Positions 1-64,000 of a stretch of DNA of 64,000 bases are shown in pieces; the first letter of the stretch is position 1; every line of letters begins with the position of its first letter. The notes below the pieces were generated by a model that was not told the origin of the DNA, searched no databases, and saw only the letters and a list, made by a program, of their open reading frames with translations. The stretch is from positions 1-64,000 of the forward strand of contig CAINDA010000034.1 of assembly GCA_903847205.1 (NCBI GenBank), in the 5' to 3' direction. The position numbers and the translations under genes are program-made. The DNA comes from an uncultured Bacteroidota bacterium (lineage in GTDB: Bacteria > Bacteroidota > Bacteroidia > 2-12-FULL-35-15).

Positions 1-265
1 ATCCGAAACCGAACGTAAATTTACAAACCATAAAATTTCTCTTTCAAAAGGTGATGCGGTTTATATTTTTTCGGATGGTTATGCCGATCAATTCGGCGGG
101 GAAGAAGGGAAAAAGTTTATGAGCAGAAAATTTAAAGAACTCCTTATGGCCAATTATAAATTACCAATGCTTCAGCAGGAAACTGTTTTGGTTTCGGCAA
201 TGGAAACCTGGAAAGGCACGCGAGAGCAGGTGGATGATATTTTAGTGATTGGAATTAGATTATGA
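1..265 (+). CDS. SpoIIE-family phosphatase, C-terminal part (cut by window edge)
   Basis: Only the last 87 codons are present; the frame is open from base 2 and ends in TGA at 263-265. The visible segment matches the end of the SpoIIE/PP2C domains of the three following genes: a SDGYADQFGG motif, a WKG segment and the terminal QVDDILVIGIR motif, whose aspartates belong to the metal-binding core of PP2C-type phosphatases. The stop overlaps the next gene's first possible ATG by four bases (ATGA), but that gene's better start lies further downstream. This is the first visible member of a tandem array. The N-terminal half lies outside the window, so TPRs are inferred from the paralogues. Confidence 0.85.
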   Translation, partial: SETERKFTNHKISLSKGDAVYIFSDGYADQFGGEEGKKFMSRKFKELLMANYKLPMLQQETVLVSAMETWKGTREQVDDILVIGIRL

Positions 266-312
266 GTTCAAACCATAAAGTTTTAAAAGATTTATGGTTT
301 AATAAAAAAATA

Positions 313-2598
313 ATGTATAAACTAATTATAATATCTCTGATATTTTTTTTCATGCCTCTGCTTTGGAAAGGTTCTGGGGATAAGGCTAATGCTCAAAACA
401 AAAAGATAGACTCCCTGCTCACCCTTCTCAAAACCGATAAAGCTGATACCAATAAAGTAAAGCATTTAAATAATTTGGGTCAAGAATATATTAACATTCG
501 TTCCCTAGATACTGCATTAAAACAATACAATGCTGAATTACAACTTGCACAAAAGCTTAATTTTAAAAAAGGAATTGTCAATTCTTATACCAAAATCGGA
601 ACAATTTATTTATTTCAAACAAACTATATCAAAGCACTTGAAAATTGGGGGAAAGCATTAAAAATAGTTGAAGAGATGAAAGATAAAACAAGAATGCCAT
701 TTCTTCTCAACAATATTGGATTTATATATGATCATCAGGGGAACTTTCCAAAAGCACTGGATTATAAATTAAGTGCTTTAAAAATCGCAGAAGAACTTGG
801 AAATAAAAAGGAAATTGAAACAGCCTGCATCAACATTGGTTCGACCTATTTTGATCAAAAAGATTACCCCAAAGCCCTCGACTATTTTTTCGAAGCATTT
901 AAAATTGCAAAAAAATTGGGAGATAAAAGGATAATGGCTTTTGCTATCGGTGATGTTGGTGATATCTATAATATTCAAAAGAAATACTCCGAAGCACAGA
1001 ACTATTATTTAAAAGCATTGAAAATGGCGGAAGAAATTAGTGATGAAAATGAAATTGCGTTTCACCTCCGTAATTTAGGAAATCTATATGCTGAACAAAA
1101 AATTTACCTCAAAGCGTTAGACTACTATTTTAAGTCATTAAATATGGCCAAGGCTGGCAAAGACAAAAATGTAATTGCAACCACCTTAAGTATTATCGGC
1201 TCGCTTCATATAAAAATCGGTAAATTTAAAGAGGCAGAACAATATCTAAAAAATGCAATCGCTCTTCAGGATAGCCTGGGGACTCTGGATGGATTAAGAC
1301 AAACGGAAGAATTGATGTCGCAACTATATGATACCACCGGACAGCCAAAACTTGCTCTTATTTATTACAAAAAAGCAATAGCACTTAAGGATACTATTTA
1401 CAGTCAGGAAAACAAAAAACAGCTTGTCCGCAAAGAGATGAACTATGAGTTTGATAAAAAAGAAGCAATAACCAAAGCAGAGAATGATAAACAACAGGCC
1501 ATCGCCGAAGAAAAAAACCACCAGCAAAAAATCGTCATCTGGTCAGTTGCTTTCGGTTTATTCTTAGTAATTGTATTTGCTGGTTTTGTTTTCCGCTCGC
1601 TTCGAATAACTCGTAAACAAAAAAATGTAATTGAAGTACAAAAAAATGAAGTAACAAAACAGAAAGACATAGCCGACAGCCAGCGCATCATAGCAGTAGA
1701 ACTTCGTGAAATTTCGGAAAACCAAAAACATATTGTTGAGGAAAAACAAAAAGAAATTTTAGATTCAATTACCTATGCCAGCCGGATACAAAGGGCTTTG
1801 CTCACAAGCAGCGAGTATATCGCCGGCAATTTATCTGCCGAACATTTTATTTTGTTTAAACCCAAAGATATTGTAAGCGGTGATTTTTATTGGGCATTGC
1901 GCACTACGCCCCCAGCTGGAGAAGCAGGCAAAGGAATTTTCTACATCGCCGCTTCCGACTGCACAGGACACGGTGTACCCGGCGCTTTCATGAGTATGTT
2001 AAATATTTCATACTTTAACGAAAATGTAATTGAGCGCGGTATCCGTATGCCTGATGATATTCTTAATGCTCAGCGTAACGAAATAATAAAAGCCCTCAAC
2101 CCTCCCGGAAGCACCGAGGTTTCTAAAGACGGAATGGACTGCATTCTCTGTGCTTATGATTTTGATAAAATGCTTTTACACTTCGCTGCCGCCAACAATC
2201 CTTTATGGTTAGTACGGGAAAAGAGTTTAAAGTTAAAAGTTGAAAGTTCTGACTTAATGGAAAACAACTCAGAACTTAAAACTCAGAACTTTGAACTGAT
2301 AGAATACAAAGCCGATAAAATGCCGGTAGGTAAATACACTGAAGAAATGCTCCCCTTTACTTTGCAGACAATTGAACTGCAAAAAGGGGATATTATTTAT
2401 GCTTCAACTGACGGCTTTGCCGACCAGTTCGGCATCAACGGTAAAAAAATGATGAAGAAAAAATTTAAAGAAGAACTCCTTAAAATTCATCACCTGTCGA
2501 TGAGTGAACAAAAAGAATATTTGGATAATTTTTTCGAAAACTGGAAAGGGAAAGCCGAGCAGGTTGACGATGTTTGTATTATTGGAATAAGAATATAA
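313..2598 (+). CDS. TPR-transmembrane-SpoIIE phosphatase, paralogue 1
   Basis: A 761-residue protein from the ATG at 313; an upstream in-frame ATG at 262 would add 17 residues ahead of the signal peptide. In order: signal peptide (about 1-28), a run of TPRs (about 35-370) with repeated YPKALDYY-like helices, a charged coiled coil, a transmembrane segment (about 405-428), a second coiled coil of KQKN/VEEKQKE type, and a SpoIIE/PP2C phosphatase domain (about 500-761) with SGDFYWA, DCTGHGVPGAF, DGMD, STDGFADQFG and VDDVCIIGIR. SpoIIE-type phosphatases usually dephosphorylate Ser/Thr on anti-anti-sigma-like proteins; the substrate here is unknown. The phosphatase domain carries an in-frame low-complexity insertion at 2221-2300 that the paralogues lack. 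No kinase or STAS partner is adjacent. Confidence 0.9.
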   Translation: MYKLIIISLIFFFMPLLWKGSGDKANAQNKKIDSLLTLLKTDKADTNKVKHLNNLGQEYINIRSLDTALKQYNAELQLAQKLNFKKGIVNSYTKIGTIYLFQTNYIKALENWGKALKIVEEMKDKTRMPFLLNNIGFIYDHQGNFPKALDYKLSALKIAEELGNKKEIETACINIGSTYFDQKDYPKALDYFFEAFKIAKKLGDKRIMAFAIGDVGDIYNIQKKYSEAQNYYLKALKMAEEISDENEIAFHLRNLGNLYAEQKIYLKALDYYFKSLNMAKAGKDKNVIATTLSIIGSLHIKIGKFKEAEQYLKNAIALQDSLGTLDGLRQTEELMSQLYDTTGQPKLALIYYKKAIALKDTIYSQENKKQLVRKEMNYEFDKKEAITKAENDKQQAIAEEKNHQQKIVIWSVAFGLFLVIVFAGFVFRSLRITRKQKNVIEVQKNEVTKQKDIADSQRIIAVELREISENQKHIVEEKQKEILDSITYASRIQRALLTSSEYIAGNLSAEHFILFKPKDIVSGDFYWALRTTPPAGEAGKGIFYIAASDCTGHGVPGAFMSMLNISYFNENVIERGIRMPDDILNAQRNEIIKALNPPGSTEVSKDGMDCILCAYDFDKMLLHFAAANNPLWLVREKSLKLKVESSDLMENNSELKTQNFELIEYKADKMPVGKYTEEMLPFTLQTIELQKGDIIYASTDGFADQFGINGKKMMKKKFKEELLKIHHLSMSEQKEYLDNFFENWKGKAEQVDDVCIIGIRI

Positions 2599-2613
2599 TT
2601 GTACATTAATCTT

Positions 2614-4746
2614 ATGGAAAAATTTCTTTTTCTTTTAATCCTTATTGCTTCCTTTCTAATTCCTGATTCGTTATGCCCTGCCCAAACACCAAATCAGCAA
2701 TCCCCCCCCTCAAATTCAAAGATAGATTCCCTTCTTACCATTGTTAAAACTGATAAAGCTGACACAAACCAAGTAAATCATTTCAATAAATTAGCAATTG
2801 AATATATAACTGCAGGGCTTTATAATACTGCAAGGCATTATGGGTACAAGGCTTTGCAAGGATCTGTGGAGCTTAATTTTAATAATGGCATCATAAATTC
2901 TTACAATACTATCGGCCAGGTTTATTTTAATCTGGGTGATTACCCCAAAGCTCTAGATTACTATTTTAAAGCAATGAAAATTGCAGAATCAAACAGCAAT
3001 AAAACCGAATGCGCGTTAACTTTTAATAATATTGGAAATGTTTATTTCTATAAGGGCAGCGCAGCAAAAGCCCAGGATTATTATTTAAAAGCTTTGAAAA
3101 TTTATGAAGGACAAGGTGACAAAAACGGAATTGCACTTCTCTTAAAAAATATCGGCAATGTATATTACAGCCCTGACAGCACCCAAAAAGCGTTGAGCTA
3201 TTATCTTAAATCATTGAAATTTGCAGAAGAAACAGGAAACAAAAATTTAATCGCCTTAAATTTTGGCAACATTGGTACTGTATATAGTAATAATATAAAA
3301 GATAGAGATAAAGCACTTGATTATTATTTTAAGGCATTAAAAATACAAGAGGAATTAGGAGATAAATTAAGAATAGCAACAAATCTATTAAACATTGGAA
3401 ATATCTACCTTGATCAGAAAAAATATAAGGAAGCAGAAAAACATATATTAGGAGCGCTGGCAATAGATACAGTAATACGGAATCTTAATTATACAGCTTA
3501 TGGCCACACGCTGCTCTGTAAACTTTATACTCAGACCGGTAATTACAAAAAAGCTTTAGAACATTATCAAAAAGAAATAATAGTTAGAGATTCACTCAAC
3601 AACCTTGAAAAAAACAAAGACATTACCCGCAAAGAAATGAACTTTGAATTTGATAAAAAGGAAGCAATAACCAAAGCTGAAAATGATAAACAGCAGGCTG
3701 TTGCCGAAGCAGAAAATAAAAAACAGCGGTTTATCTTAATGCTTGTCTCGGGTGTCCTGCTTCTTGTTTTTTTATTTGCTGGTTATATTTTTCGCTCACT
3801 CCGCATTACACGCGGTCAGAAAAATACTATTGAGCTTCAAAAAAATGAAATGTCGCTGCAAAAAGAAATAGTGGAAAAACAAAAAGAAATTGTTGATGAA
3901 AAACAAAAAGAAATTGTTGATTCTATAAATTATGCAAAACGTATTCAATACACGCTGCTTGCAAATGATGATGTTTTAATGCAAAACCTAAATGAACATT
4001 TTGTTTTGTTTCAGCCAAAAGATATTGTAAGCGGAGATTTTTACTGGGCAGCTAAAACAAGCAGTACTAAACAATTGTCAGATGGGAAGGAAGAAAAAAC
4101 AGAACGGTTTTATTTAGCTGTCTGCGATTCAACAGGGCATGGCGTGCCCGGAGCATTTATGAGCCTGCTCAATATCTCGTTTTTGAATGAAGCTATAATA
4201 GAAAAAAACATTGAACATCCTGATGAAATTTTAAATCATGTCCGGCGCCGTTTAGTTGAAAGCATTTCTAAAGACGGTGCACAGGATGGAATGGATGGTA
4301 TCCTTATTTGTTTTGAAAAAAAGAACAAAGAGGCATTAACCAATAGCCATGGGTTATCAGACAATGAACCAATGACTAATAATCAATTTACTATTACTTA
4401 CGCCGCTGCAAATAATACTCCCATAATTGTAAGAGATAATGCAGTTCTGGTATTTCCTGCCGATAAAATGCCTATCGGCAAAGGGGAAAAAGACAATCTC
4501 TTTGCACTTCAAACAATTGATTTAGAAAAAGGGGATACACTATATTTATACACCGATGGCTATGCCGATCAGTTCGGAGGCCCCAAAGGAAAAAAATTCA
4601 TGTACAAACAATTAGATAATTTATTGATTTCAATTAATCAAAAATCAATGGAAGAACAAAAACAATTACTTGCCTCAGCTTTAGATGAGTGGAAAGGAAA
4701 TATTGAGCAGGTAGATGATGTTTGTATTATTGGAATAAGAATATAA
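2614..4746 (+). CDS. TPR-transmembrane-SpoIIE phosphatase, paralogue 2
   Basis: A 710-residue protein from the ATG at 2614. A TTG directly after the previous stop would also open the frame, but the ATG begins a clean signal peptide (MEKFLFLLILIASF). Architecture as in paralogue 1: TPRs (about 30-340), a transmembrane helix near residue 375-395, a coiled coil of EKQKEIVDEKQKE type, then the phosphatase domain with SGDFYWA, DSTGHGVPGAF, DGMDG, YTDGYADQFGG and VDDVCIIGIR. A 20-residue insertion (4325-4389) rich in N, T and S precedes the AAANN strand. The spacing of 15 bases to paralogue 1 suggests one transcript. The last 30 coding bases and the spacer are identical to those at the preceding junction. 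Confidence 0.9.
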   Translation: MEKFLFLLILIASFLIPDSLCPAQTPNQQSPPSNSKIDSLLTIVKTDKADTNQVNHFNKLAIEYITAGLYNTARHYGYKALQGSVELNFNNGIINSYNTIGQVYFNLGDYPKALDYYFKAMKIAESNSNKTECALTFNNIGNVYFYKGSAAKAQDYYLKALKIYEGQGDKNGIALLLKNIGNVYYSPDSTQKALSYYLKSLKFAEETGNKNLIALNFGNIGTVYSNNIKDRDKALDYYFKALKIQEELGDKLRIATNLLNIGNIYLDQKKYKEAEKHILGALAIDTVIRNLNYTAYGHTLLCKLYTQTGNYKKALEHYQKEIIVRDSLNNLEKNKDITRKEMNFEFDKKEAITKAENDKQQAVAEAENKKQRFILMLVSGVLLLVFLFAGYIFRSLRITRGQKNTIELQKNEMSLQKEIVEKQKEIVDEKQKEIVDSINYAKRIQYTLLANDDVLMQNLNEHFVLFQPKDIVSGDFYWAAKTSSTKQLSDGKEEKTERFYLAVCDSTGHGVPGAFMSLLNISFLNEAIIEKNIEHPDEILNHVRRRLVESISKDGAQDGMDGILICFEKKNKEALTNSHGLSDNEPMTNNQFTITYAAANNTPIIVRDNAVLVFPADKMPIGKGEKDNLFALQTIDLEKGDTLYLYTDGYADQFGGPKGKKFMYKQLDNLLISINQKSMEEQKQLLASALDEWKGNIEQVDDVCIIGIRI

Positions 4747-4761
4747 TTGTACATTGGACTG

Positions 4762-6798
4762 ATGAAAAAAAAAATCCTATTCCCTGTTTTATACTTTTCA
4801 GTTATAGCTTTAAACTGTTTTTCACAGAACAGAAATATTGATTCCCTCCTCCCTCTCCTAAAAAAGGATGCAGCAGATACCAGCAAGGTTATCCATCTAT
4901 ATAAATTAACACGTGAATTTGAATTAATTGGAGATTTTCAAAAAGGACTAAATTTTGGAAGTGCCTCAATCGAACTTGCCACAGCACTTGACTTCAAAAA
5001 CGGAATTGCTCAGGCAAGTAATAATGTTGGAAACATTTATTTATCTCAGGCAGACTATCCAAAAGCTATAGAATATTATTTGAAAGCACTAAAACTCTAT
5101 GAGGAACTTAAAGATACAAAGGGAATAGCATTATGTTTGGGTAACATCGGACTTGTTTATTTTAATGAGGGAGATTCTCAGATAGCTTTGGAATATTATT
5201 TTAAAGCATTGAGATTGGATGAAGAATTGAATAATAAAAAGGGAATAATAATCCACCTCGATAATATTGGAGTTGTTTTTTATAAGCAAAATGATTTTGT
5301 CAGAGCATTCGAGTATTATTTCAAAGCATTAAAAATGTCAGAAGAGCTAAAAAATAAAAATTATATGGCAGCTATTCTTGATGATATCGGGAATGTATAT
5401 GATACAAAAAAAAATTATCCAAAAGCACTGGATAATTTTTTAAAGTCTTTAAAAATATCCATTGAAATTGGGAATAAAACTGCTATTTCTAAGAACCTAA
5501 GAAATATCGGCTCTACATATATCTCGCTTAAAAAGTATACCGAAGCTTATACATTTATTTATCAAGCTCTTGCTATAAATGATAGTATAGGCTTAAGGGG
5601 AGAAATGAATAAAGATTATAACTCGTTAAGCGAATTATATGAAAAATCAACCAGCCCTCTTCCGGATACAATCGGAGGCAGACTCCTAACAATGGAGCAA
5701 ATGCGCCTGCGTTCCTTGTATTATTATAAACGGGCAAACGCAATTAAAGAGGAGCTTTTCAGTCAAGCAAAAAACAAAGAAACCACCCGGAAAGAAATGA
5801 ATTATGAATTTGATAAAAAAGAAGCCTTCACCAAAGCCGAACATGACAAAGAAATGGCGGTTGCTTCGGCAGAAAAGAAAAAACAGCAGCAGACAATATG
5901 GCTGGCTGCAGCCGTTTTATTGTTAGTTGCAGTGTTTGCATTTTTTGTTTCCCGCTCCCTGCGGATTACACGAAAGCAGAAAAACATAATAGTGCAGCAG
6001 AAAGAAATAGTTGACAAACAGAATGAAAAAATAATCGACAGCATAACCTACGCCCAGCGGATTCAGCAGAGTATTTTAATGGAAGAAAGTGAAATTCAAA
6101 AATACTTTCCTGATTTATATATTTATTACAAGCCCAAAGACATTGTAAGCGGTGACTTTTACTGGTGCGCTGAAATAAATGATCAAATTATATTAGCAGC
6201 TGTTGACTGCACCGGGCACGGAGTATCCGGCGCTTTTATGAGTATGATCGGCAACACCTTGCTTAACCAGATTGTTAATGAAAAATACCATACCAAACCT
6301 TCCGAAATACTCCGGCTCCTGAACCTTGGCGTTTACGAAGCACTTCACCAAAAAAAAGACGGCACCTTATCAGATGACGGAATGGACATTGCATTATGCT
6401 GTATTGATTATAAAAACAATAGATTGCAGTATGCAGGGCAGAATCCATTGTATATACTATCAGATGGAAAGATAGAAGTAATCAAAGGAGATATATACGG
6501 CATCGGCGGAGGAAGTATGATTGCAAAAATACATGACCCTCTTCAAAAAATATTTACCAACCATGTTATTCCAATAAAGGAAGGTATGAGTATTTATCTT
6601 TCCACTGACGGTTATATGGATCAGTTTGGAGGAACCGATAGAAAAAAATTCGGGACTCAGAAATTTAAAGAATTATTATTAAACAATCAGCATTTGAGTA
6701 TGCAGCGGCAAAAAGAACTTATTGAATCTGCTCATGAAGAATGGAAAGGAAACACACCGCAGATTGATGATATTTTGATAATCGGCGTAAAAGTATAA
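4762..6798 (+). CDS. TPR-transmembrane-SpoIIE phosphatase, paralogue 3
   Basis: A 678-residue protein from the ATG at 4762; as in paralogue 2, a TTG touching the preceding stop is a less likely start. Signal peptide (about 1-23), seven or so TPRs (to about residue 330), a transmembrane helix near 380-400, a short coiled coil (QQKEIVDKQNEK) and a SpoIIE phosphatase domain with SGDFYWC, DCTGHGVSGAF, DDGMD, STDGYMDQFGG and IDDILIIGVKV. It is the most diverged of the array and lacks the in-frame insertions of paralogues 1 and 2, so it is the best reference for the uninterrupted domain. It ends the phosphatase array; the next gene is an unrelated secreted protein 35 bases on. Confidence 0.9.
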   Translation: MKKKILFPVLYFSVIALNCFSQNRNIDSLLPLLKKDAADTSKVIHLYKLTREFELIGDFQKGLNFGSASIELATALDFKNGIAQASNNVGNIYLSQADYPKAIEYYLKALKLYEELKDTKGIALCLGNIGLVYFNEGDSQIALEYYFKALRLDEELNNKKGIIIHLDNIGVVFYKQNDFVRAFEYYFKALKMSEELKNKNYMAAILDDIGNVYDTKKNYPKALDNFLKSLKISIEIGNKTAISKNLRNIGSTYISLKKYTEAYTFIYQALAINDSIGLRGEMNKDYNSLSELYEKSTSPLPDTIGGRLLTMEQMRLRSLYYYKRANAIKEELFSQAKNKETTRKEMNYEFDKKEAFTKAEHDKEMAVASAEKKKQQQTIWLAAAVLLLVAVFAFFVSRSLRITRKQKNIIVQQKEIVDKQNEKIIDSITYAQRIQQSILMEESEIQKYFPDLYIYYKPKDIVSGDFYWCAEINDQIILAAVDCTGHGVSGAFMSMIGNTLLNQIVNEKYHTKPSEILRLLNLGVYEALHQKKDGTLSDDGMDIALCCIDYKNNRLQYAGQNPLYILSDGKIEVIKGDIYGIGGGSMIAKIHDPLQKIFTNHVIPIKEGMSIYLSTDGYMDQFGGTDRKKFGTQKFKELLLNNQHLSMQRQKELIESAHEEWKGNTPQIDDILIIGVKV

Positions 6799-6833
6799 GC
6801 GCTGCATTTCCCGGCTGCAGAAACAAATCAAAT

Positions 6834-8243
6834 TTGAAAACAAAAATCAATAAGTTGAAAACACTACTCAGCATTCTTCTCATAATTTTTTTTTTAATAA
6901 CAAACATCGCGATGGCCCAGCATGCACAGCATGTGTGGGACAGCATCAAAAGCATTACTATGCCCGTTACAGCTCCCGCTTTTCAAAATGAATTTAACGC
7001 TCCTTACAAACAGCCGCTTGCCGATTACGGCTGGGAAGACGGCCTGCAGATATCCGAGGACGGGTGCAGCCTCTATGCGCTTTATTCCCCGATGGATTTA
7101 TTTTCATGGACACAATTTTTTACCTCGCATCTGCAGCAGCCTTTATGTACTTCTCTCAGCAACATGAGGTATATAAGGCCTTACGCGAATACTTACGGAA
7201 TGGACATGGTAACAAATAGTTTCGGCTGCGACAGCTTTGCAAATATTGATATCCTTTATGCTCACAGAAATTCTGTAAATGCAGTCTTTAACACATGGCA
7301 GCTTTCAAACATTGCTCGGCCCGGCGCTATTGAAGGAAGTCCCGCTCCTTTATTTTCTGCTTCAAATCCCATTGCAGTTGATTTGTTTTTTTTCACCGGC
7401 AACGGCGACATCTGGGTAATAAAAAACACAACAGCAAATCCAGCAGGAATAAATAATGCCATCCGCCTCCCCTCTCCTATTAATGCCGACAGTAATGAAT
7501 TCAGCACCGACAACCCTTTTGCCGCAAGGATCAACGGCGATACAATTATTCTTATTTATGAAAAATATACCAACCCTGCTGCAAGAATTTTTATGTTTAC
7601 TATGAGTTCTGATGCCGGAAACACCTGGGCTATTCCGCAGTCAATTACTGCTGTAACAAACAGCTTGGGACACATTGAGCACCCTTGTTTACATAAGGAC
7701 AATACCAATCAATGGTATCTTTATTTCTCAATAGATTACTCATCTATTGTAAGATCAAAGCAGACCATTGCTGGAAACTGGAACAGCTGGGCAGCGCCTG
7801 AAACCATTATTACTAAAGGAAATGCTGTATCAATCGGTGAACCTACAGTTACACAAAATGGCGACATTTCATTTTCTCTCGGTTATAAAAACACAGTTAT
7901 AAATGATTCAAATGATGTATATGATCTTGATCCCTGGTTCCTGCCCCACAAAACGACAGGAATTTTTAATAACAGCGTCAGTGATGATCTGAAATTAAAT
8001 GTATTTCCAAATCCCTTTGAAGAAGAAATAAATATTGAGTTCAGACTGCAGCAAGAAAGTATAGTAAGAGCAGAGATTGTAAATGTGCTGGGTGAAACAG
8101 CAGCGCTGCTTATAGCAGATGAAAAGAAAAGCGCCGGAATCACCACTCTAAAGCTTAACAGCGAAAAGCTTAGTCCAGGAATTTACATTTGTAAAATAAA
8201 AGCTGGAAATTATTTCAGCAGCAAAACAATTGTGAAACAGTAG
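6834..8243 (+). CDS. T9SS cargo protein with beta-propeller-like region
   Basis: 469 residues beginning at a TTG; no in-frame ATG lies between the preceding stop and the signal peptide (about 1-28, LLSILLIIFFLITNIAMAQ). The middle contains WD40/BNR-like features, including SDAGNTWAIPQ and several EDG/NGD turns, suggesting a beta-propeller of the PD40 or sialidase-like type; I see no definite catalytic set. Residues from about 388 form a T9SS type A sorting domain (VFPNPF, then VLGETAAL and LSPGIYICKIKAG), so the protein should be exported by the type IX system and attached to the surface or released. It follows the phosphatase array on the same strand, but a functional link is not shown. Confidence 0.8.
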   Translation: MKTKINKLKTLLSILLIIFFLITNIAMAQHAQHVWDSIKSITMPVTAPAFQNEFNAPYKQPLADYGWEDGLQISEDGCSLYALYSPMDLFSWTQFFTSHLQQPLCTSLSNMRYIRPYANTYGMDMVTNSFGCDSFANIDILYAHRNSVNAVFNTWQLSNIARPGAIEGSPAPLFSASNPIAVDLFFFTGNGDIWVIKNTTANPAGINNAIRLPSPINADSNEFSTDNPFAARINGDTIILIYEKYTNPAARIFMFTMSSDAGNTWAIPQSITAVTNSLGHIEHPCLHKDNTNQWYLYFSIDYSSIVRSKQTIAGNWNSWAAPETIITKGNAVSIGEPTVTQNGDISFSLGYKNTVINDSNDVYDLDPWFLPHKTTGIFNNSVSDDLKLNVFPNPFEEEINIEFRLQQESIVRAEIVNVLGETAALLIADEKKSAGITTLKLNSEKLSPGIYICKIKAGNYFSSKTIVKQ

Positions 8244-8478
8244 ATGATTTAACTTGTTTAAAGTACCATATTGAAAATAAAAATAATACTCGAAAACTGA
8301 AAATCAATTCTCGAAATTATTCTTTAAGCATTGTTAGGTACAAGATTAAAAAAAGATTTGTCTACATTTAAAATTCGGGAATTACCTAAAAAATAAATCA
8401 CAAATGCGTAAACGCTATTTTAGAGTTTGTAGAAATATTTTCTATTTTCGTTTCAACAAATGAAATGTTTTTAATTTT

Positions 8479-11400
8479 TTACTGTGTTTCTATTACCATA
8501 TAATTAAATGTGTGAGCAACTGCTGTCGGAGCAGCTCCAAAGCTAACTGTAAAATCATTAATAGTGGAGCTGACAAATACTTGAGCGGAAGTCATCTCAA
8601 AGGCTGATACCGCATCAGTTGGTGTAAGAATAACTATAGGGGCAACACTAAAGCTTTTATCGAAAGTGTAGGTTACGCTGCCAGCAGCAGCAGTTGGTGT
8701 AATAGAAATATGGCCCGCCATATCAGTACAATTTGTAATGGTATGTAATCCCGGGAAGGCATAAGTAACAGCGCTGGTAATAGTGGGAGCATTCGTCTGC
8801 TGGCTTTGTAAATGCCCGTCTTTAATGGCGAACTTAGCATTAGCAGCCAGTGAGGTTGTTCCGATACCAACATTGCCAGCTGCAAAATCGCCGTAAATTA
8901 ATGGAGGGTCTGTGCTGCTGTTAGCAATGTATAGTTTATTATCGCCTGTTTCGTTATACCCCGCATTATAACCAAGAAAAACATTACCGCTGCCGGTGGA
9001 ATTAGTATAGCCTGCATATCCACCTAATGCGGTATTATTATTTCCAATAGTGTTGGAAGAAAGTGCACCATAACCGTTGGCGGTATTTCCATTTCCTGCG
9101 GTGTTAACTTCAAGCACAGCTGCTCCCATAGCGGTATTGTAGTATCCTATAGTATTGCCTGCAAGTGCGGCATCTCCGTTGGCGGTATTTTCGTATCCTG
9201 TGGTATTGTCAAAAAGCGCACCTTGTCCGCTGGCGGTATTATTGTTTCCTGTGGTGTTTCTAAAAAGCGCATTACTTCCATTAGCTGTATTTCCCCATCC
9301 TGTGGTGCTGGAATAAAGTGCAGCATCTCCGATGGCGGTATTGGCATATCCCGTGGTGTTGGACTGGAGAGCTTGGCTTCCGTTGGCGGTATTGCCTCCT
9401 CCAGTAGTGGTGGGATTACCTGCTTGGTGCCCAAAAAAAGTATTAGCTAAAGTATTATCTATTCTTCCTGCGTTTTCATTATTAACTCTGAAATTAAGAG
9501 GTACGTTGTCAGTAGTACCAATAAAGTTGGTACCGTCAACAGTACCAGTGTTGCCAAGCAGACTCCAATCGTTACCGCCCGTGCCGCCAAGTGCAGCCCA
9601 TTTAGCTCCATCCCAGTAATAGTAACCGGGCACTACATCGTTGGGGAATGTGCCTGCAGCTGTGGTATTATATACTAATAAACTTATTACGTTACCTGAT
9701 GCAATGGTGGTGGCATCTGACTGGTCTGTTAAGGCAACTCTAGGGATTAGAACGCCCTTATCACTCGCAGTTAAATCCAGCAAAGCTGAAGCATTGGGTG
9801 AAGTTATTCCTACGCCGACATTTACAGCATCTGCTCCTGTTCCGCCAAGCACCATTGAGTTACTTGTACCCACTTGGGCGTTATAACCAATAGCAGTTGC
9901 ATTGGTTAAATTATTGGATAATACATTAGATGCAGAACCTATTGCAGTATTGTTGCTCCCTGTGGTATTGGATTGAAGCGCACTGGCTCCTACGGCGGTA
10001 TTGCCATCTCCCGAATTGGTGGTAAGTGCATTATAACCGCTGGCTGTATTGTACCTTCCTGAGTAATTTTGTTGAAGTGCGGCTAAGCCTATGGCGGTAT
10101 TACCATCTCCTGAGTGATTAATTTGAAGTGCACTCATTCCCACAGCTGTATTGTTGGATCCAGTAGTGGTGTACTGAAGAGCTGCAGCTCCAAGGGCGGT
10201 ATTATTAGCCGCAGTGTTGAGATCAAGGGCATCCCATCCAATGGCTGTATTGTAGTTTCCATTGACATTGGAATGAAGAGCCTCCCAACCGACGGCTGTA
10301 TTTTCGTAACCAATAGTGTTGGAAAAAAGTGCCTGATAACCATTGGCGGTATTGTTGAATCCTGCAGTGTTGATATTTCCGGCTTGGTATCCCAAAAATG
10401 TATTAGCTAGGGTATTGTCAATTCTTCCTGCTTTTTCATTATTTACTCTGATGTTAAAAGGAATGTTATCTATTGTGCCAATAAAGTTGGTACCGTCAAC
10501 TGTGCCTGAATTTCCGAGGAGCGCCCATGCGTTCAATGCACCATCAGCACCTGTTGAACCTGTCGCACCTATTGAGCCTGTATTTCCAGTTGAACCTGTG
10601 CTTCCAGTTGAACCAGAGCTTCCAGTAGAACCTTTACTGCCGGTGTTTCCTGTAGAACCGGGACTTCCCGTTGAACCGGTATTGCCTGTTAAGCCTGTGC
10701 TTCCTGTTAAGCCTGTATCGCCTGTTGCACCAGTACTTCCAGTAGTACCTGCACTGCCTGTTAGTCCAGTATTTCCGGTTGAACCAGTACTGCCAATAGA
10801 ACCAGTACCTCCTGTATAACCGGTTGATCCTGTACTTCCAGTACTTCCTTTATCGCCAGTACCTCCTGTAGAACCAGTTGAGCCTGTACTGCCTGTGTTT
10901 CCGGTATAACCAGTGCTTCCCGTTGAACCCATGCTACCAGTTGATCCAGTACTTCCTGTTGAACCAGTGTTGCCTGTAGAACCAGTAATTCCAGTATCAC
11001 CAGTTGAGCCTGTACTGCCGGTGTTTCCAGTAGTTCCAGAACTTCCTGTAGAACCAGTACTTCCTGTATCACCAGTTATGCCAGTACTTCCTGCGCTTCC
11101 GCTAGAACCAGTACTTCCTGTTGATCCTGTGCTGCCAGTTGAACCAGAGCTTCCAGTAGAACCTGTACTGCCGGTGTTTCCAGTAGCTCCGGAACTTCCT
11201 GTAGAACCAGTACTTCCAATATCACCTGTAGAACCAGTGCTTCCTGTGTCACCTGTTGAACCTGTAGCACCAATATCACCTGTTGATCCTGTACTTCCTG
11301 CAGAGCCCGTGCTTCCTGTGTCACCTGATGAACCTGTACCACCAATATCACCTGTTGATCCAGTACTTCCCGTTGAGCCAGTGCTTCCTGTGTCACCTGT

Positions 11401-12360
11401 TGAACCTGTACCACCAATATCACCTGTTGATCCTGTACTTCCCATAGAGCCAGTGCTTCCTGTATCACCTGTAGAGCCAGTGTTTCCTGAATATCCCGTT
11501 GAACCAGCACTTCCTGTGTCACCTGTTGAACCAGTACTTCCTGTACTTCCATTATCACCTGTTGAGCCAGTGTTTCCATTATCACCAGTTAAGCCTGTGT
11601 TTCCTGTATCGCCGGTAGTGCCCGTGCTTCCATTATCACCAGTTGAGCCTGTGCTTCCTGAATATCCTGTTGAACCAGTACTTCCTGTATCACCTGTAGA
11701 GCCAATCTTTCCTGTATCACCGGTTGAACCTACACTTCCTGTATTACCAGCCGAACCTGTACTTCCTGTATCACCTATTGATCCGGTAATTCCGTTAAGT
11801 CCATCCGCCCCAGATGCGCCGGTAGCTCCTGTTGAACCTGCGCCTGTAACGCCGGTTGCACCGGGTGTTCCTGAATTTAAAGAATAAAGTGCAGTATCGG
11901 ATTTTAAGGCATAAAAAGCATAAGGAACTGCCATAAATTGCTGATTGCCCATGAGTTTATATTCACCGCTGTTTTTAATATCTATTTCAACTTTTAAAAA
12001 TTGATTGGCGGCTGACCAAGGAATATCAATCATGTGTTGATACTGCCCAGCATTAGTAAAATTACCGTCACCAATAATTAATGAAAATAATCCATATTGA
12101 TCGGTATTTGCAGTATGTGTTTCCTGATATAGAACAGAACCTGCCGCACTTCCGCTTAATATTGAAAAACGAACAGCAATAGTTTTATTGCTGATAGCTT
12201 GTCCAGTATTATCCATACCCACAACTTCAATTCCATTTTCATCAACAGCTACCGCTTGGTAATTTATTCCCCTTAATTGCGCGAACATTACTGCTCCTCC
12301 GCCTCTCCATAAGAGGGGAGTCAAGAATAGTATGGCTATGATGATGATTGTTTTATTCAT
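8479..12360 (-). CDS. Collagen-like, head-repeat surface adhesin
   Basis: 1,293 residues. Domains: signal peptide (1-28); a conserved Bacteroidota N-terminal beta domain (about 29-160, [13 protein letters not shown] to [10 protein letters not shown]); a collagen-like G-x-y stretch (about 166-608) dominated by GSTG, GDTG and GNTG triplets; two blocks of YadA-head-like repeats (NTAxGxxAL and NTANGxxAL, about 660-830 and 960-1150), each led by an [18 protein letters not shown] segment; and a C-terminal beta domain ending in FNYMVIETQ. Such proteins form trimeric, fibre-like surface structures; trimerisation here is inferred. There is no S74 chaperone and no T9SS signature. It starts 9 bases after the outer-membrane barrel gene at 12370-13329, which points to co-expression. 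The signal peptide includes the repeat-derived PLLWRGGG segment. Confidence 0.88.
10535..11865 (-). repeat. Collagen-like 9-bp triplet repeat region
   Basis: About 1.3 kb of imperfect 9-bp repeats encoding roughly 147 Gly-x-y triplets, mostly G-S-T, G-D-T and G-N-T with occasional G-A-T and G-Y-T. Larger blocks of 54 to 100 bases recur (for example around 11220-11480), indicating expansion by slippage or unequal crossing-over. The repeat leaves long open frames on the opposite strand (Pro-Val-Glu-Pro type), which are by-products. This is the stretch of the window most prone to length change and mis-assembly. Confidence 0.9.
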
Positions 12361-12369
12361 GATAAATTT

Positions 12370-13329
12370 TTAAATGACAAGTTTTTTATGAAACATAATA
12401 ATGTTAAACGAAAGTCCCAGATTAAATGAAAAACCTCGATTAAAAGATTTTTCATTTGCCGATTTTTCTAAGTTTTGCAATCCTAAAATATATTTATATT
12501 CGGCATAAAATATAATGGACTTGGATAAAATCAATTTAATACCCGGTTCAAATAAAAATCCAAAATCTGTGAATTTCATTGATGTGTTTTGCTTTATATC
12601 AATATTATCGGTACCTATTGTTTGGTTACCTTTTAGCATATATCCAAAATACGGCGATACAGAAAAATAAGGTTTTATTCTCCATAAATTAAGCATATAT
12701 CCAGCGCCAATATTTGCCATAGCATATTGTATGTTCCAATTATAATTGATTCCATCATTCAGTAAAGAAGCGCCGGCCTTGCGCATGCCGATATTTGCAC
12801 GATAAAATATTCCATTATTTTTTATATACTGATAGCCTAAACTATAAGAGCCGGTGATATTGTGTGTGTAGTTTTGGCCAATATTACCTTTGCTGTCAAT
12901 AAATTTAAAAGTTGTGAAGTTCTGGCCGGCATCAATGGTAATATTCGACTGCGTGGCTATTGGCTCAGCTATTTCAATCAGATAAACAGTATCCGCTTTA
13001 TTTGCTTTACTCATCGGTTTTAAAGGTATAATTGAATTCCCGGAAATTTTATTAAGAGTAATAACTGCATCTTTAAGTGTATCGGCTAATGAAATTGGAA
13101 TTGTTGTTGAATCCTTTTTAGGCTGATCAGGAAGTGACATAACCTTATTTTTAAGTGTATCGCCGGATACAACAGACTTGACATCTGATGCTTGGTTAAC
13201 CCTATCAGCAATTCTTTTAGTTCTAGCATTAACAGAGTCAATCACTACGTTTGCATTTTGAGCATTTGAATGCTTTGTAAGTGCGATAACTACTAATAAA
13301 AGAATGACTTTTAAAAATTGAGTATTCAT
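12370..13329 (-). CDS. Outer-membrane beta-barrel-like protein
   Basis: 319 residues. A signal peptide (about 1-23, ending SNAQ) is followed by a low-complexity Ser/Asp/Lys-rich linker (about 25-130) and then a region of alternating hydrophobic/aromatic strands (about 135-319) such as GSYSLGYQYI, FYRANIGMRK, PYFSVSPYFGYML and FSFNLGLSFNI, as expected of an outer-membrane beta-barrel of the OMP_b-brl type. It sits 9 bases upstream of the collagen-like adhesin and probably shares its mRNA; a role in anchoring or secreting that adhesin is an inference from this spacing. No specific transporter family is recognised. Confidence 0.7.
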   Translation of the reverse strand: MNTQFLKVILLLVVIALTKHSNAQNANVVIDSVNARTKRIADRVNQASDVKSVVSGDTLKNKVMSLPDQPKKDSTTIPISLADTLKDAVITLNKISGNSIIPLKPMSKANKADTVYLIEIAEPIATQSNITIDAGQNFTTFKFIDSKGNIGQNYTHNITGSYSLGYQYIKNNGIFYRANIGMRKAGASLLNDGINYNWNIQYAMANIGAGYMLNLWRIKPYFSVSPYFGYMLKGNQTIGTDNIDIKQNTSMKFTDFGFLFEPGIKLILSKSIIFYAEYKYILGLQNLEKSANEKSFNRGFSFNLGLSFNIIMFHKKLVI

Positions 13330-13420
13330 GATTTATTAATTTGAAATAATTACTTAAATGAAGAAATCAAAGTTTAGATATTTGTATTTCTAACAAACTT
13401 ACAGAATATAGAATTGCACG

Positions 13421-15037
13421 CTACTGTATTTCTATTTTTTCATTTGCAATTAATTCCTTCTCAGAAAACACTCTGATAAAATAAACACCCGCTTTCAGAT
13501 CGCCTTTTTCAATTGCAGACTGTGTCCCGGAAAATTTAATGCTCCTCACCTCTTTGCCCAGGAGATCAACAATTTTAAGTGTTCCATTTTTCACTTCCTT
13601 TTTAAATGAAATTGTTGTCTGTGCGGTAAACGGATTCGGGAAAATATTGTAAGCGTTATTATCCGCGGGGTTTACAATTCCAAGTATTTTGGTAATATGC
13701 ACAGGGCTCACTGTAACAGCAGTTCCTGTGAGGGTGCTGTCAATAGAATGTCCCGTAATACGGAACCAGCAGTCGGTTCCGTCAGGCACACCTGATGTAT
13801 TCCATAAATAATAAGGGGTCGTGACATTCGTTGCAATAGTATTAAATGTAAGGTTGTTGCCGATGCTCAATGCAATATCATAAACCAAATCGCGCCCGTC
13901 ATCAGGGTTTGTTATATTCCAAGCAACTGTTAATGTATCATTCACTGTAAACGGCAAAGCAGGATGCTGAATAGTTATTATAGGATTAGTATATGAATGC
14001 AGCAGTTCGGCGTAGCCCATGCCTGTTACCGGAACACCGTTAACAGTGCCTGTGATGGTGGTGGCTCCTTCATAAAAACGCAATGGCGTGGTAACCTCGC
14101 TGTTAGCAATAATGGTTGTAATTGTTAAATCAATATTGCCTTGGGTAAACCTCCATTTTTTGGGATAACAGCGCAAAAGGTCAGCAGAATAGCCATAAGC
14201 CAAACGTTTCAGCTGAAAGTTAGAAACAGTTGTATCGGTTGAATCATTAATATATTCGCTGCAGAATCTATATGTAGGCAGATTTGGTATTAAATTTTGC
14301 GGCGTAAAAACATTCCAGACATTCATATCCATTCCGTTTGAAAGCTGGAACGAAAACCACTCATACTGCTCGCCGCTCACGGGATTAAAATTTCCCCACT
14401 GGCGGTCGATCCATGCAGTGCCTGTAACACTTTCCGTAATTCCGTTAGCAGTAATTGCCCCTGTTACATCAAGAGCTGTAAGCGAATAATAATAAGTATA
14501 AGATGTTGCACCCTCATTCAAATAGCCGGTCCCCCCAACCATTAACGGGCGTTTCAAAGCATTATAATTAAAATCTACATTGTATGCCGGGCCGGCAGCT
14601 TTAACATGATATTGAAAAGGAATAAGATTTCCTGCTGAATCTTTTTTCACAGAAAAATCCTCAGCCGTTCCTCCCATAGGCGTTGTTTTTATCTCCTGAT
14701 GCAATGCTGAATTAACAGTATAATTGCAGGGGGAAGTCTGTTTATAAAATAATCCTGTATTTTCCACACCGATATTAAATATCCTGAAACCATCGAAACC
14801 AAGTGCAGGGTAATCAAAATAAGTAAGCATTACATCGTATTTTTTTCCGGTTGCTGCACCCGTAACCTGCGCTGTTGTGTACCACCACTCAATAGGTTCT
14901 ACGCCGTGCTTGCCTTCATCTGCAGGAAAGTTTAAAACACTTCCGGCTTGATGATAAGGATATGTTTTCCAAGGCTGTGAGAAAATAAAATTGCTGTTTA
15001 GAAATAGGAGCACTAAGGAGGTAATAATTGTTTTCAT
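13421..15037 (-). CDS. CrtC/AttH-domain T9SS cargo protein
   Basis: 538 residues. Signal peptide (1-20, ending IFSQ), then a domain resembling the lipocalin-like CrtC/AttH family (carotenoid 1,2-hydratase / AttH): VEPIEWWYTTAQV at about residue 45-57, WIDRQWGNF and YEWFSFQLSNGMDMNVW in the middle are the family's hallmarks. A fibronectin-like segment (about 350-440) precedes a T9SS type A sorting domain (from about 462: NIFPNPF, DLLGKEV, LKAGVYFIRV). The enzyme family acts on hydrophobic substrates, but the substrate here is unknown. The gene stands between the barrel/adhesin pair and a small lipoprotein gene. A partial copy of its start region occurs at 15601-15647. Confidence 0.75.
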   Translation of the reverse strand: MKTIITSLVLLFLNSNFIFSQPWKTYPYHQAGSVLNFPADEGKHGVEPIEWWYTTAQVTGAATGKKYDVMLTYFDYPALGFDGFRIFNIGVENTGLFYKQTSPCNYTVNSALHQEIKTTPMGGTAEDFSVKKDSAGNLIPFQYHVKAAGPAYNVDFNYNALKRPLMVGGTGYLNEGATSYTYYYSLTALDVTGAITANGITESVTGTAWIDRQWGNFNPVSGEQYEWFSFQLSNGMDMNVWNVFTPQNLIPNLPTYRFCSEYINDSTDTTVSNFQLKRLAYGYSADLLRCYPKKWRFTQGNIDLTITTIIANSEVTTPLRFYEGATTITGTVNGVPVTGMGYAELLHSYTNPIITIQHPALPFTVNDTLTVAWNITNPDDGRDLVYDIALSIGNNLTFNTIATNVTTPYYLWNTSGVPDGTDCWFRITGHSIDSTLTGTAVTVSPVHITKILGIVNPADNNAYNIFPNPFTAQTTISFKKEVKNGTLKIVDLLGKEVRSIKFSGTQSAIEKGDLKAGVYFIRVFSEKELIANEKIEIQ

Positions 15038-15130
15038 GTTTTGTAATGGAATTATTTATTATTTATTGGTAAAGATTTTTGAAATTAATAAAAGTTAAGC
15101 AATATTCTATTCTTAATCAGTTTTCTAATT

Positions 15131-15493
15131 TTAGTTTTCCAATATCACATCAAGTTTAGTTGATTTGTTGTCAGGGTCACGCCAATAAAATGAATAAGCT
15201 GACGGTTCAAAAATTTTATAACCTGCAAGTTTAATGATAAAAATATCTTTGTATGATTTGCCTGCTGCCTGATCTGCAGATAAGTATACCTCTTTTTTAT
15301 TTTTGTCAACCGAAACATTCACTTTATAAATTAAAAGAGCTGAATTCCTGCGTGAATTGGAGGTTTTAATAGTTAATATATTGTTTTCTATTTTGAAGGC
15401 CGGTCTAGCTGCCATTTCGTCAAAATAAACACCTTGTCTGCCGATAGCACAACTTCCAAGAGTCAATAAAAGTAATTTCATGATATTTTTCAC
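15131..15493 (-). CDS. Small putative lipoprotein
   Basis: 120 residues. The N-terminus (MKNIMKLLLLTLGSC) is a short lipoprotein signal with Cys15 as the likely lipidated residue; the -3 Leu and -1 Ser fit a lipobox. The rest is a beta-rich domain with no family I recognise. It lies 93 bases upstream of the CrtC/AttH-like gene on the same strand. The function is unknown; an outer-membrane lipoprotein is the most that can be said. Confidence 0.6.
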   Translation of the reverse strand: MKNIMKLLLLTLGSCAIGRQGVYFDEMAARPAFKIENNILTIKTSNSRRNSALLIYKVNVSVDKNKKEVYLSADQAAGKSYKDIFIIKLAGYKIFEPSAYSFYWRDPDNKSTKLDVILEN

Positions 15494-15600
15494 TCTACTT
15501 CAAAATTAAACTTTTAAATAACAAACTTGATGTCCTCATTTCTCTATAATTGGTTTGGCAATTAAGTAATCGCAGCTTTTCAATGTTTTTTTGAGATTGT

Positions 15601-15647
15601 TAATAATTGTTTTCAGGTTTTGTGATGGAATTATTTATTGGTAAAGG
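15601..15647. repeat. Partial duplicate of the start region of the gene at 13421-15037
   Basis: Positions 15601-15647 repeat, with a few changes, the segment at about 15022-15071, which contains the start codon and leader of the CrtC/AttH-like gene. In this copy the start codon reads CTG on the minus strand and no frame continues. The 15494-15773 spacer otherwise contains small GC-rich palindromes near 15705-15765 (GCTTCAAGC and AAAGCCGGCTTT), which may terminate the beta-helix gene ending at 15774. Confidence 0.6.
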
Positions 15648-15773
15648 TATGATATAATAATAATTGGTTTAAATCAGAGCAGTACAAATCAACTCCAAGT
15701 TTAGTTTTGGGCTTCAAGCCAATGCTGCCTGAAGCAATCGATTAAAGCCGGCTTTCAGCTTCAACCTCTTTTT

Positions 15774-17507
15774 TTACTTAGAAATAATTAATTTCCGAGC
15801 ATTCATTTTGTTCTTGTCTGCGGCATAGCAAACATAATAAATACCGTTTGGAAGTGCAGATAAATCAATGGTTTGCTGTTTATTATTTATTTTAGTTTTA
15901 TTTACAATTTCCCAGATTGAATTATAAATAATAATTTCTGTGTTTTGTTCAGCCCCGGTTAGGGTAAAAAGGCCTGCACCCGGATTAGGATAAATATTGA
16001 GTTCTGTTTTATGCAGCTTATTTTCAATGAAACCCAGCGGAGTTATATATTCATAAGCTCCAATATCGTAACTGCCATTCTGCGGTCTTTGGTTTAAATC
16101 AAAATCAGAAGTGATGCCGGTATTTACACCCGCATTAATACATGGAGAATTTGCAGTAAGATGATAATCGCGGCTGTTTTCATTTACAAAAAGCGGATTG
16201 GCAGTTATTGAATGAGAATCTTGATTATTTGCGGACTGATAGTTTGCAAATTGGCTTGCTGTCCATACATTAAGCGAAGAATTTGTCCACAGCGCAGCAA
16301 TAGTATCGGTATTGTTTTGTGTAAACCAGCAATTATAATCTGAATTTGTAAATGATAAAGTATGTACCGAGGTATTATCAAAAAATAGCACGCAGCGCGA
16401 TTTATAAAATATATTATTACGGATAAAGATAGAATCAGCCGGTGCTGTATTTGAACTGCAGTAAATCTGAAATCCTTTTAAGTCTGGTCTTTGACTGGCA
16501 GCCCATCCCCCGCCGGCATTCACACAAGTATTGTTTTCAAAATAAATATTTTTCATAAACGAACCGCTTACCACTGCTGGTTGTATGAAATAACAGAAGG
16601 ATGATTCTGAGCAATTCCAAATTATATTATTTCTGTAAAAAAGGTTGAATTGCTGCACCGTGCCGCCTGCGCTTGCATTGGCTTGATTTGTTAATGCATC
16701 ATCATAAATCTCCCATAATTTACAGCGTTCAACAGTGTTGTTGTTACTGTTTGCCCAAAACTGTATGCCGCCTCCATATCTTACCTGACTGGTTAATTTG
16801 CAGCCGCCAATATATGACAGCTCGCAGTCACTTATAATTAGATGATGCGTATTTCTGACTTCAATGCCGTCGGCAGCACCGTATTTACACGAGAGATTAT
16901 TAAGGACAATATAAGAGCCCTGCTGTATATAAATAATAAAAGTACCAAGTGCAGCTTCAATATCTGAATAATAGGAAGCTGGATTTACAGCAGAATATAT
17001 TTTTACTGTCTGGGTTCCTGTTTCATCCCAGCAATAATCGCCCTGTGTTAAAAGCTGAGAGGCTGTCCATTTTTTAAATCCAAAGCTGGAAGCGTTATTA
17101 AAAATAAGATTCCCTATATCTACTGATGATGGTAATGCACTGTGCCATATATTGCCGCCTTCGCTGATCCATTGACTGGCAGCTGAAACATTTACAGAAC
17201 CGAGCAGCTGGGGCTTGGTTCCGGTACCATAAGCGGCATAAGTAATATATGCTCCGGCAGTTCCGCTTTTAGGAAGGAGCTGTCCCCGCCAGATTCCTCC
17301 TCTTTTAAACAAAATACTATCGCCCGGTAAGTAAGAAGATGCATTTACTTTTGATAAATTCTGCCAGGCTGTTAAGGGAGTTAAGCCGCTATTATTGTCG
17401 CTGCCATTTGTATTATCAACATAATAATTTACTGCAGAGGCTGCGGTGCAGCCTCCGATTAATAATAAAATAATTATTTTGACTTTAAAAATGATTTGAT
17501 TTTTCAT
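15774..17507 (-). CDS. Right-handed beta-helix T9SS cargo protein
   Basis: 577 residues from the ATG at 17507. An upstream in-frame start at 17579 would run through the preceding terminator hairpin, and the 17507 start gives a clean signal peptide (about 1-25, LLLIGGCTAASA). YYVDNTNGSDNNSGLTP starts the classic Bacteroidota parallel beta-helix (DUF1565/pectate-lyase-like) fold, and runs such as NTHHLIISDCELSYI and NIYFENNTCVNAGG are helix coils (about 30-480). A T9SS type A sorting domain closes the protein (NIYPNPG near residue 497, LPNGIYYVCY). Such proteins often bind or cleave polysaccharides; no catalytic triad can be assigned by eye. Confidence 0.8.
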   Translation of the reverse strand: MKNQIIFKVKIIILLLIGGCTAASAVNYYVDNTNGSDNNSGLTPLTAWQNLSKVNASSYLPGDSILFKRGGIWRGQLLPKSGTAGAYITYAAYGTGTKPQLLGSVNVSAASQWISEGGNIWHSALPSSVDIGNLIFNNASSFGFKKWTASQLLTQGDYCWDETGTQTVKIYSAVNPASYYSDIEAALGTFIIYIQQGSYIVLNNLSCKYGAADGIEVRNTHHLIISDCELSYIGGCKLTSQVRYGGGIQFWANSNNNTVERCKLWEIYDDALTNQANASAGGTVQQFNLFYRNNIIWNCSESSFCYFIQPAVVSGSFMKNIYFENNTCVNAGGGWAASQRPDLKGFQIYCSSNTAPADSIFIRNNIFYKSRCVLFFDNTSVHTLSFTNSDYNCWFTQNNTDTIAALWTNSSLNVWTASQFANYQSANNQDSHSITANPLFVNENSRDYHLTANSPCINAGVNTGITSDFDLNQRPQNGSYDIGAYEYITPLGFIENKLHKTELNIYPNPGAGLFTLTGAEQNTEIIIYNSIWEIVNKTKINNKQQTIDLSALPNGIYYVCYAADKNKMNARKLIISK

Positions 17508-17546
17508 TGGTTTTTGAACGATGACGATAATAGCTTGATGCCTTAC

Positions 17547-17574
17547 AAAAAAAGCGGAGCGTGAAGCTCCGCTT
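17547..17574 (-). terminator. Rho-independent terminator after the zinc-ribbon/DUF4870 gene
   Basis: On the minus strand a perfect 9-bp stem (AAGCGGAGC with GCTCCGCTT) and 5-base loop at 17552-17574 is followed by seven T residues (17553-17547). It lies 34 bases after the stop at 17609 and before the ATG at 17507, so it ends the upstream gene's transcript. Confidence 0.8.
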
Positions 17575-17608
17575 AACAAAGGGATTAATAGTATGCTGTA
17601 ATTTTAAT

Positions 17609-18127
17609 TTAATTAAAAACCGATGCAAACCATTTTTCATATAACTGCCCAACTAGCGGCACTGGTTTCATTTCACCATTTGCAGCATTTATAATTCCCA
17701 TAATAAGCAGTACCAGAATGCCAAGCGAAACCAGCGGCATTAAAATAAGTTTTATTATAAATAAAAATGGAATAATTACAAGTATCATTAATACTATATA
17801 AATTGCAAAGCCTGTACACATTAAGCCCAAGGCCTGCCTCAGATGATAAGCACCTAATTTTGTTTTATTACTGCTATGCATAACAAGCGCGATTATAAAA
17901 CCAATTAATGTAATATAGGACAGAATTGCAATTGTTTTATCTTCTCCTATAGTGACAGAAACGGAATTACCGCCTAATGAAACGCCGCAATGGGTACAAA
18001 TGACTTGCCTTGGGTCGGTCTTTGTTCCGCAGTTTGAACAAAAGTTTTTTTCGGAGGTAGGATCGAAGCCGCATTTACGGCAGGCATCATTATCATTTAT
18101 TTCGCTTCCGCAGTTTGTACAATACAT
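17609..18127 (-). CDS. Double zinc-ribbon DUF4870-like membrane protein
   Basis: 172 residues. The first 50 carry two zinc ribbons: Cys3/Cys6/Cys16/Cys19 and Cys30/Cys33/Cys44/Cys47. After a linker come three or four membrane helices (about 65-85, 100-120, 122-150), with the LGAYHLRQALGL motif typical of DUF4870/Tic20-like small membrane proteins. The family's role is not established. It is a single-gene unit: upstream is a 246-base spacer with nothing recognisable, and downstream is a strong terminator. Confidence 0.75.
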   Translation of the reverse strand: MYCTNCGSEINDNDACRKCGFDPTSEKNFCSNCGTKTDPRQVICTHCGVSLGGNSVSVTIGEDKTIAILSYITLIGFIIALVMHSSNKTKLGAYHLRQALGLMCTGFAIYIVLMILVIIPFLFIIKLILMPLVSLGILVLLIMGIINAANGEMKPVPLVGQLYEKWFASVFN

Positions 18128-18373
18128 GGTATTTTGTTTTATTAATTTATCCTGGTTTTAGTATGGTTCAATAGGCTCCATATTTAAAATTGAATGCAGA
18201 TGGAATTTACACTGTCCCTCCTTTATCCTATAATGAAATCTAGTGTTGCAAACTTAATAAATATTTGTTAAAAGCAGTTGATGAGCGGGATTAGAAATTC
18301 TAAACTTTTTGATTTGGACTGGAAATGCAAAGCTGAATGGAATTATAATGCATTGATCTAATAAACATTTTTG

Positions 18374-19351
18374 TTAGTGCCATCTTTTTATAATTTGTTT
18401 TACACTCTTAGTTTCATTTTCTGGCTTATATTCATATTTATAATTCCATTGCTTAACATATTCTTCAATTGGAACAAGCCCCATGCTTGCACGTCTTGAA
18501 TTTAAATTTATTTCATCTTCAACTGGCCATAAATGATAGGGGGTAGTTATATATTTTCCATTTATAAATGTGCCCCATCTTTGCAACTGGCTGCCATATT
18601 TTTGTTTTTTCCCTTCATACATTAACTTTCTATCTACCATCAAAGCAAACAATTTTTTACTTGCTTCATTATCATCAACCGCCTTTTCAAATAAAGGGAA
18701 ATATTTATTTAAGATTTTGGGCTCAGAATGTTGAATTACAAAAAAAGCGCCATCTCCTGCATTTTTCCCAACAATTGAATATTTAGGCCAGCCATAGATT
18801 TTTATTATTTTTTCTAGTCTTTTCGTTCTCTGTTTAACATCTTTGTTTGCACTATATTCTAATGGATAATAAGGGTATGTTTCTATTGGTGAGTCGGATT
18901 TATTGTTTTTATAAAAAGTTCTGTCACGCTGATCCTCAATATACATCAGCCAAAGTTCAACGCTCAAGTTTTTGTCAATTATTTGTGGGTTAATCCTTAA
19001 ATAGTTTTCAATTATCGTATCCACTAAATTATGCCAAGATTTCAATCCGTGGAGTCCATTAAAATCACTTTCTGTGATAATGTCTTCACTTGATTTTCCA
19101 AGTTTAAGTGCGTGGACAATTTTATTAAATGCCTCTATGGTGTCTGAAAGTAATGAGTTATAACAAGCACTTTGATATATATAATAAAGATTTTCCTTAT
19201 CCTGATTAATTCTATTCTCCAAGGATTCTGTAATTTTTTTAAACTCTTTCTTAGTTCGCAGGCAATCAAGTTCTTTTACATACGATGAATCTATTTGGCC
19301 AAAGCAATAGTTTGTCGAGGCTAGTAATATCAATAATATTCGGATTGTCAT
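18374..19351 (-). CDS. Secreted DUF6624-like protein
   Basis: 325 residues from the ATG at 19351, which begins a signal peptide (MTIRILLILLASTNYCFGQ); an in-frame start at 19420 would place 23 charged residues in front of it. The C-terminal half resembles the DUF6624 family: IYGWPKYSIVGKNAGDGAFFVIQHS, then FALMVDRKLM and GKKQKYGSQLQRW, followed by a YHLWPVEDEINLNSRRASMGLVP-like ending. The N-terminal half is helical and may be TPR-like. No enzymatic activity is established. The neighbours do not suggest an operon. Confidence 0.65.
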   Translation of the reverse strand: MTIRILLILLASTNYCFGQIDSSYVKELDCLRTKKEFKKITESLENRINQDKENLYYIYQSACYNSLLSDTIEAFNKIVHALKLGKSSEDIITESDFNGLHGLKSWHNLVDTIIENYLRINPQIIDKNLSVELWLMYIEDQRDRTFYKNNKSDSPIETYPYYPLEYSANKDVKQRTKRLEKIIKIYGWPKYSIVGKNAGDGAFFVIQHSEPKILNKYFPLFEKAVDDNEASKKLFALMVDRKLMYEGKKQKYGSQLQRWGTFINGKYITTPYHLWPVEDEINLNSRRASMGLVPIEEYVKQWNYKYEYKPENETKSVKQIIKRWH

Positions 19352-19487
19352 TTTAAAAATTGATTCAGTGTTCACACGATTTTTCACAATGACCCTTAAC
19401 GAAAGTTTTGCTCTGGGCATCTATATTTCGATACGTATTTTCATTCAGTCGTAATAGGTCTTGATCTTGATACACAGAGGCAATGCA

Positions 19488-20072
19488 CTATTTCTTAAAG
19501 TCAAGATTAGTCGGCTCGTTTAGTATTGTTGTGTTACCGCCATCCATTGAATCAGTTGTCTTTACTGAGTTGTCAACAATTTCAAATGTTATATTGTCAA
19601 ACCAAATCTGACCTGTACCACTCAGCAATGCACCATATGCAAGCATAGATGTCTTTGCAGGAACATCTAAAACAATTACATATTTGGTCCAACCAGTCGT
19701 TCCTTTAACTCCTCTGTTTTCCATATTGTCAAAAGAAAGCGCTTGTCTTGAATCTGCTTGGTCAACACGCAGCCAAAAACCTGACCACCCTTCTACGTTT
19801 TCTGATTTTATGTAACCACTCATTCTAACTCGTTTTCCAAGATACTTGTGAGGTTTGCACTCTTGCATGAGTGTCCCGAAACCATCAATCTTTTTTTCAA
19901 TGGATTTAATTGTAACTGCATTTTTACCGTCCCGGCCTGAACTTTTGTCTATATCCATTTCATAGCTTTTAGGTTTACTACCAGCAGAGAACCAATTAGT
20001 CGGTAAATCAAATGAAAATAGTGCTGCCGTTGTTCCTACGAGTAAAATACTTTTTAGAATTTTTGTTGTCAT
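19488..20072 (-). CDS. Secreted protein with carbohydrate-binding-like beta-sandwich
   Basis: 194 residues with an N-terminal signal peptide-like segment (about 1-22). The central region (about 70-165), including YLGKRVRMSGYIKSENVEGW, GWTKYVIVLDVP and LLSGTGQIWFDNITFEIV, looks like the jelly-roll domain found alone or next to helix-turn-helix regulators in Bacteroidota; the LSGTGQ-W-D motif is its clearest mark. Carbohydrate binding is the usual guess for this fold but is unproven. It is divergent from the 0.9-kb spacer and orphan gene that follow. Confidence 0.6.
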   Translation of the reverse strand: MTTKILKSILLVGTTAALFSFDLPTNWFSAGSKPKSYEMDIDKSSGRDGKNAVTIKSIEKKIDGFGTLMQECKPHKYLGKRVRMSGYIKSENVEGWSGFWLRVDQADSRQALSFDNMENRGVKGTTGWTKYVIVLDVPAKTSMLAYGALLSGTGQIWFDNITFEIVDNSVKTTDSMDGGNTTILNEPTNLDFKK

Positions 20073-20618
20073 ATTGTTTATGTTTTTAAGGTTATAATTA
20101 TATTTATAACGTTAGAAAGAATAAAGGATACAAAAAAAATTCTGGCCCTAGGAAGGGCGAAATACATTTACTCTTAATTCATTGTGCAAAAATCAGCATT
20201 CCCAAAGACAAAGTGCTGTTCCTTTAGCTTTTTCAATGTCAAATTATAAGTGAATACTATCAATTGCTAATGATTTCCACCCAAGAATTAACATTTCTGA
20301 TATTATACAATAATACTTCATTAAATCCTCATCATAAAAATTACTTATTACTAAAGTTTCTGCAAAGCAATTCTTCCAAAAAATATATAATCCAAGATAA
20401 TCCTCTTAATCATCTATCCTTAAATTATTCATCGCCCGTTATATAATAATACAATTTCAATTTATATAATAGTATCCGGAATCCCTTGCTGCATAAACTC
20501 CTTCCTATGAAGTCTATAATTAAGTCAATTGTTAAAAATTGCAAAATGATTATGCTTATAACAATATTATTAATGCTCTGCAGTTATTAAATCAATTAAG
20601 CTGTTAAACCAGTAACAC
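20073..20618. other. AT-rich non-coding stretch
   Basis: About 550 AT-rich bases between the divergent genes at 19488-20072 (-) and 20974-21960 (+). A 60-codon open frame at 20264-20446 (+) has no start context or recognisable protein features. I see no RNA gene here. The tandem array described separately follows directly. Confidence 0.5.
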
Positions 20619-20932
20619 ATCAAATGAACTCATTTATAGCATTCCGTAAATGCGGAGTGCAGCAAATGAACTCATTTATACCACTCCGTAAATGTGGAAC
20701 ACTTCAAATGATTTTGTTTATATCATTACGCAAATGCAGAACGAATCAACTGAAATAATTTATATCGGTACGCAAATACGGAACGCATCAAATGAACTCG
20801 ATTATACTGCTCCGCAAATACGGAACGCATCAAATGAACTCATTTATATCATTCCGCAAATACGGAACGTATCAAGTGAACTAATTTATATCATTCCTCG
20901 TATACGGAACGTATAAAATGAATTCATTTAAT
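20619..20932. repeat. 42-bp tandem array with two alternating dyads per unit
   Basis: Units start at 20619, 20661, 20703, 20745, 20787, 20829 and 20871, exactly 42 bases apart, with a partial eighth at 20913. A typical unit contains dyad A, AAATGAACTCATTT (6-bp arms), and dyad B, TTCCGCAAATACGGAA (5-bp arms). Their centres are 21 bp apart, so dyads alternate every 21 bp, about two helical turns. Copies differ by several bases but dyads are largely kept; the last A copy is AAATGAATTCATTT, a perfect palindrome. The array ends about 40 bases before the ATG at 20974. It looks like an operator or protein-binding array; being transcribed into a hairpin series is the alternative. Confidence 0.85.
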
Positions 20933-20973
20933 AAATTATTTAAATTATCAATTAACTTAAACTTATAAAAACT

Positions 20974-21960
20974 ATGAGTGCTCTGGGAACATGGACTATC
21001 ACAAGCAATCCTTTTTTGGCAGCTGCAAGAGGAAGTTATATAAATACAAAAAAAATGAGCAATTCTTATATGGCTAAGCTAAAAGTTAATGACGCAGACC
21101 CTGATATTGCTTTGATTGAAACCAGCTTCGAGCCTTTTGATACAGCATTGGATGAAATCTATGCTAAATATACAGCGCAGAAAGGTGCTCAAAATGGCGC
21201 AGGCACAGCATTTGCACAAAAATTGGGAGAAATGACTGATAAATTAACACTCTGGGATTCCCGCGCCTGCCTTATTTATCCGCCTGATACAGCATCAGGG
21301 CCATATAAGGCTTTATTTCCGAATGGTCATTCGCGGTTTCAAACCGGAAGTCAGGACAGCAAAATTACCGCGGTAAATGTATTAATTGAAACACTGGATA
21401 AAGCTATTGCAGCTGATGCCGCCAATGCTCCCGCTTTAACTGCTTTAAAAGCCAGTGTCAGCTCTTACTATATTGATTTAATAAAGGCTTTCGATGATAA
21501 AAACAATGCCCAAAGTATTACCGGCATCTATAGCGATGCCTGTGCAAAAGCTGCAACTGCTGTTTGCGAACAAATGTATTTTGGTTTGGCGCAGCTGATA
21601 ATGAAGTTTTATAAAACGCCGGAAAAATTAGGAAATTATTTTGATGAAACTGTTATTAAAACTCATAAACAGACGAGCTTTAAACGCAGCCCCAAACCGG
21701 GATTGAAATATACAATTGCTGAACGAACATTAACTGCCGATAGCGAGATACGCATTAAGAATACAGGCCCGATGCTTCTTCGTTTTTATCTGGCTAAAGT
21801 AAAAGATGCAGCTATAGGAAATGTTTTTCTTGAAGTCCCTGCCGGCACCGACAGCATATTTACATCCTCGCAATTAGGCGATGCTGAAAACAATCATTTT
21901 ATAATGGTGACAAATCCGGATGAACTGCAGACTGGCTCTTTTGTGATAAAACTGCTGTAG
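20974..21960 (+). CDS. Orphan protein of unknown function downstream of the 42-bp array
   Basis: 328 residues, no signal peptide and no membrane segment, so probably cytoplasmic. Residues about 40-225 look all-helical with many Ala/Lys and conserved-looking bits (FPNGHSRFQTGSQDSKITAVNVL, VSSYYIDLIKAF, CEQMYFGLAQLIMKFY). Residues about 245-328 look beta-rich (KYTIAERTLTADSEIRIKNTG to TGSFVIKLL). I do not recognise the family. The last 32 coding bases plus 9 following bases (21929-21969) recur exactly at 28377-28417. The array immediately upstream suggests unusual regulation. It is the only plus-strand gene between 8.3 and 54.9 kb. Confidence 0.75.
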   Translation: MSALGTWTITSNPFLAAARGSYINTKKMSNSYMAKLKVNDADPDIALIETSFEPFDTALDEIYAKYTAQKGAQNGAGTAFAQKLGEMTDKLTLWDSRACLIYPPDTASGPYKALFPNGHSRFQTGSQDSKITAVNVLIETLDKAIAADAANAPALTALKASVSSYYIDLIKAFDDKNNAQSITGIYSDACAKAATAVCEQMYFGLAQLIMKFYKTPEKLGNYFDETVIKTHKQTSFKRSPKPGLKYTIAERTLTADSEIRIKNTGPMLLRFYLAKVKDAAIGNVFLEVPAGTDSIFTSSQLGDAENNHFIMVTNPDELQTGSFVIKLL

Positions 21961-22029
21961 AGAAGAATTGGGATTAGTAATTCAATGTCGTTTTTTATGG
22001 ATATATTTTAAAAAACGTCCGCCCAATTC

Positions 22030-22078
22030 TTCGACAAGCTCTGACTGACCGCGCGCAGGTCATATTGAGCTAGTCGAA
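22030..22078. repeat. Hairpin of the TTCGACAAGCTC dispersed repeat family
   Basis: Arms TTCGACAAGCTC (22030-22041) and GAGCTAGTCGAA (22067-22078) pair with one mismatch, and an inner TGACC/GGTCA pair extends the stem. The same words occur in the duplicated element at 57211-57432. It lies between the convergent orphan gene and giant adhesin, where it could act as a bidirectional terminator, although no T-run is obvious. Confidence 0.65.
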
Positions 22079-22126
22079 ATATATGGGATGGCTTCTTAAA
22101 AAAGAACATTGATTAGTAATTTGAAT

Positions 22127-24448
22127 CTATTCACTCTTCTGAGCAGTCACATTCCGCTGCTGAATTGCTTCCATTTCATTTTCAAGTTTGATAAATTTGT
22201 TTTTAAAACTATCAACTTCCGTTTTTAGTTTTTCAAGTTCGTTGGTTTTCAAAGTCAATTCATCCTGCGCAGACTTTAGCTCTGCTGTGCGTTTTTCTAA
22301 TGCCTGTATGGCAATCATATTTACTCCGTCAATATCACTTGTTGTAATGGTAGTATCATTGCCGTTGCCGCTTAATTTAAAAGCAGCATAAAAATCCTGA
22401 GCCATCGGACCAATATGATGATTGGTTTTATCCTGAGCTTTATAATTCCATTGAGTAACAGGCATGTCTTTTATTTTTAATAAAATCTCTTCAGGATTAA
22501 GAGTGATGAAATTTTCTTTCTTGCGTTTGTCAGAAACGCTTGCCCAAGCTCCGGCACCAGGTGCAAGAGTAACACCGGCTGTAAGACCTGAGTTTGAGAA
22601 TAACCGGTAGCCTCCTGCAAAACGCATGGTCATTTCATAAGATGTGCTTGAATTGGTAGTGGTGGAAGTGGAATTATCACCTAAAATGAATGCGCCAGTC
22701 TCAAAATTAGTTGATACATAACTTCCAATCGCAACATCACCGTCACTGGCATTGGCAGTGGTCTGGTATCCCAAAGCAATAGAACTATGTCCAATAGCAG
22801 TGGTCTGGTCTCCCATCGCAATTGAAGCGTATCCGTAAGCGGTGTTTCTCGTTCCCATCGCAATGGAAGCATCCCCGCTGGCGGTTGTGCTGTATCCAGT
22901 TGCGGTGGAATAATAGCCAAGAGAGGCATCATCCCAAGCAGTGCCAGTCACAACCCCTGCTCTGAAAGCAGCCTTGCACGGATAGAACATCATACGGCTG
23001 CCCGCACCAAGATCAGCTATATGAGAAAGAGGATCAAAATGTCCGGAAAATAAAACACCATTTGTACTTTGACCAACGTCAACATGAAGGGCTGCGGAAG
23101 CGTCTGGTGTAATACCAATGCCCACATTTCCGCTGCTAGTGATTCTCATTCTCTCTAATTTATTTGTGCCGAATATAAAATCTTTGGCATCGGTAGTTCC
23201 AACATAATTTTGTCCCGCTCCAATTGCAGTACCAATAGCAGAGGTTGAAGGTGTAGTTCCTGCATTACCGATTAGCGTCCAGCCAATGTTTGGTGTCGTC
23301 CATGTTGGTGCGCCTGCTCCCGAAGAAGTAAGTACTTGCCCGGCTGTTCCTGCTGCTGTTGAAGCGTGCTGCGTTCCGTTTGAATATATCACTGAACCTG
23401 CACTTCCAACTGTTGAAATATTTGTACCGCCGTTGGCAATAGGTAATATGCCCGTAACTTTAGCTGTAAGATCAATTGTTCCATTTGTAATATCAGCATT
23501 TACAACAGCCCCCCATGAAGGATTCCCTGAAGCATTACCATGCAAAATGCTGTTAACGTTTCCCTGATTTTGAAATAAAGCTGAGGCAAGTGTCGGAGCA
23601 AAAAAGGCTGGCGCTGCTGATGCATTGGTATTATTACCATAAATTGTATAAGCTGCTGCATTTGAAATTGTGAATGACAAAGCTGGTGTTGTGGCAGCCG
23701 TTGTTACCGATGCAGTGAATAACGGAGCTAAATTTCCTGAACTAAACGAAGTAACTGTTCCGCCGCTTGCGACTGTCTGCCAGCTTCCCTGTCCATTGAT
23801 ATCTGAAGTAAGCACTTTACCAGCCCCCTGGCTGCCATCTACTATTTTTATTGTTGCTCCTAAAGCTCCCTGCACTTCAAGTTTTGCTGACGGAGCAATT
23901 GTGTTGATGCCCACATTCCCGGATGAAAAATCGCCATATATTAATGGCGGGTTAGTGCTGCTGTTAGCGATGTATAGTTTATTAGAGCCAATTTCATTAT
24001 AGCCTGCGTTATATCCAAGAAAAACATTACCGCTGCCAATAGTATTATTAAGACCAGCGGAAGCACCAAATGCGGTATTGTGACTTCCATTAATGTTGGA
24101 AAGCGCTCCCTCCCCGCCAGCTGTATTTCCATCTCCTGTTTGATTGGATGCCAGCGCCCCTCTGCCATCTGCAGTATTTGATTTTCCTGTAGTGTTGGAA
24201 GTAAGTGAATAGGCTCCATTGGCTGTATTAAATCTTCCTGTGGTATTAACATTAAGCGTAAATGCACCGCTGGCTAAATTGTCAATTCCATTTGTGTTGA
24301 CTGCAAGTGCGCCAAACCCATTGGCGGTGTTGCCGGTTCCAATCGTGTTTGCATTTCCGGCTTGATAACCAAAAAAAGTATTAGCAATAGCCGGATCCCA
24401 ATCTATCCTTCCAGCTTTTTGGTTATAAACTTTTATATTAAAAGGCAT
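22127..24448 (-). CDS. Giant adhesin, C-terminal fragment with Peptidase_S74 domain (frame 3)
   Basis: 773 codons open from about 24448. The first ATG is inside NMPFNIKV of head module 4 and is probably not a natural start. After module 4 comes a Gly/Ala/Ser/Thr-rich linker (about 215-430), another head-like block (residues about 510-600) and MRFAGGYRLFSNSG, which leads into a Peptidase_S74 intramolecular chaperone domain: VSDKRKKENF with the candidate catalytic Ser codon at 22532-22534, then WNYK and HIGPMAQDFYAAF. A long coiled coil (LEKRTAELKSAQDELTLKTNELEKL) ends it. In phage tail fibres this domain trimerises the protein and cuts itself off; the same is inferred here. Confidence 0.8.
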   Translation of the reverse strand: MPFNIKVYNQKAGRIDWDPAIANTFFGYQAGNANTIGTGNTANGFGALAVNTNGIDNLASGAFTLNVNTTGRFNTANGAYSLTSNTTGKSNTADGRGALASNQTGDGNTAGGEGALSNINGSHNTAFGASAGLNNTIGSGNVFLGYNAGYNEIGSNKLYIANSSTNPPLIYGDFSSGNVGINTIAPSAKLEVQGALGATIKIVDGSQGAGKVLTSDINGQGSWQTVASGGTVTSFSSGNLAPLFTASVTTAATTPALSFTISNAAAYTIYGNNTNASAAPAFFAPTLASALFQNQGNVNSILHGNASGNPSWGAVVNADITNGTIDLTAKVTGILPIANGGTNISTVGSAGSVIYSNGTQHASTAAGTAGQVLTSSGAGAPTWTTPNIGWTLIGNAGTTPSTSAIGTAIGAGQNYVGTTDAKDFIFGTNKLERMRITSSGNVGIGITPDASAALHVDVGQSTNGVLFSGHFDPLSHIADLGAGSRMMFYPCKAAFRAGVVTGTAWDDASLGYYSTATGYSTTASGDASIAMGTRNTAYGYASIAMGDQTTAIGHSSIALGYQTTANASDGDVAIGSYVSTNFETGAFILGDNSTSTTTNSSTSYEMTMRFAGGYRLFSNSGLTAGVTLAPGAGAWASVSDKRKKENFITLNPEEILLKIKDMPVTQWNYKAQDKTNHHIGPMAQDFYAAFKLSGNGNDTTITTSDIDGVNMIAIQALEKRTAELKSAQDELTLKTNELEKLKTEVDSFKNKFIKLENEMEAIQQRNVTAQKSE

Positions 24449-25122
24449 GTTGGTTGTTGTACCGATAAAGTTGGCTGCATCAGTGATTGCATTGCGGTAA
24501 GTGCCCCGCCGCTGCCAGCACCGCCGCTTGGTGTCTGCCAGCTTCCCTGCCCATTTGCATCAGAAGTAAGCACTTTACCTGCTGCCTGGTTACCATCTAT
24601 AATTTTTATGGATGCCCCTGAAGCACCATCGATTTCAAGCATTGCAGCAGGACTTGCCGTACCTAAACCTACAAAATTCGTAGAAAAGTCACCGTATATT
24701 AAAGGAGGATTAGCTGCGCTGTTGGCAATGTATAACTTGTCAGAGCCAGTTTCGTTATAGCCCGCATTATAGCCAAGAAAAACGTTGCGGCTGCCGGTAG
24801 AATTAGTATAGCCAGAGGAAGCACCAAAGGCAGTATTTTGTTCTCCGGTGGTGTTATTTCGAAGGGCATAATTCCCTGAAGCAGTATTGTCACTTCCGCT
24901 GGTGTTGGCAAAAAGGGAATTCACTCCGGCGGTGGTATTCCCGCTTCCTGTGGTGTTTGTATAAAGCGCATACGTTCCGGTGGCCGCATTGTAATTTCCT
25001 CCAGTGTTGCTCCAGAGTGACTGATAACCAATAGCTGTATTTCCATTTCCAGTATTATTTGCCGGAGAATTAGAGCCTCTTAAAGCCTCAAAGCCCAGTG
25101 CTGAATTAAAGTTATTAAAAGC
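24433..25122 (-). pseudogene. Giant adhesin, middle fragment (frame 2)
   Basis: This is the rest of head module 3, in the second frame. It is open from the first frameshift (about 25122) to a TAA at 24433 and reads FNNFNSALGFEAL, then several NTAxGxxAL repeats, [27 protein letters not shown] and GQGSWQTPSGGAGSGG. After ALTA the frame goes wrong; adding one base near 24495 gives ALTGNAITDAANFIG, the start of module 4. It has no start codon of its own with plausible context; a GTG at 24924 is internal to a repeat. It is not expected to be translated separately. Confidence 0.75.
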
Positions 25123-27650
25123 GTTGCTGTATTGTTTGCATACTGCATTGCATTATAACCCACAGCGGTGGCACCGCTTCCAGCAACATTTGAAAATAGC
25201 GACTGATACCCTTGCGCAGTATTGCTGTTTCCTGAAATGTTGTTCTCAATCGAATTTAATCCGGATGCTGTATTGCTATTGCCAGTAATATTAGCGCCAA
25301 GAGCATCTAATCCGAAACCTGTATTATAATTTCCGGAGGTATTATGTGTAAGTGATTGATACCCTTCAGCCGTATTCCCGTCGCCTGATGTATTTTCATT
25401 CCCGGATAAATAACCTAAAAAAGTATTTGCAAAATTAGGATCAAAATCTATTCTTCCGGCTTTTTGGTTACTAACTCTTATATTAAAAGGTACGTTATCG
25501 GTTGTGCCAATAAAGTTGGTGCCATCAATTGTACCTGCGTTTCCAAGAAGTGCCCAGTTATTTGCCCCGCCGCCGCTTGGTGTCTGCCAGCTTCCCTGTC
25601 CTGTGCCGTCAGAAGTTAATACTTTACCTGCTCCTTGGCTGCCATCAACAATTTTTATGACTGCTCCTGAAGCTCCATGTACTTCAAGACTCGCGGAGGG
25701 AATAATTGTGTTAATACCCACATAGCCAGCAGAAAAATCGCCGTAGATTAAAGGGGTGCTGTCGTTGGCTATGTATAGTTTATTAGAGCCGGTTTCATTA
25801 ATGCCTGCCAAGTATCCCAAATAAACGTTTTGATTACCAGAAACATTAGCACTGCCAGCACCCCATCCGATAGATGTATTTCTGGATCCTATAATGCTGC
25901 CTGACATCGCATTTGTTCCTATCGCTGTATTACTAGCTCCAGTTGTATTGGAAGTAAGCGCCGCAAATCCATTAACAGTATTGTCGCTTCCACTTATATT
26001 ATGAAAAAGCGCAGCGTATCCGATGGCAGTATTTTCAATTCCTGTTTTATTGTTTGTAAGCGAAACAACTCCGATTGCGGTGTTGTCATTCCCTGTTGTG
26101 TTACTTGAAAGTGCACCCATTCCAATGGCAGTATTACTGCCTCCACTAATATTGCGCCAAAGCGCTTGTGATCCGATGGCTGTATTGGCAGATCCTGAAG
26201 TGTTCAAATAAAGTGCTTGAAATCCATCGGCAGTATTGCTCATTCCGAGTGTATTTGCTTTACCTGTCTGATAACCAAAAAAAGTATTAGCAATGTTTGG
26301 GTCAAAATCGATTCTTCCAGCTTTGTCATTATTTACTTTGATATTAAAAGGCATGGGTGTGGTAGTACCAATAAAGTTGGCTGGGTCCGTAACTGCGTTG
26401 CCGATAAGAGCCCAGTTGCTGCTGCCGCTTGGTGCCTGCCAGCTTCCCTGACCTGTTCCGTCAGAAGTAAGTACAAAACCTGCCGCCTGGTTGCCGTCAA
26501 CAATTTTTATGGCAGCTCCTGAAGTCCCATGAACTTCAAGACTTGCGGAGGGAGTAATTGTGTTGATTCCGACAAAGCCTGCAGAAAAATCGCCGTAAAT
26601 CAAAGGGGTATCATTGTTAGCAATGTACAGCTTATTAGACCCTCCTTCGTTTATACCTGCCCTGTAACCAAGAAAAACATTGCCTATACCGGCAGAATCG
26701 TTATAACCAGCGAATGCTCCAAGTCCAGTATTATTGTTTCCTGTTTTGTTGCTCCAAAGAGCAACCTCTCCGGCAGCGGTATTGTAATTTCCTGTTGTGT
26801 TATTGTTTAGCGAAGCTTCTCCCATGGCAGTATTTACCGACCCAATGGTGTTGGAAGCAAGCGCAGTTAATCCTATAGCGGTATTGCCACCTCCAGAAGT
26901 ATTAGAATAAAGAGCATTCACACCTGCGGCGGTATTTGCAGCTCCAGAAATATTTAATTGCAGTGCGCCGAATCCGCTGGCTGTATTATTGAATCCGTTG
27001 ATATTGCTTAAGAGAGACTGAAAACCGATAGCAGTATTGCCATAGGCGCTGATGTTGGAAACATTGCCAGCTAAATAGCCAAAAAATGTATTTTGTCTGA
27101 ACTGATTTATTTCTCCAGCTTTTTGGTTATTTACTCTAATAAAAAGTGACTTGTTATCAATAGTGCCAATAAAGTTGATGGCATCATTAGTGCCTGCATT
27201 TCCTAAAAGGGACCATGCGTTATTGACTGAACTGTTTTCTGCATAAAGCGCATATGGTACAGAAAGCAGCATCGATGCCCCCATCATTATATAGTTAGTG
27301 CCGCCCGTAGCATCAAGTTCGATTTGAACAAAGTAAGTATCTGCACCCCAATTGATAGTTGATAAATTTCCTGACACTATTGTGCCATATCCTATGTTGA
27401 GATTGACAAGACCGAATTGATTGGTTGTTCCAGTTTGTGTTTCAACATATTCAACTATACTGGAAAAGGAGCGTAAGAGACTGATGCGAAAAGAAACCGC
27501 ATGATTAGCTAAAACATTTCCGGTATTATCCCGCACTATTGTTTGATACTTAAATGCCTGGGGTGCCCCTTGTGCAAAAGAAAAAGCAGGTAAAAGACAC
27601 AAGGATGTTATCATAAAAACTGCTGCGAAAATTGTAATTGTTTTTTTCAT
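25080..27650 (-). CDS. Giant adhesin, N-terminal fragment (frame 1)
   Basis: 856 residues from the ATG at 27650. Signal peptide (about 1-26, FSFAQ), then the conserved N-terminal domain (AFKYQTIVRDNTGNVLANHAVSFRISLL to SVPYALYAENS), then head modules 1 and 2 complete and module 3 in part. Each module runs from NWxLxGNxxT to GQGSWQxPSG. The final 18 or so residues after GYNAMQYANN (TATLLITLIQHWALRL) are out of frame: shifting by one base restores AFNNFNSALGFEAL, the expected continuation. A cell could still export this fragment, but it would lack the S74 domain. Confidence 0.8.
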   Translation of the reverse strand: MKKTITIFAAVFMITSLCLLPAFSFAQGAPQAFKYQTIVRDNTGNVLANHAVSFRISLLRSFSSIVEYVETQTGTTNQFGLVNLNIGYGTIVSGNLSTINWGADTYFVQIELDATGGTNYIMMGASMLLSVPYALYAENSSVNNAWSLLGNAGTNDAINFIGTIDNKSLFIRVNNQKAGEINQFRQNTFFGYLAGNVSNISAYGNTAIGFQSLLSNINGFNNTASGFGALQLNISGAANTAAGVNALYSNTSGGGNTAIGLTALASNTIGSVNTAMGEASLNNNTTGNYNTAAGEVALWSNKTGNNNTGLGAFAGYNDSAGIGNVFLGYRAGINEGGSNKLYIANNDTPLIYGDFSAGFVGINTITPSASLEVHGTSGAAIKIVDGNQAAGFVLTSDGTGQGSWQAPSGSSNWALIGNAVTDPANFIGTTTPMPFNIKVNNDKAGRIDFDPNIANTFFGYQTGKANTLGMSNTADGFQALYLNTSGSANTAIGSQALWRNISGGSNTAIGMGALSSNTTGNDNTAIGVVSLTNNKTGIENTAIGYAALFHNISGSDNTVNGFAALTSNTTGASNTAIGTNAMSGSIIGSRNTSIGWGAGSANVSGNQNVYLGYLAGINETGSNKLYIANDSTPLIYGDFSAGYVGINTIIPSASLEVHGASGAVIKIVDGSQGAGKVLTSDGTGQGSWQTPSGGGANNWALLGNAGTIDGTNFIGTTDNVPFNIRVSNQKAGRIDFDPNFANTFLGYLSGNENTSGDGNTAEGYQSLTHNTSGNYNTGFGLDALGANITGNSNTASGLNSIENNISGNSNTAQGYQSLFSNVAGSGATAVGYNAMQYANNTATLLITLIQHWALRL

Positions 27651-27673
27651 AGTTTGGTTGTTGCTATTGATTT

Positions 27674-28156
27674 TTAATTTATCTTTTGTAGTTTGAATGT
27701 TTTTACTAAACTTTTATTATCGTCATATACATGCAGTATATACGCGCTGTTTGAATACTGTGAAATATTGAGCTGAATATTATTTTGAAAAGATTCGGAA
27801 TAAATTAGTTTCCCGGCAATATCAAATAATTCAACTTTCATTTTTTTTAATGAACTTGATTCAGTGCTGATATTTATGAAAGAGCTTGCAGGGTTTGGAT
27901 AAACAGAAACCGAAATAGTACTTCCTGTATTTTCTTCAACGGAAGTTATGCTGAACTTGTTTTGCTGGAATCCTTGAGTTAGAATATTTGCATTGCTTGA
28001 ATAGGTTTCTGTGAGGCATTCACCCATTGTCCAGCTTAAACTATTATTAGGGCTTGAAAAATAATCTCCGGAGGTTGTTAATACTTCAGGTGTAAGTGTC
28101 TGGCTGTATCCCTCATGCCATAAAAGGATGCAGAATAATAGTAATATTTGTTTCAT
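27674..28156 (-). CDS. Small T9SS type A sorting-domain protein
   Basis: 160 residues: signal peptide (1-18, EGYSQ), a short segment with the LSWTMGECLTETY and ILTQGFQQ motifs common at the N-terminus of small Bacteroidota T9SS proteins, then a complete type A sorting domain (SVYPNPASSFINI near residue 85, DIAGKLIY, YSNSAYILHVYDD). It has almost no cargo domain. It lies 23 bases upstream of the giant adhesin gene on the same strand and is likely co-transcribed with it. Confidence 0.75.
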   Translation of the reverse strand: MKQILLLFCILLWHEGYSQTLTPEVLTTSGDYFSSPNNSLSWTMGECLTETYSSNANILTQGFQQNKFSITSVEENTGSTISVSVYPNPASSFINISTESSSLKKMKVELFDIAGKLIYSESFQNNIQLNISQYSNSAYILHVYDDNKSLVKTFKLQKIN

Positions 28157-28312
28157 TATTGTTTAATTATTAATCGTTAGATTTCATCCTGATAAATAAA
28201 GGGTTTACAGGGATTATCGCCTAATTCGCCGTTAATAAACGCGAAAGTCGCAAGGTACGTTATAATAGATTCATAATTTGATTTGCTGGAATTATAATTG
28301 TAGAAAACAAAA

Positions 28313-28417
28313 CACCTGTTGTTTAATGGTATTCGGGAAGTTTATGGGCAACAGGTGCTAAATAACGATGCGGTAAAGACTGGCTCTTTTGTGATAAAAC
28401 TGCTGTAGAGAAGAATT
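28313..28417 (+). repeat. Gene remnant sharing the 3' end of the orphan gene
   Basis: Positions 28377-28417 are identical, 41 of 41 bases, to 21929-21969, which cover the last codons, stop and first nine downstream bases of the gene at 20974-21960. The matching frame is open upstream only to a TAG about 100 bases before the stop. A 9-bp inverted repeat (CACCTGTTG at 28313-28321, CAACAGGTG at 28349-28357) lies just before the copy. Together the two copies flank the 22.1-28.2 kb adhesin block in direct orientation. Confidence 0.75.
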
Positions 28418-28454
28418 TAGTATTTGGGATTACGAAATTAGGCTTGGTTAATAA

Positions 28455-29387
28455 TTATACCAAACAATTTAACTGTTTATCCAATATTTCCAGCCCTTCC
28501 ATAAATGAATGCGGATTATATCCCAAATCACGTTTGGCTTTATCGAGGACAAAACCTGTACGGGCAGGGCGTTTTGCAGGCTGGTTTAAGGTATTTGATT
28601 TAGCAGGTGTAACTAATGATTTATCTAATTTCCAATAATCGGCAACGCTGTAAACTAATTCTAAAATACTCATGGTTTCTTTACCGGAAATATTATAAAT
28701 GCCTGAAGCTCCTTTATCAGCAGCCAGTATGCAGCCATCAGCTAAATCTTCGGCAAGCGTAGGCGAACGGAATTGATCATCCACCACATTTATTTTCTGT
28801 CCTTTAGTTAATGCTTCTTTCGCCCACAAAACAATATTTGAACGGCTCATGCTGTCGGCAATACCGTAAACTATAATGGTTCGGATAATAGTCCATTTTA
28901 TTTTGCTTTTCAGCAGCACCTGCTCCGATTCAAATTTAGAAAGTGCATAATAGCTTTGAGGATTAGGTTTATCTGTTTCCAAATATTCAGAACCTTTTTC
29001 GCCGTCAAAAATAAAATCGGTTGATAGGTGAATCAATTGAGTCTGATGCCTGCTGTCCACTGTCTTAAGCTGTTCTATGGCATCAACAAAATTCTGAACA
29101 GACTTAACGTTTAATGCCCAGCACTCCTCACGCTTTGTTTCACATGCATCAACGTTTGTCATTGCTGCAGTATTTATAACAACATCAGGTTTGTATTTTG
29201 ACAAAACAGTTAAGACCTCCTCTTTATTAGTAATATCAAGCGGTTCATAGACATATCCTTCTTTTTTAATCAGGCGGTTTGCACCGATTGAAGCTGCAAT
29301 TACCTGCACATCGCTGCGATGAATTAAATTATATACCAGCTTCTGCCCAAGTAATCCATTGCTGCCGGTGATTAAAATTTTTTTCAT
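28455..29387 (-). CDS. RmlD-like NAD(P)-dependent sugar-nucleotide reductase
   Basis: 310 residues of the extended short-chain dehydrogenase fold. GSNGLLG (8-14) is the dinucleotide-binding loop; LSTDFIFDG (about 121-129) matches the STDYVFDG motif of dTDP-4-dehydrorhamnose reductases; Tyr147 and Lys151 form the catalytic YxxxK; a C-terminal RmlD-type substrate domain follows (GIYNISGKETMS). The closest named activity is reduction of dTDP-4-keto-rhamnose, but no other rhamnose genes are adjacent, so the substrate is uncertain. It is 31 bases downstream of the potassium channel gene. Confidence 0.8.
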   Translation of the reverse strand: MKKILITGSNGLLGQKLVYNLIHRSDVQVIAASIGANRLIKKEGYVYEPLDITNKEEVLTVLSKYKPDVVINTAAMTNVDACETKREECWALNVKSVQNFVDAIEQLKTVDSRHQTQLIHLSTDFIFDGEKGSEYLETDKPNPQSYYALSKFESEQVLLKSKIKWTIIRTIIVYGIADSMSRSNIVLWAKEALTKGQKINVVDDQFRSPTLAEDLADGCILAADKGASGIYNISGKETMSILELVYSVADYWKLDKSLVTPAKSNTLNQPAKRPARTGFVLDKAKRDLGYNPHSFMEGLEILDKQLNCLV

Positions 29388-29418
29388 AAAGTATATTTAG
29401 AAAATACAGGAGAATATT

Positions 29419-30429
29419 TTACGCCAGCAGTTCTTTTAATTTTCTGATTTGTTCTGTGGTGCCGAGTACAAATAATTTTGCATCAGCAATAATTTCAGTA
29501 TCAGCACTCGGATTAATAATGTATTCGCCCTGAGCGGTTTTAAACCCGATAATATTTGCACCTGATTTGTTGCGTATTTCCAAATCACGGATAGTTTTAT
29601 TTTGATAACCACGTGAAAGCGCATCAAAAGTAATTTCTTCCAAACGAATGTTGTCGCCGCCCTGACCGGTGATATAATCAACAAATTCCATCACATCAGG
29701 TTTCATCACTAAGGATGCCATATGTGCCCCGCCCAGTTTATCAGGCATTATCACATTATTGGCCCCGGCAATTTTTAATTTTTTATCCGAATTATCTTCT
29801 GATGCACGACTGATAATTACTAATTTAGGATTCAAAGCACGCGCAGAAAGTACAATAAAAAGATTATCTGCATCAATGGGCAATGTTGTTATTAATGCCT
29901 TTGCTTTCGCTATGCCTGCTTTAAATAATACTTCATCCAAAGTAGCATCGCCTTCAAGCACTAATTCAGAATATTTATGATTGATGCCCTCAACAACGGC
30001 TTTCTTTTCTTCAATCACAACAAAACGCGTATTATGCTTTTTAAGAACATGTGCTGCCTGCCTTCCGTTACGTCCGTAGCCGCATATAATCACATGATTA
30101 TCTAATTTACTGATAGCTGTCAAAATTTTAAAATTTTTATAATATTGATTAAACTCCCCATCCAGTACATATTTAGAAATGGATGAAACAGCATAGGCAA
30201 AAGTACCAAAACTCGTGACAATTAAAAATATGGTAAACAGCCTTCCGTTGCTGCTTAAAGGATGTACTTCCTGAAAGCCCACAGTTGCCACCGTTATAAT
30301 GGTCATATAGAGAGCTTCTAATAGGTTATAACCTTCAATGCTCATGAACCCTCCAATACCAATGCAGACGATTAAAACAAGAAGAGAAACCGGAATATAG
30401 ATTTTAGAAAAATGGCGGTATGCAAACAA
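29419..30429 (-). CDS. Two-TM potassium channel with RCK/TrkA-N domain
   Basis: 336 residues; the frame begins with TTG at 30429 and no ATG is available near it. Two membrane helices (about 13-31 and 66-85) flank a pore loop with the filter TVATVGFQE (46-54). A TrkA-N/RCK domain follows (about 112-235, GYGRNGRQ for NAD binding) and a TrkA-C-like domain (to 336). It should be an inner-membrane, tetrameric, ligand-gated K+ channel. The filter GFQE replaces the usual GYGD, a variant that may alter selectivity. The region just upstream is a satellite array, which complicates the start choice. Confidence 0.82.
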   Translation of the reverse strand: MFAYRHFSKIYIPVSLLVLIVCIGIGGFMSIEGYNLLEALYMTIITVATVGFQEVHPLSSNGRLFTIFLIVTSFGTFAYAVSSISKYVLDGEFNQYYKNFKILTAISKLDNHVIICGYGRNGRQAAHVLKKHNTRFVVIEEKKAVVEGINHKYSELVLEGDATLDEVLFKAGIAKAKALITTLPIDADNLFIVLSARALNPKLVIISRASEDNSDKKLKIAGANNVIMPDKLGGAHMASLVMKPDVMEFVDYITGQGGDNIRLEEITFDALSRGYQNKTIRDLEIRNKSGANIIGFKTAQGEYIINPSADTEIIADAKLFVLGTTEQIRKLKELLA

Positions 30430-30444
30430 AATATTTTGTGTAAA

Positions 30445-30548
30445 ATTGTTGAATTGTTTTATTGTTGAATTGTTTTATTGTTGAATTGTTTTATTGCTTA
30501 TTGCCCATTGCTTATTGCTTATTGCTTATTGCGCATTGCCTATTCCCT
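30445..30548. repeat. Microsatellite: 16-bp x3 followed by 7-bp x8
   Basis: Three perfect copies of a 16-bp unit (ATTGTTGAATTGTTTT) fill 30445-30492, then eight 7-bp units (ATTGCTT and variants) fill 30493-30548. Together they make nearly the whole spacer between the PspC gene (ending at 30554) and the channel gene starting at 30429. Neither period is a multiple of three. A related, less regular GCTTATTGCA run occurs at 30815-30860, upstream of the PspC gene. Confidence 0.9.
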
Positions 30549-30553
30549 TCCAT

Positions 30554-30784
30554 TCATAGATCCCAGACACTTCTGCGTTTACTGCGTGTAGGTTTAAAAT
30601 ATCTCTTATGCTCAAGTATAAAGGCCATTATAAAATAAATAATGATGGGCGAGCCCACAGTAAAAAAAGAAAGGTAAATAAAATACATACGGATTTTAGT
30701 AGTGCTGATGCCGAGTTTTTTACCCCACCATTCGCAGACGCCGAACGCCTGTGTTTCAAACCAGCCTTGAATTCTTTTAATCAT
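30554..30784 (-). CDS. PspC-domain membrane protein
   Basis: 76 residues. The FGVCEWWGKKLGISTTKIRMYFIYLSF stretch is the PspC signature: a short amphipathic N-terminus followed by one or two membrane helices (about 33-60), then a basic tail (RYFKPTRSKRRS). PspC proteins act in envelope-stress responses in proteobacteria; the role of these short forms in Bacteroidota is unclear. It is upstream of the potassium channel gene on the same strand. Confidence 0.82.
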   Translation of the reverse strand: MIKRIQGWFETQAFGVCEWWGKKLGISTTKIRMYFIYLSFFTVGSPIIIYFIMAFILEHKRYFKPTRSKRRSVWDL

Positions 30785-30878
30785 TAGTTTTATTTTAAAT
30801 TACAAACTATGAATTGCACTTCGCTTATTGCACTTTGCTTATTGCATATTGCAAATTGATACTTAGTTTGAAACAAAA

Positions 30879-32165
30879 TTAAGCGTTTTTCAGCAGATAA
30901 TTACCAATGGAACAGCTTAAACATTTTTTAGCGCTGCAGTAATTGTTTTTAAGCTGCAGCAGGGCTTGCGTTGAATATGCGGTTTTGACCGGAAGCTGCA
31001 GAGAATCCCATTTTTTAATTATTGAATTATTTTCCCCGGCTGTTTGTTCTAAAAAATGCAAAGCGCGCTCAACATACTTTTCTTCATTTTTTTGTCTGCC
31101 GTAAACAAATAAAAACGGGACAATAGTATTAATGATAATGTTATTCACGGCATCTTCACCCAAACGTTTTGTCTTCAGTTTTGATACTTTATCAAAAACG
31201 TAATGTGCATGCCAGTACTCCGAAACATCCACATTCATCAGCTTTTTCAAAGCAGGAAGTTTTTCCGTCTCAATAATTTTGGAAAACAAATGTGAGGAGT
31301 TAAAAATCAAGTTTGCAAACTGGGCTATTCGGATAGTCGGGAAATTTACAGGACGAAGACGCAGAAATTTCCATAAGTGGGCATCTATTGAATCTAATTT
31401 GAACTTATGTTTCAGAAAAACATATTCGTTCTGTAAAGCCTGCAGATACTTGTCTTCCAAATGCTCGTTTAAAAGTCCGGCCTGCCCGAACAGCAGCGCC
31501 TCTATCTGAAGCAGGCTGCTTTTATGTTTTGCAAGAACTATGGAAGGTATTGATTTTGCAAGCAGTTCAAACGGTTCCGAATTAGTTTTAAAACCGAAAT
31601 TGCGCGACAGCTGTTGGTAAAATGTTTCCTCCCAGTTATTCTTATTCAGATTTAAGCTTTCAGAAATGGCAGCAGATTTACGCTCCAGCCTTTCCAAAAG
31701 AAGTTTGTCAATCATGCTGTTAACAATCAGTTTGGGAACAGATTCAAGTTGCTTTTCGCATGGGATCCAGTCTTTGCTTGATTTGAAATTTAAATAATTT
31801 TGATAGATTTTTTTTTCGATCCTATCTTTGAGTTCAATCGTTGGAATGGCTTCTCCCGAAGCTCTGCGAATTGATTCATCAGCATTATAAACAACATGTA
31901 ATATAATGTTGTTGTATGCTTTATCATTTTGATGAAGATGTTTTTTCCAATCCACTGCATTAATATGAATCTCCACATTGCCTGCCCAGACTGTTGTTCC
32001 TATCTTCAGCTTTGCATTAAAAAAATCAGGGCCTGCATCAAAGTTATGGGTACCTGTTTTTAAAATTTCAACCGGTTCTCCTGTAGTAGTTTTTAAATCC
32101 AGGAGATTGAATAATTTAAACTTCCAGATATGGTGGAGAAATTCTTCAGTCATTTCATTAGTCAT
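30879..32165 (-). CDS. DUF2851 family protein
   Basis: 428 residues from the ATG at 32165; a second ATG at 32153 is equally possible. The N-terminal third is characteristic of DUF2851, a family widespread in Bacteroidota: EEFLHHIWKFKLF, then GTHNFDAGPDFFNAKLKI, WAGNVEIHINAVDWKKH and NIILHVVYN. These conserved His, Asp and Glu residues resemble a metal-dependent enzyme core, but no activity is established. The C-terminus has a Cys cluster (CSAKKCLSCSIG). It lies 41 bases downstream of pyrF. Confidence 0.85.
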   Translation of the reverse strand: MTNEMTEEFLHHIWKFKLFNLLDLKTTTGEPVEILKTGTHNFDAGPDFFNAKLKIGTTVWAGNVEIHINAVDWKKHLHQNDKAYNNIILHVVYNADESIRRASGEAIPTIELKDRIEKKIYQNYLNFKSSKDWIPCEKQLESVPKLIVNSMIDKLLLERLERKSAAISESLNLNKNNWEETFYQQLSRNFGFKTNSEPFELLAKSIPSIVLAKHKSSLLQIEALLFGQAGLLNEHLEDKYLQALQNEYVFLKHKFKLDSIDAHLWKFLRLRPVNFPTIRIAQFANLIFNSSHLFSKIIETEKLPALKKLMNVDVSEYWHAHYVFDKVSKLKTKRLGEDAVNNIIINTIVPFLFVYGRQKNEEKYVERALHFLEQTAGENNSIIKKWDSLQLPVKTAYSTQALLQLKNNYCSAKKCLSCSIGNYLLKNA

Positions 32166-32206
32166 TTGCCATTAGCATATTTTCAAATTATCAAATTTCA
32201 AACAGC

Positions 32207-33043
32207 TTATCGTAAATAAGTTTCCAGCAGCATCTCCATCTCCTGTTGCAACTTCAAAGTTTCTTCTCTTGCTTTTTCTGCAAAATCTTCTCCGGCTCCG
32301 GCATAAATAATGCCGCGTGATGAGTTAACTAATAAACCGCATTGTTTATTCATGCCGTATTTAGCGGTATCATGCAGACTGCCTCCCTGTGCCCCCACTC
32401 CAGGGACTAACAAAAAATGCTCAGGAACAATTTTACGGATGTCGGTAAACATTCCCGCTTTGGTAGCCCCTGCTACATACATCATATTATCAGCTGTACC
32501 CCATTTCTTGGAGGTTTCGAGAACCTGTTCAAATAAAAATTTAGGAGGAAGGCTTGCTGCTGTGTGATTTAATTGAAAATCTAATGCACCCTTATTTGAA
32601 GTAAGCGCTAATAAAATCACCCATTTATTTTTGTATTCAATAAACGGTGTAATGCTGTCTTCACCCATATATGGAGCAGCCGTAATCGAATCAAAATTTA
32701 ATGTTTCTAAAAATGCTTTTGCATACATTTTAGAAGTATTGCCGATGTCACCGCGTTTTGCGTCAGCAATTGTGAATACATCAGTACAGGTTTGATTAAT
32801 GTAATTGATAGTTTTTTCCAGGCTTATCCAGCCTTTCGCACCTTCTGTTTCATAAAATGCTGTATTGGGTTTATATGAAACACAAAGATCTTTCGTTGCA
32901 TCAATAATCTGTTTATTGAATTCAAAAACAGGGTCTTCAGCCTTCAGCAGATGCTTAGGAATTTTAGTCAGGTCGGTATCTAATCCTACACAAAGAAAAC
33001 TCTTTTTCTTTTTAATTGCTCCAAACAGTTCTTCTCTTGTCAT
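32207..33043 (-). CDS. pyrF: Orotidine 5'-phosphate decarboxylase
   Basis: 278 residues, the length of the longer (mycobacterial/myxococcal-type) PyrF group. It converts OMP to UMP, the last step of de novo pyrimidine synthesis. Evidence: [13 protein letters not shown] (17-29) with the first substrate Asp, [10 protein letters not shown] (56-65), the catalytic DAKRGDI (94-100), and the phosphate-binding VPGVGAQGG and VNSSRGI late in the protein. Other pyr genes are not nearby. Confidence 0.95.
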
Positions 33044-33085
33044 AATATATATTTTAATCTGCCTGATAAAGGCATGAAAATATTT

Positions 33086-33544
33086 CTATTCAGATTCAGC
33101 ACTATTTTTTAATTCTTTAGGGAAATCCTGACGGATGATATATACCCCATCCATAGGGGTTTCCATTGGAAGTGCGTCGCGCAGATAAAAATACAAATGA
33201 GTCTCATCATTCTTTTCATCCACTATTTTTTCTGTCCTTTTCAATAACTTTTTTGAAACAGCAAACTGCATATTTTTCCCGCTTTCAGTAGTGCAGTCAA
33301 CAATGGTAGTATCAGGTATTTCAAAACTAAATTCTTTATCATCAGGGAAATATCCAGCCAAAATATAAGCTGAATTATTTTTAATTTTAAATTCCTTCAC
33401 AGGTTCAGTTACTTTAAGTTCATCTTCCCAAAGGTGTTTAATATTATCTTCCGTTTCCTGCCCTTCGTTTAAATCGTCGGCAATACCTTGATTATACTCA
33501 GAGTTAACAAGAATAAAATGTAAATGTAAATTCATATTTTTCAA
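33086..33544 (-). CDS. Hypothetical protein
   Basis: 152 residues, no signal peptide or membrane segment, acidic, mixed alpha/beta by eye (HLHFILVNSEYNQGI, DTTIVDCTTESGKNMQFAVSKKLL, ETHLYFYLRDALPM). I do not recognise the family. It lies between paaY and pyrF on the same strand with spacers of about 40 bases on each side, so co-transcription is likely but gives no functional hint. Confidence 0.65.
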   Translation of the reverse strand: MKNMNLHLHFILVNSEYNQGIADDLNEGQETEDNIKHLWEDELKVTEPVKEFKIKNNSAYILAGYFPDDKEFSFEIPDTTIVDCTTESGKNMQFAVSKKLLKRTEKIVDEKNDETHLYFYLRDALPMETPMDGVYIIRQDFPKELKNSAESE

Positions 33545-33580
33545 ATTATTGAATGCTTTATATAAAAACTATTTAATCAA

Positions 33581-34174
33581 TTAAATTTTGCTTTCATTCC
33601 AGGTCTTATAAATATTCTGTTGCTGGGGCCTGTCTGCTTCTATTTCCCGCAAGGGCTCGCAGGGTTTTAATGAAGCCCTGCAATCTGCAGGCAGCCGCTG
33701 ATAAAGCTTTGTCCCCTGCGTTTTCCATGCAATCATTTCATCACTTACATCTTTCACAATTTTCGCCGGGTTGCCCACCACAACTTTCCTTTCGGGAACA
33801 ATCATATCTGCCGGCACAAAGCATAATGCGCCGATGATGGAGTTGTCGCCTATTACCACGTTATCCATCACCACTGAATTCATTCCCACCAATACATTTT
33901 TGCCGATTGTTCCGCCGTGTATAATTGCACCATGTCCTATGTGTGCAGCCTCTTTCAGTAAAACTGTTGTGCCTGGAAACATATGAATAGTGCAGTTTTC
34001 CTGCACATTACAGCCGTCCTCAATAATTATCTGCCCCCAATCTCCCCTGATAGCAGTACCAGGGCCGATATAAACATCTCTGCCGATAATTACATTGCCT
34101 GTAACTACAGCATTCGGATGAATGAATGCGCTTTCGTGGATAACAGGTTTATAACCGTTGAATTCGTAAATCAT
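33581..34174 (-). CDS. paaY: PaaY-type hexapeptide-repeat thioesterase
   Basis: 197 residues, the length of PaaY. A left-handed beta-helix of hexapeptide repeats runs from about 15 to 140 (VVTGNVIIGRDVYIGPGTAIRGDWGQIIIE), with His64, His81 and His86 as candidate metal ligands as in the gamma-carbonic-anhydrase-like group. The C-terminal YQRLPADCRASLKPCEPLREIEADRP is the PaaY-specific tail that separates it from plain gamma carbonic anhydrases. PaaY hydrolyses dead-end CoA thioesters in phenylacetate breakdown. The next gene upstream is a 3-oxoadipyl-CoA-type thiolase, which supports this assignment. Confidence 0.82.
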   Translation of the reverse strand: MIYEFNGYKPVIHESAFIHPNAVVTGNVIIGRDVYIGPGTAIRGDWGQIIIEDGCNVQENCTIHMFPGTTVLLKEAAHIGHGAIIHGGTIGKNVLVGMNSVVMDNVVIGDNSIIGALCFVPADMIVPERKVVVGNPAKIVKDVSDEMIAWKTQGTKLYQRLPADCRASLKPCEPLREIEADRPQQQNIYKTWNESKI

Positions 34175-34259
34175 TTATTATTTAGGATTTTTTTATTTAG
34201 GAATAAGGATTAAGGATTTTAACATTTAGGAATTAGGATTTTAATAATACTCTAAATCT

Positions 34260-35468
34260 TTAACACTTTTCAATAATCACAGCATACCCCTGCCCAACTC
34301 CTATACATAACGTTACAAGCGCATAACGTTTGTTTTGTTCCTGAAGCTCAATTGCAGCAGAATTTAAAATTCGTGCACCGCTCATTCCTAAAGGATGTCC
34401 TAGAGCAATTGCCCCGCCGTTAGGGTTGATGCGGGAATCATCATCTGCCAATCCCCATGCGCGGATACAGGCTAATGACTGTGCAGCAAATGCTTCATTC
34501 AATTCAATAATATCAATATCATTCATAGTAAGTCCGGCGCGCTTCAAAGCCATATTACTTGCCGTAACAGGCCCTATCCCCATTATACGAGGTTCAACGC
34601 CGGCAACACCGCTCGATACAATCCTTGCTTTTGGGATTAAATTATATTGTTTAATAGCATTTTCCGATGCTAATAAAATAGCCGCTGCACCATCATTCAA
34701 ACCCGACGCATTGCCAGCTGTTACTGTTCCTCCTTCCTTCCGGAAAGAGGCTTTTAATTTGGATAACCCTTCAATAGAAGTATCAGGTTTAATGAATTCG
34801 TCTTTATCAAATATTTTGGGATCACCTTTTCTCTGCGGTATTTCTACAGAAGTAATTTCCTTAGCAAAGCGTCCTTTTGCCTGTGCAGCAATCGCTTTCT
34901 GCTGGCTTCTAAAAGCAAATTTATCCTGATCTTCACGGTTGATTTTATCCCGCTCAGCAAGGTTTTCAGCTGTATCACCCATTCCGTCAATACCGTATAA
35001 TTCTTTCATTTTAGGATTGATAAAACGCCAGCCGAATGAGGAATCAAATAGCTGCTGCTCCCTGCCGAAAGCCGTTGAAGCCTTTGACATTACCAAAGGG
35101 CCGCGTGTCATATTCTCAACACCGCCTGCAATCATCAAATCTGATTCGCCAATCATAATACTCCGTGCCGCATTCATGGATGCTGATAAACCCGAAGCAC
35201 ATAAACGGTTAACTGTCTCTCCAGGAACTGTATAAGGCAGACCAGCCAATAACAAAGCCATACGGGCAACATTACGGTTATCTTCCCCAGCTTGGTTTGC
35301 GCAGCCCAATATCACATCTCCGATTTGTGCTGTATCAATACCCGGATTTCGTTTCACCAATTCTCTTAATACCAATGCGGCTAAATCATCCGTGCGGATT
35401 GCCGATAAAGTCCCGCCTAAATTGCCTATTGGAGTGCGGACTCCGTCAATAATAAATGCTTGTTTCAT
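34260..35468 (-). CDS. pcaF: 3-oxoadipyl-CoA / acetyl-CoA C-acyltransferase (thiolase)
   Basis: 402 residues. The thiolase nucleophile is Cys90 (NRLCASG); NEAFAAQ, GGAIALGHPLGMSGAR with the catalytic His, and LCIGVGQG with the second Cys complete the active site. WRFINPKMKELYGIDGMGDTAENLAE is typical of the PcaF/PaaJ branch, which splits 3-oxoadipyl-CoA into succinyl-CoA and acetyl-CoA, the last step of phenylacetate and beta-ketoadipate degradation. The neighbouring paaY fits. A broader beta-oxidation thiolase is the alternative. Downstream of rpoC but separated from it by a terminator. Confidence 0.88.
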   Translation of the reverse strand: MKQAFIIDGVRTPIGNLGGTLSAIRTDDLAALVLRELVKRNPGIDTAQIGDVILGCANQAGEDNRNVARMALLLAGLPYTVPGETVNRLCASGLSASMNAARSIMIGESDLMIAGGVENMTRGPLVMSKASTAFGREQQLFDSSFGWRFINPKMKELYGIDGMGDTAENLAERDKINREDQDKFAFRSQQKAIAAQAKGRFAKEITSVEIPQRKGDPKIFDKDEFIKPDTSIEGLSKLKASFRKEGGTVTAGNASGLNDGAAAILLASENAIKQYNLIPKARIVSSGVAGVEPRIMGIGPVTASNMALKRAGLTMNDIDIIELNEAFAAQSLACIRAWGLADDDSRINPNGGAIALGHPLGMSGARILNSAAIELQEQNKRYALVTLCIGVGQGYAVIIEKC

Positions 35469-35521
35469 AATATGGATAACATTAAACGAATATGCCGCGA
35501 ATTTACGAAATACTCAGCAAT

Positions 35522-35549
35522 AAAAAAGGGCAGTCATTTCTGGCTGCCC
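35522..35549 (-). terminator. Terminator of the rpoBC transcript
   Basis: On the minus strand an 8-bp stem (GGGCAGCC with GACTGCCC, one G-T pair) and 6-base loop at 35528-35549 are followed by a run of six T. It begins 40 bases after the rpoC stop and precedes the thiolase ATG at 35468. Confidence 0.8.
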
Positions 35550-35588
35550 CTCTTTAATTTTAGTTAATTATACTAAATCGCAATCAAT

Positions 35589-38500
35589 TTATGCTTCAGC
35601 CTCCAATGCCTCTTTCTTAGAAGCTAATAGGCGGTCATACTCTTCCTGAGATCCGACAATCATTTTGTCGTATGCTCTTAAGCCTGTACCTGCCGGAACT
35701 AAATGTCCTACAATTACGTTTTCTTTCAATCCTAACAAACGATCAACTTTACCGCTGATTGCTGCTTCGTTCAGAACTTTTGTAGTTTCCTGGAACGATG
35801 CTGCACTCATAAAGCTGTTAGTCTGCAATGATGCACGGGTTATACCTTGGAGCACCTGGCTGGATGTAGCTGTAATCGCTTCGCGTGCTTCAACAGCTTT
35901 CATGTCTCTGCGTTTCAATGATGAATTTTCATCCCTCAATTTACGTGCACTTACAATCTGTCCTGCTTTGAAAAGAGTTGAATCGCCTGCGTCAATAATT
36001 ACCACTTTAGCATATAGGTTATCATTTTCTTCCATGAAAGTTGATTTATTCACCAATTGTTTTTCAAGGAAAATAGTGTCGCCTGCTTCGCTGATATCTA
36101 CTTTACGCATCATCTGACGAACAATTACTTCAAAATGTTTATCATTGATTTTTACACCCTGTAAACGATATACTTCCTGAACTTCGTTCACTAAATATTC
36201 CTGAACAGCAGTCGGCCCTTTGATAGCAAGGATATCGCCTGGTGTAATTGCTCCGTCGCATAATGGTTCTCCCGCTTTGATAAAATCATTTTCCTGAACC
36301 AATGTGTGTTTAGAAAGCTGAACAAGGTAGGTTTTCTTTTCACCTGTTCTTGATTCAACGTGTACCTCACGGTTACCGCGTTTAATCTTACCGAATGATA
36401 CAATACCGTCAATCTCAGATACTACAGCCGGGTTGCTTGGGTTACGTGCTTCAAATAATTCCGTTACACGAGGCAGACCGCCTGTGATATCCCCTGTTTT
36501 ACCAGAAGAACGAGGTATTTTAACAAGTATCTGACCTGCTTCAATTTTATTATTATCATTAACAATTACGTGTGCGCCCACAGGAATACTGTAAGTACGC
36601 AGTACATCTTTATTTACAACAATTTTGATAGAAGGATTTTTACTCTTATCGCGGCTTTCAACAATTACTTTTTCTTTAAAGCCGGTTTGTTCGTCTGATT
36701 CTTCGCGGAAAGTTACACCTTCCTCAACATTATCAAACTCAATTTTACCAGCAAATTCAGAAACAATAACAGCGTTATACTGATCCCAGTCGCATATTAA
36801 ATCGCCTTTTTTAACTTTCGCTAACGTTTTAGCATAAACCTGTGATCCGTAAGGTATGTTTCCTGTTGTTAAAACAATTTTTGTATTTGCATCAATGATG
36901 CGCATCTCAGCTGAACGGCCGATTACAACATTTACTGTTTCACCGTCAGGATTCTTACGCTTAACGGTTTTTAACTCGTCAATTTCAATGATACCGTCAT
37001 ATTTAGCCTCTAATTTAGATGCAGCTGCAATGTTTGATGCAATACCTCCAACGTGGAATGTACGCAAAGTAAGCTGTGTACCCGGCTCACCGATTGACTG
37101 TGCAGCAATAACGCCGACAGCTTCACCTCTTTGAACCATCCTGCCTGTAGCAAGGTTACGTCCATAGCACTTACCGCATACCCCGTTTTTACTTTCGCAT
37201 GTCAACACAGAACGAATTTCAACTGACTCAATCGGAGACTCAGCAATTTGTTTTGCGTAATCCTCTGTTAACTCTTCACCTGCACCTACAATGATATCTC
37301 CCGTTAAAGGATTATACACATCATGAACAGTGGTTCTTCCTAATATTCTGTCGTATAAAGATTCTACGACTTCATCGTTTTTCTTCAATGCTGTAGCAAC
37401 CAATCCGCGGAGTGTACCGCAGTCTTCAACAGTTATAATTACATCTTGTGCAACGTCGACTAAACGTCTTGTCAAGTATCCGGCATCTGCTGTTTTTAAG
37501 GCAGTATCCGCCAAACCTTTTCGTGCACCGTGAGTAGAAATAAAATACTCAAGAATGGATAATCCTTCTTTAAAGTTAGAAAGGATTGGGTTTTCAATAA
37601 TCTCTCCTCCTCCAGCGCCTTTTTGAGGTTTTGCCATCAAACCGCGCATACCGCCTAACTGACGAATCTGTTCTTTAGAACCACGTGCGCCGGAATCAAG
37701 CATCATAAATACAGGATTGAATCCCTGGCGGTCAGTTGTCAAAGTATTTAATACTTTCGCAGTGATGCGTGAGTTAGTATGTGTCCAGATATCAATTACC
37801 TGATTGTAACGTTCGTTATTGGTAATGAAACCCATGTTGTAACTTGCAACAACTTCATCAACCTGCTTGTTTGCATCAGCAACCATTTTAGGTTTATCTT
37901 CAGGCACCATAACATCACCAAGGCTGAAAGATAATCCGCCGCGGAATGCCATAATAAATCCTAAAGCTTTCATTTCGTCAAGGAACTTGGCTGTTTTGGC
38001 CATACCTGTTTCCTTCACAATGTTACCAATGATATCGCGTAACGATTTTTTAGTAAGCAATTCATTAATGTAACCAACTTCTTTCGGTACAACCTGATTA
38101 AACAAGATGCGGCCTACGGTTGTTTCCGTTAATTTATTTACTATTTTATCACCTTCTTTTACCTGCAGGCGGACTTTCACCCATGCATGTAAGTCAACGC
38201 GTTTTTCATTGTAAGCAATTATAGTTTCTTCAGGAGAATAAAATGTCAAGCCTTCGCCTTTTACTTTTTCTTCCTTAGTAGTTTTCTTACCCTTGGTCAT
38301 GTAATACAGACCAAGAACCATGTCCTGAGAAGGAACAGCAACCGGAGCACCGTTTGCAGGGTTTAAGATATTATGAGAAGCAAGCATTAATAACTGAGCT
38401 TCCAAAATTGCAGCATGTCCCAATGGAACGTGAACAGCCATTTGGTCACCGTCAAAATCCGCATTAAACGCTGTACATGTTAACGGGTGTAACTGGATTG

Positions 38501-39878
38501 CTTTTCCTTCAATTAATTTTGGCTGGAAAGCCTGAATACCTAATCTGTGAAGTGTAGGAGCACGATTTAAAAGAACAGGATGTCCTTTTAAAATATTCTC
38601 CAATATATCCCAAACGATAGGTTCTTTTTTATCAACTATTTTCTTAGCAGATTTTACAGTTTTTACGATACCTCTTTCAATCATTTTACGGATGATGAAC
38701 GGCTTGAATAACTCAGCTGCCATATCTTTCGGCAGACCGCACTCATGTAATTTCATTTCAGGTCCTACAACAATCACCGAACGTGCAGAATAATCGACAC
38801 GTTTACCAAGTAAGTTCTGACGGAACCGGCCTTGTTTACCCTTTAATGAATCGGAAAGTGATTTTAAAGCGCGGTTCGACTCAGTTTTAACAGCATTTGA
38901 TTTACGTGAATTATCAAACAATGAATCTACTGATTCCTGAAGCATACGTTTTTCATTACGTAAAATTACTTCGGGAGCTTTAATTTCGATTAATCGTTTC
39001 AAACGGTTATTACGGATAATAACACGGCGGTATAAATCATTCAAATCGGATGTAGCAAAACGGCCGCCGTCCAATGGCACTAATGGACGTAATTCAGGTG
39101 GAATAACCGGAACAATCTTAACAACCATCCATTCAGGACGATTTTCAATATGTGTATTTGCCTGGCGGAAACTTTCAACAACCTGAAGGCGTTTCAAAGC
39201 TTCGTTTTTACGCTGCTGTGATGTTTCTGTATTTGCTTTGTGACGTAAATCAAATGACAAAGTATCCAAATCAACACGGCTTAAAAGGGCAACTAATGCT
39301 TCTGCACCCATTTTAGCAATAAATTTATTCGGATCGGTATCATCTAAGTATTGATTCTCTTTAGGAAGAGTATCGAGAATGGTTAAATATTCTTCTTCAG
39401 ATAAAAAATCTAAATAATTAATTCCATCTGTGCTTTTAACACCCGGATTAACTACTACGTAACGTTCGTAATAAATAATAACGTCCAGTTTTTTAGTAGG
39501 CAGTCCTAATAAATAACCGATTTTATTCGGCAGTGATTTAAAATACCAGATATGTGCAACGGGTACAACCAGATTGATATGCCCCATACGCTCTCTTCTT
39601 ACTTTCTTTTCGGTTACTTCAACACCGCATCTGTCGCACACAATTCCTTTATAGCGGATACGTTTATATTTACCGCATGCACATTCCCAATCTTTAACCG
39701 GACCGAAAATACGCTCACAGAACAAGCCGCCCATTTCTGGTTTATAAGTTCTGTAATTTATGGTTTCAGGCTTTACGACTTCACCGCTTGAGCGCTCTAA
39801 AATTGCTTCAGGTGATGCAAGGCTGATAGTGATTTTCGAAAAATTACTTTTTAATTTGATATCTCTTTTGTAAGCCAT
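35589..39878 (-). CDS. rpoC: DNA-directed RNA polymerase subunit beta'
   Basis: 1,429 residues, normal for Bacteroidota. The N-terminal zinc site is Cys66, Cys68, Cys81 and Cys84; the catalytic NADFDGD metal-binding motif is near residue 470; [19 protein letters not shown] is the bridge-helix/trigger-loop region; a second zinc cluster ([13 protein letters not shown]) is near 890. It forms the polymerase active centre with RpoB. It lies 114 bases after rpoB, with an AAAGTT-type inverted repeat in the spacer, and ends at a terminator. Sequence and length look intact. Confidence 0.98.
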
Positions 39879-39921
39879 GTTTTTTATTTTAAAAAGTTAA
39901 AATCCAATGTTTTATTAGTTT

Positions 39922-39981
39922 AAAGTTAGAAAGTTTAAAGTTTGCTTTATCGAACAAAGAACTTTTGAACTTTCTAACTTT
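39922..39981 (-). repeat. 14-bp inverted repeat in the rpoB-rpoC spacer
   Basis: AAAGTTAGAAAGTT (39922-39935) and its exact reverse complement (39968-39981) form a 14-bp stem with a 32-base loop. It belongs to the AAAGTT low-complexity family also seen in the spacers at 46404-46490 (rplK-nusG) and 47349-47395 (secE leader). No T-run follows, so it is unlikely to be a strong terminator; it may be an RNA-processing or stability element. Confidence 0.75.
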
Positions 39982-39992
39982 CAAACTTATAC

Positions 39993-42900
39993 TTAGTCAA
40001 GTGCGATGTTTAATCCCAATCCTCTTAATTCATGCAATAAAACATTGAATGATTCAGGGATACCGGGAGTCGGCATATTTTCGCCTTTAACAATAGCTTC
40101 ATAAGCCTTAGCACGTCCTACAACATCATCTGATTTAATGGTAAGGATTTCCTGAAGGATATTTGCTGCTCCGAATGCTTCTAAAGCCCAAACCTCCATT
40201 TCACCAAAACGCTGACCTCCGAATTGAGCTTTACCGCCCAATGGCTGCTGTGTGATTAGAGAGTATGGTCCGATAGAACGTGAGTGCATCTTATCATCCA
40301 CCATGTGGCCTAATTTTAACATATAGATAACACCAACGGTTGCAGGCTGATCAAATTTATCTCCTGTTCCTCCGTCTGTTAAGAAAGTACGTCCAAAGCG
40401 GGGAAGTCCTGCTTTATCAGTCCATTCATTTAACTGCTCAGGTGTAGCACCGTCAAAAATTGGAGTAAAAAATTTCTCTCCAAGCTTCTGTCCGGCCCAT
40501 CCAAGAACTGTTTCATAAATCTGCCCCAAGTTCATACGTGAAGGCACACCAAGCGGGTTTAGCACGATATCAACGATTGATCCGTCTTCAAGGAAAGGCA
40601 TGTCTTCATCACGTACAATACGTGCAACAATACCTTTGTTTCCGTGACGGCCAGCCATTTTATCACCGACTTTCAGCTTACGTTTTTTAGCAATATAAAC
40701 TTTTGCAAGCTGAACAATTCCAGCAGGAAGCTCATCGCCTATAGTAAGCGCGTATTTTTTACGTTTGAAAGAACCTAATAAATCATTATACTTAATATAA
40801 TAATTATGAAGCAGTGTTTTTATTTTTTCGTTTACGTCTTTATCTGTAGTCCATTTATTAGGATTAACAGTTGTAAAATCAATTTTCTCAAGACTCTTTT
40901 GAGTAAACTTAGTGCTTTTAGGAACAACCTCTTCTTTCAATACGTTGAAAACGCCTTGTGAAGTTTTGCCGTTCACTAATACAAAAAGCTTATCAATTAA
41001 TTTCGCTTTTAAAACTGAAACTTCAATATTGTGTTCTTTGTCGATTTTATCTAACAATGGTTTTTCATCTGACTTAGACTGTTTGTCTTTTATACGTCTT
41101 GAAAATAACTTTTTGTCGATAACAACACCGCGTAATGATGGAGGTGCCTTTAAAGATGCATCTTTCACGTCACCTGCTTTGTCGCCGAAGATAGCACGTA
41201 AAAGTTTTTCTTCCGGAGAAGGATCTGTTTCACCTTTCGGAGTGATTTTACCGATAAGGATATCTCCTTCTTTTACTTCAGCACCAATACGTATCAAACC
41301 GTTTTCATCTAGGTCTTTTGTAGCCTCTTCAGAAACGTTTGGAATATCAGATGTCAATTCTTCTAAACCGCGTTTTGTATCACGCACTTCTAAAGAATAT
41401 TCATCAATGTGTATTGAAGTAAAAATATCTTCACGTGCTACACGTTCAGAAATTACAATGGCATCCTCAAAGTTATAACCCTTCCAAGGCATAAACGCAA
41501 CTTTCATGTTACGGCCTAATGCCAATTCACCATTTTGAGTTGCATAACCATCACATAATACCTGCCCTTTTGTAACCTTTTCACCTTTCTTAACAATCGG
41601 CTTTAAGTTGATGCAGGTACTTTGGTTTGTTTTGCGGAATTTAGTAAGCTGATAACGTTTTACATCCTCATCAAAGCTGATCAAACGATCATCATCGCTG
41701 CGATTGTAGCGGATAACAATTTCGTTAGCATCTACATACTCAACAACACCATCGCCTTCAGCATTAATCAATACGCGGGAATCTCTTGCAACTAAAGGCT
41801 CTAAACCAGTACCTACAACCGGAGCTTCCGGGCGGAGTAAAGGAACAGCCTGGCGCTGCATGTTAGATCCCATCAAAGCACGGTTAGCATCATCATGCTC
41901 CAGGAATGGAATCAATGATGCTGCAATAGATGCAATTTGATTTGGAGCAACGTCCATCAAATTAATTTTTGTTGGTTCTACAACTGGGAAATCCCCTTCG
42001 TAACGCACTTTAATTTTGGGTTCAAGGAAATTTCCTTTCGCATCAATTGGTGTGATGGCTTGAGCAATAATTTTTTGCCCTTCCTCTTCAGCACTTAAGT
42101 ATGTAACTCCTTTTTCAATATCCACTTTACCGTCTGTAACACTCATATAAGGTGTTTCGATAAAGCCTAACTTATTGATTTTTGCAAATACACAAAGTGA
42201 AGATATCAAACCAATGTTCGGACCTTCTGGAGTTTCAATCGTACACAAACGTCCGTAGTGAGTATAGTGAACGTCACGTACCTCAAAACCTGCACGTTCA
42301 CGGGATAAACCGCCTGGCCCAAGTGCCGAAAGTCTACGCTTGTGCGTGATTTCTGCAAGAGGATTGGTTTGGTCCATAAACTGTGATAACTGGTTTGTTC
42401 CGAAGAACGAATTGATAACAGATGATAATGTTTTAGCATTAATCAAATCTGTAGGTGTAAATACCTCGTTATCGCGAACGTTCATTCTTTCACGGATAGT
42501 GCGGGCCATACGAGCTAAACCTACTCCAAATTGAGAGTAAAGCTGCTCACCTACAGTACGTACACGTCTGTTACTTAAATGGTCAATATCATCAACATCT
42601 GCTTTTGAATTAATCAATTCAATCAGATATTTAATGATACAGATAATATCCTCTTTAGTTAATGTTCTTACAGTAAAAGGAGTTTCCAAATTCAACTTTT
42701 TGTTGATTCTGTAACGGCCTACTTCACCTAAGTCATAACGTTTGTCGGAGAAAAATAATTTATCAACTACACCGCGAGCTGTTTCTTCATCAGGCGGTTC
42801 AGCATTACGCAATTGACGGTAGATATGCTCCACTGCCTCTTTTTGAGAGTTGGAAGTATCTTTTTGCAAAGTGTTATAAATAATTGCATAATCGCCTGCA

Positions 42901-43802
42901 TTGATATCTAACTTATGAAGGATGACAGATTTTACATTTGCATCAACAATAAGTTCAATATGGTTTGCATCCAAAATTGTTTCGCGGTCAATGATTACCT
43001 CGTTACGTTCAATAGATACAACTTCGCCGGTATCCTCATCCACAAAATCTTCAACCCATGTTTTCAAAACACGTGCTGCTAATTTACGGCCGATAGCTGC
43101 TTTTAGTGCGGCTCTGCTGACTTTTAATTCGTCGGCAAGACCAAATATTTCAAGGATTTGTTTATCACTTTCAAATCCGATAGCTCTTAATAATGTTGTT
43201 ACCGGTAATTTTTTCTTACGGTCAATATAAGCATACATCACGTTATTGATGTCAGTAGAAAACTCTATCCATGATCCTCTGAAAGGAATAACTCTTGCTG
43301 AATAAAGCTTAGTACCATTGGTGTGACGGCTCTGGCCGAAGAAAACTCCTGGGGAACGGTGCAGCTGAGATACAATAACACGTTCTGCCCCATTGATAAC
43401 AAAGGTACCTTTAGGCGTCATATAAGGAATAGTGCCTAAATAAACATCCTGAACAATTGTTTCAAAATCTTCGTGTTCAGGGTCAGTACAATACAAACGT
43501 ACTTTCGCTTTAAGCGGAACGCTGTATGTTAAACCACGCTCAATACACTCTTCTAGGGAGTAACGGGTCGGGTCAATAAAATAATCAAGGAATTCAAGCA
43601 CAAAATTATTTCGTGCATCGGAGATTGGAAAATTTTCTGCGAAAACTTTATAAAGTCCTTCGTTTTGGCGGTTTTCAGAAGTTGTTTCTAACTGAAAAAA
43701 ATCTTGAAACGATTTAAGCTGGATATCTAAAAAATCAGGGTAATCAATTTGACTTTTAATAGAGGCGAAACTTATTCTCTGCGGTTTTTTATTTGGAGTC
43801 AA
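39993..43802 (-). CDS. rpoB: DNA-directed RNA polymerase subunit beta
   Basis: 1,269 residues, full length for the phylum. Recognisable blocks include the rifampicin-pocket region ([33 protein letters not shown]), [45 protein letters not shown], the [12 protein letters not shown] motif near the active centre and [12 protein letters not shown] at the C-terminus. The Gln, Asp, His, Arg and Ser positions of the rifampicin pocket look like the usual sensitive type. It follows rplL after 321 bases that hold a hairpin, as in other bacteria where this spacer attenuates transcription. Confidence 0.98.
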
Positions 43803-44123
43803 GGTGTTTAAGATTTAAGTTAATTTAATATCGGAATCGGGACTGATTATTATTACATGATTTGAAAGTGATTATTATAATTTATACAAAAATTAATTCA
43901 ATTTATCTGATCAGATAATGAGTAGTAAAATATTTACTATCAAAACATTATAAATCAAAATAAAAAATTAATAAACCTATCTAAATTTTCAAAAAACGAA
44001 ATCAAATTATTTAATACTAAAGGCCCATTTAACTTTCAAAATAAACAACAAAAGGGCATAGATCTCATCCGCCCGAATGGCGGATGGAGTTCTATACCTT
44101 ATAGGTTGTATATTAACAGCGGT
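43803..44123 (-). promoter_or_regulatory. rplL-rpoB spacer with attenuator-like hairpin
   Basis: This 321-base spacer is AT-rich apart from a hairpin at 44058-44095: an 8-bp GC-rich core stem (CATCCGCC 44066-44073 with GGCGGATG 44079-44086, loop CGAAT) extended by an ATAGA/TCTAT outer stem. On the transcribed strand it is followed by a broken U tract (TTTTGTTGTTT). The hairpin starts about 30 bases after the rplL stop. Partial termination here would lower rpoBC relative to the stalk proteins, as established for Escherichia coli; the same role here is inferred. Confidence 0.65.
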
Positions 44124-44495
44124 TTACTTAACTTCAACCTTTGCTCCTGCCTCTTCTAATTGTTTTTTTACTGCTTCAGCGTCTTCTTTAGAAACACCTT
44201 CTTTAATTGGTTTTGGAGCGCCGTCAACTAAATCTTTAGCTTCTTTCAAACCTAATCCAGTTATATCTTTTACAATTTTAACTACACCTAATTTAGCTGC
44301 ACCTGCCTCAACAAGAATTACATCAAAAGTGGTTTTTTCAGCAACTGCTGCTGCACCTGCACCGCCTGCAACCACTACTGCTGCTGCTGCTGCTGGTTCA
44401 ATACCGTGCTCATCTTTTAAAATTTTAGCCAACTCATTAACTTCTTTTACAGTTAAATTTACTAGTTGCTCAGCGAAAGCTTTTAAATCTGCCAT
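44124..44495 (-). CDS. rplL: Ribosomal protein bL12 (L7/L12)
   Basis: 123 residues. An N-terminal dimerisation helix pair (about 1-35), an Ala/Val/Gly-rich hinge (about 36-52, [15 protein letters not shown]) and the globular C-terminal factor-binding domain ([43 protein letters not shown]) with its conserved Lys and Gly residues. It forms the ribosomal stalk with bL10 and recruits elongation factors. The start has an A-rich leader (AAATAAA) and no Shine-Dalgarno, as usual in the phylum. 70 bases downstream of rplJ. Confidence 0.98.
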
Positions 44496-44565
44496 TTTAT
44501 TTATTGTTTTTAATTGATTAATTACTATTTTATTTAATTATTTCTATTATTCTCAAATTTGTTAA

Positions 44566-45084
44566 CTATTTCTCGGAAAGAGTTTTAACAATTCCGGCTA
44601 ATTTACCGCCGCTCGATTTAAGAGCAGATATAACATTTTTAGCTGGAGATTGAAGCAAGCCGATAATTTCGCCGATCATCTCGTTTTTCGATTTGATGCT
44701 GGCTAATACATCAAGCTGGCTGTCGCCGATATAAACACATTCTTCAACAAAAGCTGATTTCAACAAAGGTTTATCATTCTTTTGACGGAATTCTTTAATA
44801 AGTTTTGCAGGGTCACTTCCTACTTCTGAAAACATAACAGCAGTAGATCCCTTCAATGAACTTAATAATGGATGATAATCTTTGGCTGTAGTTCTCTCCA
44901 TTGCCAGTTTAAGCAAAGAATTTTTAACTACAAGCATTTTGATATTTTTACTAAAACACATTCTTCTTAAAGCTGAAGTTTTTGCAGCTGTTAAAGAAGC
45001 AACATCTGTTAAGTAAAAATGACTATTGTTAGCCAATTGTTCAACCAGCGAGTCAATTACTTGTGATTTTTCTTCTTTTTTCAT
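44566..45084 (-). CDS. rplJ: Ribosomal protein uL10
   Basis: 172 residues. SQVIDSLVEQLANNSHFYLTDV is the usual N-terminus of uL10, followed by MLVVKNSLLKLA, GSTAVMFSE and a C-terminal helix (SALKSSGGKLAGIVKTLSEK) that binds bL12 dimers. It anchors the stalk to 23S rRNA. It lies between rplA and rplL; autogenous control by the uL10-bL12 complex is known in other bacteria and the 58-base leader is short for that, so I do not claim it. Confidence 0.97.
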   Translation of the reverse strand: MKKEEKSQVIDSLVEQLANNSHFYLTDVASLTAAKTSALRRMCFSKNIKMLVVKNSLLKLAMERTTAKDYHPLLSSLKGSTAVMFSEVGSDPAKLIKEFRQKNDKPLLKSAFVEECVYIGDSQLDVLASIKSKNEMIGEIIGLLQSPAKNVISALKSSGGKLAGIVKTLSEK

Positions 45085-45142
45085 TTCTATTAATTTTTAT
45101 TCACATCGTGGAAGCCGCTGCAAATGATGATTCATTTATTAA

Positions 45143-45835
45143 TTACCCTAAAAATTTAGTATCTATCTGTACACTTGGACTCATTGTAGAAGAAAGGTAA
45201 ATGCTCTTAACATATGTTCCTTTTGCAGATGAAGGTTTTAATTTCATTATTGTCTGCAATAATTCATTTGTATTTTCAGCAAGTTTGCTGCTATCGAATG
45301 ATACTTTACCGACTAGAGCCTGAACGATACCTGCTTTATCAACTTTAAAATCAATTTTACCGCCTTTAGCATCTGTTACAGCTTTTCCGATTTCTAAAGT
45401 AACAGTACCTGTTTTAGGATTTGGCATTAATCCACGTGGACCTAAAACACGGCCCAGAGCACCAACTTTACCCATAACTGAAGGCATAGTAATAATTACA
45501 TCCACATCAGTCCAGCCGCCTTTAATTTTTTCAATATATTCATCTAAACCAACAAAGTCTGCTCCAGCAGCTACTGCTTCAGCTTGTTTATCAGGGGTAC
45601 AAAGAACTAAAACGCGCATTGTTTTACCTGAACCGTGAGGCAAAGAAACAGAACCGCGCACCATTTGATTTGCTTTACGAGGATCAACACCCAGACGGAC
45701 ACTTACATCTACCGATGCATCAAATTTTGCTGAAGTAATATCTTTAACGATTTTGGCAGCATCTGCCAACGAATATACTTTTGAAGCATCATACTTTAAC
45801 AATGCTGCTTTTCTGTTTTTTGAAATTTTTGTCAT
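45143..45835 (-). CDS. rplA: Ribosomal protein uL1
   Basis: 230 residues, normal length. Motifs: [78 protein letters not shown] and the C-terminal [20 protein letters not shown]. It forms the mobile L1 stalk at the tRNA exit site. uL1 often represses its own operon by binding the mRNA near rplK; a leader structure was not worked out here. The spacer to rplK is 120 bases. Confidence 0.97.
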
Positions 45836-45955
45836 TTGAATTAATTTATGATGTGCAAGCGTTCATTTAACTGAACTCCATCAGATTATGATTGTAAATA
45901 TCAGAGTCAGTATCGCAATAAATTTTGAGAAATTTAAAGAATACTATAAATTCTA

Positions 45956-46399
45956 TTATTTTTTTAAAGGAGATTCACCGGTAACTGTTAATCCAAGACT
46001 GCGGGCAGTTCCGGCAACCATACTCATGGCAGACTCAATTGAGAAACAATTCAAATCGGGCATTTTTGCTTCTGCTACTTCACGAATCTGCTCCCAGGAA
46101 ACATTTCCAACTTTATTGCGGTTAGATTCTTTCGAACCTTGTTTAACCTTTGATATTTCTAACAATGATATTGCAACCGGAGGATTCTTAAGGATGAATT
46201 CAAATGATTTATCCTTGTAAACAGTAATAATAACGGGAATTACTTTTCCTGTTTTATCTTGAGTTCTTGCATTAAACTGCTTACAGAACTCCATGATATT
46301 AACACCTTTTGCACCCAATGCAGGACCAATTGGAGGTGCAGGATTTGCTGCGCCGCCTTTTATTTGCAATTTTACTAAAGCACTTATTTCTTTTGCCAT
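45956..46399 (-). CDS. rplK: Ribosomal protein uL11
   Basis: 147 residues. [37 protein letters not shown] is the conserved N-terminal domain with the proline-rich thiostrepton-contact region, and [20 protein letters not shown] with ARSLGLTV is the C-terminal rRNA-binding domain. It is part of the GTPase-associated centre. It follows nusG after 97 bases filled with an AAAGTT-type repeat. Confidence 0.98.
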
Positions 46400-46496
46400 T
46401 TTTTTTTTAGTTTAAAAGTTCAAAGTTTGAAAGTTTAAAGTTTGTTGACGGAAGCTCAACTTTTAACTTTTAAATTTCAGCTTTTAACTGAATTAA

Positions 46497-47093
46497 TTAA
46501 CTCTCTTTTTCTACTTCAAGGTAACCTAACTCTAAAGGAGTTTTCCTGCCGAAAATTTTCACCATTACCTCTAATTTCTTTTTCTCCTCATTCACTTTTT
46601 CAATTGTGCCAGTGAAACCATTGAAAGGGCCGTTGATTACTTTTACTGTTTCTCCGGCTATAAAAGGAATATTTAATTGTGCGTCGCTGCCTTCTAAATC
46701 ATCAACGGTACCTAAAATTCTATTTACTTCCGATAATCGCATCGGAACAGGCATACCGCCTTTAGTTTCACCTAAAAAGCCGATAACACCAGTAATATTT
46801 TTTATAACGTGAGGAACCTCTCCGACTAATGAAGCTTCAACCAAAATATATCCGCTGTAAAAGGGACGTTCCTTACTTACTTTTTTTCCATTGCGTATTT
46901 GGTAAATTTTTTCAGTTGGAATTAAAATTTGAGAAACATAATTACCCAATCCCAAACGGTTTATTTCAACTTCTATGTATTGCTTTACCTTTTTTTCCTG
47001 ACCGCTGATAGCTCTTACAACATACCACTTTTTGACAGTGTCAGTTTTTGTTTGCTCGCTTTTTGTCTGCTCGCTTTTTGTCTGCTCGCTCAT
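46497..47093 (-). CDS. nusG: Transcription termination/antitermination protein NusG
   Basis: 198 residues. WYVVRAISGQEKKVKQYIE begins the NGN domain that binds RNA polymerase; the C-terminal KOW domain contains VKVINGPFNGFTGTIEKVNEEKKKLEV. It couples polymerase to the ribosome or to Rho. The N-terminus has three copies of SEQTK from a 15-bp DNA repeat (about 47046-47090), so other in-frame starts are possible, though none of the other codons in the repeat is ATG. 59 bases downstream of secE. Confidence 0.96.
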   Translation of the reverse strand: MSEQTKSEQTKSEQTKTDTVKKWYVVRAISGQEKKVKQYIEVEINRLGLGNYVSQILIPTEKIYQIRNGKKVSKERPFYSGYILVEASLVGEVPHVIKNITGVIGFLGETKGGMPVPMRLSEVNRILGTVDDLEGSDAQLNIPFIAGETVKVINGPFNGFTGTIEKVNEEKKKLEVMVKIFGRKTPLELGYLEVEKES

Positions 47094-47152
47094 TTTTATT
47101 TAGTATATTTTAACAATTTGATGATACATTAGCATATTTCAAATTAGATATT

Positions 47153-47347
47153 CTAAGAAAATAAATGATAAACAGCTTCCATTCCCTTGTTGAACATAAA
47201 ATCCATTACAAATACTATTAATGCAATAATTACAGAAGCAATCATAACAACTATTGCACTGCTTTGCAACTCACTCCAAGTCGGCCAGCTTACTTTATGC
47301 AAAAGCTCATTGGCTGTCTCATCAATATATGTTTTGAATTTACTCAT
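47153..47347 (-). CDS. secE: Preprotein translocase subunit SecE
   Basis: 64 residues: an amphipathic N-terminal helix (YIDETANELLHKVSWPTWSELQSSAIVV) with the conserved VSWPTW motif and one membrane helix (about 30-50). This is the short single-helix form of SecE that clamps SecY. It lies between tRNA-Trp and nusG in the usual order. Confidence 0.95.
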   Translation of the reverse strand: MSKFKTYIDETANELLHKVSWPTWSELQSSAIVVMIASVIIALIVFVMDFMFNKGMEAVYHLFS

Positions 47348-47429
47348 AGCTTTTTAGTTTAAAGTTGTAAAGTGAAAAGTTGAAAATTGCTGGTTAAACC
47401 TTCTAAATTAAACTTTTTAACTCTTCTTG

Positions 47430-47500
47430 CACAGGTGGAGAGATTCGAACTCCCATCAAAGGTTTTGGAGACCTCTATTCTACCCTTGAACTACACCTGT
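47430..47500 (-). tRNA. tRNA-Trp (CCA)
   Basis: On the minus strand the 7-bp acceptor stem (ACAGGTG with CACCTGT), an anticodon arm GAGGT-CTCCAAA-ACCTT with anticodon CCA, and a T arm GGGAG-TTCGAAT-CTCTC are all present. The 3' CCA is not encoded. It lies between tuf and secE, a common position. Confidence 0.95.
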
Positions 47501-47567
47501 TTATTATTCCAAATTGTGTGTTATTCAAATCCTCAAAATTTTGTTTTGAGACCACCTATTATTTAGT

Positions 47568-47602
47568 AGAAAACAGCAGGCAATGTTTTCCACTGCCTAC
47601 TG
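47568..47602 (-). terminator. Terminator between tuf and tRNA-Trp
   Basis: A 12-bp stem with two G-T pairs (CAGTAGGCAGTG with CATTGCCTGCTG) and a 5-base loop at 47574-47602 is followed by TTTTCT on the minus strand. It starts 25 bases after the tuf stop. It should reduce read-through into tRNA-Trp-secE-nusG, which may then have their own promoter. Confidence 0.7.
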
Positions 47603-47626
47603 TTAGTACTAATTTATATACTTATA

Positions 47627-48814
47627 TTATTTAATAATTTCAGTTACCTGACCTGCACCAACTGTTCTGCCGCCTTCACGGATAGCAAAACGTAATCCTT
47701 TGTCCATCGCAACCGGTACAATTAATTTAACTGTAATAGTTACGTTATCTCCAGGCATAACCATATCGCGTCCTGTTGGAAGCTCAATTTCACCTGTAAC
47801 ATCAGTGGTACGTAAATAAAATTGAGGACGGTATTTATTGTGGAAAGGAGTGTGGCGACCGCCTTCTTCTTTTTTCAATACATAGATCTCAGCTTTAAAC
47901 TCAGTATGAGGAGTAATAGAACCTGGTTTAGCAACAACCATACCTCTACGGATATCTTTTTTATCGATACCGCGCAACAAAAGTCCTACGTTATCTCCTG
48001 CTTCACCTCTGTCAAGGATCTTACGGAACATTTCAACACCTGTAATTACAGATTTTAATTTTGTATCCTGCATTCCGATAATTTCGATTTCATCGCCTGT
48101 ATTGATTACACCAGTATCAATTTTACCAGTAGCAACAGTTCCACGGCCAGTGATAGTAAACACGTCTTCAACCGGCATAAGGAAAGGTTTATCAATTTCA
48201 CGAACAGGAATTGGAATGTAAGTATCAACTGCATCCATTAATTCCATAATTTTTCCCATCCATTTGGGATCTTTGTTAAGTCCGCCTAAAGCAGAACCCT
48301 GAATGATAGGAGTATTTGCGCCGTCAAACTGATAGAATGTCAACAATTCGCGAATTTCCATTTCAACAAGTTCCAACAATTCTGGATCGTCAACCATATC
48401 CACTTTATTCATAAACACAACAATTTTAGGAACACCAACCTGGCGTGCTAAAAGGATGTGCTCACGTGTTTGAGGCATAGGGCCGTCAGTTGCAGCAACA
48501 ACAAGTATAGCGCCGTCCATTTGGGCTGCACCAGTAACCATGTTTTTCACGTAATCAGCGTGACCCGGACAGTCAACGTGAGCATAGTGACGTTTTGAAG
48601 TAGAATATTCTACGTGAGAAGTATTAATGGTGATACCACGAGCTTTTTCTTCGGGAGCATTATCAATTGAAGAGAAATCTCTTACTTCTGATAATCCTTT
48701 TTCAGCAAGTACTACAGTAATTGCTGCGGTTAAGGTAGTTTTACCGTGGTCAACGTGACCTATTGTTCCTATGTTTACATGTGGTTTGGAACGATCGAAT
48801 TTTTCTTTAGCCAT
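47627..48814 (-). CDS. tuf: Elongation factor Tu
   Basis: 395 residues, full length. GTP-binding motifs GHVDHGKT (19-26), DCPGHADY and NKVD are present, as are the switch I residues ([16 protein letters not shown]) and the C-terminal barrels ending [15 protein letters not shown]. It delivers aminoacyl-tRNA to the ribosome. It lies directly after four tRNA genes and before a terminator. Only one tuf copy is visible. Confidence 0.98.
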
Positions 48815-48923
48815 TGCTATTTATTTTATTAAATTGTTATTTTTATAATTTACTTATCTACTATTTTTTTTCAAAAATCAAAAAAAATTCAAGGCCGCTA
48901 TTTCATCTTAACAGTTCATTAAG

Positions 48924-48995
<72 letters not shown>

Positions 48996-49030
48996 TTAAT
49001 GAAAAGCTCAATAGCATTATTAAAAAAAAG

Positions 49031-49103
49031 AGCGGAAGACCGGGCTCGAACCGGCCACCCTCAGCTTGGAAGGCTGACGCTCTACCAAATGAGCTACTTC
49101 CGC
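49031..49103 (-). tRNA. tRNA-Gly (TCC)
   Basis: Acceptor stem GCGGAAG/CTTCCGC, D arm AGCTCATTTGGTAGAGC, anticodon arm CAGCC-TTCCAAG-CTGAG region with anticodon TCC and T arm GCCGG-TTCGAGC-CCGGT on the minus strand. Third of the four tRNAs upstream of tuf. Confidence 0.95.
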
Positions 49104-49193
49104 TTTTTTATTATCCTGAACTCGGACTGAATAGGCAATCAAAAATCCGCAATCTGCATTTTTAAAATTGATTCGCAATCCGCAATCCCTTTG

Positions 49194-49274
49194 TGGGGAG
49201 AGAAGGATTCGAACCTTCGAAGTCGAAACAACAGATTTACAGTCTGTCCCATTTGGCCACTCTGGTATCTCCCC
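49194..49274 (-). tRNA. tRNA-Tyr (GTA)
   Basis: Acceptor stem GGGGAGA/TCTCCCC, anticodon loop CTGTAAA with anticodon GTA and a long variable arm typical of class II tRNA-Tyr. T arm AAGG-TTCGAAT-CCTT. Second of the four tRNAs upstream of tuf. Confidence 0.95.
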
Positions 49275-49295
49275 GGCTGGTATCACAAAAAAAAG

Positions 49296-49369
49296 AGCCG
49301 ATGGAGGGATTCGAACCCCCGACCAGCTGATTACAAATCAGCTGCTCTGGCCAACTGAGCTACATCGGC
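49296..49369 (-). tRNA. tRNA-Thr (TGT)
   Basis: Acceptor stem GCCGATG/CATCGGC, D arm AGCTCAGTTGGCCAGAGC, anticodon loop TTTGTAA with anticodon TGT within CTGAT/ATCAG and T arm GGGGG-TTCGAAT-CCCTC. It is the first gene of the tRNA-tuf transcript and reads, with its neighbours, Thr-Tyr-Gly-Thr, the same order and anticodons as thrU-tyrU-glyT-thrT of Escherichia coli. Confidence 0.95.
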
Positions 49370-49451
49370 TTATAATGTACTACCACAATATTTAAAAGAA
49401 CTATAAGCGTTTTTTTATTGACTTTGTATGATACCCCTTCAAAAGGGATTG

Positions 49452-49484
49452 CAAAACTATAAATTTTTTATGGAGTAACAACAA
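49452..49484 (-). promoter_or_regulatory. Candidate Bacteroidota-type promoter for the tRNA-tuf operon
   Basis: On the minus strand TTG (in TTGTTG, 49479-49484) is followed after 19 bases by TAGTTTTG (49452-49459), matching the primary-sigma consensus of the phylum (TTTG at -33, TAnnTTTG at -7). It lies about 80 bases upstream of the first tRNA. A small GC-containing hairpin (CCCTTTTGAAGGG) follows it. Confidence 0.5.
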
Positions 49485-49565
49485 TTTTTATTGTTTTTTT
49501 TAAAAAAAAATGCAACCCCATGATTTGAGGCTGCAAATTTAGTTAAAACTTTGAATTTATAAGGA

Positions 49566-49865
49566 TTATATTCCTTTAATTTTTTCTTTATGTTTTTTCA
49601 CTTGGATTTTAAGTGCACCGATACTTGTATCAATAGCTTCTTCAAAACTCTTGCAATTTTTTTTTGCGAATAGATCATTGCCCGCAATATGGACTTTTAT
49701 TTCTGCTATCTTATTCTCTACAACACTTGATTTATCAATACGCAACGTAACATCGCTGCTAATTATGCCGTCGTAAAAATGATTTAATTTATCAATTCGT
49801 TCCTGAATAAATTCAACTAATTTTTTATCTGCATCAAAATGCACTGATTGGATTTTAATTGTCAT
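49566..49865 (-). CDS. hpf: Ribosome hibernation promoting factor, short form
   Basis: 99 residues: a single HPF/YfiA domain (MTIKIQSVHFDADKKLVEFIQERIDKL to SFEEAIDTSIGALKIQVKKHKEK) without the C-terminal dimerisation domain of long HPF. It should bind the decoding centre of the small subunit and silence idle ribosomes. The leader carries a full Shine-Dalgarno, TAGGAGGA at about 49872-49879, eight bases before the ATG, which is unlike every neighbouring gene. It is 211 bases downstream of xerC. Confidence 0.92.
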   Translation of the reverse strand: MTIKIQSVHFDADKKLVEFIQERIDKLNHFYDGIISSDVTLRIDKSSVVENKIAEIKVHIAGNDLFAKKNCKSFEEAIDTSIGALKIQVKKHKEKIKGI

Positions 49866-50076
49866 GGTTTAGTCCTCCTAAATTAAATTATTAAATGATC
49901 GTCTTGTGAGTTCTTAAAAATAGAAAAATTTGTTTGTGCGAATATATAAATAAATATAGTAATCTGTTAACTTTTCATTAAAATAAAATAAATTAATTTC
50001 ATTTTTAAAAAATACTGATAAAAACTTCCGCCACGACTGTCTCCCCCCCTGTCCATCGGCCGCATCCTGCCTTCTC

Positions 50077-50961
50077 TCATCCTTTAGGATGTGCCTGCTT
50101 GTGAGTATTTTTTAATTTTCCGATTGTATTGTGCGTGTATATTTGTGTTGCTGAAAGATTGACATGGCCGAGCAATTCTTTAATCGCATTTAAATCAGCC
50201 CCGTTATTAAGCATGTGTGTTGCAAATGTATGGCGCAATACATGCGGGCTTTTTTTATTCATTGTAGTTATTTCAGAAAGACAAGTATTAACTAATCTAT
50301 AGACAAATTTTTCATACAATTTTTTTCCATTTTTATCTACAAACAAAAATTCATCATTCAAACTGCCCTTAGCTGTTAAGTAATTCTCTACCTGCTGTTT
50401 TAAAGGAGTATTAAATGGTATAATGCGTTCTTTGCTGCGTTTACCGAGTACTTTTATCTGGCAGAGATATAAGTCCACATTGGATTGTTTAAGATTAATT
50501 AGTTCGGATAAGCGGATACCTGAGGCATAAAAAAGTTCCATTATTAATTTATTCCGCAGTCCTTGAAAATCATCGCCAAAAGCGCTGTCATCAAGTAATG
50601 TATCCATTTTTTCTTTTTCAATAAAAACGGGTAATCGCTTTGCTGTTTTCTGAGAAAGAATTTTTAACATTGGATTTTCGGATACAATGTTTTGACGGAG
50701 TAAATATTTATAAAAAGTTTTAAGTGCAGTAATTTTGCGGTTTACCGAGCGAGGAGTTATTTTTTGCTCTATTAAACTTATAATCCAAGAGCGGATGCAG
50801 GAATGATTGACTTCTGAAATACTCTTTATTTCGAAGGCACTGTTGAGAAAAATAATAAACTGGTTTAAGTCATTGGTATATGCAGTAACCGTATGGGGGG
50901 AGGATCGCTTTTCGTATTGGATGTATTCTAAAAATCCATCCCTGCCTGCATCTAAATCCAT
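50077..50961 (-). CDS. xerC: Tyrosine recombinase XerC/XerD
   Basis: 294 residues. An N-terminal SAM-like DNA-binding domain (about 5-90) and a C-terminal catalytic domain with Arg150, Lys174, His240, Arg243, His266 and Tyr275, the complete active set of tyrosine recombinases (SGIRLSEL, HVLRHTFATHM, LLGHVNL, IYTH). It resolves chromosome dimers at dif. Its place between rpsU and hpf is the standard core position in Bacteroidota, so it is a host enzyme rather than an integrase. Whether it is XerC or XerD cannot be told by eye. Confidence 0.9.
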   Translation of the reverse strand: MDLDAGRDGFLEYIQYEKRSSPHTVTAYTNDLNQFIIFLNSAFEIKSISEVNHSCIRSWIISLIEQKITPRSVNRKITALKTFYKYLLRQNIVSENPMLKILSQKTAKRLPVFIEKEKMDTLLDDSAFGDDFQGLRNKLIMELFYASGIRLSELINLKQSNVDLYLCQIKVLGKRSKERIIPFNTPLKQQVENYLTAKGSLNDEFLFVDKNGKKLYEKFVYRLVNTCLSEITTMNKKSPHVLRHTFATHMLNNGADLNAIKELLGHVNLSATQIYTHNTIGKLKNTHKQAHPKG

Positions 50962-51075
50962 AAAAATAAAGAGGTAAAATTTACGGTGTTCAACGTGAAT
51001 AACTTTAAAAAGTTATGCGGAACAAAATAAATTTCACCTCCTATGGGAGAAATAATTATTTTAAAAGCTGAAGAA

Positions 51076-51270
51076 CTATCCTTCTTCGCTTTCTTGCATT
51101 TTCTGTTTGTAAATGGCCTTTTTCTTTCCTTCACGGAAAACTACAGAAGGCTTTGTGAATTTTGAACGTTCACGTAATTCTTTCACAACACCTGTTTTTT
51201 CAAATTTCTTTTTGAATTTTTTTAGTGCTTTTTCAATTGCTTCACCTTCTTTGATTGGTACTATTAACAT
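51076..51270 (-). CDS. rpsU: Ribosomal protein bS21
   Basis: 64 residues from the ATG at 51270 (an in-frame start at 51306 would add 12 residues that the family lacks). MLIVPIKEGEAIEKALKKFKKKF is the usual start, followed by a strongly basic helix (RERSKFTKPSVVFREGKKKAIYKQK). In Bacteroidota bS21 helps cover the 16S anti-Shine-Dalgarno. The leader has no Shine-Dalgarno. TACATTTG at 51304-51311 (minus strand) resembles a -7 box and would give a leader of about 27 bases; no clear -33 element was seen. Confidence 0.94.
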   Translation of the reverse strand: MLIVPIKEGEAIEKALKKFKKKFEKTGVVKELRERSKFTKPSVVFREGKKKAIYKQKMQESEEG

Positions 51271-51486
51271 CTTTTTCTGTTTTAGATTATTTTTAATGGG
51301 TTGCAAATGTATATATAAAAACTTATAATTAAAAAAAAATTCCGAGAATTTTAGTGATGATACGGTTCAAATAAATTATTTTCCTTGAAATAGCAATTAA
51401 AAACTATTGGAAATCAATCGACTTCCTTCGCCGACAGACGGTTTTAAAGCTAAGCTACAAAATTATTTTATAAAAAAAGTCTAAAA

Positions 51487-52626
51487 CTATTTCATTATCT
51501 CACGGGCAATTACCATTTTTTGAATTTCGGATGTTCCTTCACCAATAGTGCAGAGTTTAGAATCGCGGTAATATTTTTCGGCAGGAAAATCTTTTGTGTA
51601 GCCGTAACCTCCGAATATCTGAACGGCCTCAGTTGCAGCCCTTACAGCTGTTTCGGAAGCATAGTATTTAGCGTAAGCGCCTTCTTTAGTCATTTTTAAT
51701 CCTTTGTTTTTTCTGTCAGCGGCTAATAATGTTAATAGTTCGGCCGCTTCAATTTCTGTTGCCATGTCGGCCAATTTAAAAGAAATAGCTTGAAACTGTG
51801 AGATTGGTTTACCAAACTGTTCACGCTCTTTTGAATATTTTACAGATGCTTCAAATGCGCCCTTTGCAATCCCCACAGCGAGAGCAGCAATTGAAATACG
51901 TCCTCCATCCAATACTTTCATTGCCTGCATAAAACCATCGCCTTCTTTACCCAGCATTTGATCTTTGTGTACACGGCAGTTGTCAAAAATAAGTTCAGCG
52001 GTTTCAGATGCTCGCATTCCTAATTTATTTTCTTTTTTACCTGATTTAAATCCCGGAGTTCCTTTTTCGATAATAAAGGCTGTCATAGCTTTGCTATCGC
52101 CCTTTTCGCCAGTACGGACAATAACAACTGCAACATTTCCGGTTATTGCGTGGGTAATAAAATTTTTTGAACCATTAATTATGTAATAGTCACCGTCTTT
52201 CTTAGCATTTGAAATCATTCCTCCTGAATCTGAACCTGTACCGGTTTCTGTTAAGCCCCATGCACCAATCCATTCGGCGGAAGCTAATTTAGGAAGGTAT
52301 TTCTTTTTTTGTTCTTCGCTGCCGAAAGCTAAGATATGCCCCGTGCATAATGAATTATGCGCCGCCATTGAAAGTCCGATTGAACCGCAGATTTTACTAA
52401 GTTCAACAATTGCCGTAACATATTCGGTATATGAAAAACCTGAACCGCCATATTCTGTAGGCACTACAACCCCCATCAATCCCAATTCACCAAGTTTTTT
52501 GAATACTTCTACGGGGAATATCTGTGCTTCGTCCCACTCCATCATTTTGGGGCGGATGTGGTCATTGCCAAATTTTTTAATCATATCGGCAATCATCTTC
52601 TGGTTTTCGTTGGTGCTAAAATCCAT
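51487..52626 (-). CDS. Short-chain-type acyl-CoA dehydrogenase
   Basis: 379 residues, typical length. Signatures: WGLTETGTGSDSGG and the FAD-binding middle domain; GLKMTKEGAYAKYYAS; FGGYGYTKDFPAEKYYRD and the C-terminal TIGEGTSEIQKMVIAREI, where the Glu of GEGT is the catalytic base of the short/medium-chain branch. It oxidises acyl-CoA to enoyl-CoA with electron-transfer flavoprotein as acceptor. The sequence type suggests butyryl-CoA as a likely substrate. It stands alone; no ETF genes are nearby. Confidence 0.92.
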   Translation of the reverse strand: MDFSTNENQKMIADMIKKFGNDHIRPKMMEWDEAQIFPVEVFKKLGELGLMGVVVPTEYGGSGFSYTEYVTAIVELSKICGSIGLSMAAHNSLCTGHILAFGSEEQKKKYLPKLASAEWIGAWGLTETGTGSDSGGMISNAKKDGDYYIINGSKNFITHAITGNVAVVIVRTGEKGDSKAMTAFIIEKGTPGFKSGKKENKLGMRASETAELIFDNCRVHKDQMLGKEGDGFMQAMKVLDGGRISIAALAVGIAKGAFEASVKYSKEREQFGKPISQFQAISFKLADMATEIEAAELLTLLAADRKNKGLKMTKEGAYAKYYASETAVRAATEAVQIFGGYGYTKDFPAEKYYRDSKLCTIGEGTSEIQKMVIAREIMK

Positions 52627-52718
52627 TTGCTTGTAGTATTAAGTGAAAAAAATATAAATTATTTTAAGAAATTGTTTGAAGGAAAATACGATGTTTTTTA
52701 ATTTACTACTTACAGGGC

Positions 52719-53246
52719 TTAATAATTTACTAAGCTGATATTATTTTCAGAATACTGACTTAACCTTTCTTTACCCTTCAAAAAATCTAATTCAACTACA
52801 AAAGCAAAACCTGCAACAATGCCGTTCTGCATTTGAATTAGTTTAGCAGCGGCCTCTGCTGTTCCGCCTGTAGCGAGTAAATCATCATGTATTAAAACAT
52901 TCCAGCCCGGCTTAATTTCATCCACCTGCATTTCTACCTTTGCGCTGCCATACTCCAAATCATATTCATACGAAATAGTTTTATAAGGCAGTTTTCCTGA
53001 TTTGCGGACTAAAACAAATGGAATATTTAATTTGGCTGCCAAAGCAAAACCAAATAAAAATCCGCGACTCTCCACTCCTACTATGGCATTGATGTTTTTA
53101 CCTGTATAAAAAGCGGCGAATGTATTTACAATATCTTCGCAGAGCTGCGGGTTATGGAAAATCGGAGTGATGTCTTTGAAAAGTATCCCAGGCTTTGGAA
53201 AATCTGCAACATCGCGGATAGAGGTTCTTAATTTTTGCTCGAGCAT
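52719..53246 (-). CDS. apt: Adenine phosphoribosyltransferase
   Basis: 175 residues. RTSIRDVADFPKPGILFKDITPI is the conserved N-terminus, GVESRGFLFG and VLVRKSGKLPYKT are substrate-binding loops and VLIHDDLLATGGTAEAA is the PRPP-binding motif. It salvages adenine to AMP. Spacers of about 90 to 120 bases on each side suggest an independent unit. Confidence 0.95.
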   Translation of the reverse strand: MLEQKLRTSIRDVADFPKPGILFKDITPIFHNPQLCEDIVNTFAAFYTGKNINAIVGVESRGFLFGFALAAKLNIPFVLVRKSGKLPYKTISYEYDLEYGSAKVEMQVDEIKPGWNVLIHDDLLATGGTAEAAAKLIQMQNGIVAGFAFVVELDFLKGKERLSQYSENNISLVNY

Positions 53247-53365
53247 TTATGTTATTAAATTAAATTGTTTTAATATTCAGCAGCACTTGTTTATAAAACG
53301 CTGTAACTGCAGCCAATTCAAGCTTTATTTTTAACAGATAAATAAATGAAAAGAAAACTGGTGTT

Positions 53366-54529
53366 TTATTCAAGAGTTAAATAGGGTACAATTTTACGGT
53401 ATGTTTCGTCATCTACCAAATCTGTTTTTTTAATTTCCTGAAGGGTTTTGTATTTACCATGTTTGCTGCGGTAATTAACAATGGCATTTGCAGCATTCCA
53501 TTTAAGATAAGGATGCTTCAATTCAGCTGCTGTGCAGGTATTAATATGTATTTTCTTGATTTCAGTTGGATCAACAATTATATTTTTTTTAATCTTATCA
53601 AACTTAATGCTGTCGAACTTCCACATTTCCATTAATTGTTCTTTGGCTGCAAAGCCTCCGAGTAAATTCCGATACTTGATAATTGATTTCGCATAAAATG
53701 CACCTATGCCTTTTACTTTCATTAACTGCAGGGTATCTGCTGAATTGATGTCAACAATTATACTTTCGGACTTAAAATTTTCGGCCTTTGAATCGGCCGG
53801 GCTATTTTTATCTGAAGGAATTTGAATATATGGTTCAAGAGATAAATATTGTTTTTCGGGAATGCAGTACATTTTTTTTACATCTTCTTTGCTGTGAAAT
53901 TTCCCGCCCTTTGATTCATAATTTTTTATTGTATGAATTTGTTTTTCAGACATACCGAGACGTTCCCAATCCTTATCAGGAAGGTTATTCGGATTGAAAT
54001 TAAAATGTTCGGCAGGTTTGCTTTCAAAGTTATTATGTGCTTCAGAATCTTTAATTTGGATAAAAGGTTCTAACGATAGATACTGCTTTTCAGGGATGCA
54101 GTACATTTTTTTTACATCTTCTTTGCTGTGAAATTTGCCTCCTTTTGATTCATAATTTTTAATTGTATGAATTTGTTTTTCGCTTAAGCCGAGACGCTCC
54201 CAATCTTTATCCGGCAGGTTGTTTGGGTTAAAATTAAAATATTCGGCGGGTTTGCTTTTGCTGTTATTATTTGATTCGAATTCATTGGATGCTTCATTTT
54301 GAAAACTGTATTTCTTTTCGCTTTTTAATGAATCTTTTGAGTTTTCTATTGATTTATTAAATACTTCAATCTCGTTTTCAAATTTTGAAAAATCAACTAT
54401 TTCAGGTTTAATAAATTTATCGGAAAAACATAAATAAGCTATTAAGAGGATTATGATTACAATTAATACAAATAGCCCGTTACGCTCGCGTTTATTGAAT
54501 GTGAGGTAATCACGAATGAATTGTTTCAT
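53366..54529 (-). CDS. ComEA-like helix-hairpin-helix membrane protein with duplicated module
   Basis: 387 residues. One membrane helix (about 19-36) near the N-terminus, a Ser/Asn/Lys linker, then two nearly identical 78-residue modules (from SKPAEYFNFN and SKPAEHFNFN, each with RLGxSEKQIHTIKNYESKGGKF), and a third diverged HhH set (DINSADTLQLMKVKGIGAFYAKSIIKYR and HINTCTAAELKHPYLKW). ComEA-type HhH proteins bind DNA during uptake; a DNA-binding role at the cell surface is inferred. The two modules differ at only a few residues over 234 bases, so the duplication is recent or kept uniform by conversion. Confidence 0.8.
   Translation of the reverse strand: MKQFIRDYLTFNKRERNGLFVLIVIIILLIAYLCFSDKFIKPEIVDFSKFENEIEVFNKSIENSKDSLKSEKKYSFQNEASNEFESNNNSKSKPAEYFNFNPNNLPDKDWERLGLSEKQIHTIKNYESKGGKFHSKEDVKKMYCIPEKQYLSLEPFIQIKDSEAHNNFESKPAEHFNFNPNNLPDKDWERLGMSEKQIHTIKNYESKGGKFHSKEDVKKMYCIPEKQYLSLEPYIQIPSDKNSPADSKAENFKSESIIVDINSADTLQLMKVKGIGAFYAKSIIKYRNLLGGFAAKEQLMEMWKFDSIKFDKIKKNIIVDPTEIKKIHINTCTAAELKHPYLKWNAANAIVNYRSKHGKYKTLQEIKKTDLVDDETYRKIVPYLTLE
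53806..54273 (-). repeat. 234-bp tandem duplication inside the HhH gene
   Basis: The two copies are offset by 234 bases (78 codons). Most third positions also match, showing low divergence. The period is in frame, so unequal crossing-over would add or remove whole HhH modules. Confidence 0.75.
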
Positions 54530-54947
54530 GGTGTGGAAAGGATATTTGTAAAATGCTTTGTGTTAAAAACTGTGGCTTTCTCACTGTCTCGCTCAAACAG
54601 CCACAGGCAGTTTGCCGTCTTTTTTCTTGAAAAAAAAGAAACAAAAATTCAAGAACAAACGATTGCTCCACACAGGCAACATGGCATCGCGTTTGTTCAG
54701 GCCTCACGCACGTTTTCATAAATAATTTTTTGCACAAAAAATTAAAACATGCAGCCTCTCTTTTATGTACTCATTTATTTTAAAAACTATACCAAACGAA
54801 AACTGATTAAAAGTACAAAGTTTGCTGTAAATGCAAAATAAAAATTTGGACTGCTGAAAAAGGACATCGGCATCGCCTCTTTTTAAATCCATTGGAACTG
54901 CTTGCTTTTTAAAATTGTAAAAACGATATTTGGAGAAACGAATCATT
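54530..54947. other. Divergent intergenic region with two stem-loops
   Basis: 418 bases between the HhH gene (-) and the lipoprotein gene (+). One stem-loop is CTGTGGCT (54570-54577) with AGCCACAG (54599-54606); a second is TCTTGAA (54625-54631) with TTCAAGA (54648-54654) around an A-rich loop. The segment 54560-54720 is richer in GC than its surroundings and reads like a dispersed repeat. No gene is supported here; the promoters of both flanking genes should lie in the AT-rich edges. Confidence 0.5.
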
Positions 54948-55403
54948 ATGCATCAGCCTGTTTTTACTATTCTTTTATTTGCTTCAGCCCTGTTATCAGC
55001 CTGCCATACAAGAGAGGTCGGCCAGACGAACAGTGTTAAAATGATTGAAGCGCCTAACACAGAACCTGAAATAAAAGATATAATTATAGATCCGAAACTT
55101 GATGCTGCAAACCTTGGCGGATCCGGCACAAGCATTGACAGCATCAGCGTTAAGGGGGATATACTTTCAATATTTGCAACCTACGGCGGAGGATGCAAAA
55201 AACATATTTTTGATTTATACTCAACAGGCATTTATGCAAAATCACTTCCGCCGCAGTTAACGATTTATCTTAAACATGTTAACAATGACGATAGATGCAA
55301 GAAGTTAGTTATTCAGGAATTAAAATTTAACATTGCTGCTGTCAAATATAAAAGAGGGTCATTAATTATAAAATTAGGGGATTCATCAGTAAAATATCAA
55401 TAA
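54948..55403 (+). CDS. Putative lipoprotein
   Basis: 151 residues from the ATG at 54948; a TTG at 54930 would add six residues. The signal ends in the lipobox LLSAC with Cys18 as the lipidated residue (MHQPVFTILLFASALLSAC). The mature part has a Gly-rich GGSGTSIDSISVKGDILSIFATYGGGCKKHIFDLY segment and two further Cys. No family recognised. It is 31 bases upstream of the secreted protease gene and likely co-transcribed with it. Confidence 0.7.
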   Translation: MHQPVFTILLFASALLSACHTREVGQTNSVKMIEAPNTEPEIKDIIIDPKLDAANLGGSGTSIDSISVKGDILSIFATYGGGCKKHIFDLYSTGIYAKSLPPQLTIYLKHVNNDDRCKKLVIQELKFNIAAVKYKRGSLIIKLGDSSVKYQ

Positions 55404-55434
55404 ATAAAAACGCTTTGTTTCCAAATAGATTTTC

Positions 55435-57162
55435 ATGAAAAAAATAGTTATACTTCTAACATTAAACACCTTCCTGATAACAGCATTCAACCTGCATGCA
55501 CAAGATAATGAAGGCGGAAAACCTTATAGTTTTGACCTGGGTTTAAGCGATGATTTAACCCCTTATGTAATCACGCCGGCTTTTGATTTTGCACCTTTAA
55601 TTGCTTTATCGGAAGAAAGGGTAAAACAAGGAACTTTTGAATTGACTGATAAATTATTTGAATCAGATTATGACCTGACAAACTCAGGTGCCTGGACTGA
55701 ATCAGCCAATGGCGGCAGGGTATGGAAACTTAAAATCACATCACCGGGTGCAAAAAGAATACGGCTTTATTACAAGAATTTTCATCTTCCGGAAGGTGCA
55801 AAACTTTTTGTTTACAATGAAAACAGAACCGAAGAAATCGGTGCTTTTACTTCAAAAAATAATGATGAGGCCGACTCAAATGAAGGCATTTTTTCCACTG
55901 ATCATTTAACAGGCGATGTACAGATTGTAGAATATTACGAGCCGCAGAATGTGAGAGGGCAAGGGCATTTCAGCATTTTCAGAGTTGCGCATCAATTTAA
56001 AAGTGTGGCATCTGCTGAATCCTGCCAGGTTGATGTGATGTGTCCCGACGGTACCAACTGGCAGAATCAGAAAGAGGGGGTTGTTAGAATTTATGTGGTA
56101 ATAGGCACTACTCCTTCAAATACTACTGCCGGCTATTGTTCAGGCTCGCTTGTTAATAATACGGCGCTGGACTGCAAAAAATATATTTTAACAGCAATGC
56201 ACTGCTCCCTTGATGAATCAGTATCTCCGGGTGTTGAAACTATTTATTATAATCAATGGGTTTTTTCTTTTGACTATCAAAAAACTGGATGCGCTGCCGG
56301 CACTGCACTAGCAAACAAAACTAAAACCGGCTGCCAGAAACGTGCAGGCGCCAATGATGACGGCGGCGCTACAGGGTCTGATTTTTTATTCCTTGAAATG
56401 ACTGCACCTGCTTTCCCGACAGGGGTTACACCATATTACAACGGATGGACGCATGCAGCAGCTGCAACAGCAGGAGGTACAGGCATTCATCATCCATCTG
56501 GAGACTGCAAAAAAATATCTACGTTTATTACAACGCCTACTTCTACATCGTGGGGAGGAAATGTTTCGGACACGCACTGGCAGTTTGCATGGGAAGCAGG
56601 CCACGGGAGTACTGAGCCCGGCTCTTCCGGGTCACCGGTATTTAACAGCTCGGGATTAATTTTCGGCACTTTAACAGGCGGAGGCTCCTGCTGTGTGGTT
56701 GACGGTTGCGGCTGGCAAACGGGCGATTCTCCTAATGGTCCGACTTATAAAGATGCGTATGGAAAAATGGCCTATCATTGGACATCGGACGGCACTACTG
56801 CTCCTCTGCAGTTGAAACCTTGGTTAGACCCTATAAGTTCTAATGTTACTGTTTTAACCGGCAGTTTTAATCCTTGTGCGACGGGGATTTCGGAGGCCGG
56901 TTCGTTTAATTCAATTGTGGTTTATCCGAATCCGGCAAATGGTTCATTTAATGTTTCAATTGAATCAGGGAAAGCAAATGATATTGATATTTCTGTTTTT
57001 GATATTGTGGGACAAATGGTTTCTTATAAGAAAATTGAGAACCCTTTTGGAGGTACATTTAATTTTAATCTTGCTGATCGCGCAAGCGGGATTTATTTTG
57101 TTTATGTGAAAATGAAGAATGAAACGGCTGTGAGGAAAATAATATTAACGAACGAGGAATAG
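55435..57162 (+). CDS. Secreted trypsin-like (lysyl-endopeptidase-type) T9SS protease
   Basis: 575 residues. Signal peptide (about 1-22, LHAQ); a propeptide-like beta domain (about 25-190, WKLKITSPGAKRIRLYYKNFHLPEGAKLFVYN); then a chymotrypsin-fold protease with His256 (TAMHC), Asp316 (GSDFLFLEM) and Ser400 (GSSGSPVF), and many Cys in CCVVDGCGW-type loops. The layout resembles Achromobacter lysyl endopeptidase relatives. A T9SS type A sorting domain ends it (VVYPNPANGSFNV, ASGIYFVYVKM). It should be exported and act outside the cell. Cleavage specificity cannot be read from sequence alone. Confidence 0.88.
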   Translation: MKKIVILLTLNTFLITAFNLHAQDNEGGKPYSFDLGLSDDLTPYVITPAFDFAPLIALSEERVKQGTFELTDKLFESDYDLTNSGAWTESANGGRVWKLKITSPGAKRIRLYYKNFHLPEGAKLFVYNENRTEEIGAFTSKNNDEADSNEGIFSTDHLTGDVQIVEYYEPQNVRGQGHFSIFRVAHQFKSVASAESCQVDVMCPDGTNWQNQKEGVVRIYVVIGTTPSNTTAGYCSGSLVNNTALDCKKYILTAMHCSLDESVSPGVETIYYNQWVFSFDYQKTGCAAGTALANKTKTGCQKRAGANDDGGATGSDFLFLEMTAPAFPTGVTPYYNGWTHAAAATAGGTGIHHPSGDCKKISTFITTPTSTSWGGNVSDTHWQFAWEAGHGSTEPGSSGSPVFNSSGLIFGTLTGGGSCCVVDGCGWQTGDSPNGPTYKDAYGKMAYHWTSDGTTAPLQLKPWLDPISSNVTVLTGSFNPCATGISEAGSFNSIVVYPNPANGSFNVSIESGKANDIDISVFDIVGQMVSYKKIENPFGGTFNFNLADRASGIYFVYVKMKNETAVRKIILTNEE

Positions 57163-57210
57163 ATGAATGGATTCACTCAGGCGCCCCACGTTCTCGACTC
57201 CGCTCGAAAT

Positions 57211-57432
57211 GGCTTAATCCAAACGTGCGTGGTCATGTTGAGCATGTCGAAACATGTGAGATGGCTTCCCACACTCTTCGACAAGCTCAGAGTGACAGCC
57301 GCATTTCGACATTTTGCCCCTTCGCAAGGCTTAATCCAAGCGTGCGTGGTCATGTTGAGCATGTCGAAACATGTGAGATGGCTTCCCACACTCTTCGACA
57401 AGCTCAGAGTGACAGCCGCATTTCGACATTTT
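57211..57432. repeat. Duplicated dispersed palindromic element (about 105 bp x2)
   Basis: Two copies, 57211-57315 and 57328-57432, start 117 bases apart and are nearly identical (a single A/G change is visible early). They contain GTTGAGCATGTCGAAACATG and CTTCGACAAGCTCAGAGTG, words that can pair and that also occur at 22030-22078. The element lies in the 360-base convergent gap between the protease and recQ; nothing else is seen in that gap. Open frames on both strands reflect the repeat. Confidence 0.85.
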
Positions 57433-57522
57433 TACCTTCTGCCTGACCATGAGTAGTGAGTTTTATTTCAATTGTACTTTGCGAAGGGACATTTTATTAG
57501 AAATTCCATTTCAAAAACGTTA

Positions 57523-59427
57523 TTAGCAAATCACCAGCTTATTTTCCTTGTCATACTTCAGCTGATTATTATCCAGCATCCACTGAATAGTCCTTAATCT
57601 TTTATCTTCATTGCCTATAGTAACTGCATTTACAAGGTTAGAAAGCGGCATAGGATGAACAGCAAGCAATTCTTTTATCTGAAGGCTTATATTTTCAAAC
57701 TCATCAGTATGCAGTGTTTTTTTATTTTCTTCCAAACAAACATCGCATTGATTGCAGCGGTAGGTATTGGTTTCGCCGAAATAGGCAAGTAAAATCTGGC
57801 TGCGGCATTTGTGGCTGCTGTCAGCATAATTTATTACTGCTTCCATGCGCTGCAGGGCGCGCTGTTTAAGCACTGTAAGGTTTTCTTTAGCGATAGATAA
57901 ATTTTTAACGTCAATCCGTTCCTGCTCAAAAGTAAGCTGCGGCAGCTCGGTTTGGGGAATATAGGTGAGCAGTTTATGCTGATCGAGGTGTTTTAATTTT
58001 TGAATAATTTCTTCGCGGGATGTGTTAATTTTTTTTGCAAGATCCAATTCATTTATTTTTACAAAATTGTCGAAGAGACCGGAATGAGAGCGGAGCAGCA
58101 GTTTTATGAAATTATCATAAGCAGGCGAACCCAGCTGAAACTTGTATAAATCTTCGCGGTTAAGTTCAATTTTAATTAAGGAGGGCTGATGAAAAGCATC
58201 AGTAATTGAAATGTAACCTTCTTTTTCAATAAATTTTAAACTGTTGAAAACCGTTACTGCATTTAGTTTATAGGTATCGCATAATGAAACAATATCAAAG
58301 TTGAACGTAACGCCGGCCCCAGAACCGGCAGGGATTTGATAGTAATTCGCCAAGGCCTGATAGGTCTGTTTTATTTCTTCAATACTCGGAAAGCTTGTTT
58401 CTACGCGCCGTTCAAGCTCTATTTTATCGCTTTTGTTATAAAGTAAAATGGCATAAGCAGGCTGCTCGTCGCGCCCGGCACGGCCTGCTTCCTGAAAATA
58501 TGCTTCTAATGAATCAGGCATATCAATATGAACTACAAAACGTACATCTGGTTTGTCAATCCCCATCCCAAAAGCATTGGTGCAGACTATTACCCTTGCT
58601 TTATTCTGCATCCAGTCTGACTGTTTCTGATCGCGTGTTTTAGCATCTAAACCAGCATGATAAAAATCGGCGGAGATTTTATTGCTCCGTAGATAGTTTG
58701 CGATATCCTGCGTTTTTTTGCGGCTGCGCACATAAACTATTCCTGTGCCTTTTAAATTAGAAGCGATCTTTACAAGTCTTGCTAATTTATCTTCTTCCTG
58801 AACTACAATATAAGAAATATTTTTCCGCTCAAAACTTTTTTGAAGAACGTTGGGCTTTTTAAAAAGTAATTTTTCCTGGATATCTTTTACTACATCGCTT
58901 GTGGCAGTTGCTGTTAAAGCGAGTACAGGAATATTGGGCAGCAACTCGCGGAGTGCTTCAATTTTTAAATAACTCGGACGGAAATCGTATCCCCATTGCG
59001 AAATGCAGTGTGATTCATCAATTGCAATTAAATTAACTTTCATTTTTTGCAGCCGCACTTTTACAATTTCTGTTTCTAAGCGTTCCGGCGATAGATACAA
59101 AAATTTGATATTGCCATGTACGCAGTTGTCAAGTGCAATGTCAATTTCGCGGCGGTGCATGGCTGATGTTATGGCAGCTGCCTTAATACCTTTGCTGACA
59201 AGGCTCTCCACCTGGTCTTTCATTAATGCGATTAAAGGGGAAACCACAATGCAGATGCCTTCTTTAGCCATTGCCGGAACCTGAAAGCAGATTGATTTTC
59301 CGCCTCCTGTAGGAAGCAGTGCTAATGTATCTTTGCCCTGAAGTACAGAATTGATAATGTCTTCCTGCAAAGGACGAAAGTTTTTGTAGCCCCAATACTG
59401 CTCTAATATTTTGTGGATGTCCTGCAT
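57523..59427 (-). CDS. recQ: RecQ-family ATP-dependent DNA helicase
   Basis: 634 residues. Superfamily 2 motifs: Q-motif region FRPLQ, Walker A LPTGGGKS (39-46), DESH (136-139), SATATSD, GIVYVRSRKKTQ and QEAGRAGRDEQPA. A RecQ zinc-binding segment (CRSQILLAYFG to CNQCDVC) and a winged-helix-like part are present; the C-terminus stops without an HRDC domain, so this is the short form. It unwinds DNA 3'-5' in recombination and repair. Single gene, with a terminator and a T9SS gene upstream. Confidence 0.94.
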   Translation of the reverse strand: MQDIHKILEQYWGYKNFRPLQEDIINSVLQGKDTLALLPTGGGKSICFQVPAMAKEGICIVVSPLIALMKDQVESLVSKGIKAAAITSAMHRREIDIALDNCVHGNIKFLYLSPERLETEIVKVRLQKMKVNLIAIDESHCISQWGYDFRPSYLKIEALRELLPNIPVLALTATATSDVVKDIQEKLLFKKPNVLQKSFERKNISYIVVQEEDKLARLVKIASNLKGTGIVYVRSRKKTQDIANYLRSNKISADFYHAGLDAKTRDQKQSDWMQNKARVIVCTNAFGMGIDKPDVRFVVHIDMPDSLEAYFQEAGRAGRDEQPAYAILLYNKSDKIELERRVETSFPSIEEIKQTYQALANYYQIPAGSGAGVTFNFDIVSLCDTYKLNAVTVFNSLKFIEKEGYISITDAFHQPSLIKIELNREDLYKFQLGSPAYDNFIKLLLRSHSGLFDNFVKINELDLAKKINTSREEIIQKLKHLDQHKLLTYIPQTELPQLTFEQERIDVKNLSIAKENLTVLKQRALQRMEAVINYADSSHKCRSQILLAYFGETNTYRCNQCDVCLEENKKTLHTDEFENISLQIKELLAVHPMPLSNLVNAVTIGNEDKRLRTIQWMLDNNQLKYDKENKLVIC

Positions 59428-59556
59428 TTATAAATGGCTTAAAGAATCGCTTATGAAATAATTAATTTCAAAAAGAACCTGCTGCAATTTATACGAAGAT
59501 ATAAAATATCGGTAAAATAAGCTGTAATGGCTTGTTTTAATCGGCTGTTTAGTATT

Positions 59557-59592
59557 AAAAAAAAGTCCCGCAGTACTGCAGGACTTTTTTTT
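59557..59592. terminator. Bidirectional-looking terminator after the GloVer-repeat gene
   Basis: A near-palindrome (AAAGTCC at 59562-59568 with GGACTTT at 59581-59587, inner GCAGT/ACTGC) is bordered by a run of A on one side and of T on the other. On the minus strand it follows the stop at 59612 by about 20 bases and ends in eight T. Confidence 0.8.
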
Positions 59593-59611
59593 GTGGAAGG
59601 ATTTAATCTCA

Positions 59612-61573
59612 TTATCGGCTTATAACAACTTTATTAAACACTCTTCCTGTTTTGCTTTCTATTAATAGTGTGTAAACACCAACAGGTAATTGGCTTATAT
59701 CTATCGCAGTATTATTGGATGCTTCTTTTTCAATTACTAATTTACCAACAATATCAAACAGGCTGATTTTTGTTAAACCTGTTATTCCTGCTATGTTTAG
59801 CGTATTTCCGGCAGGGTTGGGATAAATGGTTATAGAGGAATTATTATTTGATTCTGCTATACCTGTTGTGCCCAAGTATTTCACATTGGAGCGCGAAGCG
59901 TTAAAGGCAGTGCGTGTTGGATGGCAGGTGCCATTTATCATAGATGCTTCAACATAGTATTGAGCATTAGGAAATGAAGAATAATCTGTAACTGTATATC
60001 CAAATTGATTGCCGGTTGTATTATCTAAAAAATGAAAACTGCCTGTTGAATTATCATCTCTATAGATATTGTAATTGGATACCGGCGTTGAATTATTTTC
60101 TATCTGGTAAGGAGTCCAATTGAAAACAGCGCCAGTGTTAGATAAATAAATTGTGTTGTGATAATTGCTGAATGCAGATTCTATTCCCTGTGTATTTTTA
60201 CTTTTCAATTTATAGCGATACCCAGTTGATGCAGGATTTGCTGTTAAGTCGGTAAAAGTGCTTAATGAATCTTTTGAAACAGCACCGATGCGATGATATA
60301 TGTTGGTTGATATTTCGCGATAAACAATAAAGCTGTCGATAGTAACTAAATTCAGACTTGATTTTTCCCATACTATAATGTTGTGAGTATTGGTATAATC
60401 AACTGTAACCAGGCAGATAGGGGGTGCAGTGGGCTGTATTTTATAACTAAAAACGGTGCCATGGCTGTAAGCACCGCCTATTACGCCTGTTCCATATACC
60501 ATGGAACCTGCAATGCTCAGCGTAGCACGAGGCAGGCTGCCAGTGGGGGTATTTAAATTGAAGAGGTTTTGAAAACCGGTACCAGTGGTATCAACAGAAA
60601 AAATAATGCCGCACCCATTGGCACCTCCGGATGCTGCAGTACTGTATAATGTGCCGTTAGAAAGTATCAATGCACCATTTGGACCCTGTCCGTTTGCACC
60701 GTCGAAATCATGAATTTTAAGATAGCCGCTGCCATCGGTATTTATAGAAAAAACAGTTCCCTTGTTATTAGCTCCTCCGCTGGATGTTGTTCCATATAAG
60801 CGATTTCCCGAAAGCGTAAGGGAAGAAAAAGGCATTGAACCATTTGCATTATCAAAATCAAGCAATTTGTTATAACCTGTACCGTCTGTGTGAACTGAGA
60901 ATATAACACCAAGCCCGTTAGCACCGCCGTATAATGTTGTGCCATAAAGCACATTTCCAGAAAGAGTTAAAGCTCCATATCCTGGAAACTGTCCATTTGG
61001 ACCAGTGAAAGCAAGAAGTCCTGTATATGCACTGCCGTCAGTATGGATGGAAAACACATTGCCTTTATTCGGCCCTCCCGTTCCATAGGTCATTCCGTAA
61101 AGTATATTTCCGGAAATAGTAAGTGTGCCATAGGGATTTCCTCCTCCGCCTGCTCCGGCTGAACTGTCAATAGCGGAACTAAAATCGTGCAGTTTTGTAT
61201 AACCGCTGCCATCAGTATGAATGGAAAATATAGTCCCTTGACCATAATGTCCGTATCCTGAAGTCATTCCGTATAGTACATTCCCAGCACGTATCAATGA
61301 ACCATAGGGGTTTGAACCGCTGGCAGTATCTTCAGTGAAAGTATGAAGGTTAATATATCCGGTCCCATCGGCATGCATGGAAAATATAAGCCCTCCATTG
61401 CTAGTTCCTCCGCCATTCGTCATTCCATATAATACACTGTCGTTATCAGAAAGAATTACCGAGCCGAAAGGCTGGTCGCCATTTGTACCGTTGAAATCAA
61501 ATAATTTAGTGTATTGAGCTTCAGCTGTTCCCAAGCATGATAAAGCATAGATTAAAATAAATATTTTTTTCAT
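59612..61573 (-). CDS. GloVer-repeat T9SS cargo protein
   Basis: 653 residues. Signal peptide (about 1-19, GTAEAQ); about nine repeats of roughly 40 residues (about 20-385) of the choice-of-anchor GloVer type, with LYGxTxxGGAN-GxxFSxxTDGxGYxxLxDF in each; a fibronectin-like region (about 385-560); and a T9SS type A sorting domain (TIYPNPAGNTLNI near residue 585, DIVGKLV, LPVGVYTLLI). The repeats probably form a beta-propeller. The biochemical role is unknown. It is a single-gene unit with its own terminator. Confidence 0.82.
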   Translation of the reverse strand: MKKIFILIYALSCLGTAEAQYTKLFDFNGTNGDQPFGSVILSDNDSVLYGMTNGGGTSNGGLIFSMHADGTGYINLHTFTEDTASGSNPYGSLIRAGNVLYGMTSGYGHYGQGTIFSIHTDGSGYTKLHDFSSAIDSSAGAGGGGNPYGTLTISGNILYGMTYGTGGPNKGNVFSIHTDGSAYTGLLAFTGPNGQFPGYGALTLSGNVLYGTTLYGGANGLGVIFSVHTDGTGYNKLLDFDNANGSMPFSSLTLSGNRLYGTTSSGGANNKGTVFSINTDGSGYLKIHDFDGANGQGPNGALILSNGTLYSTAASGGANGCGIIFSVDTTGTGFQNLFNLNTPTGSLPRATLSIAGSMVYGTGVIGGAYSHGTVFSYKIQPTAPPICLVTVDYTNTHNIIVWEKSSLNLVTIDSFIVYREISTNIYHRIGAVSKDSLSTFTDLTANPASTGYRYKLKSKNTQGIESAFSNYHNTIYLSNTGAVFNWTPYQIENNSTPVSNYNIYRDDNSTGSFHFLDNTTGNQFGYTVTDYSSFPNAQYYVEASMINGTCHPTRTAFNASRSNVKYLGTTGIAESNNNSSITIYPNPAGNTLNIAGITGLTKISLFDIVGKLVIEKEASNNTAIDISQLPVGVYTLLIESKTGRVFNKVVISR

Positions 61574-61643
61574 AGTATTTGTTTATTGCCTACTCTATGC
61601 GGTTTTCAGCTTGCTCCGTTTTTATATTAATTAATTTTTTATT

Positions 61644-62531
61644 TTATTTTGTTTTACTTGCCGCATTTCTGACAGCACTCAAATGCCTGTTATCAAACGG
61701 AACTCCGCTGCAGCTTAAAAGCATTAGTATTTCATTGTTTTCGGCTGTTTGTATGGCATATATTTCCTGCTTTTGATCGTCGGCTACTATATGGGCGAGG
61801 TACACAATGTCTTTTCTTTTTGCATTTATGGCAGCGGCTATTTCTTTTTTTGTTACAATTTTGTAGGGGAAGGGATAGGCGCCTTTCATTTTATCATCAT
61901 CCGGTTTAACATCATTTTCGGCCATCCATAATTCTTTGGTTGTGATTTTTTTTGCATCTGCTGTAGGGTAATGCATCATCATTTTCATATATCCCAGCTG
62001 ACTGTCGGCCAAACCGGGTAACATGTAAATATTATTTATTATGGATACTTCGCGTGTAAACTCTGCTTTTTCATCCACAAAATCTAAATAGGGATCAATA
62101 AAACATCTGAACATGGAAGATTCGAATTCTCTTTTTTTAATTTCTTCTGTTTTGCGGTTTGGGATTATCACCAGCATTTTGCTGTAGGATGTTTTTGTTT
62201 TTGAGGTTATCATATCGGTTCCGTAATGCGATGTGTTTGTTGTAATGCTTTTTTCGAGTTCAATGTAGGACATCACATAATTTACCGGAGTGATTTTTAA
62301 ATAGGCTGCTAACTCTGATGTTTTAATTACTTTATACTTTCCTGCTTTCCATACCGAAGCCATTACTTCTTCTGCTGTTTTATTAAAAGCATCATCATTA
62401 CTAACCGCAACTACTGTGGTACTTTGTTTCTGACGTTCAATGTCGGCTGTTGAGCAATAGGCAAACTGCCCGAAACTGTTTGCTGATGCAGTAATAAGCA
62501 GTGATGCGATAAAAATGTTTTTTGATTTCAT
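61644..62531 (-). CDS. Secreted hypothetical protein
   Basis: 295 residues with a signal peptide (about 1-21, SANSFGQ). The mature part is mixed alpha/beta with many Lys and Met (AEEVMASVWKAGKYKVIKTSELAAYLKI, YPTADAKKITTKELWMAENDV). No family recognised, no sorting domain seen, so it is probably periplasmic. It lies between two T9SS cargo genes on the same strand. Confidence 0.65.
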   Translation of the reverse strand: MKSKNIFIASLLITASANSFGQFAYCSTADIERQKQSTTVVAVSNDDAFNKTAEEVMASVWKAGKYKVIKTSELAAYLKITPVNYVMSYIELEKSITTNTSHYGTDMITSKTKTSYSKMLVIIPNRKTEEIKKREFESSMFRCFIDPYLDFVDEKAEFTREVSIINNIYMLPGLADSQLGYMKMMMHYPTADAKKITTKELWMAENDVKPDDDKMKGAYPFPYKIVTKKEIAAAINAKRKDIVYLAHIVADDQKQEIYAIQTAENNEILMLLSCSGVPFDNRHLSAVRNAASKTK

Positions 62532-62582
62532 AAGGTATATTGGTTAATTGTTTTCTATTTTTTAAAGTATGCATTTTTAAAA

Positions 62583-63497
62583 TTACTGCACAATTAATTT
62601 TTTGTTTGTTGTTCCTCCATCCATATCAATTGCAGTAAGGATATAGGTTCCGCTTTGCAAATTGTCGATTTTTAATTTTGACTGATTGTGTGTCTCATGC
62701 CGAATAATAATGTTTCCAAGCAAATCAGTGATTCGTATTTCTTTTATTGATTTATCGAAGTCAATGATGAATGAGCCATTTGAAGGATTGGGGGAAATAT
62801 TTATTTGATTGCTTTTTTTCTCAGCTGTATTAACCGAAGTAATAAGTTCGCAGTTTGCTGCAGTGCTGGGATAAAGAGTTTGTCCGTTTTGATGGAAACA
62901 GGTGAGTGAATAATCACCTCCATCTGTAATACAGCCTGGAGAAAGTCCCATTAATCCAAAGGTTGAGCCTATGCCTTCAATGAAATAAAAATTATAGCAT
63001 GAATTTAATTTCCATCTTTTACGATATAGGCCTCCGACTAACACCGAATCAATAGATTGTACAGTATCTGATGGGCTGGCAAATGTTTCTGTATATCCTT
63101 TTACAGTGTCGCCTACAGCCATATTAAAATCATAAAGTAATTGTTCGGTTGTATCGGTGGGTCGAATAAAAAAAACTTTTTTATTGGGTATATCCTGTCT
63201 GACTCCTCCTGCATAATATCCTGGATTAGTCCAGGAGCCTGTTGCAGCGCATCCCCCATTTGAAACAATTACTTGAATCGGTACAGTAAGTTTACGATAA
63301 TTAATACTCTTTATTATTGTATCTCCTGTGATTCTAATTGAATATAAATGCTCCCAGCTGTCAAAAAATAATCCACAGGGAGCGTGAGAATCAATATTCC
63401 AAATAGCCGATGAATCTGGGAAAGGATGATAAACCCAAGTCTGCGCCTTAGATGAGAGAGTCATAATTATTAAAATAATAAGAAGCAGTTTTTTCAT
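62583..63497 (-). CDS. T9SS type A sorting-domain protein of unknown cargo
   Basis: 304 residues. Signal peptide (about 1-18, LSSKAQ), a cargo region of about 200 residues with aromatic and Gly-rich strands (TGSWTNPGYYAGGVRQDIPNKKVFFI, YNFYFIEGIGSTFGLMGLSPG, GDYSLTCFHQNGQTLYP), and a sorting domain (NISPNPSNGSFII near residue 233, DLLGNIII, LQSGTYILTA). The IEGIGSxxGL and CFHQNGxxLYP motifs recur in many Bacteroidota secreted proteins; the function is not known. 51 bases upstream of the secreted hypothetical gene. Confidence 0.78.
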   Translation of the reverse strand: MKKLLLIILIIMTLSSKAQTWVYHPFPDSSAIWNIDSHAPCGLFFDSWEHLYSIRITGDTIIKSINYRKLTVPIQVIVSNGGCAATGSWTNPGYYAGGVRQDIPNKKVFFIRPTDTTEQLLYDFNMAVGDTVKGYTETFASPSDTVQSIDSVLVGGLYRKRWKLNSCYNFYFIEGIGSTFGLMGLSPGCITDGGDYSLTCFHQNGQTLYPSTAANCELITSVNTAEKKSNQINISPNPSNGSFIIDFDKSIKEIRITDLLGNIIIRHETHNQSKLKIDNLQSGTYILTAIDMDGGTTNKKLIVQ

Positions 63498-63568
63498 TTT
63501 TGATTTTAATTTCCTTCTCGGTAGTAGTCAATTCCTGCTAACGGCACTTAATTTTTATCAGGCGGTTT

Positions 63569-64000
63569 TTATTCCATTTCATCGTCTTCATAGTCTTCAT
63601 AGTCTTCATCGTCTTCATCGTACTCTTCCTCCCCAATATATTCTTCATCTAAGCCATTGTTTTTTATATATAGTGATTTGTAATACCGGGCTTTATCATA
63701 ATCGCCTTTTGCACCGTAAGCACTTCTAAGATTGTTATACATATAATTGAGTGCGATTTTATCATCGGCTGTTTCCAGAGCCTTTTCGAGCATTTCTATT
63801 CCTTCTTTCGGCTTTCCTTCATTGTTAATGAAAATATATGCAATATTGTTCAGAGCAAATAAATAGTCTGGTTTTAGTTTAAGAGTTTCGGTATAATGAT
63901 GCAATGCGCGGTAATAATCCTCTAAGGCTTGATAGCAAACCCCTATGCCATAATGAGAATCGGCTTTTTCGGCTTTTTTTTCTAATGCTTTTTTAAACCA
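63569..64000 (-). CDS. TPR protein, C-terminal part (cut by window edge)
   Basis: The frame is open from the last base of the window to a TAA at 63569, giving 143 visible residues; the start lies beyond the window. At least three TPR-like units are visible (WFKKALEKKAEKADSHYGIG, LHHYTETLKLKPDYLFALNNIAYI, KPKEGIEMLEKALETADDKIALNYMYNNLRSAYG). The C-terminus is strongly acidic, and its DNA is a short imperfect repeat of CATAGTCTT/CATCGTCTT units (about 63580-63620). A role as a scaffold is the usual guess for such proteins. Confidence 0.8.
   Translation of the reverse strand, partial: WFKKALEKKAEKADSHYGIGVCYQALEDYYRALHHYTETLKLKPDYLFALNNIAYIFINNEGKPKEGIEMLEKALETADDKIALNYMYNNLRSAYGAKGDYDKARYYKSLYIKNNGLDEEYIGEEEYDEDDEDYEDYEDDEME

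Follow-up and report, generated by a model that had tools for sequence, protein, structure and literature searches.

Tandem arrays of alternating dyads with fixed 21-bp geometry and changing sequence form gene cassettes with a protein family of some freshwater Bacteroidetes

The tandem array upstream of the gene at 20974 in the window (here the whole stretch of 64,000 nucleotides of an uncultured Bacteroidota contig that was analysed) is one of the defining elements of a gene cassette and no mere regulatory oddity of one locus, because nearly every member of this gene's family with enough upstream sequence has an array of its own. From member to member the geometry of the array is kept and its letters change, and the N-terminus of the protein covaries with the array. 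We consider it an even bet that each array is bound cooperatively, on a single face of the DNA, by the protein of the same cassette, which probably regulates its own gene, and that the paralogous pairs are kept orthogonal; both the binding and the function are what we infer. The features of the window that the analysis refers to are the following.

20614..20930, no strand assigned: tandem array of 7.5 units of 42 bp, in each of which two dyads alternate (TRF; register; reflection test, p = 0.004).
20621..20636, no strand assigned: first copy of dyad A (7-2-7), repeated each 42 bp with centres from 20628.5 to 20922.5, 8 copies (direct reading; pooled 7-2-7 geometry).
20642..20657, no strand assigned: first copy of dyad B, repeated each 42 bp with centres from 20649.5 to 20901.5, 7 copies (direct reading; pooled geometry).
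20915..20930, no strand assigned: final copy of dyad A, at the end of the array, with the perfect palindrome AAATGAATTCATTT at its core (direct reading).
20931..20973, + strand: 43-bp gap from the array to the start codon (direct reading).
20974..21960, + strand: cassette gene, 328 aa, without known domain; family of 118 collected members.
20974..21033, + strand: codons 1-20, the proposed specificity segment, whose conservation tracks array identity most clearly (covariation comparisons).
21010..21660, + strand: helical region, residues 13-229, with long helices at 43-85 and 149-211 (AlphaFold2 model).
21676..21957, + strand: C-terminal beta region, residues 235-328 (model; Foldseek matches to PirA-like and cupin domains).

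The array of the window is recognized by TRF with 78% matches and a score of 333. With its units in register, every unit consists of two alternating 16-bp dyads, A and B, and every dyad B centre is 21 bp from the adjoining A centres; as an example, in the unit at 20830 dyad A (AAATGAACTCATTT) is centred at 20838.5 and dyad B (TTCCGCAAATACGGAA) at 20859.5, with a spacing of 21.0 bp. By reflection 62% of the positions of the unit are complementary, as compared to a mean best value of 48% in shuffled units (p = 0.004). A first-pass annotation had already described the 42-bp units with their two dyads 21 bp apart, the perfect palindrome in the last A dyad, and the end of the array about 40 bases before the ATG, and each of these descriptions was confirmed, the distance to the ATG being 43 bp. 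It had also set the array apart from CRISPRs and from iteron origins, having seen neither spacers nor a rep gene: the units indeed run head to tail without spacers, and the adjacent protein has no Rep match in Pfam, NCBIfam or PHROG. No promoter could be recognized by eye in the 43-bp gap.

The AlphaFold2 model of the window protein has a mean pLDDT of 90.1, with low confidence at residues 1-9; the best matches in structure searches were generic (long helical shafts, PirA-like, cupin, fn3), and no function was named by them. The window protein alone has no match in Pfam or NCBIfam, and no convincing match was obtained for a set of 27 family members in Pfam, PHROGs or PADLOC. There was no match to the window protein in plasmid or phage records, and none was confirmed in viral contigs. 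No known DNA-binding domain was found in it, and this, like the low model confidence in part of the N-terminal segment, counts against a DNA-binding reading. The description of the gene as an orphan of no recognized family holds insofar as Pfam and NCBIfam are concerned, but the gene is not an orphan, as it has paralogues and a wider family. About 12 paralogous matches, some of them fragments, are present in its own genome, and the family occurs in 8 of 35 genus mates of the window genome; in a sample of 395 genomes from the class, a profile search found it in 22. The 118 members were collected from the own genome, the genus and the class, with further searches confined to the positive lineages. 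Scans of named organisms yielded none with the own-genome query and four loci, in uncultured Bacteroidetes MAGs, with a query from a genus mate; the hosts of the cassettes are some freshwater Bacteroidetes. Some relatives match the family profile at residues 1-220 only: the proteins at L067, L098 and L069 match just the helical N-terminal 220 profile positions, with C-termini that are other or absent, and two of the three still sit behind 41-bp arrays.

An upstream tandem array was detected in 96 of the 118 members, and several of the remainder are cut by contig ends. A test set beforehand concerned the period in homologous loci: 94 of these 96 arrays keep 41 or 42 bp (77 have a period of 42, 17 of 41, and 2 another value). 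In the 455 kb around family genes, in which arrays of at least 2.5 copies were counted, 23 of the 24 arrays with a period of 41-42 or 83-84 bp have a family gene downstream. A single 41-42-bp array in these flanks, L099:1-134 (which runs into L205), does not adjoin a family gene; it is about 230 bp before the gene of a subtilase-like secreted protein. Broken and duplicated cassettes occur among the loci; the copies at L106, L120 and L141 carry premature stop codons and are decaying, with the array kept in at least L106 and L120. Conserved neighbour genes were sought in 41 loci, and no partner, regulator or motor ATPase/GTPase gene was found; the only recurring neighbours are clusters of secreted or surface-like proteins. 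In the window such secreted-repeat or S74/YadA-like surface proteins are encoded at 22127-24448, and similar ORFs lie elsewhere within a few kb of family genes.

The units of different members have approximately chance similarity (about 0.41) unless their proteins are about 80% identical or more. A symmetry threshold is passed by 62% of the 42-bp arrays as compared to 11% of shuffles; 29 of the 77 arrays failed it, which is a point against the binding reading we prefer. In 48 pooled arrays complementarity is 33% at ±0.5, 68-84% from ±1.5 to ±7.5 and 29-45% beyond, whereas shuffled units that pass the same threshold have a flat profile at about 60%. From this profile it can be seen that the unit is made of two sites of 7-2-7 form, spaced 21 bp from centre to centre, with 7-bp half-sites, a free 2-bp centre and 5-bp linkers; a weak strand-symmetric consensus places A at -1.5, T at +1.5 and G/C at ±10.5. 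Within arrays the match to the unit consensus is 0.92-0.96 at dyad positions ±1.5 to ±7.5, against 0.85-0.90 in the linkers and 0.89 at the centre, so that the comparison of dyad and linker conservation, suggested as a check when the array was first annotated, came out in favour of the dyads. Within one array the half-sites of A are unlike those of B (1.78 of 7 positions matching, versus 2.06 between arrays), which is odd if a single protein reads both sites. That the array is translated into heptads (21 bp corresponding to 7 codons) was ruled out, as the 41-bp arrays break the frame, and no clear signal emerged when array units were tested for pairing with the region around the translation start (complement p = 0.06).

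The protein N-terminus and the array change together. In the orthologues L072/L119 the 5' flanks are nearly the same and the proteins are 90% identical, but the array letters differ: the aligned dyads carry double compensatory changes (T-A to C-G, C-G to T-A, A-T to C-G), and 7 of 17 aligned residues are changed within the first 20, versus 0 in the same-array pairs compared alongside. The pair L080/L061 follows this pattern, its proteins being 94% identical past residue 40 and about 60% identical over the first 22. The array-gene gap is similar in L072/L119, with some divergence, and has diverged further in L080/L061. In a set of 21 close pairs, the conservation of residues 1-20 relative to the rest averages +0.13 with matching arrays and −0.15 with differing arrays, a difference of 0.28; the next largest segment difference, at residues 101-120, is 0.17 and in the opposite direction. 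The value for residues 1-22 minus the rest is positive in 8 of 8 same-array pairs, and zero or negative in 12 of 13 different-array pairs. A rank test on the 21 pairs gives p = 1e-5, which overstates the strength of the relationship because the pairs share members (there are about 3 same-array clusters) and are not independent. Moreover, codons 1-20 adjoin the array, so that linked tract replacement could yield part of the covariation. On the whole the covariation points to the adjacent gene's own product as the likely reader of the array. Cooperative binding by two regulators, or by one protein with two modes, had been proposed for the array: cooperativity on one face fits the wider data, but two separate regulators are not what the covariation points to.

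One could suppose instead that the arrays are satellite-like DNA with no sequence-specific function, produced by mutational copying of 21-bp or 42-bp steps and tolerated by the gene family, as their very fast sequence turnover, the many copies genome-wide and the broken and duplicated cassettes might suggest. We regard this as very improbable, since it leaves unexplained the conserved dyad geometry and the compensatory changes, and also the near-universal place of the arrays 5' of family genes and the N-terminal covariation.

The arrays fit DNA sites better than RNA hairpins. Arm mismatches of the G-T and A-C types are about equal in number (32 versus 35 in consensus units, 69 versus 63 in individual units); pairs at ±1.5 are kept at 70%, which argues against an RNA hairpin because a hairpin is unable to close on two bases; base composition about the dyad axes is roughly symmetric between strands; and the lattice periods are even numbers of B-DNA turns. 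Taken together these four observations favour double-stranded DNA sites, and the first two weaken the RNA hairpin reading in particular. Against a role as DNA alone, at least some arrays are probably transcribed, judging from the sequences 5' of them: a boxA-like GTTCTTTGA occurs 19 times, versus 0.35 expected and 0 on the opposite strand. Some copies are inside arrays; at about ten separate loci it precedes the array by some 40-60 bp, and in some loci a promoter-like TAnnTTTG (Bacteroidetes-type) lies just ahead of it. The main rival to the DNA-array reading is that the array acts as RNA, either as a transcribed leader or as a separate repeat RNA, whose units bind the encoded protein in a type III toxin-antitoxin-like manner. 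The position directly 5' of the gene, these boxA-like and promoter-like sequences, and the covariation of the N-terminus with the array are all in its favour; it is nevertheless unlikely, as the arms have no excess of G-T over A-C, the ±1.5 pairs are kept even though in a hairpin they would belong to a loop that is too tight to form, the two strands are alike in composition, a spacing in multiples of 21 bp suits the turns of B-DNA and has no obvious reason in RNA, and the protein lacks a ToxN/AbiQ-like match (none for the 27 family members in Pfam or PADLOC). In type III systems (ToxIN, CptIN, TenpIN) the gene of the interacting protein comes right after a series of short tandem repeats (PMC8860590, PMC4627078). 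The cassettes resemble them in this placement, but differ in a protein of about 330 residues with a helical plus beta model and in repeats that look like DNA dyads.

According to the mechanism that we propose for DNA binding, the cassette protein would occupy its own array cooperatively as dimers, one per dyad, all on the same side of the helix and with array specificity determined in part by residues 1-20, and a short nucleoprotein filament would form over the cassette's own leader or promoter and regulate its gene. Many paralogous cassettes per genome would create pressure against cross-reaction between pairs, and under such pressure the array letters and the N-terminus would be expected to diverge together with the geometry fixed. 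Binding by the cassette's own product, dimers, filament, autoregulation and orthogonality are all steps that we infer.

Arrays on the same lattice (periods of 20-21, 41-42, 62-63, 83-84 or 104-105 bp) extend beyond the window family. In 800 kb sampled from the own genome there are 15 intergenic lattice arrays, or by extrapolation about 100 per genome; in 800 kb of two family-negative genus mates there are 2, both at one locus. The first arrays of this sort to be examined lay near gene starts. Those at L167 and L169 belong to L036-type cassettes (about 90% DNA identity) from which the gene is deleted, and are relics; L169 still ends in the C-terminus of the window family. The proteins at L177 and L201 represent two further families, small, with helical N-terminal parts and fn3-type C-termini, whose homologues have upstream arrays that are mostly of 21-bp units or multiples. 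These 21-bp arrays are mostly without dyads, another point against our preferred reading. The two sister families share the C-terminal fn3 region, and no sequence homology was found between the window family and either of them. The L201 family occurs in eight genomes of the genus, all among the nine that bear the window family, a co-occurrence that could be explained by shared ancestry of those species. A small LuxR/GerE-type protein, rare in the genus, is encoded at L201:1621-1908, across the array from the L201-family gene; a LuxR-type regulator as general array reader was ruled out, as it is not expanded in array-bearing genomes. At L188:6067-6477 two adjoining arrays (20 bp x 12, then 41 bp x 3.8) lie between divergent genes, one of which encodes a DUF5677 protein.

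These wider arrays also bear on the possibility that ordinary transcription factors, encoded elsewhere and not the same for A and B, use the arrays as clusters of operators. A 16-bp 7-2-7 dyad has typical operator geometry, the A and B half-sites differ within each array, and arrays are found upstream of genes outside the three families. We judge this improbable all the same: each of the roughly 100 extrapolated arrays would need one or two factors of its own, there is no conserved regulator neighbour, the single LuxR-like neighbour just described is not expanded in array-bearing genomes, the N-terminal covariation is left unexplained, and the non-family arrays at L167 and L169 are relics of a family cassette.

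Returning to binding by the cassette's own protein, several known systems offer a comparison. Iteron arrays are direct repeats of plasmid origins, about two helical turns apart, with a system-specific sequence, adjoining the gene of the Rep protein that binds them. The cassette dyads are also spaced by about two helical turns (21 bp), beside a gene and with array-specific letters, but the cassettes have no Rep-like protein or replication genes, are chromosomal with many per genome, and have alternating dyads in a 42-bp unit. In ParR/parC and TubR/tubC a protein assembles cooperatively on tandem centromere-like sites near its own promoter; the cassettes likewise have tandem sites near the protein's own gene, and cooperative assembly is proposed for them, but no ParM, TubZ or other motor gene is conserved beside them in the 41 loci, and the repeat length differs. 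ARG boxes, to which ArgR binds, come as two dyads of 18 bp on the same side of the DNA, 21 bp from centre to centre. This spacing is that of the cassette dyads, but ArgR has just a pair of similar boxes, whereas the cassettes have up to 12 units, dissimilar A and B, and no ArgR. By analogy, the cassette would work like iteron/Rep or centromere-array/adaptor pairs, but it does not seem to be a member of the iteron, partition or type III systems, since no Rep, no partition motor and no toxin fold were found.

No matching description was found in the open-licence PMC literature, and an earlier one may exist elsewhere. The data suggest that the cassettes make up a large group of matched pairs of protein and DNA that has gone unrecognised. 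That they form a previously undescribed class, in which several small helical plus beta-sandwich families have private 21-bp-lattice arrays and the N-terminus and array co-evolve under selection for orthogonality with the geometry alone conserved, has in our estimate slightly less than an even chance. If true, one bacterial genome would hold many parallel, naturally orthogonal protein-DNA pairs of fixed geometry and free sequence: a natural data set for the evolution of DNA specificity, possibly a new mode of DNA binding determined by an N-terminal segment of 20 residues, and an initial way into large Bacteroidetes protein families without assigned function.

Two other repeats were seen in the window. 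The gene at 8479-12360 encodes a 1293-aa protein with collagen repeats, whose coding repeats are 18 to 72 bp long, and a dispersed-repeat-like element at 57211-57432 consists of two nearly identical 117-bp copies with 99% matches.
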